From positions 62,001 to 126,000 of the forward strand of contig NZ_QLOE01000003.1 of NCBI RefSeq assembly GCF_003264935.1: a DNA stretch of 64,000 bases, given 5' to 3'. The first letter of the stretch is position 1. Every line of letters starts with the position of its first letter. The position numbers were made by a program, and so were the translations under genes. The notes beneath the pieces were generated by a model. That model made no database searches and was not told where the DNA came from. It saw only the letters and a program-made list of their open reading frames with translations. Of this stretch, positions 1 through 64,000 are shown one piece after another. Source of the DNA: Methanothermobacter tenebrarum. Its GTDB lineage: Archaea > Methanobacteriota > Methanobacteria > Methanobacteriales > DSM-23052.

Positions 1-2283
1 CCAAGGGTGAGCAGGAGCAGTGCCCTAGCATCCAAGGCAACAGGGTATCCCATAGCCAAGATAGCTGCGAAGATAGCCATAGGCCTCACACTCGACGAGA
101 TACAAAATGATATCACAAAGGAGACGCCAGCGTCATTCGAACCAAGCATAGACTATGTCGTGACCAAAATACCCCGCTGGCCATTCGACAAGTTCAGGGA
201 CATAGACAGGAAAATCGGAGTCCAGATGAAATCCACTGGGGAGGTCATGGCCATTGGCAGGACCTTGGAGGAATCCTTGCATAAAGCTATAAGGTCACTA
301 GACATTGGAAGATATGGTTTCGAAGAAGTTCACTTCACACCAGAGGATCTCGCCAATCCCACAGATGAGAGACTATTCCAAGTATACACGGCATTGAAAA
401 ATGGGATGAGCATCAATGAAGTATATGAGCTTACGAAGATTGATAAATTCTTCTTATACAAGATACTTGAAATAATAAAATTTGAAAAATCCCTCAAAGG
501 AGATAGAATAGGCCCTGAAACATTAAAGAAAGCTAAGATGTTGGGTTTTTCAGACAAGAAAATAGCCCGACTTACAGGTCTAAAGGAAAAAGAGATACGT
601 GACTTGCGCAAGAATCATGATATAAAACCAGTATATAAGATGGTTGACACTTGCGCTGCCGAATTCGAGGCTAAAACACCATACTATTATGGATCTTATG
701 ACATGGAAGATGAAGTGGAAGTTTCAAGGAAACCAAAGGTTCTAATAATAGGATCAGGGCCTATAAGAATAGGTCAAGGCATAGAATTTGACTATTGTTG
801 CGTGCATGCGACCATGGCATTTAGAGAGGAAGGATTCGAGACAATAATGGTAAACAACAACCCAGAAACAGTAAGTACAGACTATGACATATCAGATAAG
901 CTCTATTTCGAACCCTTAACCCTAGAGGACGTATTAGCCATAATTGACAAAGAAAAACCAGACGGTGTCGTGGTCCAATTCGGGGGTCAAACATCCATTA
1001 ATCTAGCAGTTCCACTCGCAGAGGAAGGAGTGAAGATACTTGGAACACCATATGAGAGTATTGATAAAGTCGAAGACCGTGAAAGATTCACAAGAGTCTT
1101 GGAAAAATTGAAAATACCACAAGCCCCATATGGTATAGCAAAATCATTCGAGGACGCTAGACGCGTCGCGGAAAAAATAGGATACCCTGTACTTGTAAGA
1201 CCGTCTTATGTCCTTGGTGGAAGAGCAATGGAAATAGTCTACGACGAAAAAGAACTTGAAGAGTACATGGAAGAGGCTGTCAGAGTTTCACCAAAACATC
1301 CAATCCTTGTGGACAAATTCCTAGAGGATGCTATAGAAGTTGACGTTGACGCACTATGCGACGGTGAAGAAGTCTATATAGGGGGTATCATGGAACATAT
1401 CGAAGAAGCAGGCGTCCATTCAGGGGACTCCGCATGTGTCATACCACCCCAGACCATCCCAGAAGATATAATAGAAATCATAAAAGATTACACAAAGAAA
1501 CTCGCACTAGAACTAGAAGTTGTGGGATTAATAAACATACAATATGCCGTTAAAGCCAATGAGGACCCTGCAGTTTACATACTCGAAGCCAACCCCAGGG
1601 CAAGCAGGACAGTACCCTTTGTGAGCAAAGCGACAGGAGTGCCACTGGCAAAGGTCGCTGCGAAACTGATGCTAGGCAAAAAACTATCATCATTGGGCCT
1701 GACTTCAGAAAAAGAAATAGACCACGTAGCGGTTAAAGAATCTGTATTCCCATTTATAAAACTTCCAGGAGCCGATGCAGTCCTCGGACCAGAGATGAAA
1801 TCCACCGGTGAAAGCATGGGCATAGATGAAAACTTCGGACTAGCCTATTACAAGTCACAGCTTTCAGCCAACATGGAACTACCAGTAGAGGGTAAAATCT
1901 TCATAAGTGTTAAAGACTCTGACAAGCCAAGAATAGCAGACATAGTTCAAAAAGCAGAAGAATTAGGATTCCAGGTTATAGCAACACGTGGCACCGCAGA
2001 GGCTGTGAAAGACATCTCAAATGTGAAAGTTATAAATAAGGTGAGTCAAGCCTCGCCTAACATAAAAGACGCCATACTATCTGGTGAAGTGGGGCTTATA
2101 ATAAACACACCCTCTGGTAAACAATCAGCCGATGACGGGTACATTATAAGGAGGATGGCCATAGAATTAGGCATACCATATGTCACAACACTCGCAGGTG
2201 CAAGAGCGGCTCTAAACGCCATAGAAGCCGTTAAAATGGGTAAAATAACGGTTAAATCCCTCAATGAATACCACGAATCCTAG
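1..2283 (+). CDS. carB: carbamoyl-phosphate synthase large subunit, 5'-truncated by the window edge
   Basis: Makes carbamoyl phosphate from bicarbonate, ATP and glutamine-derived ammonia for pyrimidines and arginine. The frame is open from base 1: the first codons read PR, followed by VSRSSALASKATGYP, the conserved end of the first ATP-grasp half. About 760 residues are present, so roughly the first 300 of a full-length protein lie outside the window. Visible are the oligomerisation region, the second carbamate-forming ATP-grasp half (near residues 245-630, with GSGPIRIGQGIEFDY at its start and ILEANPRASRTVPF near its end) and the C-terminal MGS-like allosteric domain. The GTG at position 7 is internal, not a start. 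Identification is very secure. Confidence 0.97.
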   Translation, partial: PRVSRSSALASKATGYPIAKIAAKIAIGLTLDEIQNDITKETPASFEPSIDYVVTKIPRWPFDKFRDIDRKIGVQMKSTGEVMAIGRTLEESLHKAIRSLDIGRYGFEEVHFTPEDLANPTDERLFQVYTALKNGMSINEVYELTKIDKFFLYKILEIIKFEKSLKGDRIGPETLKKAKMLGFSDKKIARLTGLKEKEIRDLRKNHDIKPVYKMVDTCAAEFEAKTPYYYGSYDMEDEVEVSRKPKVLIIGSGPIRIGQGIEFDYCCVHATMAFREEGFETIMVNNNPETVSTDYDISDKLYFEPLTLEDVLAIIDKEKPDGVVVQFGGQTSINLAVPLAEEGVKILGTPYESIDKVEDRERFTRVLEKLKIPQAPYGIAKSFEDARRVAEKIGYPVLVRPSYVLGGRAMEIVYDEKELEEYMEEAVRVSPKHPILVDKFLEDAIEVDVDALCDGEEVYIGGIMEHIEEAGVHSGDSACVIPPQTIPEDIIEIIKDYTKKLALELEVVGLINIQYAVKANEDPAVYILEANPRASRTVPFVSKATGVPLAKVAAKLMLGKKLSSLGLTSEKEIDHVAVKESVFPFIKLPGADAVLGPEMKSTGESMGIDENFGLAYYKSQLSANMELPVEGKIFISVKDSDKPRIADIVQKAEELGFQVIATRGTAEAVKDISNVKVINKVSQASPNIKDAILSGEVGLIINTPSGKQSADDGYIIRRMAIELGIPYVTTLAGARAALNAIEAVKMGKITVKSLNEYHES

Positions 2284-2358
2284 TTGGAAAACTTATATAA
2301 TAAAATGTGGGGGATTCAAGGTCAATTTTAAAAAGCTTATAGGCTTTTGTGATTTAAA

Positions 2359-3513
2359 ATGCTTGTTATTGAAAATGGTATCGTATTAGGCGGTATGAAT
2401 TTAAACCCTATGAAGGTGAATATTGCAATAGAAGATGGCATGATAGTAGAGATAAGCAAGGAAAAAATCTCCTCAGATCATAGAATAGACGCCAAGGGTT
2501 GTATCGTAGTCCCAGGGCTTATAAATGCGCATGTACATACTGCTGACAGCATCCTAAAGGACCTAGGTGATGGTAAAAGCCTAGATGAGATAGTGAAACC
2601 CCCAATGGGATTGAAACATAAGATGTTAGAGAATACGAAAGACAAGGAGATCATAGAGGCTAGTAGAGCTTCTATCCTAGAAATGATATCAGCCGGCACC
2701 ACAACCTTTATAGACTATAGAGAAGGCGGAATAAAAGGCATAAAATTACTTAAAAAAGCACTAAAAGATTTGCCTATAAATTCCATCATACTAGGAAGGG
2801 ATCCTATCTTCCTAGAAGAAGATCCAAGCACGACAAAATTGAGAAATAGGATAAAAAAGCTCCTAAGATTCGCCGATGGGATAGGGCCTAGCGGATTCGG
2901 TGAAATAACCGATGAAACAGCTCATAAGATCGTGGAAGAATGTGAAAAGTTGGATAAGATAGCCTCAATCCATGTAGCCGAAAGCATTGAAGCTCAAAAA
3001 CTTTCAATAGAGAAGACAGGTAAAAGTGAAGTGGAAAGGGCCATAGATGCAGGCTTCCATTTACTCATACATTTTACCAACCCACTCCCAAGAGACCTCC
3101 GATTAGCTTCAGAAAATAATGTTACAATTGTCGCATGTCCAAGATCAAATGGCATGCTATCAACAGGAATACCACCAATAGCAAAAATACATGACAAAAA
3201 TATTAACTTACTCTTGGGAACCGATAACATAATGTTTAATGCGCCAGACATGTTCAGGGAAATGGAATACACTTTAAAGGTTACAAGGGCCCTTAAAAGG
3301 GGCTACTTCCATCCCAGGGATGTTTTGAAGATGGTGACAACAAACATTCACAGATTCCTCGGAAAAAAAATAGGATGCATAGCTGAGGGTTTCCAAGCAG
3401 ATCTTATAATAGTTGAACACCTATCTAAGAACCCTTATCTTTCACTTATTAATAGAAGCCAATCGAAAAATATAAGATATGTTATAATAAAAGGTAGAAT
3501 AGTTAAGAGGTGA
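2359..3513 (+). CDS. amidohydrolase family protein (chlorohydrolase/deaminase-like)
   Basis: A metal-dependent hydrolase of the amidohydrolase superfamily, cytosolic, 384 aa. The metal ligands expected for the family are visible: HVH in [10 protein letters not shown], a His in SIHVAES, a His in LIHFTNPLP and the Asp in GTDNIMFN. A small N-terminal and C-terminal beta-sandwich (IENGIV..., ...[10 protein letters not shown]) frames the barrel, as in the TRZ/ATZ group. Relatives are often named N-ethylammeline chlorohydrolase-like, but that name says little about substrate; a nucleoside or amine deaminase is more likely in a methanogen. It is followed after 4 bp by a universal stress gene. Confidence 0.85.
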
Positions 3514-3517
3514 ATTT

Positions 3518-3949
3518 ATGTACAAAAAAATTCTCCTACCCACTGACGGCTCTGAATATGCTAACAGAGCAGCTGAACATGCCATATGGATAGCGAAGGA
3601 GAGTGGCGCGGAGATAGTGGCATTAACAGTTATGGAAACATCCACCTTCATAGGATTGCCAGCCGACGACCTCATAATACGCATCAAGGAAATCCTCGAG
3701 GAAGAAGCCTCAAATTCATTAAATAAGATAAAAAAGCTTGTCGAAGAATCAGGTCATGATATCAAACTCACATTAAAGACAGATGAAGGTTCCCCCGCGG
3801 ATTCGATCCTAAATACGATAGAAAAGGAGGGCATAGATCTTGTGGTAATGGGAACATCAGGTAAACATGGCCTCGATAGGTTCCTTCTCGGGAGCGTGAC
3901 TGAAAAAGTTGTAAGATCTGCAAAGTGCCCAGTATTAGTAGTTCATTGA
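3518..3949 (+). CDS. universal stress protein, UspA family
   Basis: Single-domain 143-aa Usp fold, starting with the typical [14 protein letters not shown] strand-loop. The ATP-binding signature G-x2-G-x9-G-S is present near the C-terminus ([16 protein letters not shown]), so it belongs to the nucleotide-binding class. The start lies 4 bp after the amidohydrolase stop, suggesting co-transcription. Its target process is unknown. A second copy of the family lies at 47675-48121. Confidence 0.93.
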
Positions 3950-3992
3950 CCTTTTTCGAAAGATAACTAATTTTTCAGATAAGGTGTTAATA

Positions 3993-4838
3993 ATGTTAGC
4001 AAAGGATATAATGTCAAAAGAAATATACTATGTGAAAGTTCCAGGAAACCGCGCCCAAGCATTGGATATAATGAGGAAAAGGAACGTTTCAGGATTGCCA
4101 GTTGTTAAAGAGGGTTCTGGCGAGCTTGTTGGTATTATAACGCGTTCAGATATCATAGAAAATCCAGACGAGGAACAAATAGCCCTCATAATGACAAGGG
4201 ATCCTATTGTAGCTTCCCCAGATGATCCTGTAAGTTTAGTGGCTTCTAAAATGGTGAAAAATAATATAAGGAGGATCCCCATAGTCAAAAACGATAAATT
4301 GGTGGGTATAATCACAGCCTATGACATTGTATCCCGTGCACTCGCAGAAATGGACATAGACTCCCCAGTAGAAGATTATATGATCCTAAACATACCCACA
4401 ACATGGGATAGAACACCCCTTAACATAGCATTTGAGATCATGAGATACTTCAAATTAAAGGTTCTGCTAACAATTAACAATGAAGCCAAACTATCAGGGA
4501 TACTCACCGAGACAGATTTTCTAAACGAAAGCGAGGTAGTCTCTGAGAGAACAGTCCATAATACTTCAGTGGGTACTGAAGGAGACAGATGGACATGGGA
4601 TAGTAGAAATGTCCTCTATGTTATAAAAAATCAACTCAAATTTTCAGATAAAGAAGTGAGGGATGTTGCCACAACAGAACTAGTTACAGTGACAAAAACG
4701 ACAAGTGTCAGTGACTGTGCAAAGAAAATGAGAAAATCCAAGATCGAACAAATCCCAGTAATAGACTTTGAAGGCGAACTTGTAGGATTGTTAAGAGCCC
4801 AGGATCTTATAAAGGCCCTAGTTGATTCAGATGAGTAA
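3993..4838 (+). CDS. protein with two CBS-domain pairs
   Basis: About 281 residues made of four CBS motifs in two Bateman modules (roughly 1-120 and 130-280). Repeats of the type DIMSKE...GLPVV...[10 protein letters not shown] and the final [20 protein letters not shown] are clear. Such proteins bind adenine nucleotides or SAM and regulate partners; there is no attached catalytic domain. The start is taken as the ATG at 3993 because AAGGTG at 3981-3986 is well placed as its ribosome site. A GTG at 3984 would overlap that site and add only three residues. The next gene overlaps its end by 8 bp. Confidence 0.9.
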
Positions 4839-5250
4839 AGAATCCACTATACGTATAAAAGCCTCAAAGGGCGTTTTAACCTTCGCAGCGAAAAATGGGG
4901 GGAAAGTCTCTATCATTGACCTTCAGTTAAAAGTTTTATGGGGATATTGTTGGTGGTATGGACTACCATATATTGAAACATTCCTCGCGGTGATGGAATC
5001 GCTACTCAAAAGAATAATAAGTGATGTTATAGAACATGAAGATCTTAACATAGAGTATCGTGTTATAGCCAACGATACCCCCGAGGAGGCAAATCAAATA
5101 GAGATAATATTCAATAATATAAAAGCAGATGATGTTGAGTTCCACGTCCTGGGTGACATCATATTCCAAGGGGAGGACAATAGGAGCTTCATCCGTAAAA
5201 TAACCAGTTTCAGAAGGAGTGTAGATGAAAACATACAAACTGTACTCTAG
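4831..5250 (+). CDS. conserved hypothetical protein
   Basis: A 139-residue soluble protein that I cannot assign. It begins [24 protein letters not shown], has a tryptophan/tyrosine-rich segment (LWGYCWWYG) near residue 40, and an acidic C-terminal half. The start at 4831 overlaps the CBS gene stop by 8 bp, so the two are translationally linked; a TTG at 4822 is possible but has no better ribosome site. Its stop overlaps the stop of the convergent LarE-like gene by 4 bp. Confidence 0.75.
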
Positions 5251-6263
5251 TTCTCCAGCCGCTTTATAGATGATAATACCTCTAATAGTATCCTCTCAGC
5301 CTTTTTTCTATCCTTAACCTCCTCAATTATTATCTTACCATCCCCCGAGATCCTAACTGTACTATCATCTATTTTCAACCTTAGAGCATCTCCTCGACGA
5401 TCTTTGAACTTGGAGTACGTTTTTTCCAAATCAATGGGATAAGGGAGTTTTAATTCAAATATTATTTCACCATCTTCTCGTGATCCTATGAGCTCCCCTT
5501 TATTTTTGCGGTAACCCTCTATATCCACATGGACACTTTTGAAACCTGCTGATTTAAACTTTTCCACGATATATTCTAAAAGTTGCATGTCTAGTATCTT
5601 ACTTGTATCATCTACCTGGATTACCGCGATCCCATCGAAGTCCCTAACCCTAACTAGTTCGAGGCCTGTAAGATCCTTTATGAGGTTCTCGGCATATGAT
5701 ATCATATCGAGTTTCTTGGTGGTTATTGGCCCTTTTATTCTAGTTGCCAAGCAGGTAGTATTTGGTGTATAGTTTATGTTTTCTTTTTTTAGGTATTCTA
5801 TAACATCTTCTTTTGTTATTTTTGCTTCTAATAGTGGACTTCTTATTTTTCTTTTATAATTTGCTATGATCCCTGGCCGATCTTCGAGCATGTCTGTTAT
5901 GTTAGTCCCATCTACTATGATATCGAATCCTTTTTTTTCTGCAATAGATTCTAGAATGGCGTACATGCGATCCTTGCAATGGAAACACCTTTGAGTGGTG
6001 TTTTTCTTGAATTTTTCATGTTCGAGGAAATTTTCTTTTATGATCTTATGGGGGATTCCCAGTTTTGAAGCTATATGTTTCGCATTTCGCACGACATCTG
6101 CTGGCAGTGTCCCAGTATCCACAGTTACTGCTATAGCCTCCCTTGAAGTCTTTGATGCTATCTTAGCTATTAGTGTACTGTCTGATCCGCCAGAGAATGC
6201 TATTATAACCTTTTTATCCTTTAGGATGTTTTCAACTTGTTTAATCTTTGCTTGAAGTTCCAT
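5247..6263 (-). CDS. LarE-like ATP-dependent sulfurtransferase (PP-loop), with a C-terminal extension
   Basis: An N-type ATP pyrophosphatase of the LarE family, 338 aa. The PP-loop SGGSDS is at residues 24-29. Cys93 and Cys96 (RCFHCK) and Cys171 (TTCLATR, equivalent to the sulfur-donor cysteine of LarE) give the three-cysteine pattern described for LarE enzymes that carry a [4Fe-4S] cluster and can turn over. LarE proteins insert sulfur, in the best-known case into the nickel-pincer nucleotide. The last ~85 residues, after about 255, form an extra domain not found in short LarE. It lies 7 bp downstream of tfuA and co-directional with ycaO, so a role as sulfur source for McrA thioamidation is a plausible inference. 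Larger LarE-like enzymes of unknown substrate are the alternative. Confidence 0.85.
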   Translation of the reverse strand: MELQAKIKQVENILKDKKVIIAFSGGSDSTLIAKIASKTSREAIAVTVDTGTLPADVVRNAKHIASKLGIPHKIIKENFLEHEKFKKNTTQRCFHCKDRMYAILESIAEKKGFDIIVDGTNITDMLEDRPGIIANYKRKIRSPLLEAKITKEDVIEYLKKENINYTPNTTCLATRIKGPITTKKLDMISYAENLIKDLTGLELVRVRDFDGIAVIQVDDTSKILDMQLLEYIVEKFKSAGFKSVHVDIEGYRKNKGELIGSREDGEIIFELKLPYPIDLEKTYSKFKDRRGDALRLKIDDSTVRISGDGKIIIEEVKDRKKAERILLEVLSSIKRLEN

Positions 6264-6270
6264 TACTAGA

Positions 6271-6912
6271 CTACCTCAGTAGTTTGTCCCTTACATATTC
6301 TAGGACTCTGATGGCATCCTCCCTTTTTATGTCAATACCCTCATCTTCTATAAATTCCTTTAATCTTTGAAGGACCGCCGGGTTTAAGTTACACTCTTTA
6401 TAGATTCTATCATAGGTTCTTTTGGGATAAAATATTGACTTAGCAATCTTAATAAGGTATTTTAGTTCATCCCCTGATATTATACCATTCATATATGCTT
6501 TTTTAAAATTGTATTCAATACTTACAAGGGAATCTGATAGTGGTTGAAGGGTCTTGGGGTCGAAAGCAACTGCAACATCATCATCAGATTCTATGCTTCC
6601 ATCCTTGTATTTGTTATAGACATAGCCTATACCTATCATCCCAAGACTGTCAAGTTCTGATGCTCGGAGAGCCCCCATACTCGCCCCTCCAACCACCTTC
6701 ACACCCATTTTAAGCGCTTCTATTATCTCCTTGTGAGCGACTGCAGGCTCATGATGAAAGACCCCATCTATGATCACGATAATATCAACAGGATCTCTAA
6801 TAGCTTTTAGGACATCACCTCTCCTTACTGGAGGATGATATTCAGCCTCCAATACCCTCCTGGCCTCTCTAGGATGTAGGGATGGACCCGTGAATACGAT
6901 TACCTGCTTCAT
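6271..6912 (-). CDS. tfuA: TfuA-related McrA-glycine thioamidation protein
   Basis: A 213-aa TfuA-like protein beginning [16 protein letters not shown], with the family motifs [11 protein letters not shown] and [13 protein letters not shown]. With YcaO it converts the conserved glycine of McrA to thioglycine in methyl-coenzyme M reductase; this requirement was shown genetically in Methanosarcina acetivorans. TfuA is thought to deliver sulfur to YcaO or recruit it. The gene overlaps the 3' end of ycaO by 44 bp, so the two are translated as a unit. It is followed 7 bp later by the LarE-like gene. Confidence 0.93.
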
Positions 6913-8095
6913 ATTTGATCCTATCCCCTATACGGGTGTTGTCAACAGCGAATACCTCCAATCCAGGTACTATTACCCTCACCACTGGCACCTTAACTTC
7001 ACGTGTAAGATCCACAAAAAACACATCAGAAAACCCACACTTTTTCAACTCTCTAAGCGTGACTTTAATATCCTCTCTGAAGGTCCTTTTTGACCTATTT
7101 TTCAATTTATCCAATCCTATTACGGTTTCAGCTTCTCCGAACCAGTGCTTATTTATCCTCTTCATCCGCTCATACCCTGCTTTTCTCATGAAAATTGCCC
7201 TAACAGTATCTTCCCGGGTTCCGTGTATTTGCGTGGCTCTACTCTGGGCCACTTCTGTGAGAGCCCTTATAACTGCTACTTCAGGGTCTAGGTGTGTTCC
7301 CACACCTATGCTTAGTAGTGCGGGGTCTTTTAGGAGGGTGTCATCGGCTACGGCGGCGATTGTTGGTATTCTGATATCGTTTGTAAGGTCTATGAGGGTT
7401 ATGTCGATCTTCGCATCCTCGAATCTTTGGAGCAGATCCTCTATGATCTTATTCTCTGTGCCTTGACAATCTATCTCCTTTTTTGGGCCCCTTTTTGCCT
7501 CGAAGATGCTCCAAGCATCCCTTTCTATAAGTTCCATGAGTCCGTGGAATACTGCTTCCTCGATAGCATTCCCTGAGGCGAGTCCATTAGTATTTGACCT
7601 GAAAAGACTTACACAATCCTCGGGTGGATTATAGGGGTGATAAACTGCATTTGCGGGGATGTGAATTTCTTTTTCATTTTTTAGGTTTGTGGCTTTCACC
7701 CATTCAATTTTCCCATCCACTTTACTATCTTGGGGGAGTATGAGACTTATAGGGTCTACATACTCTGTTATATCATCTAATGGTGCTTTAATGGACTTTT
7801 CGGCGTCTTCACTTTTTTTCTCTGCTGAGTATCTTTCGAACGCTTCCATCATAGCTGATGCCTTAGCCTGCGACCTTGTAGCACCTTTACCAGCGTATAT
7901 GCTCACAGCACCCTCTTCTGCAGTTGGTCTTATAGCAGAATATACTGGTATACCTATCCTGTCAAGGTGGGTTATCTCTGTTATCCTTGTGACACCTATA
8001 TTTTGCAGTTTCTTTTTAATCCATTTTATAGTCTCGGAGGGTTTCTTGGCCCTGTGCGTGCAACCGATATATTTTACGGGTACATTGGAAAACAT
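6869..8095 (-). CDS. ycaO: YcaO-related McrA-glycine thioamidation protein
   Basis: An ATP-dependent YcaO cyclodehydratase-type enzyme, about 408 aa, that activates a backbone amide by phosphorylation; in methanogens it forms the thioglycine of McrA with TfuA. The YcaO ATP-binding signature appears as [16 protein letters not shown], with [20 protein letters not shown] upstream and a conserved [20 protein letters not shown] near the C-terminus. The ATG at 8095 is preferred, with GTGAT upstream as ribosome site. A GTG at 8104 in the same frame touches the stop of the site-2 protease gene and would add three residues. It heads a tight ycaO-tfuA-larE-like run. Confidence 0.94.
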
Positions 8096-8103
8096 AATTA
8101 TCA

Positions 8104-8685
8104 CTATAGGGTGAATATGCTTTTAAATGTGATTGCAAGGGCTATTAAGATGGCGAGGAGCCAAATTATCGGATTCCAGCGTATGACCTTCGCCCCATCT
8201 AATACGCTGAAGGGTAGTAGGTTGAAGAATGCTATGAAACTATTAACGGCATATCCTAGGGTTGCTATGCCAGATAGTATGCCTGTTGAAAATGATGCTA
8301 TGAACATAAAAGATAATGCTAGTAGTATGTTTGTGGCAGGTCCTGCTAGTGCTATTTTACCATTTTCTTCGCGGCTGATGTATGCTCCATGTATGTATAC
8401 TGCTCCAGGTGCTGCGAATACAAAACCAAAATATGCTGTTATAAGGGCAAGTAATATGCCGCCTACCCATAGCTTGTATTCCGCCCAGAAGCCATACTTT
8501 ATTGCCATGAATTTGTGGGCTATTTCATGGAATACGAAACCTACACCCACGCCTATGATACTCGCGGGTAAGAGCGAAATTGCTATGTTAACTTGCTTAT
8601 TCGAAAAAACATATGAGAAAACAGCTGCTATTACGAGCATTGATATTATGATATCCCTTATTTCCCTAGTCGTGAAGTTCACCAT
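8104..8685 (-). CDS. site-2 protease family (M50) membrane metalloprotease
   Basis: An integral membrane zinc protease of 193 aa. The zinc motif HEIAH is at residues 53-57, and the third ligand is in [15 protein letters not shown] (Asp163) after a conserved N-x2-P. Hydrophobic segments occur near residues 12-28, 35-55, 72-92, 112-135 and 172-190. There is no PDZ or CBS domain, so this is a minimal form. Its stop is 9 bp upstream of the ycaO ATG and touches the alternative GTG, so it is probably co-transcribed with the thioamidation genes. Whether it acts in the same process is unknown. Confidence 0.9.
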
Positions 8686-8722
8686 ATTAATTTATAATCT
8701 TTCTATGTTCATATAATGGTTT

Positions 8723-9777
8723 CTATCCTTTGAATATTATTTTAAAGCAACTACCATCATGACTTTTAACGGATATTTTCCCATTTAATTGTCTTACAAG
8801 GATATTAACGAGTTTCAAGCCTAGTGACTTGCTTTCTTGGAGTTTATTCGCTGGAAATCCTATACCATCATCCGCTACCCTCAGTTCAAGGTTGTCTTTT
8901 ACTCTTTTAAAACTAATGTATATTGTGCCTTGAATTCTGCCATTGAATGCATGCTTCAAGGCATTTGTTACAAGTTCGTTGATGATCAAGCCAAGGGGAT
9001 TGTGGTTTCGATGCTAAGGTATAGATCCTCAACATCTAATATTATATCTATGGATTTTCCCGCAGAATATGAATGGAAAAGATTCCTTATAAGTTTTTCC
9101 ACATACTTTTTGAAATTTATCCTTGCAAGGTCATCTGATTGGTATAATTGTTCATGTATAAGTGCCATGGATCTTATCCTATCCTGTGTTTCCTTGAATG
9201 TACCATTCTTATCATGGATCATTGATTGTAGGCTGAGGAGACTTGAAATTATCTGTAGATTATTTTTCACCCGGTGATGGATTTCTTTTAATAATAATTC
9301 TTTCTCTTCGAGGGATCTTCTAAGCTCGTCCTCTAATTCTTTACGTTTTCTTATATCCCTAGCCACGATAACAACATAATCATTTCCATTGAACTTAACA
9401 ATATCTATGTTCATTTCAGTTAGGATGAGATTTCCATCTTTTTTGATAAGGGGTGCTTCTATAGACACTTTCTCTTTCCTTGAAAGGATCTCCTTGAACT
9501 TTTCATAATATCCTTCGGGGATTATATTGAAAATGGAGCTTATCTCATCCTTTGGATATTCTAGGTTGATAAAACTTGACTTATTAACATCTATTATTTT
9601 TCCATCAGCGTCAACTAGGAATATGAAGTCTCTTGTATGGTCAAGTAAAGTTTTAAATCTTTGAAGTTTATGGAGTGTATCCTTCAATTGAGGATAATAA
9701 CTTTTTCTCACAGATTTTCCGCCGAAGCCCATAATAGCTTTTCTAAGATCCTCCCAATCCTCATTTGGTGATGGCAT
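8723..9777 (-). pseudogene. PAS-HisKA_2 sensor histidine kinase, interrupted by one frameshift
   Basis: Read as one gene this is a soluble sensor kinase: PAS domain (about residues 40-150 of the first part), HisKA_2 dimerisation region with the phospho-acceptor in KEIHHRVKNNLQIISSLL, then a HATPase domain (INELVTNALKHAF, ADDGIGFP, GLKLVNILV). The first frame runs from the ATG at 9777 and stops at 8986-8988. The second runs from 8989 to 8723. Restoring one G to the GG at 8991-8992 (+ strand CC) rejoins them as IPLG-LIINELV, the expected join. It is either a recently inactivated gene or a one-base sequence error. It overlaps the 3' end of the upstream alcohol dehydrogenase by 17 bp. Confidence 0.88.
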
Positions 9778-10915
9778 TTTCAAATATCCCCTTTATATCA
9801 TCTATTCTTGGCTTGCGCGGATTTGTAACGATACAAGAGTCATTAAAGGCTAATTCCGCAAGTTCATCTATCTCATCTTCTAGGATACCATAATCTCCCA
9901 AGCTCATGTCAATCCCAAGCTTCTTCTTAAAATCTTTTAACTTGGATATGAGAGCATCCTTAACCTTACTTGTCTCCGATTTTAAGCCTAGGGCCTCTGC
10001 TATCCTCCTGTACTTTTGTGGGTTTGTGGGGAAATTGAATTCTATAACATCTTCTATTAAGATAGCATTAGCCACCCCGTGTGGAATGTCCAACCTACCG
10101 CCTAGGCTGTGTGCCATTGCATGCAGGAGACCGAGACTTGCATTAGAAAAAGCCAATCCTGCTTCCAGGCTTGCGAGCATCATATTTGAACGTAATTTGA
10201 GATTTTCGGGGTCTTTGATGATTTTGTGCAAATTTTCACTTATCAGTTTTATGGCGTCAAGTGCATTTATATCTGTTAAATGTGAGCTTGCGGTGGATAC
10301 ATAGGCTTCTATGGCATGTGCAAGGGCGTCCATGCCAGTGGCGGCTGTGAGTAGTCTGTCCATGGTTATGGTTGTGTATGGGTCTATGAGTGAAACATCT
10401 GGGATGAGGGTTCTGCTTATTATGGCAACTTTGGTTTTCCTCTTGGTGTCTCTTATTATTGCAAATTGTGAAATGTCTGCTGATGTCCCGGCAGTGGTTG
10501 GTATGCAAATAATTGGGGGGGCTGGTACTGTTATTTGGTCAACGCCTTCAAATTTGAGAATATCCTTTCTGTTGGAGCTTACTATACCTATGCCTTTTGC
10601 ACAGTCTATTGGACTTCCACCCCCAAGGGCTATTATAAAATTGCACTCTTCAGCATCAAAAACCTCAGCACCCTCCATAACCTCATAATCGCGTGGATTT
10701 GGCGTAACATCATCGTAGATTACATATTCTAGTCCATTCTCAGTTAGTAGAGATTCTATTTCATCTACATGGCCGGCCTTTTTTATACCATGATCAGTTA
10801 CAAGCAGTATCTTCTCTGCTCCAAGATTTATTGCATATTGTGGGGTTAGTAATCTTGCACCCTCTCCGAATACCAATTCACTTGTAACAAACTTTCTAAG
10901 ATTAAATTTGTCCAT
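9761..10915 (-). CDS. iron-containing (group III) alcohol dehydrogenase
   Basis: A 384-aa NAD(P)-dependent alcohol/aldehyde oxidoreductase. Seen are the nucleotide-binding GGGSPIDCAKG, the conserved PTTAGTSAD loop, and the metal ligands expected in MDALAHAIEAY and in the HAMAHSLGG...PHG segment. The ATG at 10915 follows a GGTGAT site at a short distance. A role in alcohol-derived reductant or aldehyde detoxification is possible, but the substrate cannot be told. It is divergent from the M24 peptidase across a 169-bp AT-rich gap. Confidence 0.92.
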   Translation of the reverse strand: MDKFNLRKFVTSELVFGEGARLLTPQYAINLGAEKILLVTDHGIKKAGHVDEIESLLTENGLEYVIYDDVTPNPRDYEVMEGAEVFDAEECNFIIALGGGSPIDCAKGIGIVSSNRKDILKFEGVDQITVPAPPIICIPTTAGTSADISQFAIIRDTKRKTKVAIISRTLIPDVSLIDPYTTITMDRLLTAATGMDALAHAIEAYVSTASSHLTDINALDAIKLISENLHKIIKDPENLKLRSNMMLASLEAGLAFSNASLGLLHAMAHSLGGRLDIPHGVANAILIEDVIEFNFPTNPQKYRRIAEALGLKSETSKVKDALISKLKDFKKKLGIDMSLGDYGILEDEIDELAELAFNDSCIVTNPRKPRIDDIKGIFENAITK

Positions 10916-11084
10916 AAAATCACCAAAAAATGGAATACGGCTTTAATAAAGTTTTCACTAATTAATATTTTTTTATGTGAAAATTTTCTCCAAAACCAAA
11001 AAAAGGTAATGCGTGGAAGTAATATAATGTTATTATGCGAAAAATTATTATGAGAGGAAGACTTCACATTTTGGGTGATTTTTA

Positions 11085-12083
11085 ATGGATAAATTGAAGG
11101 CTGCGATTGAGAAAATAATGGAAAAAGATTGTGACATGGCTGTGATATCCAAAAATGAAAATATATTCTATTTGACTGGTTTTAGACCGTCTGCTCGTGC
11201 ATTTTTGATCTTGACTGATGAACCATTTTTGATGGTTACTAGTATGGATATTGACGAGGCTGAGAATTCATCAATTGATGTTTTTGAATTTAAAAAATCA
11301 GAGGATGTGAAAGAAAAGATTGGAAGTTTATCCCCCAAGGCTGTTATCTTTGAACCTTCACTCCCAATTGGCACATTTAATAAATTAAGAGATTCTTTTA
11401 AATTTGTCATTGAAGACATTATAGGCAATCTCAGGATGATAAAAGAAAAATTTGAAATAGAATATATCAAAGAGGCTTTGAGGATAGCCGAAGAATCTTT
11501 TAGGGAAATAGAAGTGGAGGGTGTTGAAGCTATGATAGCAGCCAACCTTGAATATCATATGAAAATCAAGGGATCTATGAAACCCGCATTTGATACTATC
11601 GTAGCATCTGGTATAAGGTCAAGCAATCCACACGCCAAAGTTTCATTCAATAAAATAAAGACACCTGTAGTCATCGATTGGGGCGCTACTTGGAAATATT
11701 ATTATTCTGACACTACAAGGACCATTGTTAAAAGAGAAGTTGAGGAGGAGATGCTCGACATTTTGTTGGATGCCCAGAGGGAGGGGGTGAAAACAGCCAA
11801 ACCCGGAGTAAAAGCTTCATATATAGACAAGGTCGTAAGGGGTGTTATATCCGAATATGGGTACGAAGATAACTTTATACATTCTACAGGCCATGGTATA
11901 GGCTTGGAAGTCCATGAACCACCATCTTTATCTGTAAATGAAGATATTAAACTTGAAAAGAACATGATTGTAACAATAGAGCCTGGAATTTACATTAAGG
12001 GAAAATTTGGTATGAGAATCGAGGACATGGTTCTCATCAAAAAAAATCCTAAAATATTAAATACACTCCCATCTAGAATATAA
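11085..12083 (+). CDS. pepQ: M24 family metallopeptidase (Xaa-Pro dipeptidase-like)
   Basis: A 332-aa aminopeptidase of the pita-bread fold, probably cleaving Xaa-Pro peptides in the cytosol. All five metal ligands are in place: Asp in VIDWGATW, Asp in YYSDTTRT, His in [13 protein letters not shown], Glu in IEPGIYI and Glu in [10 protein letters not shown]. The N-terminal creatinase-like domain takes up residues 1-120. GGTGAT precedes the ATG. It is followed after 25 bp by the pilus assembly gene, without an obvious functional link. Confidence 0.9.
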
Positions 12084-12108
12084 CTTAACACTTTGGAAGT
12101 GGTTTAAT

Positions 12109-13050
12109 ATGGCACTTCTCCCAGAATATTTATCTCCCATTATCGAAGCAGTTGAAAAAGTAATCCCTAAAAGATTCCTTGTAAAAATACAGGAGAACCT
12201 TGTCAGAACAGGGATTTATGTAAAAGCCGCTGAAATTGTAACATTGATCCTATTTGCAAGCATATTCTTCGGATTGATCGGGATTATAGTAGCCATGATC
12301 TTGGGCATAGACCTTTTAATCCCATTTTTAGCAGGTGTTTCCCTTCCCCCTATAATATTTGCCTCTTATATTTTTATAATGATGGAGCGAAGAATCGATG
12401 CAATAGAACAGGGAACCCCAGATTTTCTAAGGCAGATAGCATCACTTTTACGTGCAGGAGTCGGTCTTGAAACAGCCCTAGAAGACATTTCGAAACAGGG
12501 TAAGGGCCCATTATATGATGAATTGAAAAGGGCAGTTATCGAGATAAAGATAGGGAGAACATTCGAGGATGCTCTATTATCAATGGGCCGTAGACTAAAA
12601 TCTGACACCCTCGACAGGACCTTTAGGATGATAATAGAGGGTAAAAGGGCTGGTGGAAGCCTCGCAGATGTTATAGAAGCTGTTGCAGAGGATACGCGTG
12701 CAGTTTTAGCCCTTAAAAGGGAGCGGAAGGCTAATGTGATGATGTCCGTCATGTTCCTCGTGGTAGCCGCTATAATCGCAGCACCATTCGCACTTGGAAT
12801 GATCATGGTCTACTCAGCCTTCATAGAATCCCTCGGTAAAACTAATCCAATCCTCGGAATTGCAAAGATCGCCGCAGGAGGTTATATAGTAATCCATTCT
12901 ATAATAGCAGGGTTACTCATAGGCATAATCATGTTTGGAAGTGCTAGAAAGGGTATCAAATATGCAATTCCATTGGCTGTTTTAGCATTTGGCATATTCT
13001 ATATTATTGACAAATTTGGCTTCGTACTCGTGGGCTCCATGGCACCCTAA
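12109..13050 (+). CDS. type II secretion F / TadC-like archaeal pilus assembly membrane protein
   Basis: A 313-aa T2SSF-domain protein. The cytoplasmic F domain (residues ~100-200) shows [23 protein letters not shown] and [19 protein letters not shown]. It is flanked by hydrophobic pairs near 45-92 and 208-305. Such proteins are the membrane platform of archaeal type IV pili or archaella. The next gene is a class III signal peptide protein, a likely pilin, so both probably build a surface filament. The partner secretion ATPase and prepilin peptidase are not in this window. Confidence 0.88.
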
Positions 13051-13076
13051 TATGATTTTATGGAGGGGTAGAATCA

Positions 13077-13268
13077 ATGGGTATAAAATATGATGAAACC
13101 GCACAAGGGTCTGCTGAGCTGATACTAATATTCGGTGGAGTTATCATCATAGTGCTTTTCGCGGCACTATGGTATAAAAATTATTTAATATCTGCAGGTA
13201 ACGAGATAAGCAAGACCGATGTGCAAACTGTTACAAATTCCATCCAAAGCCTCAAAAGTAAATTCTAA
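13077..13268 (+). CDS. class III signal peptide (type IV pilin-like) small protein
   Basis: A 63-aa protein with a short charged N-terminus, QGSAE at residues 10-14 and a hydrophobic stretch [18 protein letters not shown]. That is the layout of archaeal class III (DUF361) prepilins, which are cleaved just before the Gln by an EppA-type peptidase. The short C-terminal part (about 35 residues) is coil-forming. GGAGGGG lies 8-14 bp before the ATG. It sits 26 bp downstream of the TadC-like gene. Confidence 0.82.
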
Positions 13269-13279
13269 GGGGTCTTTTA

Positions 13280-14689
13280 ATGAAGATGCTGATCAATGGA
13301 AGACTCAAGGGCGAGGAGAAGATCGAAATCCGCAATCCTTATAACAACGAGATCATAGACAAAGTACCAGCAGCTTCAAAAGAAGATACAAGAGAAGCCA
13401 TTTTAGCGGCTAAAAAGGCCAAAGATAAGATGATTTCATTAACAGCGCGCAGAATTTCAGAGGCACTTTATGATACAAGTCAGGAACTCAAAAAAAGATC
13501 TAAGGAATTTTCACACCTACTAGCCCTCGACTCTGGGAAGCCTATAAAAGCAGCGCAAGACGAGGTTAAAAGATCAATTGAAACACTGAAATTATCCGCT
13601 GAAGAATCCAAGAGAATATATGGAGAAACCATCCCAATGGACGCTGGTATAGGAGGTAAGGACTTCATAGGCTTCACAGTAAAACTACCCCTAGGAGTTA
13701 TAGCCGCCATAACACCATTCAACTATCCACTTAACCTAGCCATCCACAAAGTTGGCCCGGCACTAGCATCAAAAAATAGCGTAATATTAAAACCATCACT
13801 TAAAGCACCATTATCAGCATTAAAAATAGGCGAAATACTAGATGAATATTTCCCCCCAGGCGCGATAAATGTTCTAACAGGTAAAGCCTCCATCATAGGA
13901 GATGAACTTTTAAAAAGCGAGGATATCGACAAAATATCATTCACAGGAGGCTTTAAAACAGGTAAAATGATAGCGGAAAAGAGTGGGATGAAAAAAATCA
14001 CCCTAGAATTAGGCGGTAACGACCCTCTCATAGTACTCAAAGACGCTAATATAGAAAAAGCTGTTGAAGGTACTATAAGGGGCTCATACCTTTATTCAGG
14101 CCAGATATGTATAGCAGTGAAGAGGATAATTGTCGATGAGAAAATAGCGGATGAATTCGTGCAAAAATTAGTCAAAGAAACTTCAAAGTTGAAAATAGGC
14201 GATCCACTCGACCCAAAAACTGATATAGGCCCTCTTATAGATGAAAAAGCCGCCATAAACATTGAAAGGTTGGTTTCAGAGGCGATAGATGAGGGTGCGG
14301 AGCTTTTATATGGTGGGGGAAGAGATGGAAACCTTTTCGAACCCACTGTATTAGATAATGTCAGACCTTCAATGAGACTTGTCAGGGAGGAAACATTCGG
14401 CCCGGTATCACCTATAATAAGGGTTAAAGATGCTGATGAAGCCCTAAAGGTTGCTAACAGCACTTGTTACGCTCTTCAAGCAGGGATTTTCACAGAGAAC
14501 ATACACGAGGCCTTAAGGTTCGCATCAGAATTAGAGGCAGGAGCAGTACTTATAAATAAACAATCAACTTACAGGGTCGATCACATGCCATTCGGAGGCT
14601 TTGACTGCAGTGGGATTGGTAAAGAAGGCGTTAAATATGCTATAGAGGACATGACACGGACTAAACTTATTATATTCAACAAAAAATAA
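13280..14689 (+). CDS. aldehyde dehydrogenase, lactaldehyde dehydrogenase type
   Basis: A 469-aa NAD(P)-dependent aldehyde dehydrogenase. Visible are the Rossmann motif FTGGFKTGK, the general-base Glu in [12 protein letters not shown] and the nucleophile Cys in [11 protein letters not shown]. Methanogen members include CofA, proposed to oxidise lactaldehyde to lactate for the lactyl part of coenzyme F420; closely similar enzymes act on glyceraldehyde. The exact substrate is not decided by sequence. It starts 12 bp after the pilin-like gene. Confidence 0.88.
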
Positions 14690-14708
14690 TATATTAGGAT
14701 CCCATTGT

Positions 14709-15647
14709 ATGAAGGATTTTAAGAATTGTAAACTTTGCGAGTGGCGATGCGGTGTAAACCGTCTTGAAGGTGAAACTGGCATTTGCCATGTGGGATTGCC
14801 GGAGGTAGCATATACAAGTTTAGCTTATATTCTGAAAAGTTATTCCATAACATTCCTTGGATGCTCATTCAAATGCTTATACTGTAACGCTTATCGGATT
14901 TCACAATACCCAGATACAGGATGGATTTATAGGGGGTATATCGAGCCTGAGAAGATGGCTAGGGAGGCCTTGGACCATCTTGAGAGTCCGCTTGCAAAGA
15001 ATATAGGGGCATATAGGCTCAGTTTCACTGGTGGAGAACCCACAATACACACACCATATCTTGAAGAGCTTGTAGAGAAAATAAGAAGATTTAGACCTTC
15101 AATTGAAGTGGGTGTCGCCACGAATGGTTTCTCAACAATGAAAACTTTTAAGAGGATTTTGAGGATTGTGGATTTCATAAATTTTGAAATCAAAGCATTT
15201 AATGATGAAATTCACAGAAACCTTACAGGGGCGCCATCAGAGCCGGTATTAAGGAATGCAGCTTATCTCGCGGAAAAAGCCCCTGAGAAGGTTAGAACTT
15301 TCAGGACAGTTGTAATACCAAGGATAACCGATAGAGAAGTTCCTAGGATAGCGGAGTTCCTATCAGAAATAAACGAGGAAATACCCTATAGACTTGTCGG
15401 GTTCAGGCCCAATTTCGTATTATATTATCATAGTGGACCATCTAAGGGTTTGATGGAAGATCTTGTAAAAGAGTGTGAAAAGAAGGGTTTAAAGAATGTT
15501 GATTATTCTGGATATTATCCATTAAAGGCGAAAGATTTAGATTATTATCCTAAAAAACTTGGATGTCCATTACCCCGCAATTGCGGAGAATGCAAATTTA
15601 AAGATGAATGTAAGGGTATATTAATGGAGCCATGGCTTTTTAAATGA
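14709..15647 (+). CDS. radical SAM protein with extra cysteine clusters
   Basis: A 312-aa radical SAM enzyme of the PflA-like group. The SAM-cluster motif is C52-x3-C56-x2-C59 (GCSFKCLYC), and the GGEP motif is present as SFTGGEPT. Four N-terminal cysteines (C7, C10, C14, C26) and a C-terminal set (GCPLPRNCGECKFKDEC) suggest additional metal sites. The pattern resembles an activase or auxiliary-cluster enzyme, but no glycyl-radical partner is next to it. The substrate is unknown. Confidence 0.85.
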   Translation: MKDFKNCKLCEWRCGVNRLEGETGICHVGLPEVAYTSLAYILKSYSITFLGCSFKCLYCNAYRISQYPDTGWIYRGYIEPEKMAREALDHLESPLAKNIGAYRLSFTGGEPTIHTPYLEELVEKIRRFRPSIEVGVATNGFSTMKTFKRILRIVDFINFEIKAFNDEIHRNLTGAPSEPVLRNAAYLAEKAPEKVRTFRTVVIPRITDREVPRIAEFLSEINEEIPYRLVGFRPNFVLYYHSGPSKGLMEDLVKECEKKGLKNVDYSGYYPLKAKDLDYYPKKLGCPLPRNCGECKFKDECKGILMEPWLFK

Positions 15648-15672
15648 TTTAACACATTATAGTTTGTGGAAT

Positions 15673-15694
15673 TTCCCTTGAAGGGAATTATTTT
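15673..15694. terminator. hairpin between convergent genes
   Basis: A perfect 7-bp inverted repeat (TTCCCTT, central G, AAGGGAA at 15673-15687) followed by TTATTTTCC sits between the radical SAM gene and the tRNA-binding gene. It could end the + strand transcript. Archaeal terminators are usually simple T-runs, so the hairpin may be incidental. Confidence 0.3.
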
Positions 15695-16407
15695 CCTTCT
15701 ATGAACTTTTCTACGATTTTCCTCGCCTCATTAAGGGATTCTAGGGGTATGTTTTTTGGAAGACCGCCAATTTCACCTTTAACATTCCTTAGGACACCTT
15801 CAGTGCCGAGGAACATGCCTTCACTTGTGATTCCCATGAAATTTTGTGGCGGTAATAATACCACTGCAACATGATCCCCCATCTTAACCTTCAAATCATT
15901 TGTTACAACCTTAATGGATCTATCACCAATGTTGACATTGCATATTTGGAGCCTATTGGCTCGCGGATGCTTAGTGGAACTCATAACCTCCCCTACTACT
16001 ACGTCAACGCCTATAATCGGGTCGAGAATTTTACCCAACATTATACGCTCTTTAAGTTTAAGTATTGTATTAAGGAAAAATTTTATCCTAGCAATATTTT
16101 CTTCTGTTTTCTCTTTATCTTCGGCCTCTTTAAGGAATAATTCAGCCCATCCTTCACCTCCAAGAGCTTCTATTATATTTTCTCCTTTTTCTTTAATCAA
16201 CCGCATTTCTGGTGCAGATGTAAGTTCCTTCGGTTCAAGATAGGAATAGATAAGGCTTTGGAGGACTTTTTTAATTTCATCAGCCATTTGAACGGCTAAT
16301 TTTTTATTCCATTGTCCGCGGAGGCTGCCCGATTCAACAGCTTTCAAGAATAGGCTGATGGATTTATCAGCAACTTTGAATCTATAATCTCGACTTGTAT
16401 CCCACAT
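15688..16407 (-). CDS. tRNA-binding-domain (EMAPII/Trbp111-like) protein
   Basis: A 239-aa protein with a helical N-terminal half (residues 1-130) and a C-terminal OB-fold tRNA-binding domain (~132-239) like the tail of methionyl-tRNA synthetase: IIGVDVVVGEV, HPRANRLQICNVNIGD, VVLLPPQNFMGITSEGMFLG. It probably binds tRNA structurally rather than modifying it. The ribosome site GGAGTG precedes the ATG. A decayed copy of its first ~75 codons and upstream site lies at about 18374-18590, on the other side of the photolyase gene. Confidence 0.88.
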   Translation of the reverse strand: MWDTSRDYRFKVADKSISLFLKAVESGSLRGQWNKKLAVQMADEIKKVLQSLIYSYLEPKELTSAPEMRLIKEKGENIIEALGGEGWAELFLKEAEDKEKTEENIARIKFFLNTILKLKERIMLGKILDPIIGVDVVVGEVMSSTKHPRANRLQICNVNIGDRSIKVVTNDLKVKMGDHVAVVLLPPQNFMGITSEGMFLGTEGVLRNVKGEIGGLPKNIPLESLNEARKIVEKFIEGK

Positions 16408-16904
16408 TTAATCCACACTCCTACCTATTAACCTCTCGGACGAAAAAATAAAGTTTTTTATGAACACTAATTATATTAAGGTACTTAAAGTATTTGAAAA
16501 TTTAGAGCAACTACTGTTCTGAGCAAGCGCATCAGACAACAGTTGTAGATATGAACGTTGATCTTAAGCCTCCTTGTAAAGTAATTTGAAGACGCTTTTC
16601 GGATTTTTTTGGATCTTCGGCGGACTTATACTGAAGCCCTCACTCCACCCTTGGAATGTTGGAAGTGGGATCTTTTTGGCAGCGCCGTTAAAAGCAAACT
16701 TTATTTTCGCTGTTTTCGAAAATGGAAGGATTCTAGGGAATTTGCGGGTAATGGAGGATCCCTCTAAAGAAATTTATCTGATGAGATTCTTCAAGAATCT
16801 GGATGGCATAGATAAATTATTTGAGTTTCATAACATAGTTAAATATTGATTTTTTTATGATCCTTACCGTCCCAGAAGAACATGAAATAGTTTAGGGAAT
16901 GCCT
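16408..16904. other. 497-bp gap with an imperfect hairpin and a weak ORF
   Basis: No convincing gene. An imperfect inverted repeat lies at about 16508-16551 (CAACTACTGTTCTGAGC facing GCGCATCAGACAACAGTTG). A TTG-started 87-codon frame at 16586-16849 has no ribosome site; its last ~40 codons look protein-like (EIYLMRFFKNLDGIDKLF), so it could be a relic of a lost gene. The 3' end of the gap carries the ribosome site of the photolyase. Confidence 0.4.
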
Positions 16905-18197
16905 ATGATACATAAAGAAAGAATTAAAAACTTGAACGAATTTAAATCCATGGATACCACCCATGGAGATTACATTCTATATTGGATGCAAGCATCTGTA
17001 AGAGCCCACTGGAATCATGCTCTTGAATACGCTATCGAAACAGCCAACAAGATGCAAAAACCTCTATTAACAGTTTTTGGACTTACTTCAGACTTCCCAG
17101 AGGCTAATTCACGCCATTACAGGTTTCTAATTGAAGGACTCCTCCATGTTAAAAATGAACTAGAAAAGAGGGGAGTGGCATTCTCAATACAACTTGATAA
17201 GCCCCCTTCCACAGTTTTAAAATACTCAGATGACGCTTCACTTGTTATAACAGATAAAGGCTACCTTGAAATCCAAAAAAGGTGGTACGACGAACTCAAA
17301 AAATATATTAACTGCCCACTAATCCAAGTGGAAAGCAATGTTATTGTACCTGTTGAAATAGCCTCTAATAAAGAAGAATACTCCGCCGGAACATTCAGGC
17401 CTAAAATAACCCGTAAACTAAAGTATTTCATGAAACCAGTGTATCCAAGGACCCTTAAAGTAAATTCACTTGATATTGACATTGAATCAGCAGACCCTGA
17501 TCCTGACAAACTCATGAAAAAACTGGGCGTGAAGGATGAAATGACACCATCCATATTCCAAGGCGGCACAAAAGAAGCAATTAAACTCTTTGAAAAGTTC
17601 TTATCAGAAAAACTTGAATGTTTCGAAAAATTCAGAAACGACCCTGTAAGAAACTGTCTATCAAATATGAGCCCATACTTGCACTTTGGACAAATATCAC
17701 CTTTATACTTAGCCTACAAGGCTTCAAAAGCGGGAAGATGTACAAGATTTCTGGAAGAACTCATTGTAAGAAGGGAACTCAGCATGAACTTTGTCCATTA
17801 CAATAAAAACTATTACAAGATCAAGTCCCTACCAAAATGGGCCTACAATACATTGATGGAACACGCTTCTGATCCAAGAGAATACGAATACGGGTTAAAA
17901 GAATTTGAAAAGGGTGAAACTCACGACAAATACTGGAACGCTGCCCAGAAAGAAATGGTACTCACTGGGAAAATGCACGGCTATGCGCTTCACCTTAATA
18001 ATAAATACGAAATAGATGGCCGCGACCCAAATGGGTTCGCCGGAGTTGCTTGGTGTTTTGGGAAGCACGATCGCGCTTGGGGTGAAAGAAGGATATTTGG
18101 GAAAGTCAGGTACATGAATGACCGTGGACTTGAAAGAAAGTTCAAAATACAAGAATATGTCAACAGAATCGAAACAATTGAAACCCAGCAACTTTAA
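16905..18197 (+). CDS. phr: class II cyclobutane pyrimidine dimer photolyase
   Basis: Light-driven, FAD-dependent repair of UV-induced pyrimidine dimers; about 430 aa. The class II features are clear: [22 protein letters not shown] near the start and the FAD-binding C-terminal half ending [21 protein letters not shown], then [14 protein letters not shown]. The ATG at 16905 is preferred because AGGGA at 16894-16898 is spaced for it; the in-frame ATG at 16899 abuts that site. It is flanked by the tRNA-binding gene and by a decayed copy of that gene, which suggests insertion by recombination. A T-run (18212-18218) follows the stop. Confidence 0.95.
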
Positions 18198-18218
18198 AAC
18201 TTTTCCTATTCTTTTTTT

Positions 18219-18265
18219 ACCAAAATTGGTCTATGTAGACTAGGGCTAGTCCACAATAATTTGGT
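18219..18265. repeat. imperfect inverted repeat after the photolyase
   Basis: The outer arms ACCAAA and TTTGGT and a perfect inner hairpin GACTAG-GG-CTAGTC form a palindrome of about 47 bp. It follows the T-run after phr. It could be a terminator-associated structure or the remains of an insertion end. Confidence 0.4.
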
Positions 18266-18373
18266 ATTAAAAGCGATCAAAAAAATTTAATGGAGACTAA
18301 GGAGGCACCTAGTATCCATGGCAGCCCCCATCTTTGACTACATTTTGATAAATAGGCAATGATGGAAAATTTA

Positions 18374-18590
18374 CTTCAATTTTTATTGATCCTATCCCTT
18401 TCTTTGATTGGTAACATTTTGTGGTGGTGAAGTTCCTCGACTTCAGGATACGAATAACTAATGCTTCAGAGGGGACTCGAATTCATCAATTCATGTTGTA
18501 TCATGAGCAGCCCAATTTAAAAAGCTTTTATATGAAATAATAGGTCCATCAGCCAACTTTAATCGATAATCTCTGCTTTTTATCCCACAT
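18374..18590 (-). pseudogene. decayed 5' fragment of a second tRNA-binding-domain gene
   Basis: Read by eye, 18374-18590 aligns with 16168-16407, the 5' third of the intact tRNA-binding gene, with conserved blocks. Examples are AAGTTCCT..CTTCA..ATA, TTTCATCA/ATTCATCA, AGCTTT, ATCAGC.AACTTT and TATCCCACAT at the start codon. An internal gap of about 25 bp and several short indels destroy the reading frame. Even the upstream GGAGTG-type ribosome site is recognisable. No continuation of the copy is visible beyond about codon 80. It is on the same strand as the intact gene, i.e. a direct duplication with the photolyase in between. Confidence 0.75.
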
Positions 18591-18695
18591 TGGAGCACTC
18601 CAAAAAAATCTCATCCTATAAAACTATTTAAATTATAAAATGAAATAGACTTTCATATAAGAAATACCCAAAAAGGGGGTAGGAGTGTAGAAATT

Positions 18696-19034
18696 ATGGT
18701 GGAATTATCCAACCTTTATGGTCTTGACATATACACTTCTCGAGGTAAATATGTTGGTAGGGTCCAGGATGTTGTCCTTAACATAAAGAAGGGTCGAGTG
18801 TCAAAACTTAAAGCAAAGGCAATGAGCCCCGAGAAAAGAGATCTGGGATTAAAAGATGTTCTGAAGACCAGCATACGTATAGTCCCAGAATCCGATGAAA
18901 TCAGACCACTAAGAGAAGAAGGCATGATAGACATCCCATATGAGAGGGTTAAAGCCGTAGGTGACATACTTATAATATCCCCAGAGGTTAAGACATCTGA
19001 GGTCAAAAAATCCTATGAAACCCCAATAAGATAA
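18696..19034 (+). CDS. PRC-barrel domain protein
   Basis: A 112-aa protein with one PRC-barrel (about residues 1-95), seen from LSNLYGLDIYTSRGKYVGRVQDVVLNIKKGRV and IPYERVKAVGDILIIS. PRC barrels occur in ribosome maturation factors, CdvA-type proteins and photosynthetic reaction centre subunits. The archaeal single-domain form is uncharacterised. It starts a + strand run with nadX, 12 bp upstream of that gene. Confidence 0.88.
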   Translation: MVELSNLYGLDIYTSRGKYVGRVQDVVLNIKKGRVSKLKAKAMSPEKRDLGLKDVLKTSIRIVPESDEIRPLREEGMIDIPYERVKAVGDILIISPEVKTSEVKKSYETPIR

Positions 19035-19046
19035 GGGTAGGGTTCA

Positions 19047-19811
19047 ATGATAGTAGGGATAGTGGGTTGCGGAGCCATAGCTAACATCATCACAAGTTAC
19101 ATTTTGGAGGAAGATTCTAACATCCAACTGAAATTCTTCTATGATAGAGATCTTGAAAAAGCCGAGAACCTATCATCTATAGTAGATGGGATCGCGGTTT
19201 TAAAAGTAGAGGATATGTTAGACAAGGTCGATCTTGTAATAGAAGCCGCATCCCCCGAGGCCGTGGCCGAGATCGTCCCCGATATCCTCAAAGCAGGAAA
19301 AGACGTTCTTATAATGAGTGTAGGGGCTCTAATGGATAAAGAGCTCCGTTCAAAGATCGAAAATTTAGCCTCAAAGAATAACGCGAATGTTTACATCCCC
19401 TCAGGTGCTATAGTAGGCTTGGATGGTATAAAAGCAGCCTCTATAGGTAAGATCACCTCTGTTAAATTAGTCACAAGGAAGCCTCCACGTTCACTGGGCA
19501 TATCCACCGATGAAAAAAAAGTACTATATAAGGGTAATGCTTCGGAAGCTGTTAAAAAATTCCCCCTTAACATAAACGTAGCAGCCACACTCAGCATAGC
19601 ATGTAACATGGACGTGGAAGTCGAGATTATAGTGGATCCTCAAGTAGACCGGAATTTGCATGAAATCACTGTTAAAGGAGACTTTGGAGAATTAAAAACC
19701 ATCGCAAAGAATATCAGATGCTCACTCAACCCCAAAACGAGCGTACTAGCAGCCTATTCCGCTATCAAACTCCTCAAGAGTTTAAGCGAGAACTTCAAGG
19801 TCGGCACATGA
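19047..19811 (+). CDS. nadX: L-aspartate dehydrogenase
   Basis: A 254-aa NAD(P)-dependent enzyme that oxidises L-aspartate to iminoaspartate, the first step of archaeal NAD synthesis. The Rossmann motif [11 protein letters not shown] is at the N-terminus and the conserved [16 protein letters not shown] lies mid-protein. The C-terminal catalytic domain includes NINVAATLS. Its stop overlaps the thg1 start in an ATGA, so the two are coupled. Confidence 0.93.
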
Positions 19812-20545
19812 AAGAATGCGAAATCTACTCCAATATTAAGCCCCCATGTGGCTGCAAGGTAGTTGCAAGGCTTGATGGAAGAGGATTCCATAGACTAACC
19901 AGAGAATTAGACTTCAAGAGGCCATATGATCCCTTTTTTGCAGATTGCATGGTTGAAACTTCAATTAACCTCATGAAAGAGTTTAGTCCGATTTTCATTT
20001 ACACATTCTCTGATGAGATCAACATACTATTTGAGGAGTTACCATTCAATGGCCGCATCGAGAAACTCGATTCTGTACTCGCAAGTTTCACAGGAACATC
20101 ATTTATACTCTGCCTCCTTAAAAAATTCAAAAGGGATAACATTAGAAAGCCTATATCATTTGATAGTCGCATCATCCCCCTAGGTGACCATCTACTAGTA
20201 GAATATTTCAAGGCAAGACAAGACGAGGCATGGCGAAACTGTCTTAACAGTTATGCCTATTGGACTTTAAGAGAAACCATGGACAAGAAGACAGCCACGG
20301 AAAAACTTAAAGGTTTAAAATCAGGTGACATCCACGAACTCCTCTTTGAGAGGGGTGTGAACCTTGCGAAGGTCCCCACTTGGCATAGGAGAGGTATTGG
20401 AGTATACAAGCGAATTGTTACTATAAAGGGCTATGATCCCAGATACAAAAAAGAGGTGAAATCAGAGAGAAAGAGGATCGTAGTCGACAAAAAACTTCCA
20501 ATTTTTAACGAAGACTTTTTCAAGACAATAGAAGGGATAAAATAA
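19808..20545 (+). CDS. thg1: tRNA(His) guanylyltransferase family protein (archaeal Thg1)
   Basis: A reverse (3'-5') nucleotidyltransferase, 245 aa from the ATG at 19808, which overlaps the nadX stop by 4 bp. The catalytic metal residues are visible in [10 protein letters not shown] and [11 protein letters not shown]. In archaea the enzyme adds the G-1 of tRNA-His or repairs 5'-truncated tRNAs, in a template-dependent way. An upstream in-frame TTG (19718) lies inside nadX and is not the start. It is followed by a JAMM gene whose ATG overlaps the stop. Confidence 0.94.
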
Positions 20546-20976
20546 TGGGGATTACAGATTATCTTCTGGAGAAAATATTTGGGATTAAGAAAATCAAAAG
20601 AGTGCAAGTTGATTCAAAGGTCATAGATGATATAATAGAAACTGCACGAAATGCCCATCCCAGAGAATTCGCAGCCTTGCTTGAGGGTAAAATAGAGGAT
20701 GAGACCCTCCATGTCACTGGATTAATTTTTCTACCAGGTGAAACCTCAAATGAAGGTGCTGTAATGCAGACCTTCATGTTACCACCATTTACATCTACCA
20801 TAGGATCAGTCCATTCTCATCCCACACCAAACAGTAAGCCTTCAAGGGAAGATCTTCACTTCTTCTCAAAAAATGGCCTATTCCATATGATAATAGCCTA
20901 TCCATATCAAAAGGAAAGCATAGCATCCTATGACAGGTTTGGTAATAGGATAGAAATCGAAATTTTAATGGGATAA
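20545..20976 (+). CDS. JAMM/MPN-domain metalloprotease (Mov34 family)
   Basis: A 143-aa single MPN+ domain with a full JAMM zinc site: the Glu in AALLEGK, then H-S-H-P, seven residues after the second His to Ser, and Asp two residues later ([14 protein letters not shown]). Archaeal JAMM proteins cleave SAMP-type ubiquitin-like conjugates or mature such proteins, which also serve in sulfur transfer. No SAMP or E1-like gene is in this window. It is the third gene of the nadX-thg1 run (overlapping by 1 bp). Its 3' end overlaps convergent serA by 12 bp. Confidence 0.9.
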
Positions 20977-22542
20977 TTCGATCGCGACAATATCATACAC
21001 ATTCTCTAGTTCCTTTATCTCATCTAGGACTGTGGAAGGCACTTCTTGGTCCACTTTAAGGACCATTACAGCTTCGCCACCAATTTCTTTCCTGCCAACT
21101 TGCATGATAGCTATGTTAATGTTATGCTCTCCAAGCTTTGTCCCTATGGCGCCAATAGTCCCTGGGAGATCCTTATACTTTGCTATTAACATTATACCCT
21201 CAGGTTTTATATCCACCTTATAATCATTTATCTTAACTATCTTAGGCTCCTTAATATAGGTCCCCTCAACACTAAACTCTCCCTTATCAGATTTAACATT
21301 TAACACTATAAGTGACTTATAATCCCCAGATTCTGACCTTTTACCCTCTGTAACTATCATACCCCTTTTCTCTGCGATCATAGGCGCATTAACTAGGTTT
21401 ACAGGCTCTGTAAGTATGGGGTTTAATATGCTCTGTAGTATAGTTCTTGTGAGGATGTCCTGTTGTGGTATTTCAGCTAATTCACCACAGTAGGTAACCT
21501 CCAAGTTTTCTATTTTCCCAGGTGTTGCCTGCACAACAAGACTGCCTAGTTTCTCGGCTAATACAATGTATGGTTTCAAGAACTTGAAGGTTTCAGGGTC
21601 TAACACTGGCATGTTAAGCACATTCTGGGGTGTTCCACCCTCAAAAACCTTCTTGATTTCATTTGCAACGATTATAGCCGCGTCTCGCTGGGCTTCGACT
21701 GTTGAGGCTCCTATGTGGGGAGTTAAAACCACATTATTCAATTTTAGGAGTGGGCTGCCTTTCGGAGGCTCCTCCTCAAATACATCGAGAGCAGCCCCAC
21801 CTATCCTACCTTCATTTAATGCATTGTACAATGCTTCCTCGTCCACTATACCTCCACGGGCGCAATTTATTATGAAAGCTGTATCCTTCATCATATCCAA
21901 TTCACGATCTGATATAAGATATCGTGTCTCTGAGGTTAATGGGACATGTATGGTTATAATATCAGACTTCTTGAGTAGTTCTTCAAGGTCAACTATCTCC
22001 ACGCCCATTTCATCAGCCGTTTCTCTACTAATATATGGGTCGTGGACGAGCACATTCATCCCAAATGATTTTGCACGTTTAACCACTTGGGATCCGATCC
22101 TACCCATCCCTATAACCCCAAGGGTCTTGTTGTTGAGTTCCATGCCCATGAATTTGCTCTTCTCCCATCTACCTTCCTTCACAGACTTATCAGCTAGGTG
22201 TATCTTCCTTGCAAGTGCTAACATTAGACCCATGGTATGTTCCGCGACTGTGATAGAAGTGGATTCAGGGGCATTTATAACCATGATACCCTTTTCAGTG
22301 GCGGCTTTAACATCGATGTTATCCACGCCCACACCTGCTCTTGCGATGATCTTCAATCTTGGAGCAGCCTCTATAACTTCCCTCGTGACCTTCGTCCTAC
22401 TCCTTACAATAATAGCATCAAAATCTTTTATACTCTCTAGGAGTTCTTCATGTGTTATATTAGTATTAACTACGACCTCGGCCACCTTTTCAAGTTCGGC
22501 TATCCCTTTTTCATTGATTGAATCTGCGACAAGTACTCTCAT
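20965..22542 (-). CDS. serA: D-3-phosphoglycerate dehydrogenase
   Basis: First enzyme of serine synthesis, 525 aa, the full archaeal length. N-terminal substrate and NAD domains carry [13 protein letters not shown] and the HIGAST catalytic histidine segment. An intervening ASB domain (~310-450) and a C-terminal ACT domain ([22 protein letters not shown]) give regulation by serine. ATG 22542 is chosen because AGGTGG lies just upstream. The in-frame GTG at 22551 would include that site. Confidence 0.96.
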
Positions 22543-22655
22543 ATTTTCCACCTGCTAAAACTCTGATGATTGTAAAGATTAGAAAGTAGAATATAATTTT
22601 ATTCTCGGAAACCTAATATATTTTACACCATATATATAAGGGGTGGGTTGGGAGT

Positions 22656-23405
22656 ATGTTTGATGGATCCATTAAAATCAAGGATAAGAGTATACCATGT
22701 ACTTCATTAGGAACGGCACCATTTGCAGGTTTAGCATATTTTGGTCATAGGTCTCGCCTATATCAAATAGACCTTTATAATAACCCGGATAATATACAGA
22801 GGATCATTAAGAGATCCTATGATTTGGGTGTTAGAGCAATACAACTCATACCTGAACCCCCGGTTATCAAGGCATTAACTGGGGCTGTTGAATCGGGTTT
22901 AGATTTCACTATCATCGGCACTATAAGGGCTGGAAGATTCCAAGAGGATCTTAAGCTCCTTTTAGACTTGGATGCGGATGCCATGCTATTAGATGAAGAA
23001 TACACTGATAAATTAGAAACATGGGAATTGGCGGATCTTTTAAATTCTATAAATGACCTGGGCATAGTATGCGGTCTTATAACTGCTTTTCCACGGAATA
23101 CTACAATGAAACTTCTCGCTTCTGATATACTAGATCTTTTTGACATTTACATGATACCGTTAAACAAGCTTGGATATATGATGGATTTTCCCAGTTTTTT
23201 AGAAGATGAGAGGAGAGAACTGAAAGAGATGATATTAGACACTGGTAAGTTTATCATGGCACATAAAGTATTAGCTGCTGGGATATTAAAACCTGATGAG
23301 GCTTTTAAATTCTTGGAGAGTGTGGATTATATTGACATGGTTAGTATAGGTGTTGCATCCATAGAAGAAGCCGAGGAGACTTTCACTTTGCTCTTTGAGT
23401 ATTAA
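22656..23405 (+). CDS. uncharacterised archaeal protein, probable TIM barrel
   Basis: A 249-aa protein I cannot assign. Alternating strands and helices (GVRAIQLIPEPP, DFTIIGTIRAG, ADAMLLDEEY, GIVCGLITAFP, DIYMIPLNKLGYM, ...IDMVSIGVASIEEA) fit a TIM barrel of the type used by phosphate-binding or aldo-keto enzymes. There are no cysteine metal motifs. A TATA-like ATATATAA about 20 bp before the ATG implies a very short leader. It is divergent from serA. Confidence 0.75.
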   Translation: MFDGSIKIKDKSIPCTSLGTAPFAGLAYFGHRSRLYQIDLYNNPDNIQRIIKRSYDLGVRAIQLIPEPPVIKALTGAVESGLDFTIIGTIRAGRFQEDLKLLLDLDADAMLLDEEYTDKLETWELADLLNSINDLGIVCGLITAFPRNTTMKLLASDILDLFDIYMIPLNKLGYMMDFPSFLEDERRELKEMILDTGKFIMAHKVLAAGILKPDEAFKFLESVDYIDMVSIGVASIEEAEETFTLLFEY

Positions 23406-24349
23406 TTGTATTCTTTTCTCTCGGCTATTATCTTCAAGAACTCCTTTGAACTTTCTATTTCATCTATCTCCCAATCTTTGATTACTGGGATGCCCTCAAG
23501 GGATTCTTTGATCTTAGGATTTTTCAATATGAAAACAGCGTCGGATCCCGTTATCAGTGATATGTCCTTTAAAGGTATGGCCATCCTCTTAAGGGTTCGA
23601 GTATCCCTATTTTTTTCAAGATCTGTGATAACTGTATCCTCGAATTTCATGTCTTTGGCGAGCACGTCAAATGGCGCCTTCTGGGTTTGGATCACGCCAA
23701 AGCCTAGTTCAACAAGTTTTTCAGCCTTCTTGCCGGGTCTATTTTCTATGATGTCTTTGTCAACCTCTGGTGTCTTGAAAAGGTCAATTGAGAGTATTAT
23801 CTTTATATTTAGTATCTCCTCAAGTATCGTTGCAGTTTCTGGGGAGGCTCTTACAAGGCCGTTCTCATACTTATAGATGGTCTCCCTTGATACGTGGGCT
23901 AGATCTGCAAGGTCCTTGAGTGACATATTATATTCTTCTCTAACCTCCCTTAGGGTGTCACCGTCTATCTGCACATAATATCCGCCCCTATCAGCGAAAA
24001 CTTCTGGGTGATGGCCTTCTATTATCATATTCTTCAATGTTTTGAGGGCTATGACTGGTATGCCATGTCTTTCGTATACTACATCCTCTTCAAGGTAGTC
24101 TGTCTTGGATTTTACGCCTATGATGAGGGGTGCTGCTAGGAAGGTGTAGGCAACCTTTTTTATTTCATGAGCTTGTAAACTATTAATAGAATCTATATTA
24201 ACAAGTACTTTTAATAGGAGAAGTAACAGTTTCTTCCTTGCTAGGAGGTCAAAGCAACTTCTCTCATAAATATGGGATACTCTAAACCCATGTGTTGCAA
24301 GTATATTGTACAGTTCTTGGAGTATTTCTTCCCTTTTCATGATGTTCAA
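23402..24349 (-). CDS. XRE-type HTH transcriptional regulator, archaeal MTH_967 family
   Basis: About 315 aa with a mid-protein HTH (roughly residues 130-185: YNMSLKDLADLAHVSRETIYKYENG). It is flanked by an N-terminal domain resembling an archaeal restriction-like fold and a C-terminal ligand-type domain. The organisation matches the family of putative archaeal HTH regulators. A TTG at 24349 follows GGTGAT at 4 bp; the next ATG is at 24340, so the start is uncertain by three codons. Its stop overlaps the previous gene by 4 bp. The regulon is unknown; it is divergent from tiaS. Confidence 0.85.
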   Translation of the reverse strand: MNIMKREEILQELYNILATHGFRVSHIYERSCFDLLARKKLLLLLLKVLVNIDSINSLQAHEIKKVAYTFLAAPLIIGVKSKTDYLEEDVVYERHGIPVIALKTLKNMIIEGHHPEVFADRGGYYVQIDGDTLREVREEYNMSLKDLADLAHVSRETIYKYENGLVRASPETATILEEILNIKIILSIDLFKTPEVDKDIIENRPGKKAEKLVELGFGVIQTQKAPFDVLAKDMKFEDTVITDLEKNRDTRTLKRMAIPLKDISLITGSDAVFILKNPKIKESLEGIPVIKDWEIDEIESSKEFLKIIAERKEYN

Positions 24350-24376
24350 TTAAATCACCGAATGGGGGTGGGAAGC

Positions 24377-25636
24377 ATGTTACACGTTGGTATCGATGAT
24401 ACAGATTCTCCCAGTGGAATGTGCACTACCTATGTTTCATGTTTAATAATCGAGAAACTTAAGGTTTGCGGTTATGCTGTGAAGGGTTATCCTAGATTGA
24501 TAAGACTCAACCCCTTCGCCCCCAATAAAACAAGGGGTAATGGGGCGGTTTCATTTAGAGTGGAGGTCCAAGGGGAGGATGAAATCGAAAAAGTAAAAAA
24601 TGTGGTGTTGTCTTTTGTATCAAAGTTTTCGGAGCTTGAAAATGATAATACAAATCCTGGGGTAGTGTTCTATAAGGGTGAAATTAATGATAGTTTGAAA
24701 AGATTCGCACTCGATGCTATAAGGCGAATATTAACAATAGATGATGCTAAGAGATTAGCCGATAAAATTGGGGCTGAAGTTTATGAATACAAAAATGGTA
24801 GAGGTATTATAGGGGCATTAGCGGCTATAGGATGCCCTTTACCAGATAAGACCTATGAGCTTATAGCTTATCGTTCACCTGAAAATTATGGTAAAAAGAG
24901 AAAAATTGACAAAGAATCTGTTAAGAGGATGGATAAAGAGACCTATCCCGAAACATTTGACAATATTGACGATGATTATATGGCTATAGCACCCCACACT
25001 CCTTGTCCAATCCTCTATGGTATAAGGGGCGAATCCCCCGAGGCCCTTATAAGAGCTAATCAGATGATAAAAGTTGGAGAAAAAATCGAAAGATATTGCA
25101 TCTTCGAAACCAATCAACATACCGATCAACACATCCAAAAGGCTGAGAGCATATCCCAGATGAAACAATTCAGCTGTTATCTTGTTTCAGGCGAAGTTAA
25201 AGATAGGCCCAGGGTAATTGAAGGAGGACACGTATTCTTCACATTAAAAGATAATACCGGTGAAATAGAATGTGCAGCTTATGAACCTACCAAAGATTTC
25301 CGAAAAATAGTAATGAAATTAAGACCAGGGGATAAAGTGAAAGTATTTGGGGGTATAGGAATCCATGGAACCCTAAATATCGAAAAGATGAAAATAGAAC
25401 ACGTAAAACCCTTGATAGAATATGAGAACCCTATTTGTTCTTGTGGTAAAAGGATGAAATCAGCGGGAAAAAATAAAGGGTTTAAATGTCCAAATTGCGG
25501 CAGAAAATTGAATGGCCAGAAAATCCCAAGGAAAATCCCAAGATCATTAAATGAAGGATACTATGAGGTTCCAACCTGTGCAAGACGCCACCTCTCAAAA
25601 CAACTCATAAGGATGGGAATAAAAGGATGTTCATAG
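24377..25636 (+). CDS. tiaS: tRNA(Ile2) 2-agmatinylcytidine synthetase
   Basis: Attaches agmatine to C34 of tRNA-Ile(CAU) so that it reads AUA codons, an archaea-specific modification. 419 aa from the ATG at 24377, which has GGTGGG upstream. The N-terminus HVGIDDTDSPSGMCTTY is the diagnostic kinase-like motif. An OB-fold follows (about 285-350), then a zinc ribbon (CSCGK...CPNCGR). Longer frames upstream overlap the divergent regulator and are not needed. Confidence 0.96.
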   Translation: MLHVGIDDTDSPSGMCTTYVSCLIIEKLKVCGYAVKGYPRLIRLNPFAPNKTRGNGAVSFRVEVQGEDEIEKVKNVVLSFVSKFSELENDNTNPGVVFYKGEINDSLKRFALDAIRRILTIDDAKRLADKIGAEVYEYKNGRGIIGALAAIGCPLPDKTYELIAYRSPENYGKKRKIDKESVKRMDKETYPETFDNIDDDYMAIAPHTPCPILYGIRGESPEALIRANQMIKVGEKIERYCIFETNQHTDQHIQKAESISQMKQFSCYLVSGEVKDRPRVIEGGHVFFTLKDNTGEIECAAYEPTKDFRKIVMKLRPGDKVKVFGGIGIHGTLNIEKMKIEHVKPLIEYENPICSCGKRMKSAGKNKGFKCPNCGRKLNGQKIPRKIPRSLNEGYYEVPTCARRHLSKQLIRMGIKGCS

Positions 25637-25716
25637 GCCCCACAATTGTAAAATCCACTTAAAATTGATTATCCACCAAAAGACCACTTAAAAGGTATCC
25701 CATCATCAAGACAACA

Positions 25717-25751
25717 CTTATATCATAATTTCTATTAGTATAATATAGGTG
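25717..25751 (+). promoter_or_regulatory. probable ppcA promoter and ribosome site
   Basis: A TATA-like ACTTATATC at 25716-25724 lies about 40 bp before the ppcA ATG. AGGTG at 25747-25751 is the ribosome site, 7 bp from the start. Confidence 0.45.
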
Positions 25752-25758
25752 TATAATT

Positions 25759-27207
25759 ATGATTCCAAGGTGTATGAGTACACAGCATCCAGATAATGTA
25801 AATCCACCATTTTTCGCTTCAAGTCCGCTTCTTAGTGGAGAGGATGAAATAAAAGAAGCATATTATGTGTTTTCTCATCTTGGATGTGATGAGCAAATGT
25901 GGGATTGTGAAGGTAAAGAAGTTGATAATTATGTCGTTAAAAAACTCCTTGCAAATTATAAATCATTCTTCCAAGAAAACATACTAGGAAAGGATTATAG
26001 ATTAACCCTGAGGGTTCCTAATCCTACAGTAGAACGTGAAGAGGCGAAGATACTCCTCGAAACCCTTGAAAGCATACCCCGTTCATATGATACAGCCACA
26101 TTATTCTATGATATGGAAGTGGCCCCAGTCTTTGAGGTTATACTACCCATGACTTCATCGAGCGCCTCCCTTAATCGCATCTACAATTACTATAAAAAAT
26201 TTGTCGTTGAAAAACAGAATTTCTCACTCGGGGATGTGACAATAAAAGAATGGATAGGAGAATTCAAACCCCAAAGCATAAATGTAATACCCCTCTTTGA
26301 AGACTATAATGGGATGCTTTCGGCATCCACCATAACCAGAGAATATCTAGATGGGAAGGACATACACCATCAAAGAGTTTTCCTGGCACGTTCAGATCCG
26401 GCCATGAACTATGGGATGATATCCGCTGTAATACTTAATAAGATAGCCCTTCAAGATTTTGAAGAACTCGAGAAAGAAACAGGGATAAGAATATATCCTA
26501 TAATAGGGATGGGTTCGGCACCCTTCCGTGGAAACTTAAAACCATCCAATGTAAATAACGTCATGAAAGAATATCCAAGCACTTACACTTTCACATTACA
26601 ATCATCCTTCAAATATGACCACCCGCCACGGGAAGTTATCAAGGCCGTTGACAGACTAAAATCGAAAAAACCAAACAAGGCACAGGAGATAGACGTAGAA
26701 GTCGCGCTTGAAGTCATGGAGAAATATTGTAGGGAATATCGTCGCCAAGTTCTGAAACTCACAGATATCATAAACCGGATAGCTAAATATGTGCCCAAGA
26801 GGAGGAAAAGGAAACTCCACATAGGACTTTTCGGCTATTCAAGGAGCATTGGAAAAGTTTCCCTACCAAGAGCCATAACCTTCACAGCAGCCCTTTATTC
26901 TATCGGAGTGCCACCTGAAATCCTAGGCTTCAACGCGCTCTCTGATAAAGAGATTGAACACCTCCACGAAATTTACATAAACCTTGAAAGGGACATGTTA
27001 GATGCCCTCAGATACTTGAACCCTCATTCACCATATTTGGAAGATGAACTATACTGGAAGATCAAAGAACACTTCCCTGATATAGAATATGACAGAAAGC
27101 ACAAAAAATTAGTTGATGATATAAACAAGAGCTTATCACTTGGTCAAATAAGGGTAATCCAGACAAGGATTCTCGAAGCGGCAAGTCTAAGAAGATTTCT
27201 CGGATAA
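25759..27207 (+). CDS. ppcA: phosphoenolpyruvate carboxylase, archaeal type
   Basis: Carboxylates PEP to oxaloacetate, feeding the reductive branch of the incomplete TCA cycle. 482 aa is the archaeal length (about half the bacterial enzyme). It begins IPRCMSTQHPDNVNPPFF and carries the conserved AMNYGMISAV, GMGSAPFRGNL and GYSRSIGKVSLPRA segments. It is a single-gene unit followed by a long gap. Confidence 0.97.
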   Translation: MIPRCMSTQHPDNVNPPFFASSPLLSGEDEIKEAYYVFSHLGCDEQMWDCEGKEVDNYVVKKLLANYKSFFQENILGKDYRLTLRVPNPTVEREEAKILLETLESIPRSYDTATLFYDMEVAPVFEVILPMTSSSASLNRIYNYYKKFVVEKQNFSLGDVTIKEWIGEFKPQSINVIPLFEDYNGMLSASTITREYLDGKDIHHQRVFLARSDPAMNYGMISAVILNKIALQDFEELEKETGIRIYPIIGMGSAPFRGNLKPSNVNNVMKEYPSTYTFTLQSSFKYDHPPREVIKAVDRLKSKKPNKAQEIDVEVALEVMEKYCREYRRQVLKLTDIINRIAKYVPKRRKRKLHIGLFGYSRSIGKVSLPRAITFTAALYSIGVPPEILGFNALSDKEIEHLHEIYINLERDMLDALRYLNPHSPYLEDELYWKIKEHFPDIEYDRKHKKLVDDINKSLSLGQIRVIQTRILEAASLRRFLG

Positions 27208-27414
27208 AAAAACAGCAAGGACTGGTAGGGAGTTTGCCATGGCTAATCCCTTTAATGATCCTTTGCCCTTAAATCCATTTTTTAAGGACAAAAGAAGCAC
27301 AACCGGGAAAGCTTTTATCTTTTTTAGAGAGGACTCTCTTTTGAAGGGGGAAGATAAATGTCGAAAAATTTAAATATCCCCAGTTTTTAAATATTTTTTG
27401 GGGATGTTCCCACA
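27208..27414. other. gap after ppcA, with an inverted repeat around a TATA box
   Basis: No gene seen. A short palindrome (AGAGAG-GA-CTCTCT, about 27326-27339) may mark a transcript end. At 27376-27405 the arms ATCCCCA and TGGGGAT flank an AT-rich core (TTTTTAAATATTTTTT) that would serve as TATA box for the RNA genes downstream. Confidence 0.4.
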
Positions 27415-27590
27415 TAGTGTGTTCAAAATTCGAATTTAGGGATAATCCAGGCCTTAATGAAGGGCAGGAGATGGCGGAGCAGTGAACCCCGCAAACCATG
27501 AAGCCGGGGAGCTTGGAGCACTAGCTAAACGCTGGAAGCCCCCCCAATACAATGGGGGGATAATTCGCAGTTGAAGTGGGGTTAATGTTC
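27415..27590 (+). ncRNA. candidate structured non-coding RNA, family not recognised
   Basis: A GC-rich island in AT-rich surroundings, starting about 25 bp after a TATA-like element and running into tRNA-Gln. It contains a strong hairpin (CCCCCC-AATACAAT-GGGGGG, about 27541-27558) and smaller potential stems (GCGG..CCGC near 27472-27490, AGCT..AGCT near 27508-27526). No reading frame with a ribosome site covers it. I tested it against RNase P, SRP, C/D-box and common riboswitch signatures from memory and saw none. It could also be a 5' leader of the tRNA transcript. Confidence 0.4.
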
Positions 27591-27594
27591 TTAT

Positions 27595-27666
27595 AGTCCC
27601 GTGGGGTAGTGGCAATCCTGATGGGCTCTGGACCCATCGACAGCGGTTCGACTCCGCTCGGGACTA
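27595..27666 (+). tRNA. tRNA-Gln (anticodon CTG)
   Basis: 72 nt without encoded CCA. Acceptor stem AGTCCCG/CGGGACT with discriminator A; anticodon stem ATGGG/CCCAT with loop CTCTGGA, giving CTG; T arm AGCGG-TTCGACT-CCGCT. Nearly identical to the next tRNA outside the anticodon arm. Confidence 0.95.
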
Positions 27667-27700
27667 TCATCCCAAATATTGCTTTTAGACAAATTCTCAT

Positions 27701-27772
27701 AGTCCCGTGGGGTAGTGGTAATCCTACCGGGCTTTGGACCCGGTGACAGCGGTTCGACTCCGCTCGGGACTA
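27701..27772 (+). tRNA. tRNA-Gln (anticodon TTG)
   Basis: 72 nt without encoded CCA. Same acceptor, D and T arms as the upstream tRNA. Anticodon stem CCGGG/CCCGG with loop CTTTGGA, giving TTG. The two glutamine isoacceptors are 34 bp apart and probably arise from one transcript. Confidence 0.95.
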
Positions 27773-27806
27773 TCATCACCAATATTGCTTTTTTGAAGGT
27801 TTAAAA

Positions 27807-28925
27807 ATGGAGAGACTCCTCATAGTAGGTGTGAATACGAGGCCTGTTGCAGAAGCAGCATATAAGCTTGGATTCGAGGTTTATTCTGTAAGCTATTATT
27901 GTCCAAGAGATTTTTATTCTTATCATGAAAGAAGGTGCATACTAGAACAGAAGCCTTTAAAATCTTCGGGGAGATTCCATGAGGAGTTCAAACCATCATA
28001 TCTTAAAATTTTAGCCGAAGATTTTCTAGATGAGGTTGACAAGATCATAGTTTTAAGTGGAGGTTCCCCCGAGGATTTCCCTTCCCAGAAAATCCTTGGT
28101 AACAAGAAGACGCGGAAAATAGAAGACAAGTACAGTTTATATAAGAGGTTGCGTGGGAAATTCAAAGTCCCAGAAACTTACAAGTTGGATGACATAAAAG
28201 AAGCATGTGAGATACAGGAACAGGAGCCAGGAAAAAGATTCCTAATAAAACCTTTAATAGGGTCTGGGGGTTTTGGAGTTTCCCCCATCTCAGATTATAG
28301 GGGAAAGCTTGAAGGCCCTTTTATCCTCCAAGAATTTATTGAAGGCTTGCATTTAAGCGCTTCTGTGCTCTCCACTGGCAAGGATGTTATGACAATATTG
28401 ACAAGCAGGCAATTGATAGACACAAATATTAGAGGATGGGAGGATAACCTCATATATTCTGGGAATATAGTGCCTGCACCTTACCCTGAGATTAAGAAGG
28501 TAGGAGAGGATGTGATTAGGGGCTTGTCTCTTTTAGGATCAAATGGTGTTGACATGGTTTTATCCTCTAATGGTTTATATGTGATTGAAGTTAATCCTCG
28601 CATACAAGGCACTTTTGAATGTGCTCAGCTTTCCCTTGGAATTAACATGTTATCTGCTCATATCAAGGCTTGTGAAGGCGAACTTGTAAAAGAACCTTCA
28701 AGGAAAAAGTATACGGTAAAGAGGATAGTCTATGCCCCCTACAGGTGCCAAGTTGGCGATCTTAATCTTCCAAGGGTATATGATATACCCTGTAGTGGTT
28801 CTATAATAGAAGCAGGCGAGCCTGTGGTAACTTTGCTCGATTCTCATGAAAATCTCAATACTGTCCTGGGGAATATTAAGGGGAGTTTTGAGGATGTTAT
28901 GGGAAGATTAAAGATTGTAGACTAG
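27807..28925 (+). CDS. ATP-grasp domain carboligase-like protein
   Basis: A 372-aa ATP-grasp enzyme. An N-terminal pre-ATP-grasp Rossmann-like domain (LLIVGVNTRPVAEAAYKLGFEV) is followed by an ATP-grasp fold with RFLIKPLIGSGGFGV, LQEFIEGLHLSAS and the metal-binding VIEVNPRIQGTFE. It belongs to the methanogen group related to biotin carboxylase and ligates a carboxylate to an amine or similar. The substrate is unknown. Its start lies 35 bp after the tRNA pair, and its stop overlaps that of the convergent 53-aa peptide gene by 4 bp. Confidence 0.85.
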   Translation: MERLLIVGVNTRPVAEAAYKLGFEVYSVSYYCPRDFYSYHERRCILEQKPLKSSGRFHEEFKPSYLKILAEDFLDEVDKIIVLSGGSPEDFPSQKILGNKKTRKIEDKYSLYKRLRGKFKVPETYKLDDIKEACEIQEQEPGKRFLIKPLIGSGGFGVSPISDYRGKLEGPFILQEFIEGLHLSASVLSTGKDVMTILTSRQLIDTNIRGWEDNLIYSGNIVPAPYPEIKKVGEDVIRGLSLLGSNGVDMVLSSNGLYVIEVNPRIQGTFECAQLSLGINMLSAHIKACEGELVKEPSRKKYTVKRIVYAPYRCQVGDLNLPRVYDIPCSGSIIEAGEPVVTLLDSHENLNTVLGNIKGSFEDVMGRLKIVD

Positions 28926-29083
28926 ACAGGCACTCTTATTATGCCTAAGAGTACTAGTATGAATATGATGAGTCCTATTGCTATTAGTATCCTTGTGAGT
29001 ATCATGCCCCATGTTATTATGACGAATATTTTAGCTCTTCTATCAGGGTCTTTGAGGTACTCTTCAATGGGGTCCTTGCTCAT
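28922..29083 (-). CDS. 53-aa membrane peptide
   Basis: A short gene below usual length cutoffs. It starts MSKDPIEEYLKDPDRRAK and continues with one long or two short hydrophobic segments (about residues 19-50), ending RVPV. The ATG overlaps the stop of the upstream DUF61 gene as ATGA, strong evidence of real translation. The acidic-basic head followed by a membrane segment suggests a tail-anchored peptide with a cytoplasmic N-terminus. Function unknown. Confidence 0.75.
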   Translation of the reverse strand: MSKDPIEEYLKDPDRRAKIFVIITWGMILTRILIAIGLIIFILVLLGIIRVPV

Positions 29084-29517
29084 TTAATGCCTCCCAGGTT
29101 GTTTACGAGGAAAATATATTGGGTTGTGGTTGGAAGTTCTCTTCTTAGAATCTTAATCTCGGGATTATAAATGTGTATCTCATCTGGAATGTCACATTCG
29201 TCTATTTCTCTTCCTATAATCTTTGAGACTATTTTAACTTCTAGTTTCCCCTTTATCCTTGCGCCGGAGATTGTCGCATCTATTTCTATGTATATGGGTA
29301 ACCTGAGACGTTCCTGTTCATCCTCAGAAAGTAAAGAGGCTATAAACTTGAGTTCGTCTGTCTTGAACCTGTGCCTGCTCCCATCCCCCCCAATCACATG
29401 GGGTTTTTCCTCTCCTAAAAGTTCCTTTAGGGTTTTCCTCTTCCTTGGCACATGTCTGTTAAGGATGACAATCTGCTTCTTTATAATTCTTTCAGTTCTA
29501 TCCATCTCATTTTTCAT
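29080..29517 (-). CDS. UPF0216 / DUF61 family protein
   Basis: A 145-aa archaeal protein of unknown function, recognised by MDRTERIIKKQIVILNRHVPRKRKTLKELL and HVIGGDGSRHRFKTDELKFIASLL. It is soluble and highly charged, which would fit RNA or ribosome association, but that is inference. ATG 29517 is preferred over the GTG just before it. Its stop overlaps the start of the 53-aa membrane peptide. Confidence 0.85.
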   Translation of the reverse strand: MKNEMDRTERIIKKQIVILNRHVPRKRKTLKELLGEEKPHVIGGDGSRHRFKTDELKFIASLLSEDEQERLRLPIYIEIDATISGARIKGKLEVKIVSKIIGREIDECDIPDEIHIYNPEIKILRRELPTTTQYIFLVNNLGGIK

Positions 29518-29568
29518 CACAATTATATTAATATCTCATAATACAAAATACCTATGGGGGGTGTTAAA

Positions 29569-29901
29569 GTGGATGTTGACATTGAACAATGTAGAGAAAA
29601 TGATAAAATAAAAGAGCTTATAAGTACAAGTGGACTCCCAATAAAGTATATCAAGATCCTCCAGCGCTTGGCAGATTCTATATACCTTAATGCAATAAAC
29701 TACAATGTCAAGATAGAGGATGGAGGGGTTTCAATCATCCTTGTCTCATCCAAGGGTGAGAATAGCTTTGGAAAATTCACTACAAGTGCACTTACAAATG
29801 TCCTCTACCGTATCCGAGAATTAGAGAAGGAACACGAAGACATAAACACAAAATGTATAATACATGATGACATCCTTGAAATCAAATTTAAATTCGCATA
29901 G
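29569..29901 (+). CDS. conserved hypothetical protein
   Basis: About 110 aa, mixed alpha/beta, beginning VDVDIEQCRENDKIKEL. The GTG at 29569 has a GGGGGGTG site at a good distance; an ATG at 29554 would contain that site. Not recognised. It is probably in one transcript with the following coiled-coil gene (11 bp apart). Confidence 0.65.
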   Translation: MDVDIEQCRENDKIKELISTSGLPIKYIKILQRLADSIYLNAINYNVKIEDGGVSIILVSSKGENSFGKFTTSALTNVLYRIRELEKEHEDINTKCIIHDDILEIKFKFA

Positions 29902-29912
29902 GCCAGATAAAA

Positions 29913-30356
29913 ATGAGATTAGATCATTATCATCAAATAATAAAAGAGGTTGAAGACTTGGAAATTGACACTTCCACGCCTTCAAAGTTCAAGAAAACAT
30001 TAATGAAATTAAAAAGGAAAAAGAGGATCCTCAGACGGTTAAAAAAGAAGTTGATGGAGGATATACGGGATATCGAGGTGGACTATCTTATAAAGAGGAT
30101 AGCCATCCGCCAGGAGATAGAAGATTACGAAGCGAATCCATCAACATTCAAAAAATTAGTAGGAAAGGACTCCCACACTCTAAGATTAAAAGCATTGAAA
30201 AAAATTGAAAAGGATCGAGAAACCAGGATAAAACCCTATAATGAAATTAGAGAACAAATAAATAAACTACTTGATGACATTGATGAAACCCTAATGGAAC
30301 TTACCAGCCCAGGCAGCAAAGTAAAAAAGGAATTCAACCCACCAGAATTTAGGTAA
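29913..30356 (+). CDS. conserved hypothetical, basic coiled-coil protein
   Basis: 147 aa, almost entirely helical and very Lys/Arg/Glu-rich (KKTLMKLKRKKRILRRLKKKLMEDI), with a predicted coiled coil over residues 25-130. No catalytic motif. The basic character suggests nucleic-acid contact, but nothing further can be said. Confidence 0.65.
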   Translation: MRLDHYHQIIKEVEDLEIDTSTPSKFKKTLMKLKRKKRILRRLKKKLMEDIRDIEVDYLIKRIAIRQEIEDYEANPSTFKKLVGKDSHTLRLKALKKIEKDRETRIKPYNEIREQINKLLDDIDETLMELTSPGSKVKKEFNPPEFR

Positions 30357-30395
30357 TGAGGGGAGATCAACCCCCCCAAATCAGATGGGATAATT

Positions 30396-30785
30396 TTAAT
30401 GGGTTAATTCTATGGGTAGGAGTATTAGGACACCTAGAAGGTCATTCTTTTTTATCTCCCCACTTAAAGCCGCTACAAATGTCGCATGGTCCGCGCTTCT
30501 CTCCATGCTAATAGGTAGAGGCACCTCTTCCCCGGCTGCAATTACATGGCCTAATCCATGGGTTGCATAAGCACACAAATAGACTATATGGTTACTGGGT
30601 ATCCTGATCCTTTTTATCTTGATTGGTTTTACTTCCCCTGCTTTTACCTTCACATTTTCAGCTGCAAGTATAGCCCTCAAGTGACCGTAAATGTCAGCAT
30701 CTATTAATCTAAAATCAACCAATTCTTTCGCGTATTGTTCAGTGGCTCTTCTAACCTCACCGAGTCTTGTTAATATCCTGACCAT
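30396..30785 (-). CDS. DUF22 domain protein at the end of the ATP synthase operon
   Basis: A 129-aa methanogen protein of the DUF22 type (VRILTRLGEVRR..., IRIPSNHIVYLCAYATHGLGHVIAAGEEVPLPI). Its ATG overlaps the atpD stop by one base (TAATG), so it is translationally coupled to the synthase genes. Function unknown; co-location suggests an assembly or regulatory link but does not prove it. Confidence 0.75.
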   Translation of the reverse strand: MVRILTRLGEVRRATEQYAKELVDFRLIDADIYGHLRAILAAENVKVKAGEVKPIKIKRIRIPSNHIVYLCAYATHGLGHVIAAGEEVPLPISMERSADHATFVAALSGEIKKNDLLGVLILLPIELTH

Positions 30786-31426
30786 TACTCCATCTCCATA
30801 GATTCTTTAATCATCTTCAATCTCACGAAGTTCTCTCTTTCCATCTCTTCTAATCGCATTTCAATGTAATTGACTGTATTCTGCAATCTTGGTATGATTA
30901 TGTTTTCAAGGGCGTTAACTCTCCTTTTTGTAGATTCTATCTCCCCCGCAAGTAACCTTACACTCTTCTCTATCTCCCCCAATTCTACTATGAGGGATAC
31001 TGATTCCTCGAATTTCTTAGCAGCCTCGTCAAGTTTAACAGAAGTGTCTACTAGACCATATCCTCGCTCGACCATGGATCTTTCAGTTGATTCTATCTCC
31101 ACTACTGGGACAACAACACCCATTATATTCCTGGAATCTATTTCAACCTTGATAAACTCTTTAACCGCCATAGCAGCCTTGTTAACGGCCATGTCACCCA
31201 TCATTATCTGCGCTTCTGTTAAATCCTCAAAAGCCTCTTTCAATTTCTCTTCAACCCTTTCACGGGCTCCTCTAACCCTCTCTAGTATGTTGAAGAACTC
31301 CATGATAAGGGCGTTCCTCTTCTCCTTTAATAGGTTATAGCCCTTGACAGCGAGCTTCTCTCTCTGTTTAAGCTTCAGAAGTTCCATCCTAGTTGGGTTG
31401 ATCCCTTCAATTATCTCCTGCGCCAA
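30785..31426 (-). CDS. atpD: A-type ATP synthase subunit D (central stalk)
   Basis: 213 aa, long coiled-coil rotor shaft protein that turns inside the A3B3 hexamer. [29 protein letters not shown] is the conserved N-terminal helix, and [18 protein letters not shown] the C-terminal one. The start is a TTG (31426) preceded by GGGGGGATG; the nearby ATG is out of frame. It lies 37 bp after atpB. Confidence 0.95.
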
Positions 31427-31463
31427 AATTCATCCCCCCATAAAAGGGTAAAATGTTGGGGGT

Positions 31464-32855
31464 TTATTCCCCTTTTGGTAAGTATTTGTCAATGTGCTCT
31501 TCGGCAACTCTCTTGAGCTCTGCACGTGGTAATATGCTTAGAAGCTCCCAGCCAAGGTTGAGAGTCTCCTCTATTGACCTGTCTTCGTCACGTCCCTGGT
31601 TTATAAACCTTTTTTCGAATTCATCAGCAAATTGCAAGTATTTACGGTCTCTTTCAGTTAATGCTTCTTCACCCACCACAGCAACTAGGTCGCGGAGGTC
31701 TCGACCCTCTGCATATGCAGAATATAATTGGTCTGAAACCCCACTATGGTCCTCTCTGGTTCTTCCTTCTCCTATACCGCCGCTCATGAGTCTTGATAAT
31801 GATGGTAGAACATCTACTGGGGGGTATATACCTTTACGGTGGAGTTCGCGGCTGAGCACTATTTGGCCTTCTGTAATGTAACCTGTGAGGTCTGGTATTG
31901 GATGTGTAATATCATCCTGTGGCATGACCAGAATTGGCATCTGGGTTATTGACCCTTTCTTGCCGATTATACGCCCCGCTCTTTCATAGATGCTTGCGAG
32001 GTCAGTGTACATGTATCCAGGGTATCCTCTCCTACCAGGGACTTCTTCCCTGGCAGCTGATATCTCCCTTAAAGCTTCACAATAGTTTGTCATATCTGTT
32101 AGTATGACGAGCACGTGCATGTCATGCTCAAATGCAAAGTATTCGGCTGTTGTAAGGGCCATCCTTGGCGTGATTATACGTTCGATGGCTGGGTCGTCTG
32201 CAAGGTTCATGAATACTGTTACGCGTTCGAGGGCGCCGGTTTGTTCAAAATCTCTCATGAAGTAATTGGCCTCTTCGTGTGTTATACCCATGGCTGTGAA
32301 TATGACTGCGAATTCGCTCTCTTCTGTGAGAACTTTTGCTTGTCTTGCGATTTGGGCTGCCAGTTCATTGTGTGGCAATCCTGAACCTGAAAAGATGGGT
32401 AGTTTCTGTCCCCTGACTAGGGTGTTCATCCCATCGATTGTTGATATACCTGTCTGTATGAACTCTGCTGGGAATGCTCGTGCTGAGGGGTTTATTGGAT
32501 AACCATTAATGTCAAGTTCTTTTTCTGGGATGATCTCTGGGCCGCCGTCAATGGGTTTTCCCGTACCGTCGAATATGCGGCCTAGCATATCCATGGAGAC
32601 GCCTATTTTTGCTGTTTCTCCTGTGAAGCGTATTTTTGTTGTTTCAGTGTTAAGGTCGCTTGTACCCTCGAATACTTGTACAACGGCGATGTCTTCTCGC
32701 ACTTCAAGTACTTGGCCTCTTCTTTTCTCACCAGTGGGTGTTTCGATTTCGACGATTTCACCATATGCTGCTCCTTCGACTCCTTCCACTATCATCAGGG
32801 GCCCTGACACTTCACTTACTGTGGTGTATTCTCGGGTTTTGATATCTACTTTCAT
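31464..32855 (-). CDS. atpB: A-type ATP synthase subunit B
   Basis: Non-catalytic nucleotide-binding-fold subunit of the A3B3 head, 463 aa. Its P-loop-equivalent is degenerate ([10 protein letters not shown]), as expected for B. Other family signatures are [34 protein letters not shown] and the C-terminal helical domain. It overlaps the atpA stop by 4 bp (ATGA). Confidence 0.97.
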
Positions 32856-34612
32856 CTTAACACCTCATTACATTGTTGGACTATCTTTTCTTCGATTTCT
32901 TTGATTCTTTCATCAAATTCATCTTCGGGTATGTATTTCATACGTCCAATTTCTTCTTTGACTGGCAAGTTTACTAATTCTGCTGCGGGCGCTCCTCTCT
33001 CTAGTGCCTCTGTGGCATGTTCATGGAATTTCATTATGGTCTTGAGCATCTTTAATTGTTTTTTTGGCGAGCAGTAGGTGTCGACTTCATGGTAGGCGTT
33101 CTGTTGGAGAAAGTCTTCACGTATCATCCTCGTGGTTTCTAGGGTTATTCTTTCCCTGTCTGGTAGTGCGTCGGGTCCTACGAGTTGCACTACTTCTTGA
33201 AGTTCGGCTTCTTTTTGGAGTAGGGCCATTGCATTGTCTCTTGTGGTTCTCCATTCTGGGTCGACGTTTTTAGCCCACCATGTTTCTATGCTGTCGATGT
33301 AGAGTGAATAGCTTTGGAGCCAGTCTATGGCTGGGAAGTGTCTTTTGTCTGCAAGTGAAGCGTCAAGTGCCCAGAAAACTTTACATATTCTTAGGGTGTT
33401 CTGTGTAACAGGTTCTGAGAAGTCTCCTCCTGGTGGGGATACTGCGCCTACTATTGATACTGATGCTATTTTGTCCTCTGTTCCGGCTGTTATAACTCTA
33501 CCAGCTCTTTCATAGAATTGTGCGAGTCTTGATGCGAGGTATGCTGGGTAGCCTTCTTCCCCTGGCATTTCTTCGAGTCGGCCTGAGATTTCTCTCATTG
33601 CCTCTGCCCATCTTGATGTTGAGTCTGCCATGAGGGCGACGTCGTATCCCATGTCTCTGAAATATTCGGCTATGGTTATACCGGTGTATACGCAGGCTTC
33701 CCTTGCTGCTACTGGCATGTTTGAGGTGTTTGCTATGAGCACTGTCCTGTCCATGAGTGGTTTTCCTGTTTTTGGGTCTTCAAGTTCTGGGAAGTCTTTT
33801 AGTACTTCTGTCATTTCGTTACCTCTTTCTCCGCATCCGACATAGACTATGATGTCGGCGTCGGCCCATTTGGCTAACTGTTGTTGGGTTACGGTTTTCC
33901 CGGATCCGAATGGTCCTGGTATTGTTGCTGTTCCGCCTTTTGCCACTGGGAAGAAGGTGTCTTGTGCTCTTTGACCGGTTATGAGTGGTATGTCAGGGTC
34001 TAGTTTTTTCTTGTATGGTCTTGGTTTCCTAACTGGCCATTTTTGCATCATCTGGATTTTCTCGGTGCCGGTTTCTGTTTCTACTTCTGCTATGGTGTCT
34101 AGTACTGTGTATTCTCCTTGTGGTTCTATGCTTTTCAGCGTCCCTGAAATGTTTGGTGGTATTATTATCCTGTGTGTGACTGCTGAGGTTTCTTGAACTT
34201 CTCCGATGACGTCTCCGCCTTGTACTTTTTGTCCGGGTTCTGCTAGTGGTTTGAATTCCCATTTTTTGTCCTTTGGGATTGGGGGTACGTCAACGCCTCT
34301 TTGTATGTAGTCTCCTGTGAGTATTTTGATGTTTTCTAGTGGTCTTTGTATACCGTCAAAGATGGAACCGATGATCCCTGGGCCTAGTTCTACTGAGAGG
34401 GGGCCTCCTGTGCTTTCCACTGTTTCTCCTGGTTTGATACCGGTTGTTTCTTCGTAAACTTGAACGGTGGCTGTGTCACCTTCAAGTTCGATGATTTCTC
34501 CTATCAGTTTTTCTTCGCCTACTCTTACCATTTCATACATTTGTGTTCCTCTCATTCCTTCCGCGATGATAACGGGACCTGCGACTTTAATAATTTTTCC
34601 TTTCTTTATCAT
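32852..34612 (-). CDS. atpA: A-type ATP synthase catalytic subunit A
   Basis: Catalytic subunit, 586 aa, ATP made or hydrolysed at the A/B interface. The Walker A loop GPFGSGKT is at residues 233-240, with the archaeal S in place of A. The non-homologous insert (~115-190) typical of A/V-type A subunits is present. The Walker B region is [37 protein letters not shown]. No intein is present. ATGA overlaps link it to both neighbours. Confidence 0.98.
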
Positions 34613-34929
34613 TTTACCAACTCTATTCCAATTACTCTTTTGATAAGCTCTCTTAGGGGTTCTACCCTTTCTTCAGAGGGACCGTATTTGTCGGGTATTT
34701 CTATTATGATTGGTAGTGCGCGTGATCCGGTGGTTTCATCAATAAATTCTCTTAATTCGTCACCAATTTTTTCGGTGATGATTATAATAGAAACTTCCTT
34801 TTTTATAAGGTCTCTGATGATATTTTCAGCTTCTTTTGGGGTTTCCACAGCGTGTCCTTCTTTTATACCTGCTAATCTGAAACCTGTTACGGTGTCCGCA
34901 TCTGCGACTACTGCTATTTGCGTGCTCAT
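34609..34929 (-). CDS. atpF: A-type ATP synthase subunit F
   Basis: 106-aa central stalk subunit with a Rossmann-like N-terminal domain ([19 protein letters not shown]) and a flexible C-terminal helix. It binds D and couples conformational change to rotation. ATGA overlaps on both sides (atpC and atpA). Confidence 0.95.
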
Positions 34930-36053
34930 ATTAACATCTCCTTAAGTATGGGTTCTGGGAAGGCTGGTTCTCTTTTACTGCGCGCTATTACTTTGAGGTT
35001 TTTGATTTCGGCCTCTTTTCGGCTGAGGAATGTTATTATTGGACCTACACCGAGGGGTCTTTTTAGTGCGAAGGTTCTTGCGGTTTCATTGATGTATTTT
35101 TCCAATGCTCTCTCGAATGTGGCCAGTGATCCTGTTTCTTCATATTTTGGGAACGCTTCTGTGAGTACTGGGCCATAGTCTGTGCCTTCTAATTCGCTTA
35201 TCATGCCTTTTATGTTTTCTGCTTCCATGAGGTATTCTAGTTTCCATTCGGGTAGTTGGTAACTTTCTGGTATTATGTAGGGGCTTATGTCTTCGTATTT
35301 GAGGTTGTCGGCTTTTGCGCGGAGTATTATTTTGAGGTTTGTGGCGTCTATTTGCGCGCCAAAATATGTGCGTAGTATCTCAATATCTTCTTTGGGGATT
35401 GATATCTCTTCTAGAACTTCTAGGATGGTTTCCATGTAATATTTATCGAGGGCGGCTTCAAAGGGTAATAGCATCCCTGTTTTTTCATAATCTGGGAAGG
35501 CCGCTTCGAGTATTGGACCATATTCTGTGTCTTCGAGGGCTGCTATTATATCCTCGACTGTTTTAAGGTCTGTTAACTTTTCTAGTTTGTCTTTTAATTC
35601 GCCGAAGGGTATTAGGAGGTCCATTGTCTCCTCTGGACTTAAACCAGTATCTTTGGCTGTTAAGAGACTTTTTATGTTCTTGATGTCCCATTTTTTAGAT
35701 TGTACCTCGAATACTCTTTTCAGCCTTTTTGGTGCTATTTCTGTGATTAGTTGGTAGATTTCCGCGAGTTGGCTTTCAAGGGCTTTTTCGATAGGGTACT
35801 CGTCTATGTATTTCGCATAATCTGGGAAGCCCCTCAAGTAATTTTTGAATTCTTTAAGGTTTTCGGTTTCTATGATTTCTGCGAGTTGTCTGTCTGTGAA
35901 TAGACGCCCCATTCTTGCTCTCACTCTTGCGGTGGGATATGCGAATGGTACAACGTCCCTGAGAAACTTTATTGTGGGTACTACTATGATGATGGCTCCT
36001 GCAGCTGCTACTATACTTATCAGCGCCTTTAACATGGTGGGGCTGTCAATCAT
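34926..36053 (-). CDS. atpC: A-type ATP synthase subunit C
   Basis: 375-aa V-type d-like subunit joining the rotor ring to the central stalk. Three similar helical repeats can be seen in phrases such as AFPDYEKTGMLLPFEAALDKY and AFPKYEETGSLATFERALEKY. The N-terminus holds a hydrophobic segment (about residues 7-28), as in methanobacterial AhaC. Confidence 0.95.
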   Translation of the reverse strand: MIDSPTMLKALISIVAAAGAIIIVVPTIKFLRDVVPFAYPTARVRARMGRLFTDRQLAEIIETENLKEFKNYLRGFPDYAKYIDEYPIEKALESQLAEIYQLITEIAPKRLKRVFEVQSKKWDIKNIKSLLTAKDTGLSPEETMDLLIPFGELKDKLEKLTDLKTVEDIIAALEDTEYGPILEAAFPDYEKTGMLLPFEAALDKYYMETILEVLEEISIPKEDIEILRTYFGAQIDATNLKIILRAKADNLKYEDISPYIIPESYQLPEWKLEYLMEAENIKGMISELEGTDYGPVLTEAFPKYEETGSLATFERALEKYINETARTFALKRPLGVGPIITFLSRKEAEIKNLKVIARSKREPAFPEPILKEMLI

Positions 36054-36071
36054 GTATTATCTCTCCCTTTT

Positions 36072-36692
36072 TTAATCAAAGAGGATTTTTGCCACCTCTG
36101 AACGCAGAAACTTTTCGAACCTTGAAAGTCTTGCTTCGATTGTGTTGTTGACCTCTATTCTCCCATCTTTGGTCTTTACTATGGCTCCTCCGATGGTCTG
36201 TATGGCTTCGCCAAGCTCGAGTATAGTATCTTTGCCAGTGGCGGATTTAACATCCTCTGCAATAGAATCCAAGTCCCTTATCTTCTCTTTATCATCCTCC
36301 TTGACGTGGACTACCAGTTCTCCTCCCCCGATTTCGGTGGCGGCTTCTTTTATAATATTCTTTAATGATTGGATGTATCTTTCATCTTTACTAGATGTTA
36401 TTTTTTGTAATTCTTCTTCAGCCCTTTTGAACGCTTCGGTGATTACTTCTTCCCTCGCCTCCAGTTCCGCCCTTCGGGCCTTCATTTTAGCCTCTGATAT
36501 TAGCTGGTGGTATTGCATTCGGGCTTGTTTTCTAGCATTTTCTAGTATTTTCTCCTTTTCGATGGCTGCTCTTCTTTCACCATCTTTTATTATGGATTCT
36601 GCTTTTTTTTCAGCTTCACTGACTATTTTGTTAGCATTTTCCTGGGCCTCGGAGATTATGCTGGAGACAATCTTGTCCACTCCAGGGTCCAT
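36072..36692 (-). CDS. atpE: A-type ATP synthase subunit E (peripheral stalk)
   Basis: 206 aa: long N-terminal charged helix (IVSSIISEAQENANKIVSEAEKKAESIIKDGE) forming the stator coiled coil with AtpH, and a globular C-terminal domain that caps the head. It lies between atpK (4 bp) and atpC (18 bp). Confidence 0.95.
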   Translation of the reverse strand: MDPGVDKIVSSIISEAQENANKIVSEAEKKAESIIKDGERRAAIEKEKILENARKQARMQYHQLISEAKMKARRAELEAREEVITEAFKRAEEELQKITSSKDERYIQSLKNIIKEAATEIGGGELVVHVKEDDKEKIRDLDSIAEDVKSATGKDTILELGEAIQTIGGAIVKTKDGRIEVNNTIEARLSRFEKFLRSEVAKILFD

Positions 36693-36696
36693 CTAT

Positions 36697-37185
36697 TTAG
36701 CCTCCTCCCATAACGCCACCAACGAGCAAGAGTATTGCTATAAGGAATCCGTAGATAGCCTGTGTTTCTGGCAGGGCTGTGAATATAATGCCCCTTGCGA
36801 ACATTTCAGGGTTTTCTGTGACTGCACCTACGCTACCTGCTGCTACGTTTCCCTGGGCTATAGCTGATCCGAAACCTGCAACTCCTATGGCTAAACCTGC
36901 GCTTAGGGCTATGATACCGCCTGTTGTACCAAGTGCTTTACCACCACCTAGGATTCCTGAGAATACTATAACTAATATTCCTATAAGGAATCCGTAGATA
37001 GCCTGTGTTTCTGGCAGGGCTGTGAATATAATGCCCCTTGCGAACATTTCAGGTTTTTCTGCAACTGCACCTACACTTGCAGCTGCTACGTTTCCCTGGG
37101 CTATAGCTGATCCGAAACCTGCGAATGCTATAGCTATTCCAGCTCCTACAGCTGCTAAAGCTGTTCCTAGTGTAATCTCAACCAT
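36697..37185 (-). CDS. atpK: A-type ATP synthase rotor proteolipid, two fused hairpins
   Basis: 162 aa, four transmembrane helices made of two c-subunit hairpins offset by 81 residues. Each hairpin keeps its ion-binding glutamate (Glu59 and Glu140 in LPETQAIYGF) and a helix-1 glutamine (Gln30 and Gln111 in GSAIAQGN). The Gln plus Glu-Thr combination matches the sodium-binding signature known in Na+-coupled rotors, so coupling to Na+ is likely (inference). The two halves share a perfect 73-bp DNA repeat (36738-36810 and 36981-37053) and a 39-bp one (36841-36879 and 37084-37122). Confidence 0.96.
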   Translation of the reverse strand: MVEITLGTALAAVGAGIAIAFAGFGSAIAQGNVAAASVGAVAEKPEMFARGIIFTALPETQAIYGFLIGILVIVFSGILGGGKALGTTGGIIALSAGLAIGVAGFGSAIAQGNVAAGSVGAVTENPEMFARGIIFTALPETQAIYGFLIAILLLVGGVMGGG

Positions 37186-37191
37186 TCTTTT

Positions 37192-39183
37192 TCACCTCTC
37201 TATTTTGGTAAGTTTTCTTTCAGCACTAAATGGCGTGAATTTTCTTTTTCCTCCCATGAAGAATTGGGAGAAGAACTCCACATAATGTAAACGGAGTGAG
37301 TGTATGAATGCACCTAGACTCTGGAATGTGTCATTAGCAATATGGCCAAATACGAATATTATGGGTGCTAGGGCCACTCCAATTACTGGTATGAGATTAG
37401 CGCATATTTCCGTGACAATGTTAACTGTCATGGCCATGCCCCCTGTGGATAAACAGAGGGCTAAAAGTCTTGAATATGATAGTATGGTCCCTAGGAATCC
37501 TGAAGCATCGATAAGTCCGAAGAGTCCGTTGTAATAGACCAATAGTATGATCCCTAGGACGGCTATACCACCCCCAGCTATTAGTAATGGGAATATGTTG
37601 AATAGCCAGCCTAGGGCAAGTAGGAGTATGCCAGCTTCGAGTATGAGCCATACTATCTGTGATCCCATGGCCTCGCGCATGTTACCCATTTTTATATTGT
37701 TTCTCGCGCCAACTATAAGTCCAAAGTTTATATGTAGCACGCCAGTGACTAGAGCCATTAAGAGGACGTTTTGGGGTTCTTTAAACGCGTCTATTAATGG
37801 TATTACTGTTGGGAGGTTTATGTGGAAGAAGCGTGGGAAGAAGTCGCCTAAGAATCCGTTTGTGACCATTCCTAGGATGAACGCCCATAAGCCGCATGCC
37901 ATGAATATTATGCCAAAACTTCTCATGAACTTGTTAACCTTCCCAGGGCCACGGTATAATATGAACCCGACTAGGGCATCTATTATCCCATAGAATGCGT
38001 CTGTAAGGCAGAAGCCAAAGAAGAATGGGAGTACTATTGCCATGAAGATTGTGGGGTCATATTCGTTATATTTTGGGGGTGAGTACATTTTTATGAATGT
38101 TTCGAAGGGTTTTGCGAATCTTGGGTTTTCAAGGAGTATTGGCACGTCATCGTCAGGGTTTGGTTTTTCACGTTCAATAACGCAATGGTCTTCGCTGGCC
38201 TTTTTAATTATCTTTTCTGCTTTCTCACAATCTTTGAGGGGGACCCATGTTTCTAGCATTACTGTGTTTTCTGTTTCGCCGAAGGCTGCATATATTTCGT
38301 TTCTTTCCTTTTCGATTGTAAGTTGTTCCTTGAGTATGAGGAGTTCTTCTTCCCATTCATTTTTTATCTTTTCCACTTCTTCTATTGTGGTTTTTCTTTC
38401 TTCGTGGATTTCTTTGAGCCTTTCCTTGGATTTTCGGATCACTTCTGAGGGTTTGCCTTTGAGACCTGCTATTTCAAATCTTTCAAAGTCCATTCGCCTT
38501 AGTAGGGTTGCTATGGCGTCTTCGTGTTCTTTTAAGGTTATTATGAATATTTTTCTTTCGGTTGGGGGTTCTGTTTCAATGTCGAAGATTGCGAATTTGT
38601 CTGTTATCTCTTTTATCTTCTCAGGCGCCTTTTTGAACTTTTCGATGGGCATTTTCCCTACGATAGCTGTTATGTACTTGGACTCTTCTATATCGGTAAA
38701 ATCAATATCAAAATCGACTAGTTTCCCCCAGAGGCTGATAGTAGATTCTAAATCTCCCTTCTCCGCGTCTAATTGGTTTAATTTACTTTCTAGGGATTTT
38801 ATCCTCGTTTCAACCTTTGATAATTCCTCTTCTGCTTTTTTTATTAATGATTCTGAATCTAGTTCTTCTACTTTCCTCTTTTTTGGGATTGGGGGGTTGA
38901 GGAATTCTTTTATAACCTCTTTCATCTTCTTTTTCTTGGTTATTAATGTGTTCATGAAATCTATTATACCAGTTGTTCTCATTAGGAGAGATGCTATCCT
39001 AGTAGTCTGGGGTGTGGGTTTTGAAGGTTTTAATAGTTGGGCCCATTGGGGGTCCTCTTGTATACGCTCTGATATGTTATCTATTTGTGTTATTCCTTCT
39101 TCGTGCAAGGATCGGATCACGGGGTCAGTATATTTTTCGAATGTTATAATTTTAAGTTTGCGCATCCTTGCTGGTAGAAACAT
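37192..39183 (-). CDS. atpI: A-type ATP synthase subunit I (a subunit)
   Basis: About 663 aa. The cytoplasmic N-terminal half (to ~residue 375) is rich in coiled coil and anchors the peripheral stalks. The C-terminal half has about eight membrane helices, including the ILSYSRLLALCLSTGGMAM helix with the conserved Arg that faces the proteolipid glutamates. ATG 39183 with TTGAG upstream is preferred to the in-frame TTG at 39192. Confidence 0.95.
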   Translation of the reverse strand: MFLPARMRKLKIITFEKYTDPVIRSLHEEGITQIDNISERIQEDPQWAQLLKPSKPTPQTTRIASLLMRTTGIIDFMNTLITKKKKMKEVIKEFLNPPIPKKRKVEELDSESLIKKAEEELSKVETRIKSLESKLNQLDAEKGDLESTISLWGKLVDFDIDFTDIEESKYITAIVGKMPIEKFKKAPEKIKEITDKFAIFDIETEPPTERKIFIITLKEHEDAIATLLRRMDFERFEIAGLKGKPSEVIRKSKERLKEIHEERKTTIEEVEKIKNEWEEELLILKEQLTIEKERNEIYAAFGETENTVMLETWVPLKDCEKAEKIIKKASEDHCVIEREKPNPDDDVPILLENPRFAKPFETFIKMYSPPKYNEYDPTIFMAIVLPFFFGFCLTDAFYGIIDALVGFILYRGPGKVNKFMRSFGIIFMACGLWAFILGMVTNGFLGDFFPRFFHINLPTVIPLIDAFKEPQNVLLMALVTGVLHINFGLIVGARNNIKMGNMREAMGSQIVWLILEAGILLLALGWLFNIFPLLIAGGGIAVLGIILLVYYNGLFGLIDASGFLGTILSYSRLLALCLSTGGMAMTVNIVTEICANLIPVIGVALAPIIFVFGHIANDTFQSLGAFIHSLRLHYVEFFSQFFMGGKRKFTPFSAERKLTKIER

Positions 39184-39194
39184 TTTACTCAACT

Positions 39195-39509
39195 CTAGAT
39201 TATTGTTTTTAGGATAAGTTCTGCTGCTTCATCAATTTTATCCATGGCCTTGGATTTTAGGATTTCTGTTTTTCTTTTAGCTTCGCTTGAAATTTCTCTC
39301 GCTTCCTCCCTAGCCCTCGCCCTTGACTCATATATCATGGTCTCTGCTTCATCTTCAGCCTCTTTTTTGGCACTTTCTATGATTTCCAGAGCTTTCGCCC
39401 TAGCATCTTCAATCATCTGGGATGATTTATCCTTTGACTCCTGTATTAGCCTGTTAGCATCATTTTCAGCCTTTTTTATCACCATGATAGCTTCTGCGAT
39501 TGTTGCCAT
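39195..39509 (-). CDS. atpH: A-type ATP synthase subunit H (peripheral stalk)
   Basis: 104-aa, almost pure coiled coil (ALEIIESAKKEAEDEAETMIYESRARAREEA) pairing with AtpE as the stator. It is the first gene of the atpHIKECFABD operon. GGGTGG precedes the ATG by a few bases. Confidence 0.93.
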   Translation of the reverse strand: MATIAEAIMVIKKAENDANRLIQESKDKSSQMIEDARAKALEIIESAKKEAEDEAETMIYESRARAREEAREISSEAKRKTEILKSKAMDKIDEAAELILKTII

Positions 39510-39527
39510 TTAAACCACCCTTTGTAT

Positions 39528-39570
39528 AGTGAAAGGTCTATTTTATGAGTATATTTATCTTTTACTATTT
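39528..39570 (-). promoter_or_regulatory. probable promoter of the ATP synthase operon
   Basis: On the minus strand TAAAAGATAAATAT (39551-39564) looks like a BRE/TATA element about 45 bp before the atpH ATG. That would give a start of transcription near 39528 and a short leader with the GGGTGG ribosome site. Confidence 0.45.
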
Positions 39571-39624
39571 CATTCCTCTTCCATAACAATTTCATAAATT
39601 TTATGAGTAATCACTAAAGGAATT

Positions 39625-40434
39625 TCATCCCCTCATTATCCTATCTGGTTTTCTCCCATGATATTCTATGTCCCCCAAGTTCAAAGTTTTCCTAAAGGGC
39701 TTCTCCTCTGCCTTTTCCTCATTTATATGGGCTATCAACCCCGGTAATCTTCCTATCATGAACATGCCTGTCCCAATCTCCCAATGGAATCCTAAATCTG
39801 ACAATATTGCCGCGTTAGCACCATCAATATTCATACTAATATTCTTTAACCGATTTAAAACCTTTTCTATTTCCAATGCTAACTGCGCATGTCTCCCTAT
39901 ACATTTATAATCCTTCGCTAATTCCAATATCCTAGCCGCCCTAGGATCTCTCCTATGATACCTATGACCAAAACCAGGTATCTTCTCATCCTTTTCTAGA
40001 TAATCATAGACGAGCTCCTTTGCAAGTTGAGAAACCTTACCATCATTCTTTAGAGTTTCTTGGAGGAGTTTCATACATTCTTGGATGGCCCCGGCATGTT
40101 CCTTCCCAAAGGCTAAAAGTCCAGCTGCTGCAGATGCATGTAAAGGAGAACCTGTGGATGCTGCTAGACGAGCGATCTGCGTGCTAGGAGGTGTAACACC
40201 ATGATCACAGAAGGATACGAGTATAGCGTCAAGCATCTTGGATTCATCCTTAGAAGGTAAATTACCCCTCAACAATAAGAAGACAACATCAGCAAATGAA
40301 ACATTCCCAATCAAATCTTCTTGGAAATATCCGCGCGTAACTATAAAATCTTCTTCAATCCAACTAATACTAGTCTTCCAGCGAGAGACGTTAACATCGA
40401 ATATTTTTTCAAGCGATTTTTTCTCTATTGCCAT
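39625..40434 (-). CDS. short citrate synthase-family protein (citryl-CoA lyase-like)
   Basis: About 269 aa, much shorter than classic citrate synthase (~370 aa), with GKEHAGAIQ, IPGFGHRYHRRDPRA and NIDGANAAILSDLGF covering the catalytic His, Arg and Asp regions. The short form with the GHRYH motif resembles citryl-CoA lyase/citrate-lyase-type enzymes. ATG 40434 has GAGGTG just upstream; the in-frame GTG at 40443 lies inside that site. It is the last gene of a four-gene operon with fumarase and a PrpD homologue. Confidence 0.85.
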   Translation of the reverse strand: MAIEKKSLEKIFDVNVSRWKTSISWIEEDFIVTRGYFQEDLIGNVSFADVVFLLLRGNLPSKDESKMLDAILVSFCDHGVTPPSTQIARLAASTGSPLHASAAAGLLAFGKEHAGAIQECMKLLQETLKNDGKVSQLAKELVYDYLEKDEKIPGFGHRYHRRDPRAARILELAKDYKCIGRHAQLALEIEKVLNRLKNISMNIDGANAAILSDLGFHWEIGTGMFMIGRLPGLIAHINEEKAEEKPFRKTLNLGDIEYHGRKPDRIMRG

Positions 40435-40444
40435 TGGTAGCACC

Positions 40445-41287
40445 TCATAATATTATAGTCGCCCTTCTTGGCTCTGCACAACAAGAGAGCCTCATGGAAA
40501 CTATCCTAACACCACTAGCTCTTTGGGGTCCGATCTTGACAAAGGAACCCAAAGCTGTTACGGATCCTCCAAGTCCTAAGCTACCTACACCAGTCCTATT
40601 AAGTGCCTCTGTTAGATATTCTTCGATTTCGGATTGCCTGTCAAGGTCCCCATTTGCCATGGCCTTAAGCATGAGGGAAGTGGCCTCAAAATGAGTTCTT
40701 CCAATGCCAATAATTGGGATGCAAGGGGTGCACCCTAACATTGGAGTCTCTGTTTTCATCCATGTTAGAACTTCTTCAAATAGTTTTCTGTTATCATGGC
40801 GATGGAAAACTCTATATGTACGGGCGCGTATTTCAGGGCCCCCACCTAGCATTAGAATATGAATCTTTACGCTATCTTCGTTTGTCGTGTCTATTAGAAA
40901 AGATGGGGGTATTACCATTGAAGGATCTTCATATAGGCCCCTGCTCTGCTCTATACGTTGAATATCATCTCCTTTCACTGCCATGGGCCTTCCGGGTAAT
41001 TCCTTTAATCCTTCTTTTATCCCTTTTTTGATCTGGACTAGAAGATCATTGGGTGGGGTGGTTTTTTCTCCGATTTCGATGATAACATGGGGGATCCCAG
41101 TATCGTCACAGAGCGGTCTCTTTTCTTTTCTTGCTATTTTTTCATTTTCTAGGATTAGTTTGAGCATCCAAGCTGCATTTTCATTCTCTTCTCTTTTAAG
41201 GGCTCTTTTATATGCTCTTCTAACGTCATTTGTATAACTTGTACTGGCTTTTATAAGGGCGTTCTTCACTCTTGTGACAAGGTTCAT
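40445..41287 (-). CDS. fumA: fumarate hydratase alpha-type subunit (class I fumarase/tartrate dehydratase)
   Basis: 280 aa, N-terminal catalytic part of an oxygen-sensitive [4Fe-4S] fumarase, hydrating fumarate to malate or the reverse. Cluster cysteines appear in RPLCDDTGIPH, MLGCTPCIPIIG and SCCAEPRR. The beta-type partner is not in this window and must be elsewhere. The ATG at 41287 overlaps the stop of the previous gene as ATGA. The longer open frame to 41422 lies inside that gene. Confidence 0.92.
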   Translation of the reverse strand: MNLVTRVKNALIKASTSYTNDVRRAYKRALKREENENAAWMLKLILENEKIARKEKRPLCDDTGIPHVIIEIGEKTTPPNDLLVQIKKGIKEGLKELPGRPMAVKGDDIQRIEQSRGLYEDPSMVIPPSFLIDTTNEDSVKIHILMLGGGPEIRARTYRVFHRHDNRKLFEEVLTWMKTETPMLGCTPCIPIIGIGRTHFEATSLMLKAMANGDLDRQSEIEEYLTEALNRTGVGSLGLGGSVTALGSFVKIGPQRASGVRIVSMRLSCCAEPRRATIIL

Positions 41288-42192
41288 TTGACCACCGGTA
41301 TTGCGAGGTCTTCGCTGCCCTTTGGGGAGGCTCGTGCTTCTGGATAGTATCTTTCTATCATTGATTGTACGAGTTGTACTTGTCTTATCCTTTCCTTTGC
41401 TTCTGTTTTTGTGGTTTCCCATCCGTGTTTTTTCGCGATTGAGCCTCCTGTTTTGAGGTAGACTGGGGCGGCGTAGCGTATCATATCTGGCACTTCATAG
41501 TGTCTTATAAAACCCCCGGAAGATTCTGGATTCTCTGTATGTAAATCTATTGGTATTTTTATGGTGTTTCTGATGGATGCTAGCATAGGTATTTGGAGGT
41601 CTCTCACAGGATTGAATGAGTCTGCTCCAATCTTTTCTAGTAGTAGGGCGGATGCTGGGTTGCCATGTCCACAATGTGCAGAGACTTTAAAGTGGAGATC
41701 CTTTGGGAGGTGGCCTGATTTTCTCATCTTGTTGAGCACCCATAGCATTCCTTCGTCATATACTACTATGCCTTTGACTCCGAGGTTAGCGGCTCTCTTA
41801 ACATCTTCTAGTGCGTATAATAGGTTTTCGTAGCCCCGGAGACGATATCCTATCCTTGAACCTTCTCTTGTTTTCGCGGTTGCACTTGTATCATAGGTTG
41901 CCCTGGGTCCTACGCTTAGGAATAATTCTATTCTTGCATCTGCTGCTATTTCGACCATTTCTTGGATTTCTTGGTCTGTGAGTAGCATTATACCCTTTGT
42001 TTGGGTTACTCGATGGATTGTCACATCATATTCATCAAGGGCGTTTATGAGTGCTCTGAGGGTTGAAGGTTTTTGTATACCTGGAACTTCGAAACGGTAC
42101 TGTGAACCATCCATAAACCTTTTCTTTGATTCAATGAGAGGATATCCGCTCTTTATACCAATATTTTCAAGGAATTTTCTATTTTTGTTCAT
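41284..42192 (-). CDS. uncharacterised protein, possible TIM barrel (U32-peptidase-like)
   Basis: 302 aa. The order of strands (TIHRVTQTKGIMLL, IELFLSVGPRA, VKGIVVYDEGML, LHFKVSAHCGHGNP, ADSFNPVRDLQIPML, IPIDLHTENPESSG) suggests a TIM barrel like the catalytic-like half of U32 proteins. Two histidines and a cysteine in SAHCGHGNP are conspicuous. It is coupled by ATGA overlaps to the PrpD-like gene before and fumA after, so it likely acts on the same small organic acids. A good ribosome site (GGGAGG) precedes the ATG. Confidence 0.7.
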   Translation of the reverse strand: MNKNRKFLENIGIKSGYPLIESKKRFMDGSQYRFEVPGIQKPSTLRALINALDEYDVTIHRVTQTKGIMLLTDQEIQEMVEIAADARIELFLSVGPRATYDTSATAKTREGSRIGYRLRGYENLLYALEDVKRAANLGVKGIVVYDEGMLWVLNKMRKSGHLPKDLHFKVSAHCGHGNPASALLLEKIGADSFNPVRDLQIPMLASIRNTIKIPIDLHTENPESSGGFIRHYEVPDMIRYAAPVYLKTGGSIAKKHGWETTKTEAKERIRQVQLVQSMIERYYPEARASPKGSEDLAIPVVK

Positions 42193-43508
42193 TGCTTGTT
42201 CCCTCCCAAGTCTAATTCGTCCATTAGCTCATCCATAGGGGTTGATTCCATCTCATTTAAAATCTTCAATTTTTTGACATCGTATTCACTGTTTAGCATT
42301 TTAAATTTTTTAAGGATATCATCTCTTTTAAGGGGATTCTCTGGCTCTCCACTTGGTAACATTGTTAAAGCTTCTGACTTTTCACCTTTTAATTTTAGGA
42401 TGACTTTTGATGGTCTTTTTTCAGGATAGAGAGAGTCCAGTTTTCTGTCAGTTTCGATCCTGATTTTTTTGGCGAGTTCACGTGCAAATTTGAAATCTTT
42501 TAGGTGCTCTAATCTTAAATCACCATTCAATAGAAATAATGCAAGGGAAACTGGTAGACTCTGTCTCAAAAATTCCATATTCTCTGGTTTGTAATTGTCA
42601 TGTTCTGCTGCCACTTTATATGTTCTGACTATCACTTCATCCACCATAGCTTCATCAACAGATTTCAACTTTAGAGAATTAAGTATCTTCGATGCTGAAT
42701 CAAGAGTAGAGTGAATATGTCTACAGACAGGATATTTTTTCATATAAACTTGTCTGATATGAAAATGGCCCAGCCCATCCTTTATATCATAACCTGAACT
42801 CATAACATTTAGGAATCCTTCATCACCTTCTAGTATGGTATCGGCTCCAGTGAAACCTTCCCTGGCAAGGAGGGCTGATAATATTCCGGATTGGGCTGCT
42901 CTTCCAGCATGCAAATGTTTTCCCATGCTACCTTTATGATCTGATTCAAGAAGACCCGCAGCTTGAGTGCCGGCCAATCCCAGGCAATTTAATGTTTCTT
43001 CTTTGTTCAAATCAAGAATTTTTGCACTGGCTGCTGCAGCTCCAATGGTTCCACATGTGCCTGTAGAATGAAAACCCATGTTACGATGATGTGGGTTTAT
43101 CATAATCCCTAGGCTTAGACATATTTCATAGCCAATTATAATAGATGTGAGAAATTCTTTTCCTTTGACCTTTTCTTTTTCTGCTAATGCAAGCGCTGCT
43201 GGTATGACAGATGCTCCAGGGTGCAAGTGGGCTATTCTATGGCCATCATCCAAGTCAAGGCTATGGGCAAATATACCATTGACTAGGCTTGCATTTAATG
43301 GGTCTCCATGACCATGGCCTATAATAGTCGCTTTACCAAGAGTAGGTTGGAGTGCTTTTAGCGCGGAAATTCCACTTTTTTCATTTGATCCTCTTAAAGA
43401 GACTCCGAGAAAATCCATGAAACATAATCTGGCTTTTTCTGTAACATCAGATGGTATATCCTCATATTTTAATGATATTATAAAATCAGCGAATTTTTTT
43501 GTTATCAT
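42189..43508 (-). CDS. MmgE/PrpD family protein
   Basis: About 439 aa, related to 2-methylcitrate dehydratase and cis-aconitate decarboxylase, which are cofactor-free enzymes acting on tricarboxylates. Seen are ARLCFMDFLGVSLRG, HSLDLDDGHRIAHLHPGASVIPAALALAE, and STGTCGTIGAAAASAKIL. ATG 43508 fits the family N-terminus; a longer frame to 43580 adds non-conserved residues. First gene of the operon with the TIM-barrel protein, fumA and the citrate-synthase-like gene. Confidence 0.88.
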   Translation of the reverse strand: MITKKFADFIISLKYEDIPSDVTEKARLCFMDFLGVSLRGSNEKSGISALKALQPTLGKATIIGHGHGDPLNASLVNGIFAHSLDLDDGHRIAHLHPGASVIPAALALAEKEKVKGKEFLTSIIIGYEICLSLGIMINPHHRNMGFHSTGTCGTIGAAAASAKILDLNKEETLNCLGLAGTQAAGLLESDHKGSMGKHLHAGRAAQSGILSALLAREGFTGADTILEGDEGFLNVMSSGYDIKDGLGHFHIRQVYMKKYPVCRHIHSTLDSASKILNSLKLKSVDEAMVDEVIVRTYKVAAEHDNYKPENMEFLRQSLPVSLALFLLNGDLRLEHLKDFKFARELAKKIRIETDRKLDSLYPEKRPSKVILKLKGEKSEALTMLPSGEPENPLKRDDILKKFKMLNSEYDVKKLKILNEMESTPMDELMDELDLGGNKQ

Positions 43509-43623
43509 CACAAGGTGATATCCCAATGGATAAAATATAATAGTTTCTGTGATATGGGGAAAGCTAACAAAAACCAACAATTAATGGTGTTGTGTGGGGA
43601 TCAATTCAAGGGGGCTCGTGCTT

Positions 43624-43971
43624 TTAACATGTTACGTGGATTATGGCGGCCACTTTTTTACCGGTTTCTATTAGGCTGTTGTATTCTTTTATGGCTTTAC
43701 ATGTTGGTAATTTTATGATTTTGGTTTTTATGCTGATTTCTCCAAGTTTCAGGACTCCATGGACTCCTGATCCAACTATTATAATGTCTGGGTTTTCATC
43801 GAGTAACTGTTGGATTTCCTCTTGTGCTAGGGTGTGTGAGGTGCCATATTTTTTCCTTGAAATTTCCTTTCTTCGTGGTGTTATGGTCCCGTCTACATGC
43901 ACTATAATGTCATGTTTGTATTCTTTTCCATTGTATTTCACACTTCCAAATTTGCAATCTTGGAACTTCAT
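43624..43971 (-). CDS. Mth938-like domain protein
   Basis: 115 aa of the Mth938/DUF498 fold, known by structure but not by function: FGSVKYNGKEYKHDIIVHVDG, NPDIIIVGSGVHGVLKL and the Cys-containing LPTCKAIKEYN. ATG 43971 overlaps the stop of the preceding gene as ATGA. A longer frame (to 44040) is only that gene's 3' end in another frame. Confidence 0.88.
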   Translation of the reverse strand: MKFQDCKFGSVKYNGKEYKHDIIVHVDGTITPRRKEISRKKYGTSHTLAQEEIQQLLDENPDIIIVGSGVHGVLKLGEISIKTKIIKLPTCKAIKEYNSLIETGKKVAAIIHVTC

Positions 43972-44264
43972 CTCTCTATTCTCCTGCATTTGAATATTAC
44001 AGTTCCACCGTTTGTATATGGTTCTCCGGGATCTACACATTGCATGTAAGCATTTTCAGGGTCATTTTCTTTAGTTAGTCCAAGTTCCACGGGACACCAG
44101 TTCCTCTCAAGGATGGTTGTATAATGGAGTATGGTGGAAAGTGCGTGAGTACAAAGTGCATCTGTCTCCTCTAGGAGTATTTCAGGGTCATCCACCACAA
44201 TCTTGTCACCTTCTTTATAAACTGGACATTCCCCTTTTATCCTATGAACCGTGATCTCCAACAT
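43968..44264 (-). CDS. TIGR04076 family small cysteine-containing protein
   Basis: 98 aa: LEITVHRIKGECPVYKEGDKIVV, TDALCTHALSTILHY, NAYMQCVDPGEPYTNGGTVIFKCRRI. The spread cysteines suggest metal binding. GGGGGAA lies 6 bp before the ATG at 44264; the frame upstream to 44294 includes that site. Coupled to the Mth938-like gene. Confidence 0.82.
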   Translation of the reverse strand: MLEITVHRIKGECPVYKEGDKIVVDDPEILLEETDALCTHALSTILHYTTILERNWCPVELGLTKENDPENAYMQCVDPGEPYTNGGTVIFKCRRIER

Positions 44265-44501
44265 ATAAATTCCCCCAAACATACTTTTTAACATGGAAAA
44301 TATAAATGAGTTTAGATTAGGACTCTCAGGGAACCTTTAGAGGTACCACCACAATTTAAAGGAATACAATTTTTTCAATTCATCCTTAAGTGTAAGTGGA
44401 TGAACTTTTACTCGATCCTAGGAAGGAGATTATAATCTATGACAAGTCCCAACTAGAATAAAGGGTGGTTATCAGCTTCTTGTGTTAATGAAAATTGGCT
44501 G

Positions 44502-45269
44502 CTATTTTTTCTTTAGGATTTCCATGAGTTTATGGTTGTATTCTTCGATCCTTTCAAGCCGTCTTTGTAGTTCATCAATTCTTTTTCTGGTACTTTCTTT
44601 CCTCTAGGAGCTTTTCGCGTTCCTCTCTCATTTTTTCGATGAGCGTTGAGGTTGCGGATGCTGTTATAAGACTTGTAATTACAATTGCACTTAACATTGC
44701 CAGAAAACTGGTTAGGCGACCTAGTATGGTCACTGGGGTGATTTCACCATAGCCGACTGTTGTAAGCGTCTGGAGCACATACCATAAGGAATCTTCATAG
44801 GTATTAACAGCTGGATTGACAGGAGCCTCTTCTATAAAGAATATGATTGTGAATATGATTAAAAGGGGATATGAAAAGGGTCAATCCATAACTTAACTTG
44901 CTCTTTTTAACAAATCCAATGACAGATGCGCTAAGTTCCTTTATAGCGAAAAATAACCCGAAAACTTTCAATAAATTCAATAATTTAAGAATTAATGAGG
45001 CTGGTTCAAGGCCCAGAAGATCTATGCCAATAAAATAGAATGGGATGGAGACAACGAGGGTTTTCCAGTTGATTTTATGTTTCAAACGGAATGGGTATAC
45101 GATGGCTAGAACAATGCTTGTAACAAGGTCGAAGATGATGATGGTGGAGAAGGTTATATGTTTTAAGGGTAGGGGTATGCTTATTAGTATGAAGAATCCG
45201 TCGAGGATTATTGGGGCGAGTATGAACACTTGTAAGAATAGGCTAATCTTTTTCCGTGTTTTTTTCCAT
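44502..45269 (-). pseudogene. ion channel (potassium-channel type) gene broken by two or three frameshifts
   Basis: The pieces read together as a small channel: hydrophobic N-terminal part (ILAPIILDGFFILIS..., about four segments), the pore helix and filter TLTTVGYGE, a last membrane helix, and a C-terminal coiled coil (STRKRIDELQRRLERIEEYNHKL). The frame breaks at the A4 run 44861-44864 (one base lost, joining FISP-FLIIF), again at about 44593-44602, and probably in the A-run just after the ATG at 45269. All are one-base changes, mostly in homopolymers. Either a decaying gene or poor consensus sequence. Confidence 0.78.
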
Positions 45270-45354
45270 TTTCACGTCCCGTAGGATATTTGCGGTTAAC
45301 TCTAAAGTGGTATTTGACTTTTGCAGATTTTCTTTGAGGAATTTCCCCTGGTTA

Positions 45355-45888
45355 TTATGTTTTTTTGAGAATTTCGTCGGGTTTTAGTATGCTGATGCCT
45401 GTGTTATCCCCTACTACTTCTATTTGTATTATCCATTTTGGATTGTTATCATCCCTTTCAAGGCTTAATTTATCCATTAGAAGCTCTGAAAGGTCTTCTG
45501 TTATCTCATCTGGCGTTTTTATATACTTTCTGCCTCTGAGGTCGCATATGACTTTGAATGAGTCTCCAGGTTGGGTTTTCTCTTTTGCAAGTGCAATTGC
45601 TTTTTCCAAGATGCTGTCTTTTCTTGTTTTAACCACCACTTCTATGGGCACTACCTTTGATATTACTGTTGTGGGTGAATTTTCAAGAATCTTCACAGCT
45701 TCCCTAGGATCCATTGCAAGATCTACCAAGATTACATTAGGGAACTGGCAATCTTTAATGTTGAGTGGAGATTCATAATCTTGTAGTGCGAGTTCAAGTT
45801 CTTCCATCCCTACAAGTTCCTCGCCGCCAACTCCACCTTTCTGACCGCACACGGTTACAAGAAGGTTAAAATATTCTGGTATTTTCAT
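45355..45888 (-). CDS. THUMP-domain RNA-binding protein
   Basis: 177 aa. The THUMP core is clear at about residues 85-165: VVVKTRKDSILEKAIALAKEKTQPGDSFKVICDLRGRKYIKTPDEI. THUMP domains present the acceptor end of tRNA to modification enzymes; TAN1-like stand-alone forms help a partner acetylate C12. The partner is not in this window. It overlaps the upstream DUF1284 gene by 23 bp. Confidence 0.87.
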   Translation of the reverse strand: MKIPEYFNLLVTVCGQKGGVGGEELVGMEELELALQDYESPLNIKDCQFPNVILVDLAMDPREAVKILENSPTTVISKVVPIEVVVKTRKDSILEKAIALAKEKTQPGDSFKVICDLRGRKYIKTPDEITEDLSELLMDKLSLERDDNNPKWIIQIEVVGDNTGISILKPDEILKKT

Positions 45889-46357
45889 TTTCTATCACTC
45901 CATGCAAAATTCTTAAAAAAATATCTTCTATGAGTTTTTCTTTTTGGCTAAGGTAAAATTTGCATTTGTTGATCCATTGACAAGCGCCACAGATCTCATC
46001 CAAGATTTTGAAATTTATCTTTTCATAAATTAAAGAACGCAATTCATTGTAACATCTAGTTTCTCTCATATTGAGATTCAGGTGTCTAATTAGCCTCTGA
46101 TCCTTGGCCTTTAGGTTTTCATCCCCATCACATTTGCTTTTATTGGGACACATTTTACAAATTTCATCAGTTTCACTTATTATTGTAACTGGGATCCTAG
46201 GATACTCTTTTAGAATTCTGATGATATTTCGGAGGTTTTCTGTGAAAATCTTATCATATCCATACCCTTGGAATCCCTCCATACATAGAAGATGGTGTGC
46301 TCTTATCTGAAGTTCGGGGCAATCACCATCCTGTTTTGATGTCAACTTCTTCACCAT
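45866..46357 (-). CDS. DUF1284 cysteine-rich protein
   Basis: 163 aa with RAHHLLCMEGFQGYGY, the family signature, and four further cysteine pairs or singles (EICKMCPNKSKC, CGACQWINKCKFY) suggesting an iron-sulfur or zinc protein. Its start lies within the 3' end of bioY (35 bp overlap) and its end within the THUMP gene. Function unknown. Confidence 0.83.
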   Translation of the reverse strand: MVKKLTSKQDGDCPELQIRAHHLLCMEGFQGYGYDKIFTENLRNIIRILKEYPRIPVTIISETDEICKMCPNKSKCDGDENLKAKDQRLIRHLNLNMRETRCYNELRSLIYEKINFKILDEICGACQWINKCKFYLSQKEKLIEDIFLRILHGVIENENTRIF

Positions 46358-46964
46358 AGGGTTCCTTGGGTGTTATAGCCTTTGTGAGTGCGGAAGCTCC
46401 CATAATTTTGAATATATCCCCGACGATGAATGGTAGAAGACCCATGACAAGGAGCTCCCATATTGTTGGAATGACTCCCTTTACTGTGTACACCCAGAAA
46501 CCTAGAACGAGGAGTCCGGGTACATATATTAGGATGAAGTTTGCAAAGAGCATTAGACCAAACATCGGGATGAAATTCCGAGACTTTACGTATTTGTCAA
46601 CGAAGTGGCCTAGGAAAAGCGCTGCTATTATAAAACCTATCAAGTATCCTCCACTAGCCCCCAGTAGGATGCTGTAACCGCCTTTCATTCCTGCGAACCA
46701 TGGTATTCCGCTGATGCCCAATAATACATAGAGTAGTTGGCTGAAACCACCCCAATATCTTCCCAGGAGTATTCCCGAAATTAGAACAGAGAATGTTTGG
46801 GCTGTTATGGGTACTGGTGTCCATGGGAGTGGGATTACAATCTGGGCCATTAAACCTGTTAGACATGCCATGAAAAATGCCATGATAGATTTATTAACGA
46901 AGGATTGGCTGTTCCTCCATCTGAATAACATGTAACGTTTCCTGTAATAATTTTCCAAGTTCAC
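46323..46964 (-). CDS. bioY: biotin transporter substrate-binding subunit
   Basis: 213-214 aa, about six membrane helices, S component of an ECF-type or solitary biotin transporter. The family motif region MAQIVIPLPWTPVPITAQTFSVLISGILLG and the GAxGGYLIGF-like segment are present. GTG 46964 is taken as the start because GGAGG lies 8 bp upstream; a longer open frame reaches 47042. No EcfA/EcfT genes are adjacent. Biotin would serve pyruvate carboxylase. Confidence 0.92.
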   Translation of the reverse strand: MNLENYYRKRYMLFRWRNSQSFVNKSIMAFFMACLTGLMAQIVIPLPWTPVPITAQTFSVLISGILLGRYWGGFSQLLYVLLGISGIPWFAGMKGGYSILLGASGGYLIGFIIAALFLGHFVDKYVKSRNFIPMFGLMLFANFILIYVPGLLVLGFWVYTVKGVIPTIWELLVMGLLPFIVGDIFKIMGASALTKAITPKEPYGEEVDIKTGW

Positions 46965-47159
46965 GTTAAGTCCTCCAATGGGAACTGTCAAGTGATCTAT
47001 TTCATGATTAGCTTTTATAAAATTTTTCCCCCCATATTTCATGAAATTTAACCTCTCCCATCCAACAAGTGTAATAGTATTATATAACTCGAGTATGAAA
47101 TCTTTCTCAATGTTTCTGCCCTTATCGGAAATTTTATATAGGATGTGTGTAGGGAGATG
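46965..47159. other. gap upstream of bioY
   Basis: AT-rich. It contains the bioY ribosome site and, on the + strand, a TATA-like ATTTTATATA at 47131-47140 in front of the GC-rich element that follows. No biotin-operon palindrome recognised. Confidence 0.35.
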
Positions 47160-47310
47160 GGACAGCCCAGGGGAGCCTATTGGAGATTATGACCCTCCCA
47201 TGAAATCCTTTGAATGGGGGATGACAAGGGTGCGAACCCCCCTTTTTGGAAAAGCAGGAAAACTCATCCCTGGGATGGGATATTACTATTAAGTTTCAAA
47301 AAAAGGTTTT
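47160..47310 (+). ncRNA. candidate structured non-coding RNA, family not recognised
   Basis: About 20-25 bp after a TATA element begins a GC-rich stretch with four consecutive possible hairpins: GGGAG..CTCCC, CCCAT..ATGGG, GGGGG..CCCCC, and CATCCC-TG-GGATGG. It is followed by T-rich sequence near 47306. A frame of 83 codons crosses it (47041-47292) but has no ribosome site and spans the promoter. It is antisense-oriented relative to its neighbours bioY and arsR. Not matched to a known family. Confidence 0.4.
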
Positions 47311-47317
47311 TTGGCGT

Positions 47318-47665
47318 TTATTTTATTTTTTTGAGTAGTTTTTCTATAAGCTCTAGTATTTTTTCATCTGCTAACCTGTAATGTATCCATATACCCTCTT
47401 TTCTCCATTTAAGAATCCCAACATTTTTTAGGATGGCTAAGTGATGGGATATTGTCGGTTGGGGCCTTTTAAGGGCTTCTATTATTTCACATACGCAACG
47501 TTCCCCATGTTGGAGAAGGTATACTATTTTAAGCCTTGTAGGATCGGCCAACGCTTTTATAATGGAGGCATTCTTTTCAAGCGTTTCATCATCCGGGATT
47601 TTTGACAAAATCGCCTTAAGTTCTTTGATCTGTTCATTAGTCGGCCTTTTAGTATCGGATTTCAT
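47318..47665 (-). CDS. ArsR/SmtB family metal- or metalloid-responsive repressor
   Basis: 115-aa winged-helix protein (LADPTRLKIVYLLQHGE, RPQPTISHHLAILKNVGIL). Cys57-Val-Cys59-Glu60 in the DNA-recognition helix region is the site used by arsenite/metal sensors of this family. It lies in a minus-strand gene set whose first gene is an ArsP-like permease; a palindrome in front of that permease (52032-52046) is a candidate operator. Confidence 0.9.
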   Translation of the reverse strand: MKSDTKRPTNEQIKELKAILSKIPDDETLEKNASIIKALADPTRLKIVYLLQHGERCVCEIIEALKRPQPTISHHLAILKNVGILKWRKEGIWIHYRLADEKILELIEKLLKKIK

Positions 47666-47674
47666 TTTAACTCT

Positions 47675-48121
47675 CTATTTCTTTTTTTTTGAACGAACCA
47701 CGAGCACTGGGACTCGTGCGTTTCTCACCACTTTTTCGGACACGCTTCCAAGCACGAATCTCTCAAGGGCGTGTTTTCCTGAAACTCCAACAACGATAAG
47801 ATCAACATTTTCGTCTTCAGCGACTCTGAGGATTGAATCTGCAGCTTTTCCTTCAACATTCTTCAAGACAAATTTTATAGGGGACCCTCTCTCCTTTATC
47901 ATCTCCTCAACATCCTGGAGGGCCTTTTCTGATTCTTCTTTGAAGAGTTGGATCACTTTACGCGTTAGGTCTTCAACTGGAAGTTTTTCAACCGGGTATG
48001 TTTCAGTCACTGTTAGGACTATTAACTCTGCATTATTCTGTTCAGCGATTTTAATAGCATGTTCTGCAGCGACCTTGGAACATTTAGATCCATCGGTGGC
48101 TAATAATATTTTCTTGTACAT
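47675..48121 (-). CDS. universal stress protein, UspA family
   Basis: 148 aa, ATP-binding type: starts YKKILLATDGSKCSKVAAEHA and ends with VVGVSGKHALERFVLGSVSEKVV (G-x2-G-x9-G-S). Similar to the protein at 3518-3949. It lies 9 bp upstream of the ArsR gene and 14 bp after the ABC permease, so it is probably in the same transcript. Confidence 0.93.
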   Translation of the reverse strand: MYKKILLATDGSKCSKVAAEHAIKIAEQNNAELIVLTVTETYPVEKLPVEDLTRKVIQLFKEESEKALQDVEEMIKERGSPIKFVLKNVEGKAADSILRVAEDENVDLIVVGVSGKHALERFVLGSVSEKVVRNARVPVLVVRSKKKK

Positions 48122-48135
48122 AATTTTTTACCTCC

Positions 48136-48870
48136 CTATATTCTGTATGGTATGTTTGCTTCGTGTAGTTTTACAGAGGCTGTGAGGAAGATTATGATAG
48201 AGATGATTATGGCGAGTATGTCAATGTTTATGGGATATGCATGGGTTCCTTGCATTGAATATCTTATAATATCCATGGTGTAGGTTAGTGGCGAGAATAG
48301 GGCTATGTAGCTTCCCCAGCCCATCCTTTCTATTGGTATGAATATGCCACTTATAAATACTAGGGGGAATTTGATTAAAGATGATAACATCATGATATTA
48401 GATGGAAGATTTGTTCTTGGGGTTGATAATAGCGTTCCAAGCGCTGAAAAACATATAGAAGCCAATATTATCCCCAAGATTAAAGTTAGCGGATCCATGA
48501 TTGTTACATTCGTGGCTAATGCTAATATTATGGGTATGATGGTTATCATGAAACTGAAGCAAATAGATGCTAATAAGTCGCCGAATATTAACGCGTAGAT
48601 TGAAATTGGGGATGCTATGAGTCTTTCTAATGTGTTCATTTGGGCTTCCCAGGGCATTATTACTGGGGATACTGATGTTGCGGTGAAAAATACTGTCATG
48701 GCTGTAAGTCCACTTATAAGGAAACTCCAAGGTAACTGTTTACCCCCAGTTATAAAGGCCAAGAAAAAGAATACTGGTATGAGAACGCCGAATATTATAA
48801 CTGGCCCTTTCAGATAATATATGAGGATGTTCTTTTTTGTTATGGTCAGCGCACGGTTTAATTGGCCCAA
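48136..48870 (-). CDS. ABC-2 type transporter permease
   Basis: 244 aa with six hydrophobic segments, of the DrrB/NodJ exporter type (VSPVIMPWEAQMNTLERLIASPIS, SGIFIPIERMGWGSYIALFSPLTYTMDIIRY). It forms an exporter with the ATPase encoded immediately upstream. The start is TTG 48870 with AGGGA ahead of it, one base after the ATPase stop. Substrate unknown. Confidence 0.88.
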   Translation of the reverse strand: MGQLNRALTITKKNILIYYLKGPVIIFGVLIPVFFFLAFITGGKQLPWSFLISGLTAMTVFFTATSVSPVIMPWEAQMNTLERLIASPISIYALIFGDLLASICFSFMITIIPIILALATNVTIMDPLTLILGIILASICFSALGTLLSTPRTNLPSNIMMLSSLIKFPLVFISGIFIPIERMGWGSYIALFSPLTYTMDIIRYSMQGTHAYPINIDILAIIISIIIFLTASVKLHEANIPYRI

Positions 48871-48871
48871 T

Positions 48872-49783
48872 CTATTTCCCTTCTATTATTTTTATGAAGA
48901 CCTCTTCTAGTGAGGGTGTGAGAGTATTTAATGATTTTATCTGGAGATTATTTTCCATTGCAAATTTACCTATCTTCCATATAGTATCAGTCATGTCTTC
49001 AGATTCTATTATGAAACTTTTATCTTTTCTACGGATTATGCTGACAAACTTTTTTAGTTTTTCAAGGTCGGGTTTTTCTTCGAATATTACCTCAATCTCT
49101 TTCATTTCTTCTGTTATCTCCTTAAGGAATCTTGGTTTGTCTATTGCCGCGATTTTTCCCTTGTTTATTATGGCTATCCTGTCGCAGAGTTTTTCGGCCT
49201 CCCACATGTTATGGGTTGTCAGGAAGATTGTTTTACCTTCCTCTTTTATCTTTTTAAGTTTCTCTATTATTTTTATGCTGCTTTGAACATCAAGGCCGCT
49301 TGTGGGCTCGTCAAGAAATAAAATTAGAGGGTTGTGTAGAAGTGCCATGCAGAGTATTAGCCGCTGTTTCATCCCCTTAGAATAGCCTTTAACCTTGTAG
49401 TTTCTTCTATTGTAAATGTCGAAATCTTCTAGGAGTTCTTTTGAGCGTCTGGTAGCCTTTTCCTTGGGCATGTCATAGAGTCCGGCGGTGAGCATCATAT
49501 TTTCCCAGCCTGTGATATCTATGTATGCGTTGGAGGTTTCTGGGACAACTCCTATCTTTTCTTTAACTTTTATAGGATCTTTTATCATATCATGGCCTAG
49601 GATGTTTATCTGGCCATTATCTGGTTTTATTATGCCTGTTAACATCCTTACGGTGGTGGTTTTACCGGCTCCGTTGGGTCCGAGGAACCCGAATATTTCA
49701 CCTTCTTTGACGTTGAAGCTTATATTGTCTACTGCTTGGATGTCCCCGAACTTTTTGCTGAGACCTTTAACTTCTATTACCAT
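48872..49783 (-). CDS. ABC transporter ATP-binding protein
   Basis: 303 aa of the drug-exporter (DrrA/CcmA) type. Walker A GPNGAGKTT, signature GYSKGMKQR, Walker B ILFLDEPTSGLD and switch His in TTHNMWEAE are all intact. A C-terminal extension (about 215-303) ends TLTPSLEEVFIKIIEGK, typical of this class. Pairs with the following permease. Confidence 0.93.
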   Translation of the reverse strand: MVIEVKGLSKKFGDIQAVDNISFNVKEGEIFGFLGPNGAGKTTTVRMLTGIIKPDNGQINILGHDMIKDPIKVKEKIGVVPETSNAYIDITGWENMMLTAGLYDMPKEKATRRSKELLEDFDIYNRRNYKVKGYSKGMKQRLILCMALLHNPLILFLDEPTSGLDVQSSIKIIEKLKKIKEEGKTIFLTTHNMWEAEKLCDRIAIINKGKIAAIDKPRFLKEITEEMKEIEVIFEEKPDLEKLKKFVSIIRRKDKSFIIESEDMTDTIWKIGKFAMENNLQIKSLNTLTPSLEEVFIKIIEGK

Positions 49784-49787
49784 AATC

Positions 49788-50546
49788 TTATCCTTTTAAT
49801 TGTTTGAAGATGGCATTTAGCTTGTTCTTGTAAATGGATTTTATTTCAGCCTCACTTTCACCTAGAGGTTTTACTGGTATAAGGTCTAGGATTTCATCTC
49901 TTTTGAGTTGGGAATGATAAAGGACGTCAACTGCTCCTTTCACCATCTTTTCTATGGCCTTTTTAGCCTCATCAGTATCCATTCCAAAGGATTTGGCTAA
50001 CTTTTCAAGTTCTATGAGTTGGAACCAGAAATAGGTGGGGCCCATTGCTGTTATAACAGCGTATGCTTCGAGTTTATCCTCGTCGACTTCTGGGAATTCT
50101 CCGAGGGGCTCTAAGATTTCTAGTAGTTTCTCTTTTTCTTTTCTTTTTATACTCTTGGAGAATGTGATTGGATTGTATCCTTTGTTGATTATGGAGGGCG
50201 CGTTTGGTATTATACGCGCTACTTTCTGGGATCCTGTCTGGTCGCGTATTTGTTTAATGGTCACTTTAGGAGCGAGTGACACTATTATGGAATCGTCTTT
50301 TAAGGATCCTTTTATCTCTTGGAGGACGGATCTTATAATGGGAGGATGAACAGCTAAGAATATTATGTCCGCATCTGCTGCTTTCCTATTATCTGTTCCA
50401 GTACTTATCGGGAACCTTTCCAGTCTCTTCAAGGCCTTTTCATCTTTGTCATAGACTGATATACTCTCTGGTAGACTGTCAGCCCTTTTAAGCCCATCTA
50501 GGATTATTCTTACAATCCTTCCTCCTCCAATGAATGCGATCTTCAT
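49788..50546 (-). CDS. pyrroline-5-carboxylate reductase-like NADP-binding protein
   Basis: 252 aa with the ProC fold: KIAFIGGGRIVRIILDGL, DADIIFLAVHPPIIRSVLQEI, VARIIPNAPSIINKGYNPIT and a helical C-terminal domain with GAVDVLYHS. It lacks some typical ProC catalytic phrases (SPAYVF replaced by TYFWFQ), so it may reduce something other than P5C. It sits between a zinc-ribbon gene and an ABC exporter, unusual for proline synthesis. Confidence 0.75.
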   Translation of the reverse strand: MKIAFIGGGRIVRIILDGLKRADSLPESISVYDKDEKALKRLERFPISTGTDNRKAADADIIFLAVHPPIIRSVLQEIKGSLKDDSIIVSLAPKVTIKQIRDQTGSQKVARIIPNAPSIINKGYNPITFSKSIKRKEKEKLLEILEPLGEFPEVDEDKLEAYAVITAMGPTYFWFQLIELEKLAKSFGMDTDEAKKAIEKMVKGAVDVLYHSQLKRDEILDLIPVKPLGESEAEIKSIYKNKLNAIFKQLKG

Positions 50547-50548
50547 AT

Positions 50549-50743
50549 TTATCGGCCCAATTTCTTTTGACAATCATAGCAGTATTCTGTGTCCCTGTTT
50601 GTCCTGAACACTTTCCCGCATCCTTTACATACCACTTTTTTTAGGGTTGAAGCTTTCTTTTCCAAGATTCCTGTCATGCATGCGCAGCCGCCAGTTGTCA
50701 TGGCTTTGATTTTGGCTTCGAAACCTTTCTCTTCTTTTGCCAT
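50549..50743 (-). CDS. small zinc-ribbon protein
   Basis: 64 aa with TGGCACMTG near residue 20 and a zinc-ribbon CKGCGK...CYDCQK at the C-terminus. GGTGGTGAT precedes the ATG at 50743. Encoded between the thioredoxin-like and ProC-like genes. Function unknown; the extra CAC pair next to the ribbon suggests metal handling. Confidence 0.75.
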   Translation of the reverse strand: MAKEEKGFEAKIKAMTTGGCACMTGILEKKASTLKKVVCKGCGKVFRTNRDTEYCYDCQKKLGR

Positions 50744-50757
50744 TAATATCACCACCA

Positions 50758-50988
50758 TTAGGATAGGAGGTTTTTTATCTCCTCTTTTGACGCTATTCTA
50801 CCCATGACTTTAATTTCACCATCTATTGCGAGCGCTGGGAGGGCTGTTATACCAGATTCTAATATCGCGTCAATGTCGTCTATTTTTTCGATTTCTGCTT
50901 CGATTCCAAGCTCTTTTACAGCTTCTTTGGTGTTTTTTTCAAGTATTTCACAGTTTGCGCATCCAACTCCATAAATTCTTAATTTCAT
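50758..50988 (-). CDS. small thioredoxin-like redox protein
   Basis: 76 aa with active site Cys10-Ala-Asn-Cys13 (VGCANCEIL), the fold ending ALPALAIDGEIKVMGRIAS. Archaeal single-domain redox-active disulfide proteins of this kind are common beside permeases of the ArsP/DUF318 group, as here (14 bp). It may reduce or deliver the substrate of the permease. Confidence 0.9.
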   Translation of the reverse strand: MKLRIYGVGCANCEILEKNTKEAVKELGIEAEIEKIDDIDAILESGITALPALAIDGEIKVMGRIASKEEIKNLLS

Positions 50989-51001
50989 CTCTTATTCACC
51001 T

Positions 51002-51988
51002 CTATAATATGAAATTGAATATGTAACCAGTTATTGTTATGGAAATTGCAAGTATTGCTATGAATAGAGCGAGTAGTCTTGGTTTCATAACCTTCCTTAA
51101 TATTATCATCTCTGGGAGTGAAAGTGCAGTTATTGACATCATAAGTGCTAGTGCTGTTCCAATGGCCATGCCTTTTTCGATGAGGGCTGATATTAATGGT
51201 ATGGTTCCTGCTGCATTTGAATATAATGGTACTCCTATTAGAACGGCTACAGGGACCGCTAGGAAGTTTTCTTGACCGGCATATTTTATGAGGAAGTCTT
51301 GTGGCACGTATCCGTGGATCCATGCGCCTATAGCGATTGCTATGATAATATAGAGTGTTACTCTTCGTAGTATGTCTTTTGTTTCGTTTTTTGCTATGAT
51401 GTATCTTTCCTTCAAAGTGGGGTCTGGTGTTTCAATGTTTGGATTTCCAAGTTTCTTCAGCTTTTCGAGCGTTTCATAGACATAATCTTCGAGTTGGTTT
51501 TCTAATCTTAATTCTCCTATTATTATGCCGCCGATTATGGCTATTATCAAACCTGATATTATGTATATGGCTGTTATTTCCCAGCCGAATAAACCTAGGA
51601 GGAGTATTATTGCTATTTCGTTTATTAGGGGTGATGATATGAGGAATGAGAATGTTGCGCCGAGTGGTACTCCTGCTTCGACGAACCCGATGAATAGTGG
51701 TACTGCTGAGCATGAACAGAATGGTGTTATTATTCCTACAAGGGCTGCTGCTATATTCCCTGTATATTTATGCCTCTTTTCCAAGGTTTCTTTAACCTTA
51801 TGTGGTGGTATATATGTTCTGATAAATGATATGGCGAATATTAGGACTGTGAGGAGTATGAGTATTTTTGTCGTGTCATAGATAAAGAAGTTCACAGCAC
51901 TTCCAAGGTGTGATGAAGGTTCAAGTCCGAGGAGATTGTATGTTATGTAATCGGCGAGTTCTTGCAGCACCACAAAAAATACCTCCAT
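51002..51988 (-). CDS. ArsP-like permease (SO_0444/DUF318 family)
   Basis: About 328 aa, eight or more membrane segments. The diagnostic TPFCSCSAVPLFIGFVEAGVPLG with its Cys-Ser-Cys is present, then SSPLINEIA and GVPLYSNAAGT. Members export trivalent organoarsenicals or related metal species; the substrate here is inferred only. ATG 51988 is preferred to TTG 52000. There is no ribosome site, and a TATA-like ATATATAT lies about 20 bp upstream, so the message may be leaderless. First gene of the redox/permease run. Confidence 0.87.
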   Translation of the reverse strand: MEVFFVVLQELADYITYNLLGLEPSSHLGSAVNFFIYDTTKILILLTVLIFAISFIRTYIPPHKVKETLEKRHKYTGNIAAALVGIITPFCSCSAVPLFIGFVEAGVPLGATFSFLISSPLINEIAIILLLGLFGWEITAIYIISGLIIAIIGGIIIGELRLENQLEDYVYETLEKLKKLGNPNIETPDPTLKERYIIAKNETKDILRRVTLYIIIAIAIGAWIHGYVPQDFLIKYAGQENFLAVPVAVLIGVPLYSNAAGTIPLISALIEKGMAIGTALALMMSITALSLPEMIILRKVMKPRLLALFIAILAISITITGYIFNFIL

Positions 51989-52020
51989 TAATATATTCAA
52001 ATTTATTGATATATATGTGT

Positions 52021-52056
52021 GGTATAAAACTTACTATATTATAGTATATAAAACTT
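52021..52056 (-). promoter_or_regulatory. palindrome and direct repeats upstream of the permease
   Basis: TACTATA-T-TATAGTA (52032-52046) is a perfect 7-bp inverted repeat. It is flanked by two copies of TATAAAACTTA (about 52023-52033 and 52047-52057). It lies within 60 bp of the permease start. Size and symmetry fit an ArsR-family operator. Confidence 0.5.
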
Positions 52057-52102
52057 ATCCCCTAACTGGAAGATTAATTTTTTTACAGTGGAAGTATGGT
52101 TT

Positions 52103-52999
52103 TTATAGGAGTTTGGCCTTGTCATAAAGGTTTTTTAGTGTTACCATGTCTACGCTTGTATAGATTTGTGTTGTTGACAGGTTGGAGTGTCCGAGGAGTT
52201 GTTGTATGGCTCTTATGTCAACACCGTTTTTTAGGAGGTGTGTTGCGAATGAATGTCTTAGTATGTGCGGTGTCACTTTTTTCTTGATCCCTGCCTTTTT
52301 CGCATAATTTTTTATGGTTATCTGGACATAGCGTGCTGTTAGTGGTTTGCCGAAGCGGTTTATGAATAGGTATTCGCTTTCATGGATTCTCTCATTGAGG
52401 TAGTCTTTGATTAGTTTTTTTGTTTTTTGGTCGAATAGTACTATGCGGTCTTTGTTACCTTTACCCCTTATGCGTATTGTCCTATCTTTAAGGTCTATGT
52501 CATTTACTTTGAGGGATACAAGTTCCGAGACTCTTAATCCTGAAGAATAAAGTAGTGAGAGTATGAGTTTGTCTCGTGTTTTTGTAAATTTTTGCTGTTT
52601 TGAGTCGCTTATGGCCTGCACAGCATCTATTAGTTTTTTCACTTCATCTTCGTTCAGTGATTTTGGGAGTGATTTTGCCCTTTTTGGGGTTTTAATATCT
52701 TTTAGGTGCTCCATTTTGTGGAATTCGAAGAATTTTTTAACAACTATAGTTACAAGGTATATGTAATTTTGGGATACTTTTTTCTCCCTTTTCAGATATC
52801 TTATATATTTCTTGAATGATCTTAGAATGTTTTTATCCGACCCTTCTTCAATTAAGAACCTGTAAAAATTGTCTATGATGGATTTATAAGTTTTTATGGT
52901 GTTTGGGGAATAATTTCTAATTTCTAGGTCGATTAGATAGTCTTCTATCATTTCAGGGAAGTCTTTGAGGATATTTTGTGGGCCACTTCTAGTTTCCAT
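52103..52999 (-). CDS. xerA: tyrosine recombinase XerA
   Basis: 298 aa site-specific recombinase: N-terminal SAM-like core-binding domain ([23 protein letters not shown]), catalytic domain with Arg in [12 protein letters not shown]-x2-R in [10 protein letters not shown], His in [11 protein letters not shown] and nucleophile Tyr in IYTS. The archaeal form resolves chromosome dimers at dif. ATG 52999 has GGGGAAC upstream. No phage genes are nearby, so it is a housekeeping recombinase. Confidence 0.92.
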
Positions 53000-53039
53000 A
53001 TTCAAGTTCCCCTTTATCTGTGTGGACCCAGTTTAGAAA

Positions 53040-54545
53040 TTACATGTAGCTTCTGTCTATGTTTTCATGGTGTTCTGGGAATTTGCGTATGTGTTGGGAA
53101 CTTGTGAGATCTTTTTGGAGTGCGTTCTCATAGCTTTTGTATTTTTTTATTATCTGTTCTTCTACTGGGATGGCTTTTTTTATGGCGGCTTGTACATGTT
53201 TGCTTGTTATGTATTCGCTTCCTTCCATTACTGCAAGGTCTCCTGCCATTCTCACAACTCCCCCAAGGTCTCTGAGTCTGAGTGTTAATGAATCTTCCAT
53301 GTCGTCAATGACCCTTGCACGTTTCCTTGCTTCCTCTATTATGAGCTCTATTGCGTCTACTTTTGCAGGGGGTATTTTGCCATCTATTTCTATTTCTTGT
53401 GCTACGAATTGTGCTAGTTTTGCCCTGTTCTCTGGGGTGTCTGGCATTGTTGTGTTCATGAGTATCTCATAGCCTTCACCTTGTATCCTTGACCTGAGGG
53501 GTGGTAATATGTATTGTAAGTCTATGATGTTGCATGCACCTATAAATATGAAGTCGCATGGGACATTTTCAACTCTAACGGAGCTCCCGGCACTTTGGGG
53601 GTTTCTTCCGATGATTGGGAATGTCTTGTCTTGCATTGCACTTAATATGTATCTTTGTAGGCTTGCAATGTGGACTATTTCGTCTATGAATAGTACTCCT
53701 TCGTGTGCTTCATGTATTGCTCCTGGTACTACCCTCTCGTAGGGTTGTGATCCAAGGTCTGGGTGTCCCCCGTAGGGGTCGTGTCTCACATCTCCTAGGA
53801 GTTCTGTTTCACTGGCTCCTGTTGCTTGGATGAATGTTTTCCGCTCTAATGGGACTATTACGTTTCTTGGCTTTTCTTCCACCATCTGTCTTCTCTTTTC
53901 TAATGCTCTTTGGTCGAGCACCTTTATTTCGTCTCCGCCCACTCTTTCGTAGATGACTACTTCTTCTACACCATTTATTATCCTTGTTGTTGTAACTCTC
54001 TTTTGGGGGACTTTGAGGTTGTTGGAATTCATCTCGAACATTCCCAGCAAATCCCCGAGGTGTTTTCGTCTAGCGTTGATGTGGGCGAATTTTTCCCCTC
54101 CACACTTGGGGCATATGCTGGTATATGCGCTACTATATTCGCCACAGTGGACGCACTTGAACCCAAGCCTCTCAGCCACAGCATCTGGAGCGCTTTGAGG
54201 GTCTATTAACTCCCCTTCGGCCATTTCCATTTCTAATAGTTCGTTTTCTATCTCTTTCCGGGTTTTAATTTCTACGAATGGTCTTTCGGGTTGTTCTGGG
54301 TTGTGTACGACTATTATCTCCTCAGATGGTTTGGGTAGATGGTATGAGATTGCCTGTGCAAGGAGTGATTTACCTATGCCCGGGGGGCCGACGAGTAATA
54401 GGTTTCTTTTCTGTTTCGCGGCAATTTTAATCATTGGCATTATATTGTCGTGGCCTATAACTCTCTCTAGGGGATCTTCTGGTATTTTTATATCCTCTGT
54501 ACTTTCAATATCATCTAGGGTTTCCTTCCGCATGTCAACATACAT
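53040..54545 (-). CDS. Lon-like AAA+ ATPase with inserted zinc ribbon, no protease domain
   Basis: 501 aa. Walker A GPPGIGKS at residues 53-60, Walker B GVLFIDEI, sensor region PLRSRI and a C-terminal AAA lid are like archaeal LonB. Between them is a zinc ribbon (Cys130, Cys133, Cys144, Cys147) and a long insert. The protein ends shortly after the lid, at a tail of charged residues; the Lon Ser-Lys peptidase and the LonB membrane segments are absent. It lies 10 bp after dnaG. A remodelling ATPase is likely, partner unknown. Confidence 0.82.
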   Translation of the reverse strand: MYVDMRKETLDDIESTEDIKIPEDPLERVIGHDNIMPMIKIAAKQKRNLLLVGPPGIGKSLLAQAISYHLPKPSEEIIVVHNPEQPERPFVEIKTRKEIENELLEMEMAEGELIDPQSAPDAVAERLGFKCVHCGEYSSAYTSICPKCGGEKFAHINARRKHLGDLLGMFEMNSNNLKVPQKRVTTTRIINGVEEVVIYERVGGDEIKVLDQRALEKRRQMVEEKPRNVIVPLERKTFIQATGASETELLGDVRHDPYGGHPDLGSQPYERVVPGAIHEAHEGVLFIDEIVHIASLQRYILSAMQDKTFPIIGRNPQSAGSSVRVENVPCDFIFIGACNIIDLQYILPPLRSRIQGEGYEILMNTTMPDTPENRAKLAQFVAQEIEIDGKIPPAKVDAIELIIEEARKRARVIDDMEDSLTLRLRDLGGVVRMAGDLAVMEGSEYITSKHVQAAIKKAIPVEEQIIKKYKSYENALQKDLTSSQHIRKFPEHHENIDRSYM

Positions 54546-54555
54546 TTTAAATCCT

Positions 54556-55698
54556 TCAATTATTTGTTATTATCTTGATGTTTTGGGGTTTTTTCGCGAC
54601 TTCGCCACTTCTTATGGCTACTAAATATTTTACTCCCTTCTCATATGATATGTCAACTAAACGTTGTGTTACCACACCATCAAATACTATTGCATATGGG
54701 TGGTTGTTGACATTCTTTAATTCGTCGTAAAGGTTTTCGACTCTAACTTCTTTTAGGATGTTAAGGGCGTCATCTAGGATTTCAGCGTTACCTGAGCCTT
54801 CTAGTTCTTCGAGGATGTTTTTTAATAATACCATTTTGTCTTCTGTTTTTTTGCTTTTCGCTGGCATGCCTAGTTCGTGGTAGATTTGTTCTACTGGGAC
54901 CTTGTTTCTGAGGGCGACCATTATTTCGTCTTTTCCGAGTTCTTCTACTTCTTTTCCTTTGGGGGCTCTTGTAACATAGTCTATGTCTGCTACTTGTAGG
55001 AGTTCTTTTAGGATGAGTTCTCCGCCCCTGTCACCATCTACGAAGGCCGTTGCTGTTTTTTTGCGGGTGAGTTCTGCGACAGTCTTGGGTATGTTCACGC
55101 CTTCGACTGCGATTGCATTTTTTATACCATGTTTTAGGAGGTTTAGGACGTCTGATCTTCCTTCCACGACTAGGATTGCATCTGATGTGGCTACATTGGG
55201 GCCTGCGGGCAGTTTCTCCTCACCGTATTCTGTTATTTCATGGACTCTCATGGCCTCTTTGACTTCTTCTATCATCTTGATACTTTCTGGCGCCACTTCT
55301 TCCATCATACTGGCATATATTTCCTTTGCACGTTCAACTACTTTTTTTCTTTTCACTGCTCTTACATCTTCGACCTTTGTAACTTGTATGTAGGCTTCGC
55401 ATGGTCCTACTCTGTTTATGGTTTCTAGTGATGCTGCTAGTATGGCTGTTTCGACTCTGTCTAGGCTTGATGGTATTATTATTTCTCCTTTTGATTTACC
55501 GCCTCTTGATGTTATGTTGACTTTGATTCTTCCTATTCTTCCTGTTTTTTGCAATTCTCTAAGGTCTAGGTCGTTGCTTAGTAATCCTTCTGTTTGTCCG
55601 AATATTGCGCCTACTACGTCTGGTTTTTCAACAATCCCGTTAGCGTTAATTTGAGCGTGAATAAGGTATTTAGTTGTGCTTATTTCCTCTTTTCCCAT
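54556..55698 (-). CDS. dnaG: archaeal DnaG (Toprim RNA-binding/primase-like protein)
   Basis: 380 aa. The Toprim domain has Glu in AILVVEGRSDVLNLLKHG and the DxD-type AFVDGDRGGELI. In archaea DnaG is a stable subunit of the RNA exosome and has weak primase activity. N-terminal KYLIHAQINANGIVEKPDVVGAIFGQTEGLL is the archaeal signature. Upstream of the Lon-like ATPase, downstream of a small Toprim gene. Confidence 0.95.
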   Translation of the reverse strand: MGKEEISTTKYLIHAQINANGIVEKPDVVGAIFGQTEGLLSNDLDLRELQKTGRIGRIKVNITSRGGKSKGEIIIPSSLDRVETAILAASLETINRVGPCEAYIQVTKVEDVRAVKRKKVVERAKEIYASMMEEVAPESIKMIEEVKEAMRVHEITEYGEEKLPAGPNVATSDAILVVEGRSDVLNLLKHGIKNAIAVEGVNIPKTVAELTRKKTATAFVDGDRGGELILKELLQVADIDYVTRAPKGKEVEELGKDEIMVALRNKVPVEQIYHELGMPAKSKKTEDKMVLLKNILEELEGSGNAEILDDALNILKEVRVENLYDELKNVNNHPYAIVFDGVVTQRLVDISYEKGVKYLVAIRSGEVAKKPQNIKIITNN

Positions 55699-55726
55699 AA
55701 TAATCCTCCCATGAGTTTGTTGGTTG

Positions 55727-56152
55727 TTAGTAGATGGAGGTTTGGAAATGGTATGGGGAGATCTCCATCTCTAGTCTTTGTATGTATTTGGGAAGACTTT
55801 GTATGTCTTTTATGTATTTTCTTGTCATCCCCATTATCCTTCTGCGTATCTGTAAATTCGGGTAACAGCCTAGGCTCTCTAATTCTCTCCGGAGTCTCTT
55901 TGCCAGTTGGTTACCCTTCCTATCAAAATCCGTGAGAATTATCACCATTGATGATGATCTGGCAACCGAATCTGCAATTTCGGATAAATTTGATGATGAC
56001 CCTGAAACTTTTACGAATTTGCCATGAATTCCAAGTTCTTGAAGAGCTTCTTCGTCTCTTTTCCCTTCTATCAGAATTGGTATCCCTTGTTTACTGCAAT
56101 ATCTAAGTTCCTCTAGTTCTTCGTTCAAGCGCTGTAATCTTCCCAGTGTCAT
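55727..56152 (-). CDS. UPF0292 small Toprim protein
   Basis: About 141 aa, single Toprim domain: [19 protein letters not shown] with the catalytic Glu and [19 protein letters not shown] with the D-x-D. Related to RNase M5-like and OLD-type Toprim nucleases. ATG 56152 has a weak AAAGGT site; ATG 56173 is in frame but without one. Directly upstream of dnaG (28 bp). Confidence 0.83.
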
Positions 56153-56331
56153 GTTAAAACCTTTAATAACCATTAGTATCTATATTATATGATATACTAA
56201 TATATAAATCTAAATAAATCTAAAGAATAGGCGAGCGCCAATTCCATAGTGGGACTATAAACTTTAAATATCTCCTCAGTTAATAGAGAAAATTAAGGAA
56301 AAGGTAATAAAATTTTTTGGAGGAAAATAAG

Positions 56332-56622
56332 GTGGCGAAAGGGCTTATTAGGATCGTGTTGGACATACTAAAACCCCATGATCCTATAATCCCATATTAT
56401 GCAATATATTTGAGCAAGCTTAAGGGTGTTGAGGGCGTTAATATAACCCTTATGGAAATTGACAAGGAAACAGAGAACATTAAGGTAACCATACAAGGAA
56501 ACGACCTAGATTTTGAGGAGATAACAGAGGCCATTGAAAAGTATGGTGGATCAATACACAGTGTAGATGAGGTCGTGGCTGGTAAAGTCATGGTGGAAGA
56601 GGTTACAACACCACAGGATTGA
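56332..56622 (+). CDS. DUF211 family protein
   Basis: 96 aa, ferredoxin-like fold, known as a calcium-binding oligomer from a M. thermautotrophicus homologue but of unknown function: VAKGLIRIVLDILKPHDP and VEGVNITLMEIDKETENIKVTIQG. The GTG at 56332 has GGAGG 8 bp ahead; the upstream TTG at 56317 overlaps that site. Followed 4 bp later by the RraA-like gene. Confidence 0.87.
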   Translation: MAKGLIRIVLDILKPHDPIIPYYAIYLSKLKGVEGVNITLMEIDKETENIKVTIQGNDLDFEEITEAIEKYGGSIHSVDEVVAGKVMVEEVTTPQD

Positions 56623-56626
56623 TCTT

Positions 56627-57280
56627 ATGAAGATAGAGGGTAAAATATCACCTAGGAAACTTCTTGAAAATTTTACTGGTGAAAAAGCTCCCTTTTTTAG
56701 ATTTTCAACACCCCAAATTTCTGATGCTCTCCATAAGATTTCTGGTTATAATGGTGCTATACATTCCTTGAGACCATTGAATAAGAGGAAAATCTTCGGA
56801 CCTATAGTAACGGCGAAGACGAAAGATTATGATTGGGGGACGTCAGTTAAAGCCATTGATTGTGCAAGTGAATCAGATGTTATATTTATAATGGCCGAAG
56901 GGGATGATAATGCAGTGTGGGGTGAATTAACATCTAAAACCGCTAAGAAAAAAAAGATTGCTGGTACTATCATATATGGGGCTTGTAGGGACCTTGATGC
57001 TATTGGCAAATTGGATTTTCCTGTTTTTTCGAAGAAGGTTGTACCAAATGCGGGAAAACCTCTGGCCTTGGGTGAAGTGAATATTGAATTGGAATGTGAA
57101 GGTGTGAAGGTCAGGCCTGGGGATTATGTTTTTGGTGATGATTCTGGTATAGTGATAGTCCCCCGAGAACTCCTAGATATTGTAATGGAAGAGGCTTTAA
57201 GGATAAAGGATAAGGAATCTGATATAAGAAGGCAAATAGAGGATGGTATCCCACTTTCAAGGATTCTTGGTTTAAAATAA
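56627..57280 (+). CDS. RraA-like / demethylmenaquinone methyltransferase-fold protein
   Basis: 217 aa with the RraA fold: TPQISDALHKISGYNGAIHSLRPLN, GTIIYGACRDLDAI, FPVFSKKVVPNAGKPL and GDYVFGDDSGIVIVP. Members are aldolases/decarboxylases or RNase E regulators. As no RNase E exists in methanogens an aldolase-type activity is more likely. The ATG follows the DUF211 stop by 4 bp. Confidence 0.85.
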   Translation: MKIEGKISPRKLLENFTGEKAPFFRFSTPQISDALHKISGYNGAIHSLRPLNKRKIFGPIVTAKTKDYDWGTSVKAIDCASESDVIFIMAEGDDNAVWGELTSKTAKKKKIAGTIIYGACRDLDAIGKLDFPVFSKKVVPNAGKPLALGEVNIELECEGVKVRPGDYVFGDDSGIVIVPRELLDIVMEEALRIKDKESDIRRQIEDGIPLSRILGLK

Positions 57281-57301
57281 CCCTCATGGGAAGTTTAGAG
57301 G

Positions 57302-58366
57302 ATGGAAGAGGGTCAAGGCATTTTTGATTATATAAGAGAGCATAAAAAGACTATTATATTATCATTCTTGGTTGTTGCAATTTTAATATTCATTCTAGGT
57401 TTATTCGCTGGTTTTAATAAGATACTTTTAGCACTGGAGGGGGTTGATCCGTCTTTTTTGGTTTTGAATTTTGTGTTTGAGGGTATGATACTTGTTTTGT
57501 GGACTTTTCGTTGGCGGTTGATACTTAACCTTGTAGATGAGTCTCCTAAGTTTTCTTCTTTATTTTTCATGTTACTTGCAAGCATTTTTGGGAATAATAT
57601 AACCCCAGGGGCTGCTGGGGGGGAACCTTTGAGGGCTTATCTTCTCTTTGAACTTAGGGGAACGCCCTTTGAGATAGGTTTCGCATCCTCAACCGCGGAT
57701 AGAGTGTTTGAATTCATACCCTTTGCTATAATATCTTTACTTTCAGCTATTCTCATCATGACATGGGAAGTTTCTATTTGGACTCGTTTCATAGTGAGTT
57801 TCCTTATAATATTTACCATAATAGTTTTTTCAGTGGCGATCTATGCTGGAACTAGGCGGGATGTAGCCCAGAGGATAGTTTTGAGTATAATGAAGTCTGT
57901 TTTACCTTTCATTAGGAATATAACTCGTAGAAGATTTGAATTTGGAAATTTGAAGGATAGAATAATCTTTTATGTTAATAGGTTTAGTAGTGGATTTTCA
58001 ATGGCATTAACTGACAGAAGGGTGTTAGTAATAGGTTTTTTACTTTCCTTGATTATGTGGTTTCTTGATTTAACTCGTATTTATATTTGTTTTCAGGCTA
58101 TCGGCGTGGAGCCTCCGATAGCTCCATTGATTATAATCTATACTGTGGGGATTTTAATATCACTTTTACCATTACTTCCAGGTTCTCTTGGATTGAGGGA
58201 GGGTATACTTGTCGCCCTTTTTGCGGTTACTGGTATATCGGCGGATTATGTGATGGCAGCGAGTGTTATTGATAGGTTAGCCAGTTACATAACCCCGACT
58301 TTTTTCGGTTTTATCGCTGCAGTATATTATGGGAGAATTATCATAAGAAATCATCAAAGAATTTGA
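57302..58366 (+). CDS. UPF0104 family membrane protein (lysylphosphatidylglycerol synthase-like transmembrane domain)
   Basis: 354 aa, about eight to nine membrane helices. The conserved GNNITPGAAGGEPLRAYLL and LPLLPGSLGLREGILVALFAVTG belong to the LPG_synthase_TM/flippase-like group. No catalytic transferase domain is attached, so lipid or lipid-carrier translocation is likelier than synthesis. Third gene of the 56.3-58.4 kb run. Confidence 0.88.
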   Translation: MEEGQGIFDYIREHKKTIILSFLVVAILIFILGLFAGFNKILLALEGVDPSFLVLNFVFEGMILVLWTFRWRLILNLVDESPKFSSLFFMLLASIFGNNITPGAAGGEPLRAYLLFELRGTPFEIGFASSTADRVFEFIPFAIISLLSAILIMTWEVSIWTRFIVSFLIIFTIIVFSVAIYAGTRRDVAQRIVLSIMKSVLPFIRNITRRRFEFGNLKDRIIFYVNRFSSGFSMALTDRRVLVIGFLLSLIMWFLDLTRIYICFQAIGVEPPIAPLIIIYTVGILISLLPLLPGSLGLREGILVALFAVTGISADYVMAASVIDRLASYITPTFFGFIAAVYYGRIIIRNHQRI

Positions 58367-58404
58367 ATAGGAGTTTTTTTAGGCGTGGCCACTATTCAAA
58401 AATT

Positions 58405-58458
58405 ACCGAAAAATTTATATATAACCACTTTAAGATTATAATATATAAAATTTTCGGT
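58405..58458. promoter_or_regulatory. mirror-image BRE/TATA elements upstream of gar1
   Basis: ACCGAAAAATTTATATA (58405-58421, + strand) and its near-exact reverse complement (58442-58458, 16 of 17 matching) are separated by 20 bp. Each looks like a BRE plus TATA box, facing opposite ways. The + one is 45 bp before the gar1 ATG; the other points into the 3' end of the membrane protein gene. Confidence 0.6.
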
Positions 58459-58465
58459 TATAATT

Positions 58466-58735
58466 ATGAGAGTGCTTGGGAAAATTTCACACGTTTCTAA
58501 ACGAGGTAATATCATAGCACGTTCAAGGAGCACACCACCCTTCAGAGCCAAGGTCTTCACATCAGAAGGCCAACTGCTTGGTAAAGTCCACGATGTCTTC
58601 GGCCCGACAAAAATGCCATATATTCTAATAAAACCAGTTCGTGCAATAAATTCGAAAAAAATTGAGAAACGAGTTGGAGAAAATTTATATATAGAAAGAG
58701 AATGGGGGCGAAAAAAACGAAAAAGGAAAAAATGA
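58466..58735 (+). CDS. gar1: H/ACA ribonucleoprotein component Gar1
   Basis: 89-aa Gar1 six-strand barrel ([41 protein letters not shown]) with a basic C-terminal tail GRKKRKRKK. It works with Cbf5, Nop10 and L7Ae in guided pseudouridylation. Gar1 followed by TFB is a conserved archaeal gene pair. No ribosome site precedes the ATG, and the leader would be only about 20 nt. Confidence 0.93.
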
Positions 58736-59670
58736 AAACGAAAAGGGAGATTTCAAGGATTGAAAAGGAAACAAGATGCCCAGAATGCGGATCCGAAGAC
58801 CTTAGAGGAGACTATGAAAGAGCCGAGATAGTATGCGGAAAATGTGGATTAGTCATAGACGATAACCTCCTAGACATGGGCCCAGAATGGAGAGCATTCG
58901 ACCATGAACAACGCGACAAACGCACGAGAGTAGGAGCACCTCTAACCTATACAATACACGATAAGGGCCTGTCAACAATGATAGATTGGAGAAACAAGGA
59001 CATTTATGGTAGAGACATACCAGCAAGGAACAGGGCTCAATGGTACAGGCTAAGAAAATGGCAGAGAAAAATCAGAATCTCTGGCGCTACAGAGAGAAAC
59101 TTAGCATATGCTCTGAGCGAATTGGATCGTGATTCTTCAAATCTTGGACTTCCAAGGAGCGTGAGGGAAGCTGCATCAATGATATATAGGAAGGCGGTTG
59201 AAAACAAACTTATAAGGGGTAGAAGTATCGAAGGAGTGGTTGCAGCATCACTTTATGCCGCATGTAGAAGATGCAATGTTCCAAGGACGCTCGACGAGAT
59301 CGCGGAGATTTCAAGAGTGAGTAAAAAGGAAGTCGGCCGCACTTACAGGTTCCTAACACGTGAATTAAACATTAAATTGCCTCCAACATCACCTGTAGAT
59401 TATGTGCCAAGATTCGCAACAGAATTAGGATTATCAGGGGAAGTCCAATCAAAGGCCATTGAAATAATCGAAAAGGCCATGGAAAAGGGTCTGACATCTG
59501 GTAGAGGCCCAACTGGGGTTGCTGCAGCAGCACTTTACATAGCATCAGTACTCCTTGGTGAAAGGAAAACACAGAGGGATGTTGCAGAAGTTGCAGGTGT
59601 AACCGAGGTAACAATAAGAAACAGGTATAAAGAATTGACAGAACAATTGGATATGGGTGTGACCTTGTAA
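58732..59670 (+). CDS. tfb: transcription initiation factor TFB (TFIIB homologue)
   Basis: About 312 aa. N-terminal zinc ribbon Cys16-x2-Cys19 and Cys35-x2-Cys38, B-finger/reader region ([21 protein letters not shown]), then two cyclin-like repeats, the second with the recognition helix [18 protein letters not shown] that reads the BRE. ATG 58732 overlaps the gar1 stop (ATGA) and has AAAGGA ahead; an in-frame ATG at 58702 would add ten residues. It may act on the mirror promoter of its own operon. Confidence 0.95.
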
Positions 59671-59677
59671 AATATTT

Positions 59678-61432
59678 TTATGAGAGTTCTTCAATAGTCC
59701 TTTTAAGTTCTTTTATGAGGGCCATGTTATCCCCGCCTTCATATTTTTCTAAATTTTTTCTATACATTGGGAGTTTTTTTAGGAATGTTTCAATTGATTT
59801 TTTATCTGCTTCCTCGTGGAATTCGCCATAGCCTAGTTTTTCAAGGTAGAGTGCGTTAAGGATTTGTTCAAACTGTCCTTTAACAGGGACGCTATAAATT
59901 GGTTTTTTAAGGTAGAGGGCTTCGCTTATAAGTGTGAATCCTCCATTGGTGATCACTGCAGCGGCTGATTTAAGGTCGTTGAAGAACTCATTCTCATTGA
60001 ATTTTCTGAAATATAAATTATCTTCGGTTTTATCCTTGTCGAAACCATATATGATAAATTTCTTATTGATTTTTTTGAGAGTTTTTAATAATCTAATATT
60101 GGATTTGCTTGTCTGGTAGACGAATATATGGTCTCCATAGTATGGTTTCAGATTCATTATCTCTTTTCTTAGGATTGGGGGGAACATAACGACCTTTTCA
60201 GGGTTTTTGATCTTGGGGAAGAAATAGCTCGTTATAATATAACGTTTTGGTCTTATTATAAACGATCTTATAACGGCTTCGGCTTTCAGCTTGTCCTTTT
60301 TGTATTTTTTTGGATATTCTATGTTGCATTGGGTTATTACATGCATGTTATCCACGCTTATGAGGGGTATCCTTAATATGTTGCTTATGAGACTTGCATA
60401 GAATTCAAAATCTGATATTACAACATCTGGTTTGAAATCCCGGGCCGTTTTGTATAATAGGCTTAGGTTTTCTTTAAGGTCTCTTGGGAATGTTTTCATA
60501 GCTTTTAGAAAAGTTTTAAGGTCTTTAACTTCATTATTTTCATATACTGTGTTGAAACCGTATATTTCGTGGACATTTTCGAATTTTTCTTTGAGGTATT
60601 TGTATGCTCGGTCACTTGCGAATATTAACACGTCATAGTCTTTGACAAGTTCTTCTAGTATCACACCACTTCTGATGGCATGGCCCATCCCTTCTCCACA
60701 TACTGAGTATAGGATCCTTTTTCGTTTTTTTGTGGAATGTCCGAAGGTATAGTTTAATTCCGAAGCGCTTAACCTTTTACCTAAAAAATCGCAGATCGTA
60801 CTCTTGGTGTATTTGAATGCTAGGTTTTTTAATCCTTCTTTTTCAAGTCTTCTTATGGATACTAGTAAGCGGGGTTTTCTCAGGACTTTGAATTTGCTTA
60901 TCCTTCCTATTCTTTCTATGTAATCCGTGTCCTCACCGAAGTCTAGTGATTCATCGAAACCTCCAACTTTATCGTGAAGTTTTTTACGTGTTAGTATACC
61001 ACAGCAGCCGGCTCCATGGGGTTTTATAGACTCTGTGAGTATCATGAACCTATTCGCGAACTCGTGGAGTATTTTATCCCTTTTTCTGGTTGATAGTGGT
61101 ATCATTTGGGTTATGGCTATGCCAAGGTTTTCGTTTTCAAATTCTCTGATGGCCTCCTTAAGATAATCTTCAGTTAGGACAACATCAGCATCGAGGAATA
61201 ATAGGAGCTCCCCTTGGGCTTCTTTAGCACCGTTATTCCTACCCTCCGCGGGCAAACCTCCCTCAACGATCTTACAACCGTACATTTTGGCTATTTCCCT
61301 GGTCTTGTCCGTTGAATTGGCATCAGCGACTATGATCTCATAATCCTTGAAGTCTTGATTTTTTATGCTTTCAAGAAGCTTTGGAAGGTATTCTTCTTCA
61401 TTATATGTGGGTATGATTATAGTGAGTTTCAT
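59678..61432 (-). CDS. two-domain glycosyltransferase (GT2 fused to MJ1255/GT28-like)
   Basis: 585 aa. Residues 1-230 are a GT-A family 2 enzyme: MKLTIIIPTYNEEEYLPKLLES, DADVVLTEDYL with the metal-binding D-A-D, and a GEDTDYIERI acceptor motif. Residues ~255-585 are a GT-B domain of the MJ1255/VC2487 group: ILYSVCGEGMGHAIRSGVILEEL and ITNGGFTLISEALYLKKPIYSVP. The join carries a Lys-rich linker. Probable cell-surface glycan or glycolipid synthesis. The start at 61432 overlaps nothing but is near the stop of the upstream membrane protein. Confidence 0.87.
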   Translation of the reverse strand: MKLTIIIPTYNEEEYLPKLLESIKNQDFKDYEIIVADANSTDKTREIAKMYGCKIVEGGLPAEGRNNGAKEAQGELLLFLDADVVLTEDYLKEAIREFENENLGIAITQMIPLSTRKRDKILHEFANRFMILTESIKPHGAGCCGILTRKKLHDKVGGFDESLDFGEDTDYIERIGRISKFKVLRKPRLLVSIRRLEKEGLKNLAFKYTKSTICDFLGKRLSASELNYTFGHSTKKRKRILYSVCGEGMGHAIRSGVILEELVKDYDVLIFASDRAYKYLKEKFENVHEIYGFNTVYENNEVKDLKTFLKAMKTFPRDLKENLSLLYKTARDFKPDVVISDFEFYASLISNILRIPLISVDNMHVITQCNIEYPKKYKKDKLKAEAVIRSFIIRPKRYIITSYFFPKIKNPEKVVMFPPILRKEIMNLKPYYGDHIFVYQTSKSNIRLLKTLKKINKKFIIYGFDKDKTEDNLYFRKFNENEFFNDLKSAAAVITNGGFTLISEALYLKKPIYSVPVKGQFEQILNALYLEKLGYGEFHEEADKKSIETFLKKLPMYRKNLEKYEGGDNMALIKELKRTIEELS

Positions 61433-61437
61433 CCCCA

Positions 61438-62394
61438 TCACCTGAAGAAGGAGTAGAAGTTCCATGTGATGAAGAAACCTTGGCACTTACCATTAAGGGC
61501 GATTATAAGCCTGTTTATTAGGTTAATTTCATTGTAGTCTGCTGATAATCTTATTATCATCTTATCATCCACTTTTTCACTTGAAAGTACTTTGAAGTTT
61601 TCCAAGTCTATATTTTCCCTTGGTTGGAGTAGGGTTACTTCATAGTATTCTGGTGTTGATAACATTAGACCTATTATTATCCTTAGGATTATAAGTGAGG
61701 CTATGATTATAGAAGGGTTTATAAGGTTCCTTGGGGAGAATGGGACCTTCAAAGCTCTCATACCTAGCATGCCTGAAAGGCCTACCATTGCGGGTGTGGA
61801 GAAAAGACCACCATCTATTATACCTATTATAGTTGTGGTTATCGCGAATATGAGTATAATCTTATGGAAGTCTCGGCGGTCTCCCAGGGAGAGAAGGCCG
61901 AGAACGTAAATGAGGGGTAGATTTATAAGCAGCCATGGGAGGAGAAATGGTGGAGTATATTCTGTGAGGGATGATGCGGTGTGTATGTGGGTGGGGGCTA
62001 TTAGTTTTGTGAGGGGGCTTAGGGCTGCTTTGGGGAGGTGACTGTGTGTTATGCTTGTTGTAGTTGCCGGGTTAAATGTTACGAATGTTGTGTATGGGTT
62101 TATGCCTATTTTGGCCCTTATTAGGAATTCCATCATGATTATTAGGAGGTAGGTTGAAATGGTTAATATTATAGTAATGGATAGGTAAAAATTTTTATTC
62201 TTTCCGTGGTTGATATAGGGGCTTAGAATTAACATGCTCCCCATTATGAAGAATAGTATGATGTCTTTTCCCTCTGAGGATCCCATGAGGAATATATGGG
62301 TAAAAGGGGTTATGATAGGGTCTATGATGTCACTTATAAGTAATGTTATCCCTATTATCATGAATATTATGCCTGTGATCCTTAAACGGTTCAT
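61438..62394 (-). CDS. uncharacterised polytopic membrane protein
   Basis: 318 aa with about seven hydrophobic segments in residues 1-240 and a soluble C-terminal domain (YYEVTLLQPRENIDLENFKVLSSEKVDDKMIIRLSADYNEINLINRLI). A His-rich loop (TSITHSHLPKAA, APTHIHTASS) lies between two segments. Not recognised. Immediately upstream of the glycosyltransferase and probably in one transcript, so a role in envelope glycans is possible. Confidence 0.65.
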   Translation of the reverse strand: MNRLRITGIIFMIIGITLLISDIIDPIITPFTHIFLMGSSEGKDIILFFIMGSMLILSPYINHGKNKNFYLSITIILTISTYLLIIMMEFLIRAKIGINPYTTFVTFNPATTTSITHSHLPKAALSPLTKLIAPTHIHTASSLTEYTPPFLLPWLLINLPLIYVLGLLSLGDRRDFHKIILIFAITTTIIGIIDGGLFSTPAMVGLSGMLGMRALKVPFSPRNLINPSIIIASLIILRIIIGLMLSTPEYYEVTLLQPRENIDLENFKVLSSEKVDDKMIIRLSADYNEINLINRLIIALNGKCQGFFITWNFYSFFR

Positions 62395-62469
62395 ATTAAC
62401 ATGCTCATATAAGTTGCGGATGATAATACTACCTCCTCATATGAATCTGTATGGGGGGGGATAAGATTT

Positions 62470-62988
62470 ATGAATCATTGGGGAAATATAAATAATGTGG
62501 TGTATCAGATGGTATCCAAGAAATGGGCAGGTTTGATATCCCTTATTTTAGGTATTATTTTCCTCATATCCCCAGTGGGGGGTGTGAAGGCTATTAGCAT
62601 GTTTTCAGGTATAATCTTGGCTTTGATCGGGGTTTGGATGATTCTAAACGCGTTAAAGGAAAGATATTATAGGAGACTTTCTCTTTTCTGGTTCATCTTC
62701 GCGATTTTATTAATCCTTGTAGGAGCCTTGTTAGCGTTCCAGATAATCCTCATAAGCACCTTTGCAGGTTTCTGGTTATATGTCACAGGTTTGCTTTTCA
62801 TCATAGCCGGTTTTATAGTTGTTTTATCCGCATGGGATGCGCATGTTACAAGAACCCTTGGGGTTATGGGTATACTCGTGGGATTAATATATTTTGTCGT
62901 GGGCATACTAGCCTTCAACCCAGTATTCCTAGGGGTGATTATAGGTATAATCCTGATTATTTATGGTCTTGTCATCCTATTTTCTTAA
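62470..62988 (+). CDS. DUF308/HdeD-like membrane protein
   Basis: 172 aa with five or six closely packed hydrophobic segments (KWAGLISLILGIIFLISPVGGVKA, IILALIGVWMILNALKER, ILVGALLAFQIIL...), the repeating style of HdeD/DUF308. Function unknown. Its 3' end overlaps the convergent zinc-ribbon gene by 12 bp. Confidence 0.82.
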   Translation: MNHWGNINNVVYQMVSKKWAGLISLILGIIFLISPVGGVKAISMFSGIILALIGVWMILNALKERYYRRLSLFWFIFAILLILVGALLAFQIILISTFAGFWLYVTGLLFIIAGFIVVLSAWDAHVTRTLGVMGILVGLIYFVVGILAFNPVFLGVIIGIILIIYGLVILFS

Positions 62989-63168
62989 TACTACAAAGAG
63001 CCAGACTACAATGAATATTACTAGTACAATATAGAATATGAGTCTTGTTCTCATGATCCTTTGCTGGTTTTTTAAAAGAACCTCTGCACATTTTTTGGAA
63101 CAGGCCCTCTCATCTAATGGTATGGGGTTTCCACAGACTGGACAATGTTTATGTGGTTCTACCATCAT
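62977..63168 (-). CDS. DUF2116 zinc-ribbon membrane-anchored peptide
   Basis: 63 aa: zinc ribbon HCPVCGNPIPLDERACSKKC at residues 8-27, then a C-terminal membrane helix (FYIVLVIFIVVWLFVVLRK). GGAGG lies 5 bp before the ATG at 63168. Upstream is pyrH (18 bp), so co-transcribed. Function unknown. Confidence 0.85.
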   Translation of the reverse strand: MMVEPHKHCPVCGNPIPLDERACSKKCAEVLLKNQQRIMRTRLIFYIVLVIFIVVWLFVVLRK

Positions 63169-63186
63169 CTAATCCTCCATTTTTCC

Positions 63187-63861
63187 CTATTCTGGGATTA
63201 TCTTTGTGCCGACCTCACCCTTCAATGCTCTTATAAGGTTCATAGGATCCTTCCCATTTGTTATTATACTTTTGATATTTGATCTTCTTATAATATGGAT
63301 TGCTGTTAAGTCAAGGAACTCATAAGTTCCTGCTTTCCAATCTTTATCCTTGAAAAGATTAAGCATCTTGGTAGCTGTTATCTCCTTATAGAAGCGGGCA
63401 TCAGGATACTTGTGAGGATCCTTATCATAAAATCCATCCACCGAGGTTAAGTTGATGAGTATATCAGCGTCCACAAGTTCGGCGAGTATGGCACCAACTG
63501 CATCTGTACTATGGGCGGGTTCTGTCCCACCCATAACGATAATTTTACCTGTTGCAGAATATTCAAGTGCTTCATTAAAATTGTGAGGTACCATAGGATA
63601 GGCTTTCTCACCAAGGGCCGTTATAAGCATCTTTGCATTGAGTCGTGTGACCTCTATCCCAATATTGTCGCATTGAGCTTCGTTGGCTCCAAGCTCCCTT
63701 GCTAATCTTATATAATCTCTTGCAGGTTGGCCCCCACCTATAACTATGAATATCTTGTTATCATCTTGTAGTGATGTTAAGATCCTAGCATATTCCTTGA
63801 AGATTTTTGGATTGAAATTTTCCATTATAATAGATCCGCCTATTGTAATCACTATCTTCAT
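63187..63861 (-). CDS. pyrH: uridylate kinase, archaeal type
   Basis: 224 aa amino-acid-kinase fold enzyme phosphorylating UMP to UDP. Seen are [52 protein letters not shown] and [17 protein letters not shown] 63861 has GGTGG 5 bp upstream; the in-frame GTG at 63870 overlaps that site. Downstream genes encode a zinc-ribbon peptide. Confidence 0.95.
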
Positions 63862-63965
63862 GGTGTCCACCGTAAATTTTTATAAAAAATTTTCTACTAG
63901 ATTATATTATTTGTTGTGGATAATCTATTATAGGATTAAAATTTTTTTAGAAAGGAGTGATCTGT

Positions 63966-64000
63966 TTGGGTAAAGTATCATCAAAGAAACTTTATGAATT
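63966..64000 (+). CDS. start of an unidentified gene, cut by the window edge
   Basis: A TTG at 63966 preceded by AAGGAGTGAT opens a frame reading MGKVSSKKLYE before the end of the window. The strong ribosome site supports a real gene. Eleven codons are not enough to identify it. Confidence 0.6.
   Translation, partial: MGKVSSKKLYE

Follow-up and report, generated by a model that had tools for sequence, protein, structure and literature searches.

In biological methanogenesis, CO2 is first bound to methanofuran, and MfnA, an enzyme of methanofuran synthesis, might additionally serve beta-alanine synthesis. The methanofurans of M. jannaschii and M. acetivorans are not known to contain 1,3,4,6-hexanetetracarboxylic acid (HTCA, also named 1,3,4,6-tetracarboxyhexane). 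In the methylcitrate cycle, as in the operon described here, a citrate-synthase-family enzyme, a PrpD-superfamily protein, an Fe-S hydratase and a TIM barrel are encoded in one operon, and its PrpB is a PEP-mutase-superfamily lyase. Another related system is citryl-CoA lyase (6hxp), which acts in the reductive TCA cycle. MfnA to MfnF build the aminomethylfuran-tyramine-glutamate core of methanofuran (PMC11365854), and tetracarboxyhexane is described as a methanofuran component that is among the major solutes of the Marburg strain (PMC1224877). In the open literature that we searched, we found no genes assigned to the tetracarboxylate tail that methanofuran carries in the best-studied group of methanogens.

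The locus was studied in a window of 64,000 nucleotides from Methanothermobacter tenebrarum. ORF reading and a family search revealed that positions 39625-43508 are filled by four coupled genes, all on the minus strand (Table 1), and the coupling claimed by an earlier sequence-only reading is borne out by the common strand, the ATGA overlaps and the short gap. At gathering level, the Pfam families MmgE_PrpD_N/C, Fumerase and Citrate_synt were matched well above their cut-offs, and X was left without a family.

Table 1. Genes of the four-gene set and the remote beta subunit predicted to pair with Fum alpha.
Feature	Position	Strand	Description
PrpD	42189..43508	-	439 aa, ATG at 43508; MmgE/PrpD-superfamily dehydratase/epimerase/decarboxylase type
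X	41284..42192	-	302 aa, TIM-barrel enzyme; ATGA overlap with PrpD
Fum (Fe-S hydratase alpha)	40445..41287	-	280 aa, class I; ATGA overlap with X
CCL	39625..40434	-	269 aa, citryl-CoA-lyase-type short citrate synthase; 10 bp past the Fum stop
second Fum beta	G000:C2:34939-35427		adjoins mfnA; predicted partner of Fum alpha

The presence of X was surveyed in 151 genomes of the class Methanobacteria only, and a named-genome scan for X covered the best 80 of 416 loci. The gene order PrpD-X-Fum-CCL on one strand was found in 34 of the 35 archaeal loci whose flanks both reach 5 kb, a count that leaves out the 36 of 71 loci with a shorter flank, and in 59 of all 71. All four genes were present in 16 of the first 20 loci fetched, the rest being contig ends or L033. 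This locus and L099 come from the M. filiformis-like genome G058, where none of the three partner genes adjoins X, and L099, one of the 36 short-flanked loci, is a true exception with no Fum or CCL gene in 8 kb downstream. X occurred in 128 of the 151 class genomes, that is, in 128/131 outside genus g5, which is most likely Methanosphaera, and in 0/20 inside it; for genomes with a completeness of 90% or more and a contamination of 5% or less, the counts were 78/78 and 0/13, respectively. PrpD and PF00285 were found in 5/5 sampled carriers and in 0/10 sampled g5 genomes, from which PF00285 was wholly absent. PrpD had no match in the controls M. jannaschii and M. acetivorans and had matches in H. 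volcanii and S. acidocaldarius. Since the order is kept across the class and X is present in most of its genomes, the association is beyond chance, and the four genes are one co-inherited unit, co-conserved and co-lost. The conservation check proposed by the sequence-only reading therefore turned out in its favour, with X, PrpD and CCL absent together in sampled g5.

The genes could also encode separate 2-oxoglutarate and fumarate enzymes that stand together by chance or via the neighbouring ATPase operon, for 33 of these 35 long-flanked archaeal loci have the ATPase gene ahaH near the set. However, the Methanothermus-like genome G060 carries the ordered set in a 19-kb stretch without aha genes, and the idea that the set merely rides with ATPase genes was dropped for this reason. 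Together with the same combination in bacteria and the joint absence from g5, this makes the explanation by separate enzymes extremely improbable, and co-loss largely refutes it.

The Fe-S hydratase named by the sequence-only reading does belong to the class I Fe-S family, but the operon encodes its alpha subunit only. Fum alpha scored 186.6 bits with PF05681 and 139.3 bits with TIGR00722 (TtdA/FumA alpha domain, cut-off 100.65 bits), and stayed below the cut-off of the fumarate hydratase equivalog NF004885 (125.5 vs 276 bits). C60, C186 and C269, which we take from FumA to be the cluster ligands, are identical in 20/20 module rows, a set from which the L156 and L157 hydratases and eight canonical rows were excluded. 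Two alphas and two betas were found in 5/5 sampled carriers, and one of each in 3/3 g5 genomes. The second beta scored above 200 bits in 121/131 non-g5 genomes and in 0/20 of g5, the canonical betas being split off by score, since they too match the model of the second beta but reach only about 72-81 bits in the rows displayed. In the trees, the cluster alphas group with 11 bacterial module alphas (support 100/100), and the second betas form a group with those of 10 bacterial modules (support 100/99), both apart from the canonical proteins, and the L156 and L157 hydratases fall on the canonical side. Fum alpha is thus a paralogue of the housekeeping fumarase alpha. Because alpha and beta both group with Firmicutes-type pairs whose genes adjoin, its predicted partner is a dedicated remote beta paralogue and not the housekeeping fumarase beta. 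The sequence-only reading would have been refuted by a fumarase that works with a remote beta subunit only, together with other genes that are not co-conserved; half of this applies, in that a remote beta does exist, but it is a dedicated one, and the other genes are co-conserved. As minor observations, the ORF list also holds a longer frame for Fum alpha, which starts at 41422 and extends within X, and the second beta frame of the M. thermautotrophicus-like genome G016 stops about 29 residues early.

The PrpD protein, previously called tricarboxylate dehydratase-like, was placed in the MmgE/PrpD superfamily, with both domains passing the gathering score of 32.1 (PF03972, 249.7 bits; PF19305, 90.7 bits), but the models speak against a 2-methylcitrate dehydratase, as it failed both TIGR02330 (28.1 vs 458 bits) and NF042438 (32.5 vs 950 bits). 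Among proteins of solved structure it is closest to B. subtilis IRG1 and IDS-epimerase, and residues D87, D88, H96, H147, K197 and Y255 are identical in 32/32 aligned rows. We propose that it may be a dehydratase of a branched hydroxy-polycarboxylate. The short citrate-synthase fold recognized earlier in CCL was confirmed, and the protein scored 376 bits with the NCBIfam citryl-CoA lyase model NF004866 (cut-off 245). Its nearest relative is citryl-CoA lyase 6hxp (E 4.8e-65), which it resembles in its NF004866 pass and in a His/His/Asp set that is invariant among its orthologues; these residues (H113, H157 and D204, identical in 18/18 rows) are presumably catalytic, as in citrate synthase. CCL differs from the reductive TCA enzyme in its gene neighbours, which are X and the genes of a dehydratase and a hydratase. 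CCL is proposed to be a Claisen-type condensing enzyme.

These kinships would also suit a methylcitrate-cycle-like or citrate-cleaving central-carbon route, in which CCL acts as synthase or lyase together with PrpD and the Fe-S hydratase, and X is a TIM-barrel lyase. The four enzyme types match PrpC, PrpD, AcnD/AcnB and PrpB of that cycle one to one; besides the closeness of CCL to 6hxp, two bacterial loci look catabolic, with CitDEF-like (citrate-lyase-like) genes seen by eye beside X in L155, and in L156 a malic enzyme gene together with one for a transporter of tricarboxylate type, which was likewise recognized by eye. However, the PrpD equivalog cut-offs were failed and the hydratase is of the fumarase rather than the aconitase class. 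Given also the absence of PF00285 from ten of ten sampled g5 genomes and the tie of beta to mfnA, we consider such a route unlikely. The set further differs from the methylcitrate cycle in its split hydratase and in CCL being of the short citryl-CoA-lyase type, and X, a TIM barrel by model, is at most a putative PEP-mutase-superfamily lyase.

In 40 of 111 genomes, from 14 of 19 genera, no more than 2 kb separate the second Fum beta from mfnA, the 111 genomes being those that have a second beta and whose mfnA row is nearly full, and ten further second-beta genomes with a weak, partial or missing mfnA row being excluded. In 39 of these 40 genomes, beta is on the same strand, downstream of mfnA. 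The gene was identified as mfnA, which encodes the methanofuran tyrosine decarboxylase, by TIGR03812 (552 vs 299 bits). The linkage is absent in g3, g4 (Methanobrevibacter-like, 0/56), g10, g16 and g17, with genomes outside the genus list assigned to g4 and the split cross-checked with the mfnA results. Second beta and mfnA are on different contigs in 51/111 genomes, and the second-beta genomes G082, G090, G097 and G104 have no good mfnA match. Genus g5 retains mfnA (19/20) and the formyltransferase (10/10), suggesting that some methanofuran is presumably still made there, and its member G019 keeps mfnA and the upstream neighbours without a beta after mfnA. The linkage of beta to mfnA points to methanofuran and a tetracarboxylate, and through mfnA it would tie the set to the MfnA-F pathway of Methanocaldococcus jannaschii.

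Based on these observations, we suggest, with a probability of roughly 0.5, that the operon is the core of the biosynthesis of a branched C10 tetracarboxylate, most likely HTCA. In the best reading, this tetracarboxylate forms the distal end of the methanofuran of Methanobacteria and is also a major free solute of Methanothermobacter; MfnA-F would make the core, whereas the four-gene set would build the distal tetracarboxylate, which M. jannaschii is not known to have. To build a saturated tetracarboxylate from 2-oxoglutarate, a cell would need just such a complement, with two enzymes for bond formation and two for dehydration. We infer the product and the reactions, the order of which is a guess, as follows. 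First, CCL would join an acyl-CoA, whose identity is likewise a guess, to the keto group of 2-oxoglutarate. Second, the PrpD-type enzyme would dehydrate the resulting citrate-like tertiary alcohol. Third, X would make or rearrange a second C-C bond, and the split Fe-S hydratase, with alpha from the operon and beta from beside mfnA, would dehydrate a second hydroxy acid. Finally, the double bonds would be saturated by unlinked reductases. The undescribed short polycarboxylate pathway envisaged by the sequence-only reading is well supported, as its genes are co-conserved and co-lost, but its tie to the reductive TCA cycle is not favoured, since a separate canonical fumarase alpha and beta exist and are kept in 3/3 g5 genomes without the set. 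Several observations count against the methanofuran reading, namely the sporadic presence of X in bacteria not known to make methanofuran, within polysaccharide or seemingly catabolic clusters, the gaps in the beta-mfnA linkage, the solitary X of G058, the short G016 beta, the retention of mfnA and the formyltransferase in g5, the PrpD family in other archaea, and the possible beta-alanine role of MfnA.

In bacteria, all 9/9 Firmicutes loci from the scan combine X with both hydratase subunits and a PF15617-like C-C lyase, and seven of them also have PrpD. The Firmicutes module resembles the archaeal one in X (62-65% identical), Fum alpha (46-51%) and Fum beta (44-53%). It differs in that the PF15617-type lyase replaces CCL, beta adjoins alpha, PrpD is just 28-37% identical, and the context is polysaccharide-related where looked at, the neighbours being glycosyltransferase, acetyltransferase-like, nucleotidyltransferase-like and ATP-grasp genes (partly by eye). 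X was found in 8/291 genomes of one bacterial class, a count that includes the X-bearing genome at the centre of the sample and two weak matches, and X of L109 also has a surface-polysaccharide neighbourhood. The glycosyltransferase, ATP-grasp and similar neighbours would be expected if the module made some other branched tri- or tetracarboxylate, for example one of the cell surface, with the mfnA linkage reflecting regulation or ancestral order only. Against this, no glycosyltransferase was seen by eye near the four-gene set in the window or in L159, and beta adjoins mfnA in 14 of the 19 genera; such a product seems rather unlikely to us. In its widest form, our proposal is that the four genes and the mfnA-side beta are the missing pathway of the HTCA tail, that X founds a new TIM-barrel family, that the same module, exchanged with Firmicutes, makes related polycarboxylates of bacterial surfaces, and that Methanosphaera lost it on ceasing CO2 reduction to methane; for this combined account we see slightly less than an even chance. 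The finding provides five candidate genes, and a genus that lacks them by nature serves as the control. If true, it would account for an acid that is abundant inside the cells, and a TIM-barrel family so far without assignment would gain its first function.

The earlier view of X as a barrel of no assigned family agrees with our results, since X had neither a gathering-level Pfam match nor an NCBIfam match and its model (pLDDT 87.8, pTM 0.87) is a TIM barrel. The best fold comparison gave Z of about 15, common to many TIM-barrel families, and Foldseek and VIA-align returned generic TIM barrels only; the PrpB-type structure 1xg3 (Foldseek rank 41, TM-score 0.45) did not stand apart from other barrels. 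A search of PDB sequences gave a single match (E 2.5). The His-Cys-Gly-His motif pointed out by the sequence-only reading did not hold: only H173 and G175 are invariant in 20 archaeal rows, where the Cys position is C/T/A and the second His H/A/C/V, and a function for the motif was dropped. In X, 10 Arg and 5 His are invariant in an alignment of 25 archaeal and bacterial rows. We propose that X may form or rearrange C-C bonds in polycarboxylates. No X was found in phages, and none of 16 pattern matches in viral contigs was confirmed. A link to BKACE fell below threshold (13.7 vs 24.8 bits). An assignment to the U32 peptidases (PF01136) was likewise rejected, with 14.4 vs 22.4 bits and an alignment holding no invariant or near-invariant Cys; the U32-type structure 5d88 gave Z 14.9, equalled by many TIM barrels. 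A plasmid homologue of X, 32% identical, scored 25.3 bits with PF01136, and two of the four plasmid matches to X are annotated as peptidase.

The four genes were located on the minus strand of the 1.47-Mb Methanothermobacter tenebrarum genome (G000), with a DUF498 gene upstream and the aha (A-type ATPase) operon downstream. ATGA overlaps join the PrpD-superfamily, X and Fe-S hydratase (Fum) alpha genes (frames checked), the alpha gene ends 10 bp before the start of the citryl-CoA-lyase-type gene (CCL), and 115 bp separate CCL from the first aha gene. The families guessed in the sequence-only reading were borne out, with some corrections. Among solved structures the PrpD-like protein is closest to IRG1 of B. 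subtilis (E 2.7e-39), followed by IDS-epimerase (E 3.6e-34), and 2-methylcitrate dehydratases are distant (E 2.3e-6). Of the Fe-S hydratase, the alpha subunit alone is encoded at the cluster, and the HCGH motif once noted in X is not conserved among homologues. Nearby, the ATPase proteolipid ORF (window 36697-37185) repeats as two halves, like duplicated K subunits, and THUMP-domain, DUF1284 and BioY genes overlap in series upstream of the set (window 45355-47042).

Positions of the four clustered genes in the window
Gene	Position	Strand
PrpD-superfamily gene	42189-43508	minus
X	41284-42192	minus
Fe-S hydratase alpha	40445-41287	minus
CCL, citryl-CoA-lyase-type	39625-40434	minus

The predicted structure of X (pLDDT 87.8, pTM 0.87) is a TIM barrel with Z scores of about 15 to CutC and U32 MK0906, 14.2 to MfnB (4rc1) and 13-14.5 to class II aldolases, none of which is outstanding. 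X scored under the Pfam cut-offs for U32 (14.4 vs 22.4) and BKACE (13.7 vs 24.8), so that the U32 family peptidase annotation carried by two of four plasmid matches is unsupported by the scores of X here; a distant plasmid homologue exceeds the U32 cut-off at 25.3. Ten Arg and five His residues are invariant in an alignment of 25 archaeal and bacterial rows, which is in keeping with a protein that may bind several carboxylates. Among the plasmid homologues, one of Enterobacter chuandaensis (NZ_CP097174.1, L142:14953-15891; 32% identical, annotated U32 peptidase) lies in an apparent biosynthetic cluster with an aminotransferase, a phosphotransferase, two iron-containing redox enzymes and a nucleotidyltransferase, and one of Thermomicrobium roseum (L143:12001-12936; 42% identical) has a mandelate racemase-type enzyme and sugar-transport genes nearby.

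Of the 35 archaeal loci flanked by 5 kb or more on either side, 34 hold all four genes side by side in one conserved order; over all loci the count is 59/71. The sole exception among the 35, L064, retains X and CCL; M. filiformis (L099, L033) is a further true exception, with X present and the other three genes not nearby. X was found in 50/60 relatives and in 128/151 genomes of the phylum set, the other 23 comprising 20/20 genomes of genus g5, three of them assigned through searches other than the phylum-set listing, and three genomes 67-72% complete. When the set was narrowed to genomes with completeness of 90% or more and contamination of 5% or less, X was present in 78/91, and all 13 misses were g5, which we take to be Methanosphaera (its genome G019 presumably resembling Methanosphaera stadtmanae). 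PrpD (PF03972) and citrate-synthase-type (PF00285) proteins were present in 5/5 sampled carriers of X and 0/10 g5 genomes. The cluster CCL was the sole PF00285 protein found in G009, G033 and G060 (the last presumably Methanothermus fervidus), and a second CCL-like gene was found in G000 and G016. That of G000 (L183:4263-5126, G000:C4) is 65% identical to the cluster CCL and is not adjoined by the other three genes.

Each of the five sampled carriers has two genes for Fum alpha and two for Fum beta, whereas 3/3 g5 genomes have one of each. The second beta is encoded far from the cluster. A model built from five second betas scored above 200 bits in 121/131 non-g5 genomes and 0/20 g5 genomes, the ten non-g5 misses being 62-90% complete. 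In G016 the frame stops about 29 residues early (real or a sequencing error), and G036 has two high-scoring copies (C4:249898-250386, C1:32258-32746). In the trees, cluster alphas form one clade (100/100) within a group holding 11 bacterial module alphas, second betas (97/94) fall in with 10 betas from bacterial modules, and module alphas and betas separate from the canonical, housekeeping subunits at 100/100 and 100/99, respectively. In the 11 bacterial module loci (L155 included) alpha and beta are adjacent, so that the two archaeal subunits appear to belong to a single enzyme with genes that were split apart. We consider it very probable (roughly 85%) that the set represents one pathway.

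In G000 the second beta adjoins mfnA, the methanofuran tyrosine decarboxylase gene (TIGR03812, 552 bits vs a cut-off of 299). Their matched ranges touch in G000 and two sister genomes, and the gap by matched ranges is 11 bp in G060 and 30-124 bp in genus g2, which includes G016. The second beta lies within 2 kb of mfnA in 40 of the 111 genomes with both placed (14/19 genera), and 39 of these pairs, from 13 genera, share a strand with beta downstream; in 51/111 the two are on different contigs. The closeness fails in g4 (0/56; listed same-contig distances 55 to 105 kb) and is also absent in g3, g10, g16 and g17, and no good mfnA match was found in G082, G090, G097 and G104 (81-94% complete), despite X and the second beta. 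Passages of published accounts state that Methanosphaera retains the H4MPT branch for anabolism without molybdopterin synthesis (PMC9723798) and that M. stadtmanae encodes formylmethanofuran dehydrogenase (PMC3439257). By eye, G019 keeps the order rpl10e, ppsA, mfnA, and the following gene is not a beta. Since mfnA is kept in 19/20 g5 genomes (about 50% identity) and formyltransferase in 10/10 sampled, g5 is without this set yet not without methanofuran-dependent genes generally.

The tetracarboxylate 1,3,4,6-hexanetetracarboxylic acid (HTCA) is typical of Methanobacteriales methanofuran; that of Methanobrevibacter smithii is hydroxylated, and in Methanosarcina and Methanococcales glutamates take its place. 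Its skeleton is two glutarate units linked through their alpha carbons, which fits a condensation on 2-oxoglutarate and is the basis of the mechanism that we propose: condensation at the keto carbon, then dehydration, then reduction would give the HTCA skeleton. Neither control methanogen (M. jannaschii, M. acetivorans) gave a PrpD match in the PF03972 profile search, whereas H. volcanii and S. acidocaldarius each gave one. Parts of the literature describe 1,3,4,6-tetracarboxyhexane as a methanofuran component and major solute of the Marburg strain (PMC1224877), and methanofurans a-e as a common core made by MfnA-F, each with one of five different side chains (PMC11365854); a 2011 account, older than MfnB-F, lists MfnA and estimates the proteins still unknown at seven (PMC3087415). 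Literature searches covering few subscription papers found no paper assigning these genes to methanofuran. We give about even odds that the pathway serves methanofuran or its acid.

The main argument against a role confined to HTCA is the breadth of X in bacteria, which fits a portable polycarboxylate module. X was found in 8/291 genomes of one bacterial class, and a named-genome scan, from which the best 80 of 416 loci were taken, included nine titled Firmicutes (Eubacterium, Solobacterium, Tissierella and others). Among these best 80, X, a C-C lyase, Fum beta and Fum alpha were present in 9/9 Firmicutes loci and PrpD in 7/9, the other two being short upstream. The lyases are 53-58% identical to that of the bacterial locus L109 (PF15617). 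The Firmicutes modules have a PF15617-type lyase and adjacent Fum beta and alpha genes, whereas the archaeal cluster has CCL and a remote beta. CCL, the PF15617-type lyase and perhaps citrate lyase seem to stand in for one another. In L155, genes resembling CitDEF and one for an FAD-linked oxidase were recognised by eye; L156 has malic enzyme and PrpD (Pfam), a dehydrogenase and a tricarboxylate-type transporter (by eye), and its hydratase subunits fall with the canonical type in the tree. Beside the Firmicutes modules, Pfam identifies a glycosyltransferase in L089 and an ATP-grasp protein in L109, and RmlA- and DegT-like neighbours were recognised by eye. In some of these modules a thiamine-diphosphate enzyme and an aldo/keto reductase lie between PrpD and X (L112:6825-7955, L114:6822-7997), the former matching Pfam TPP_enzyme_N/C in L114.
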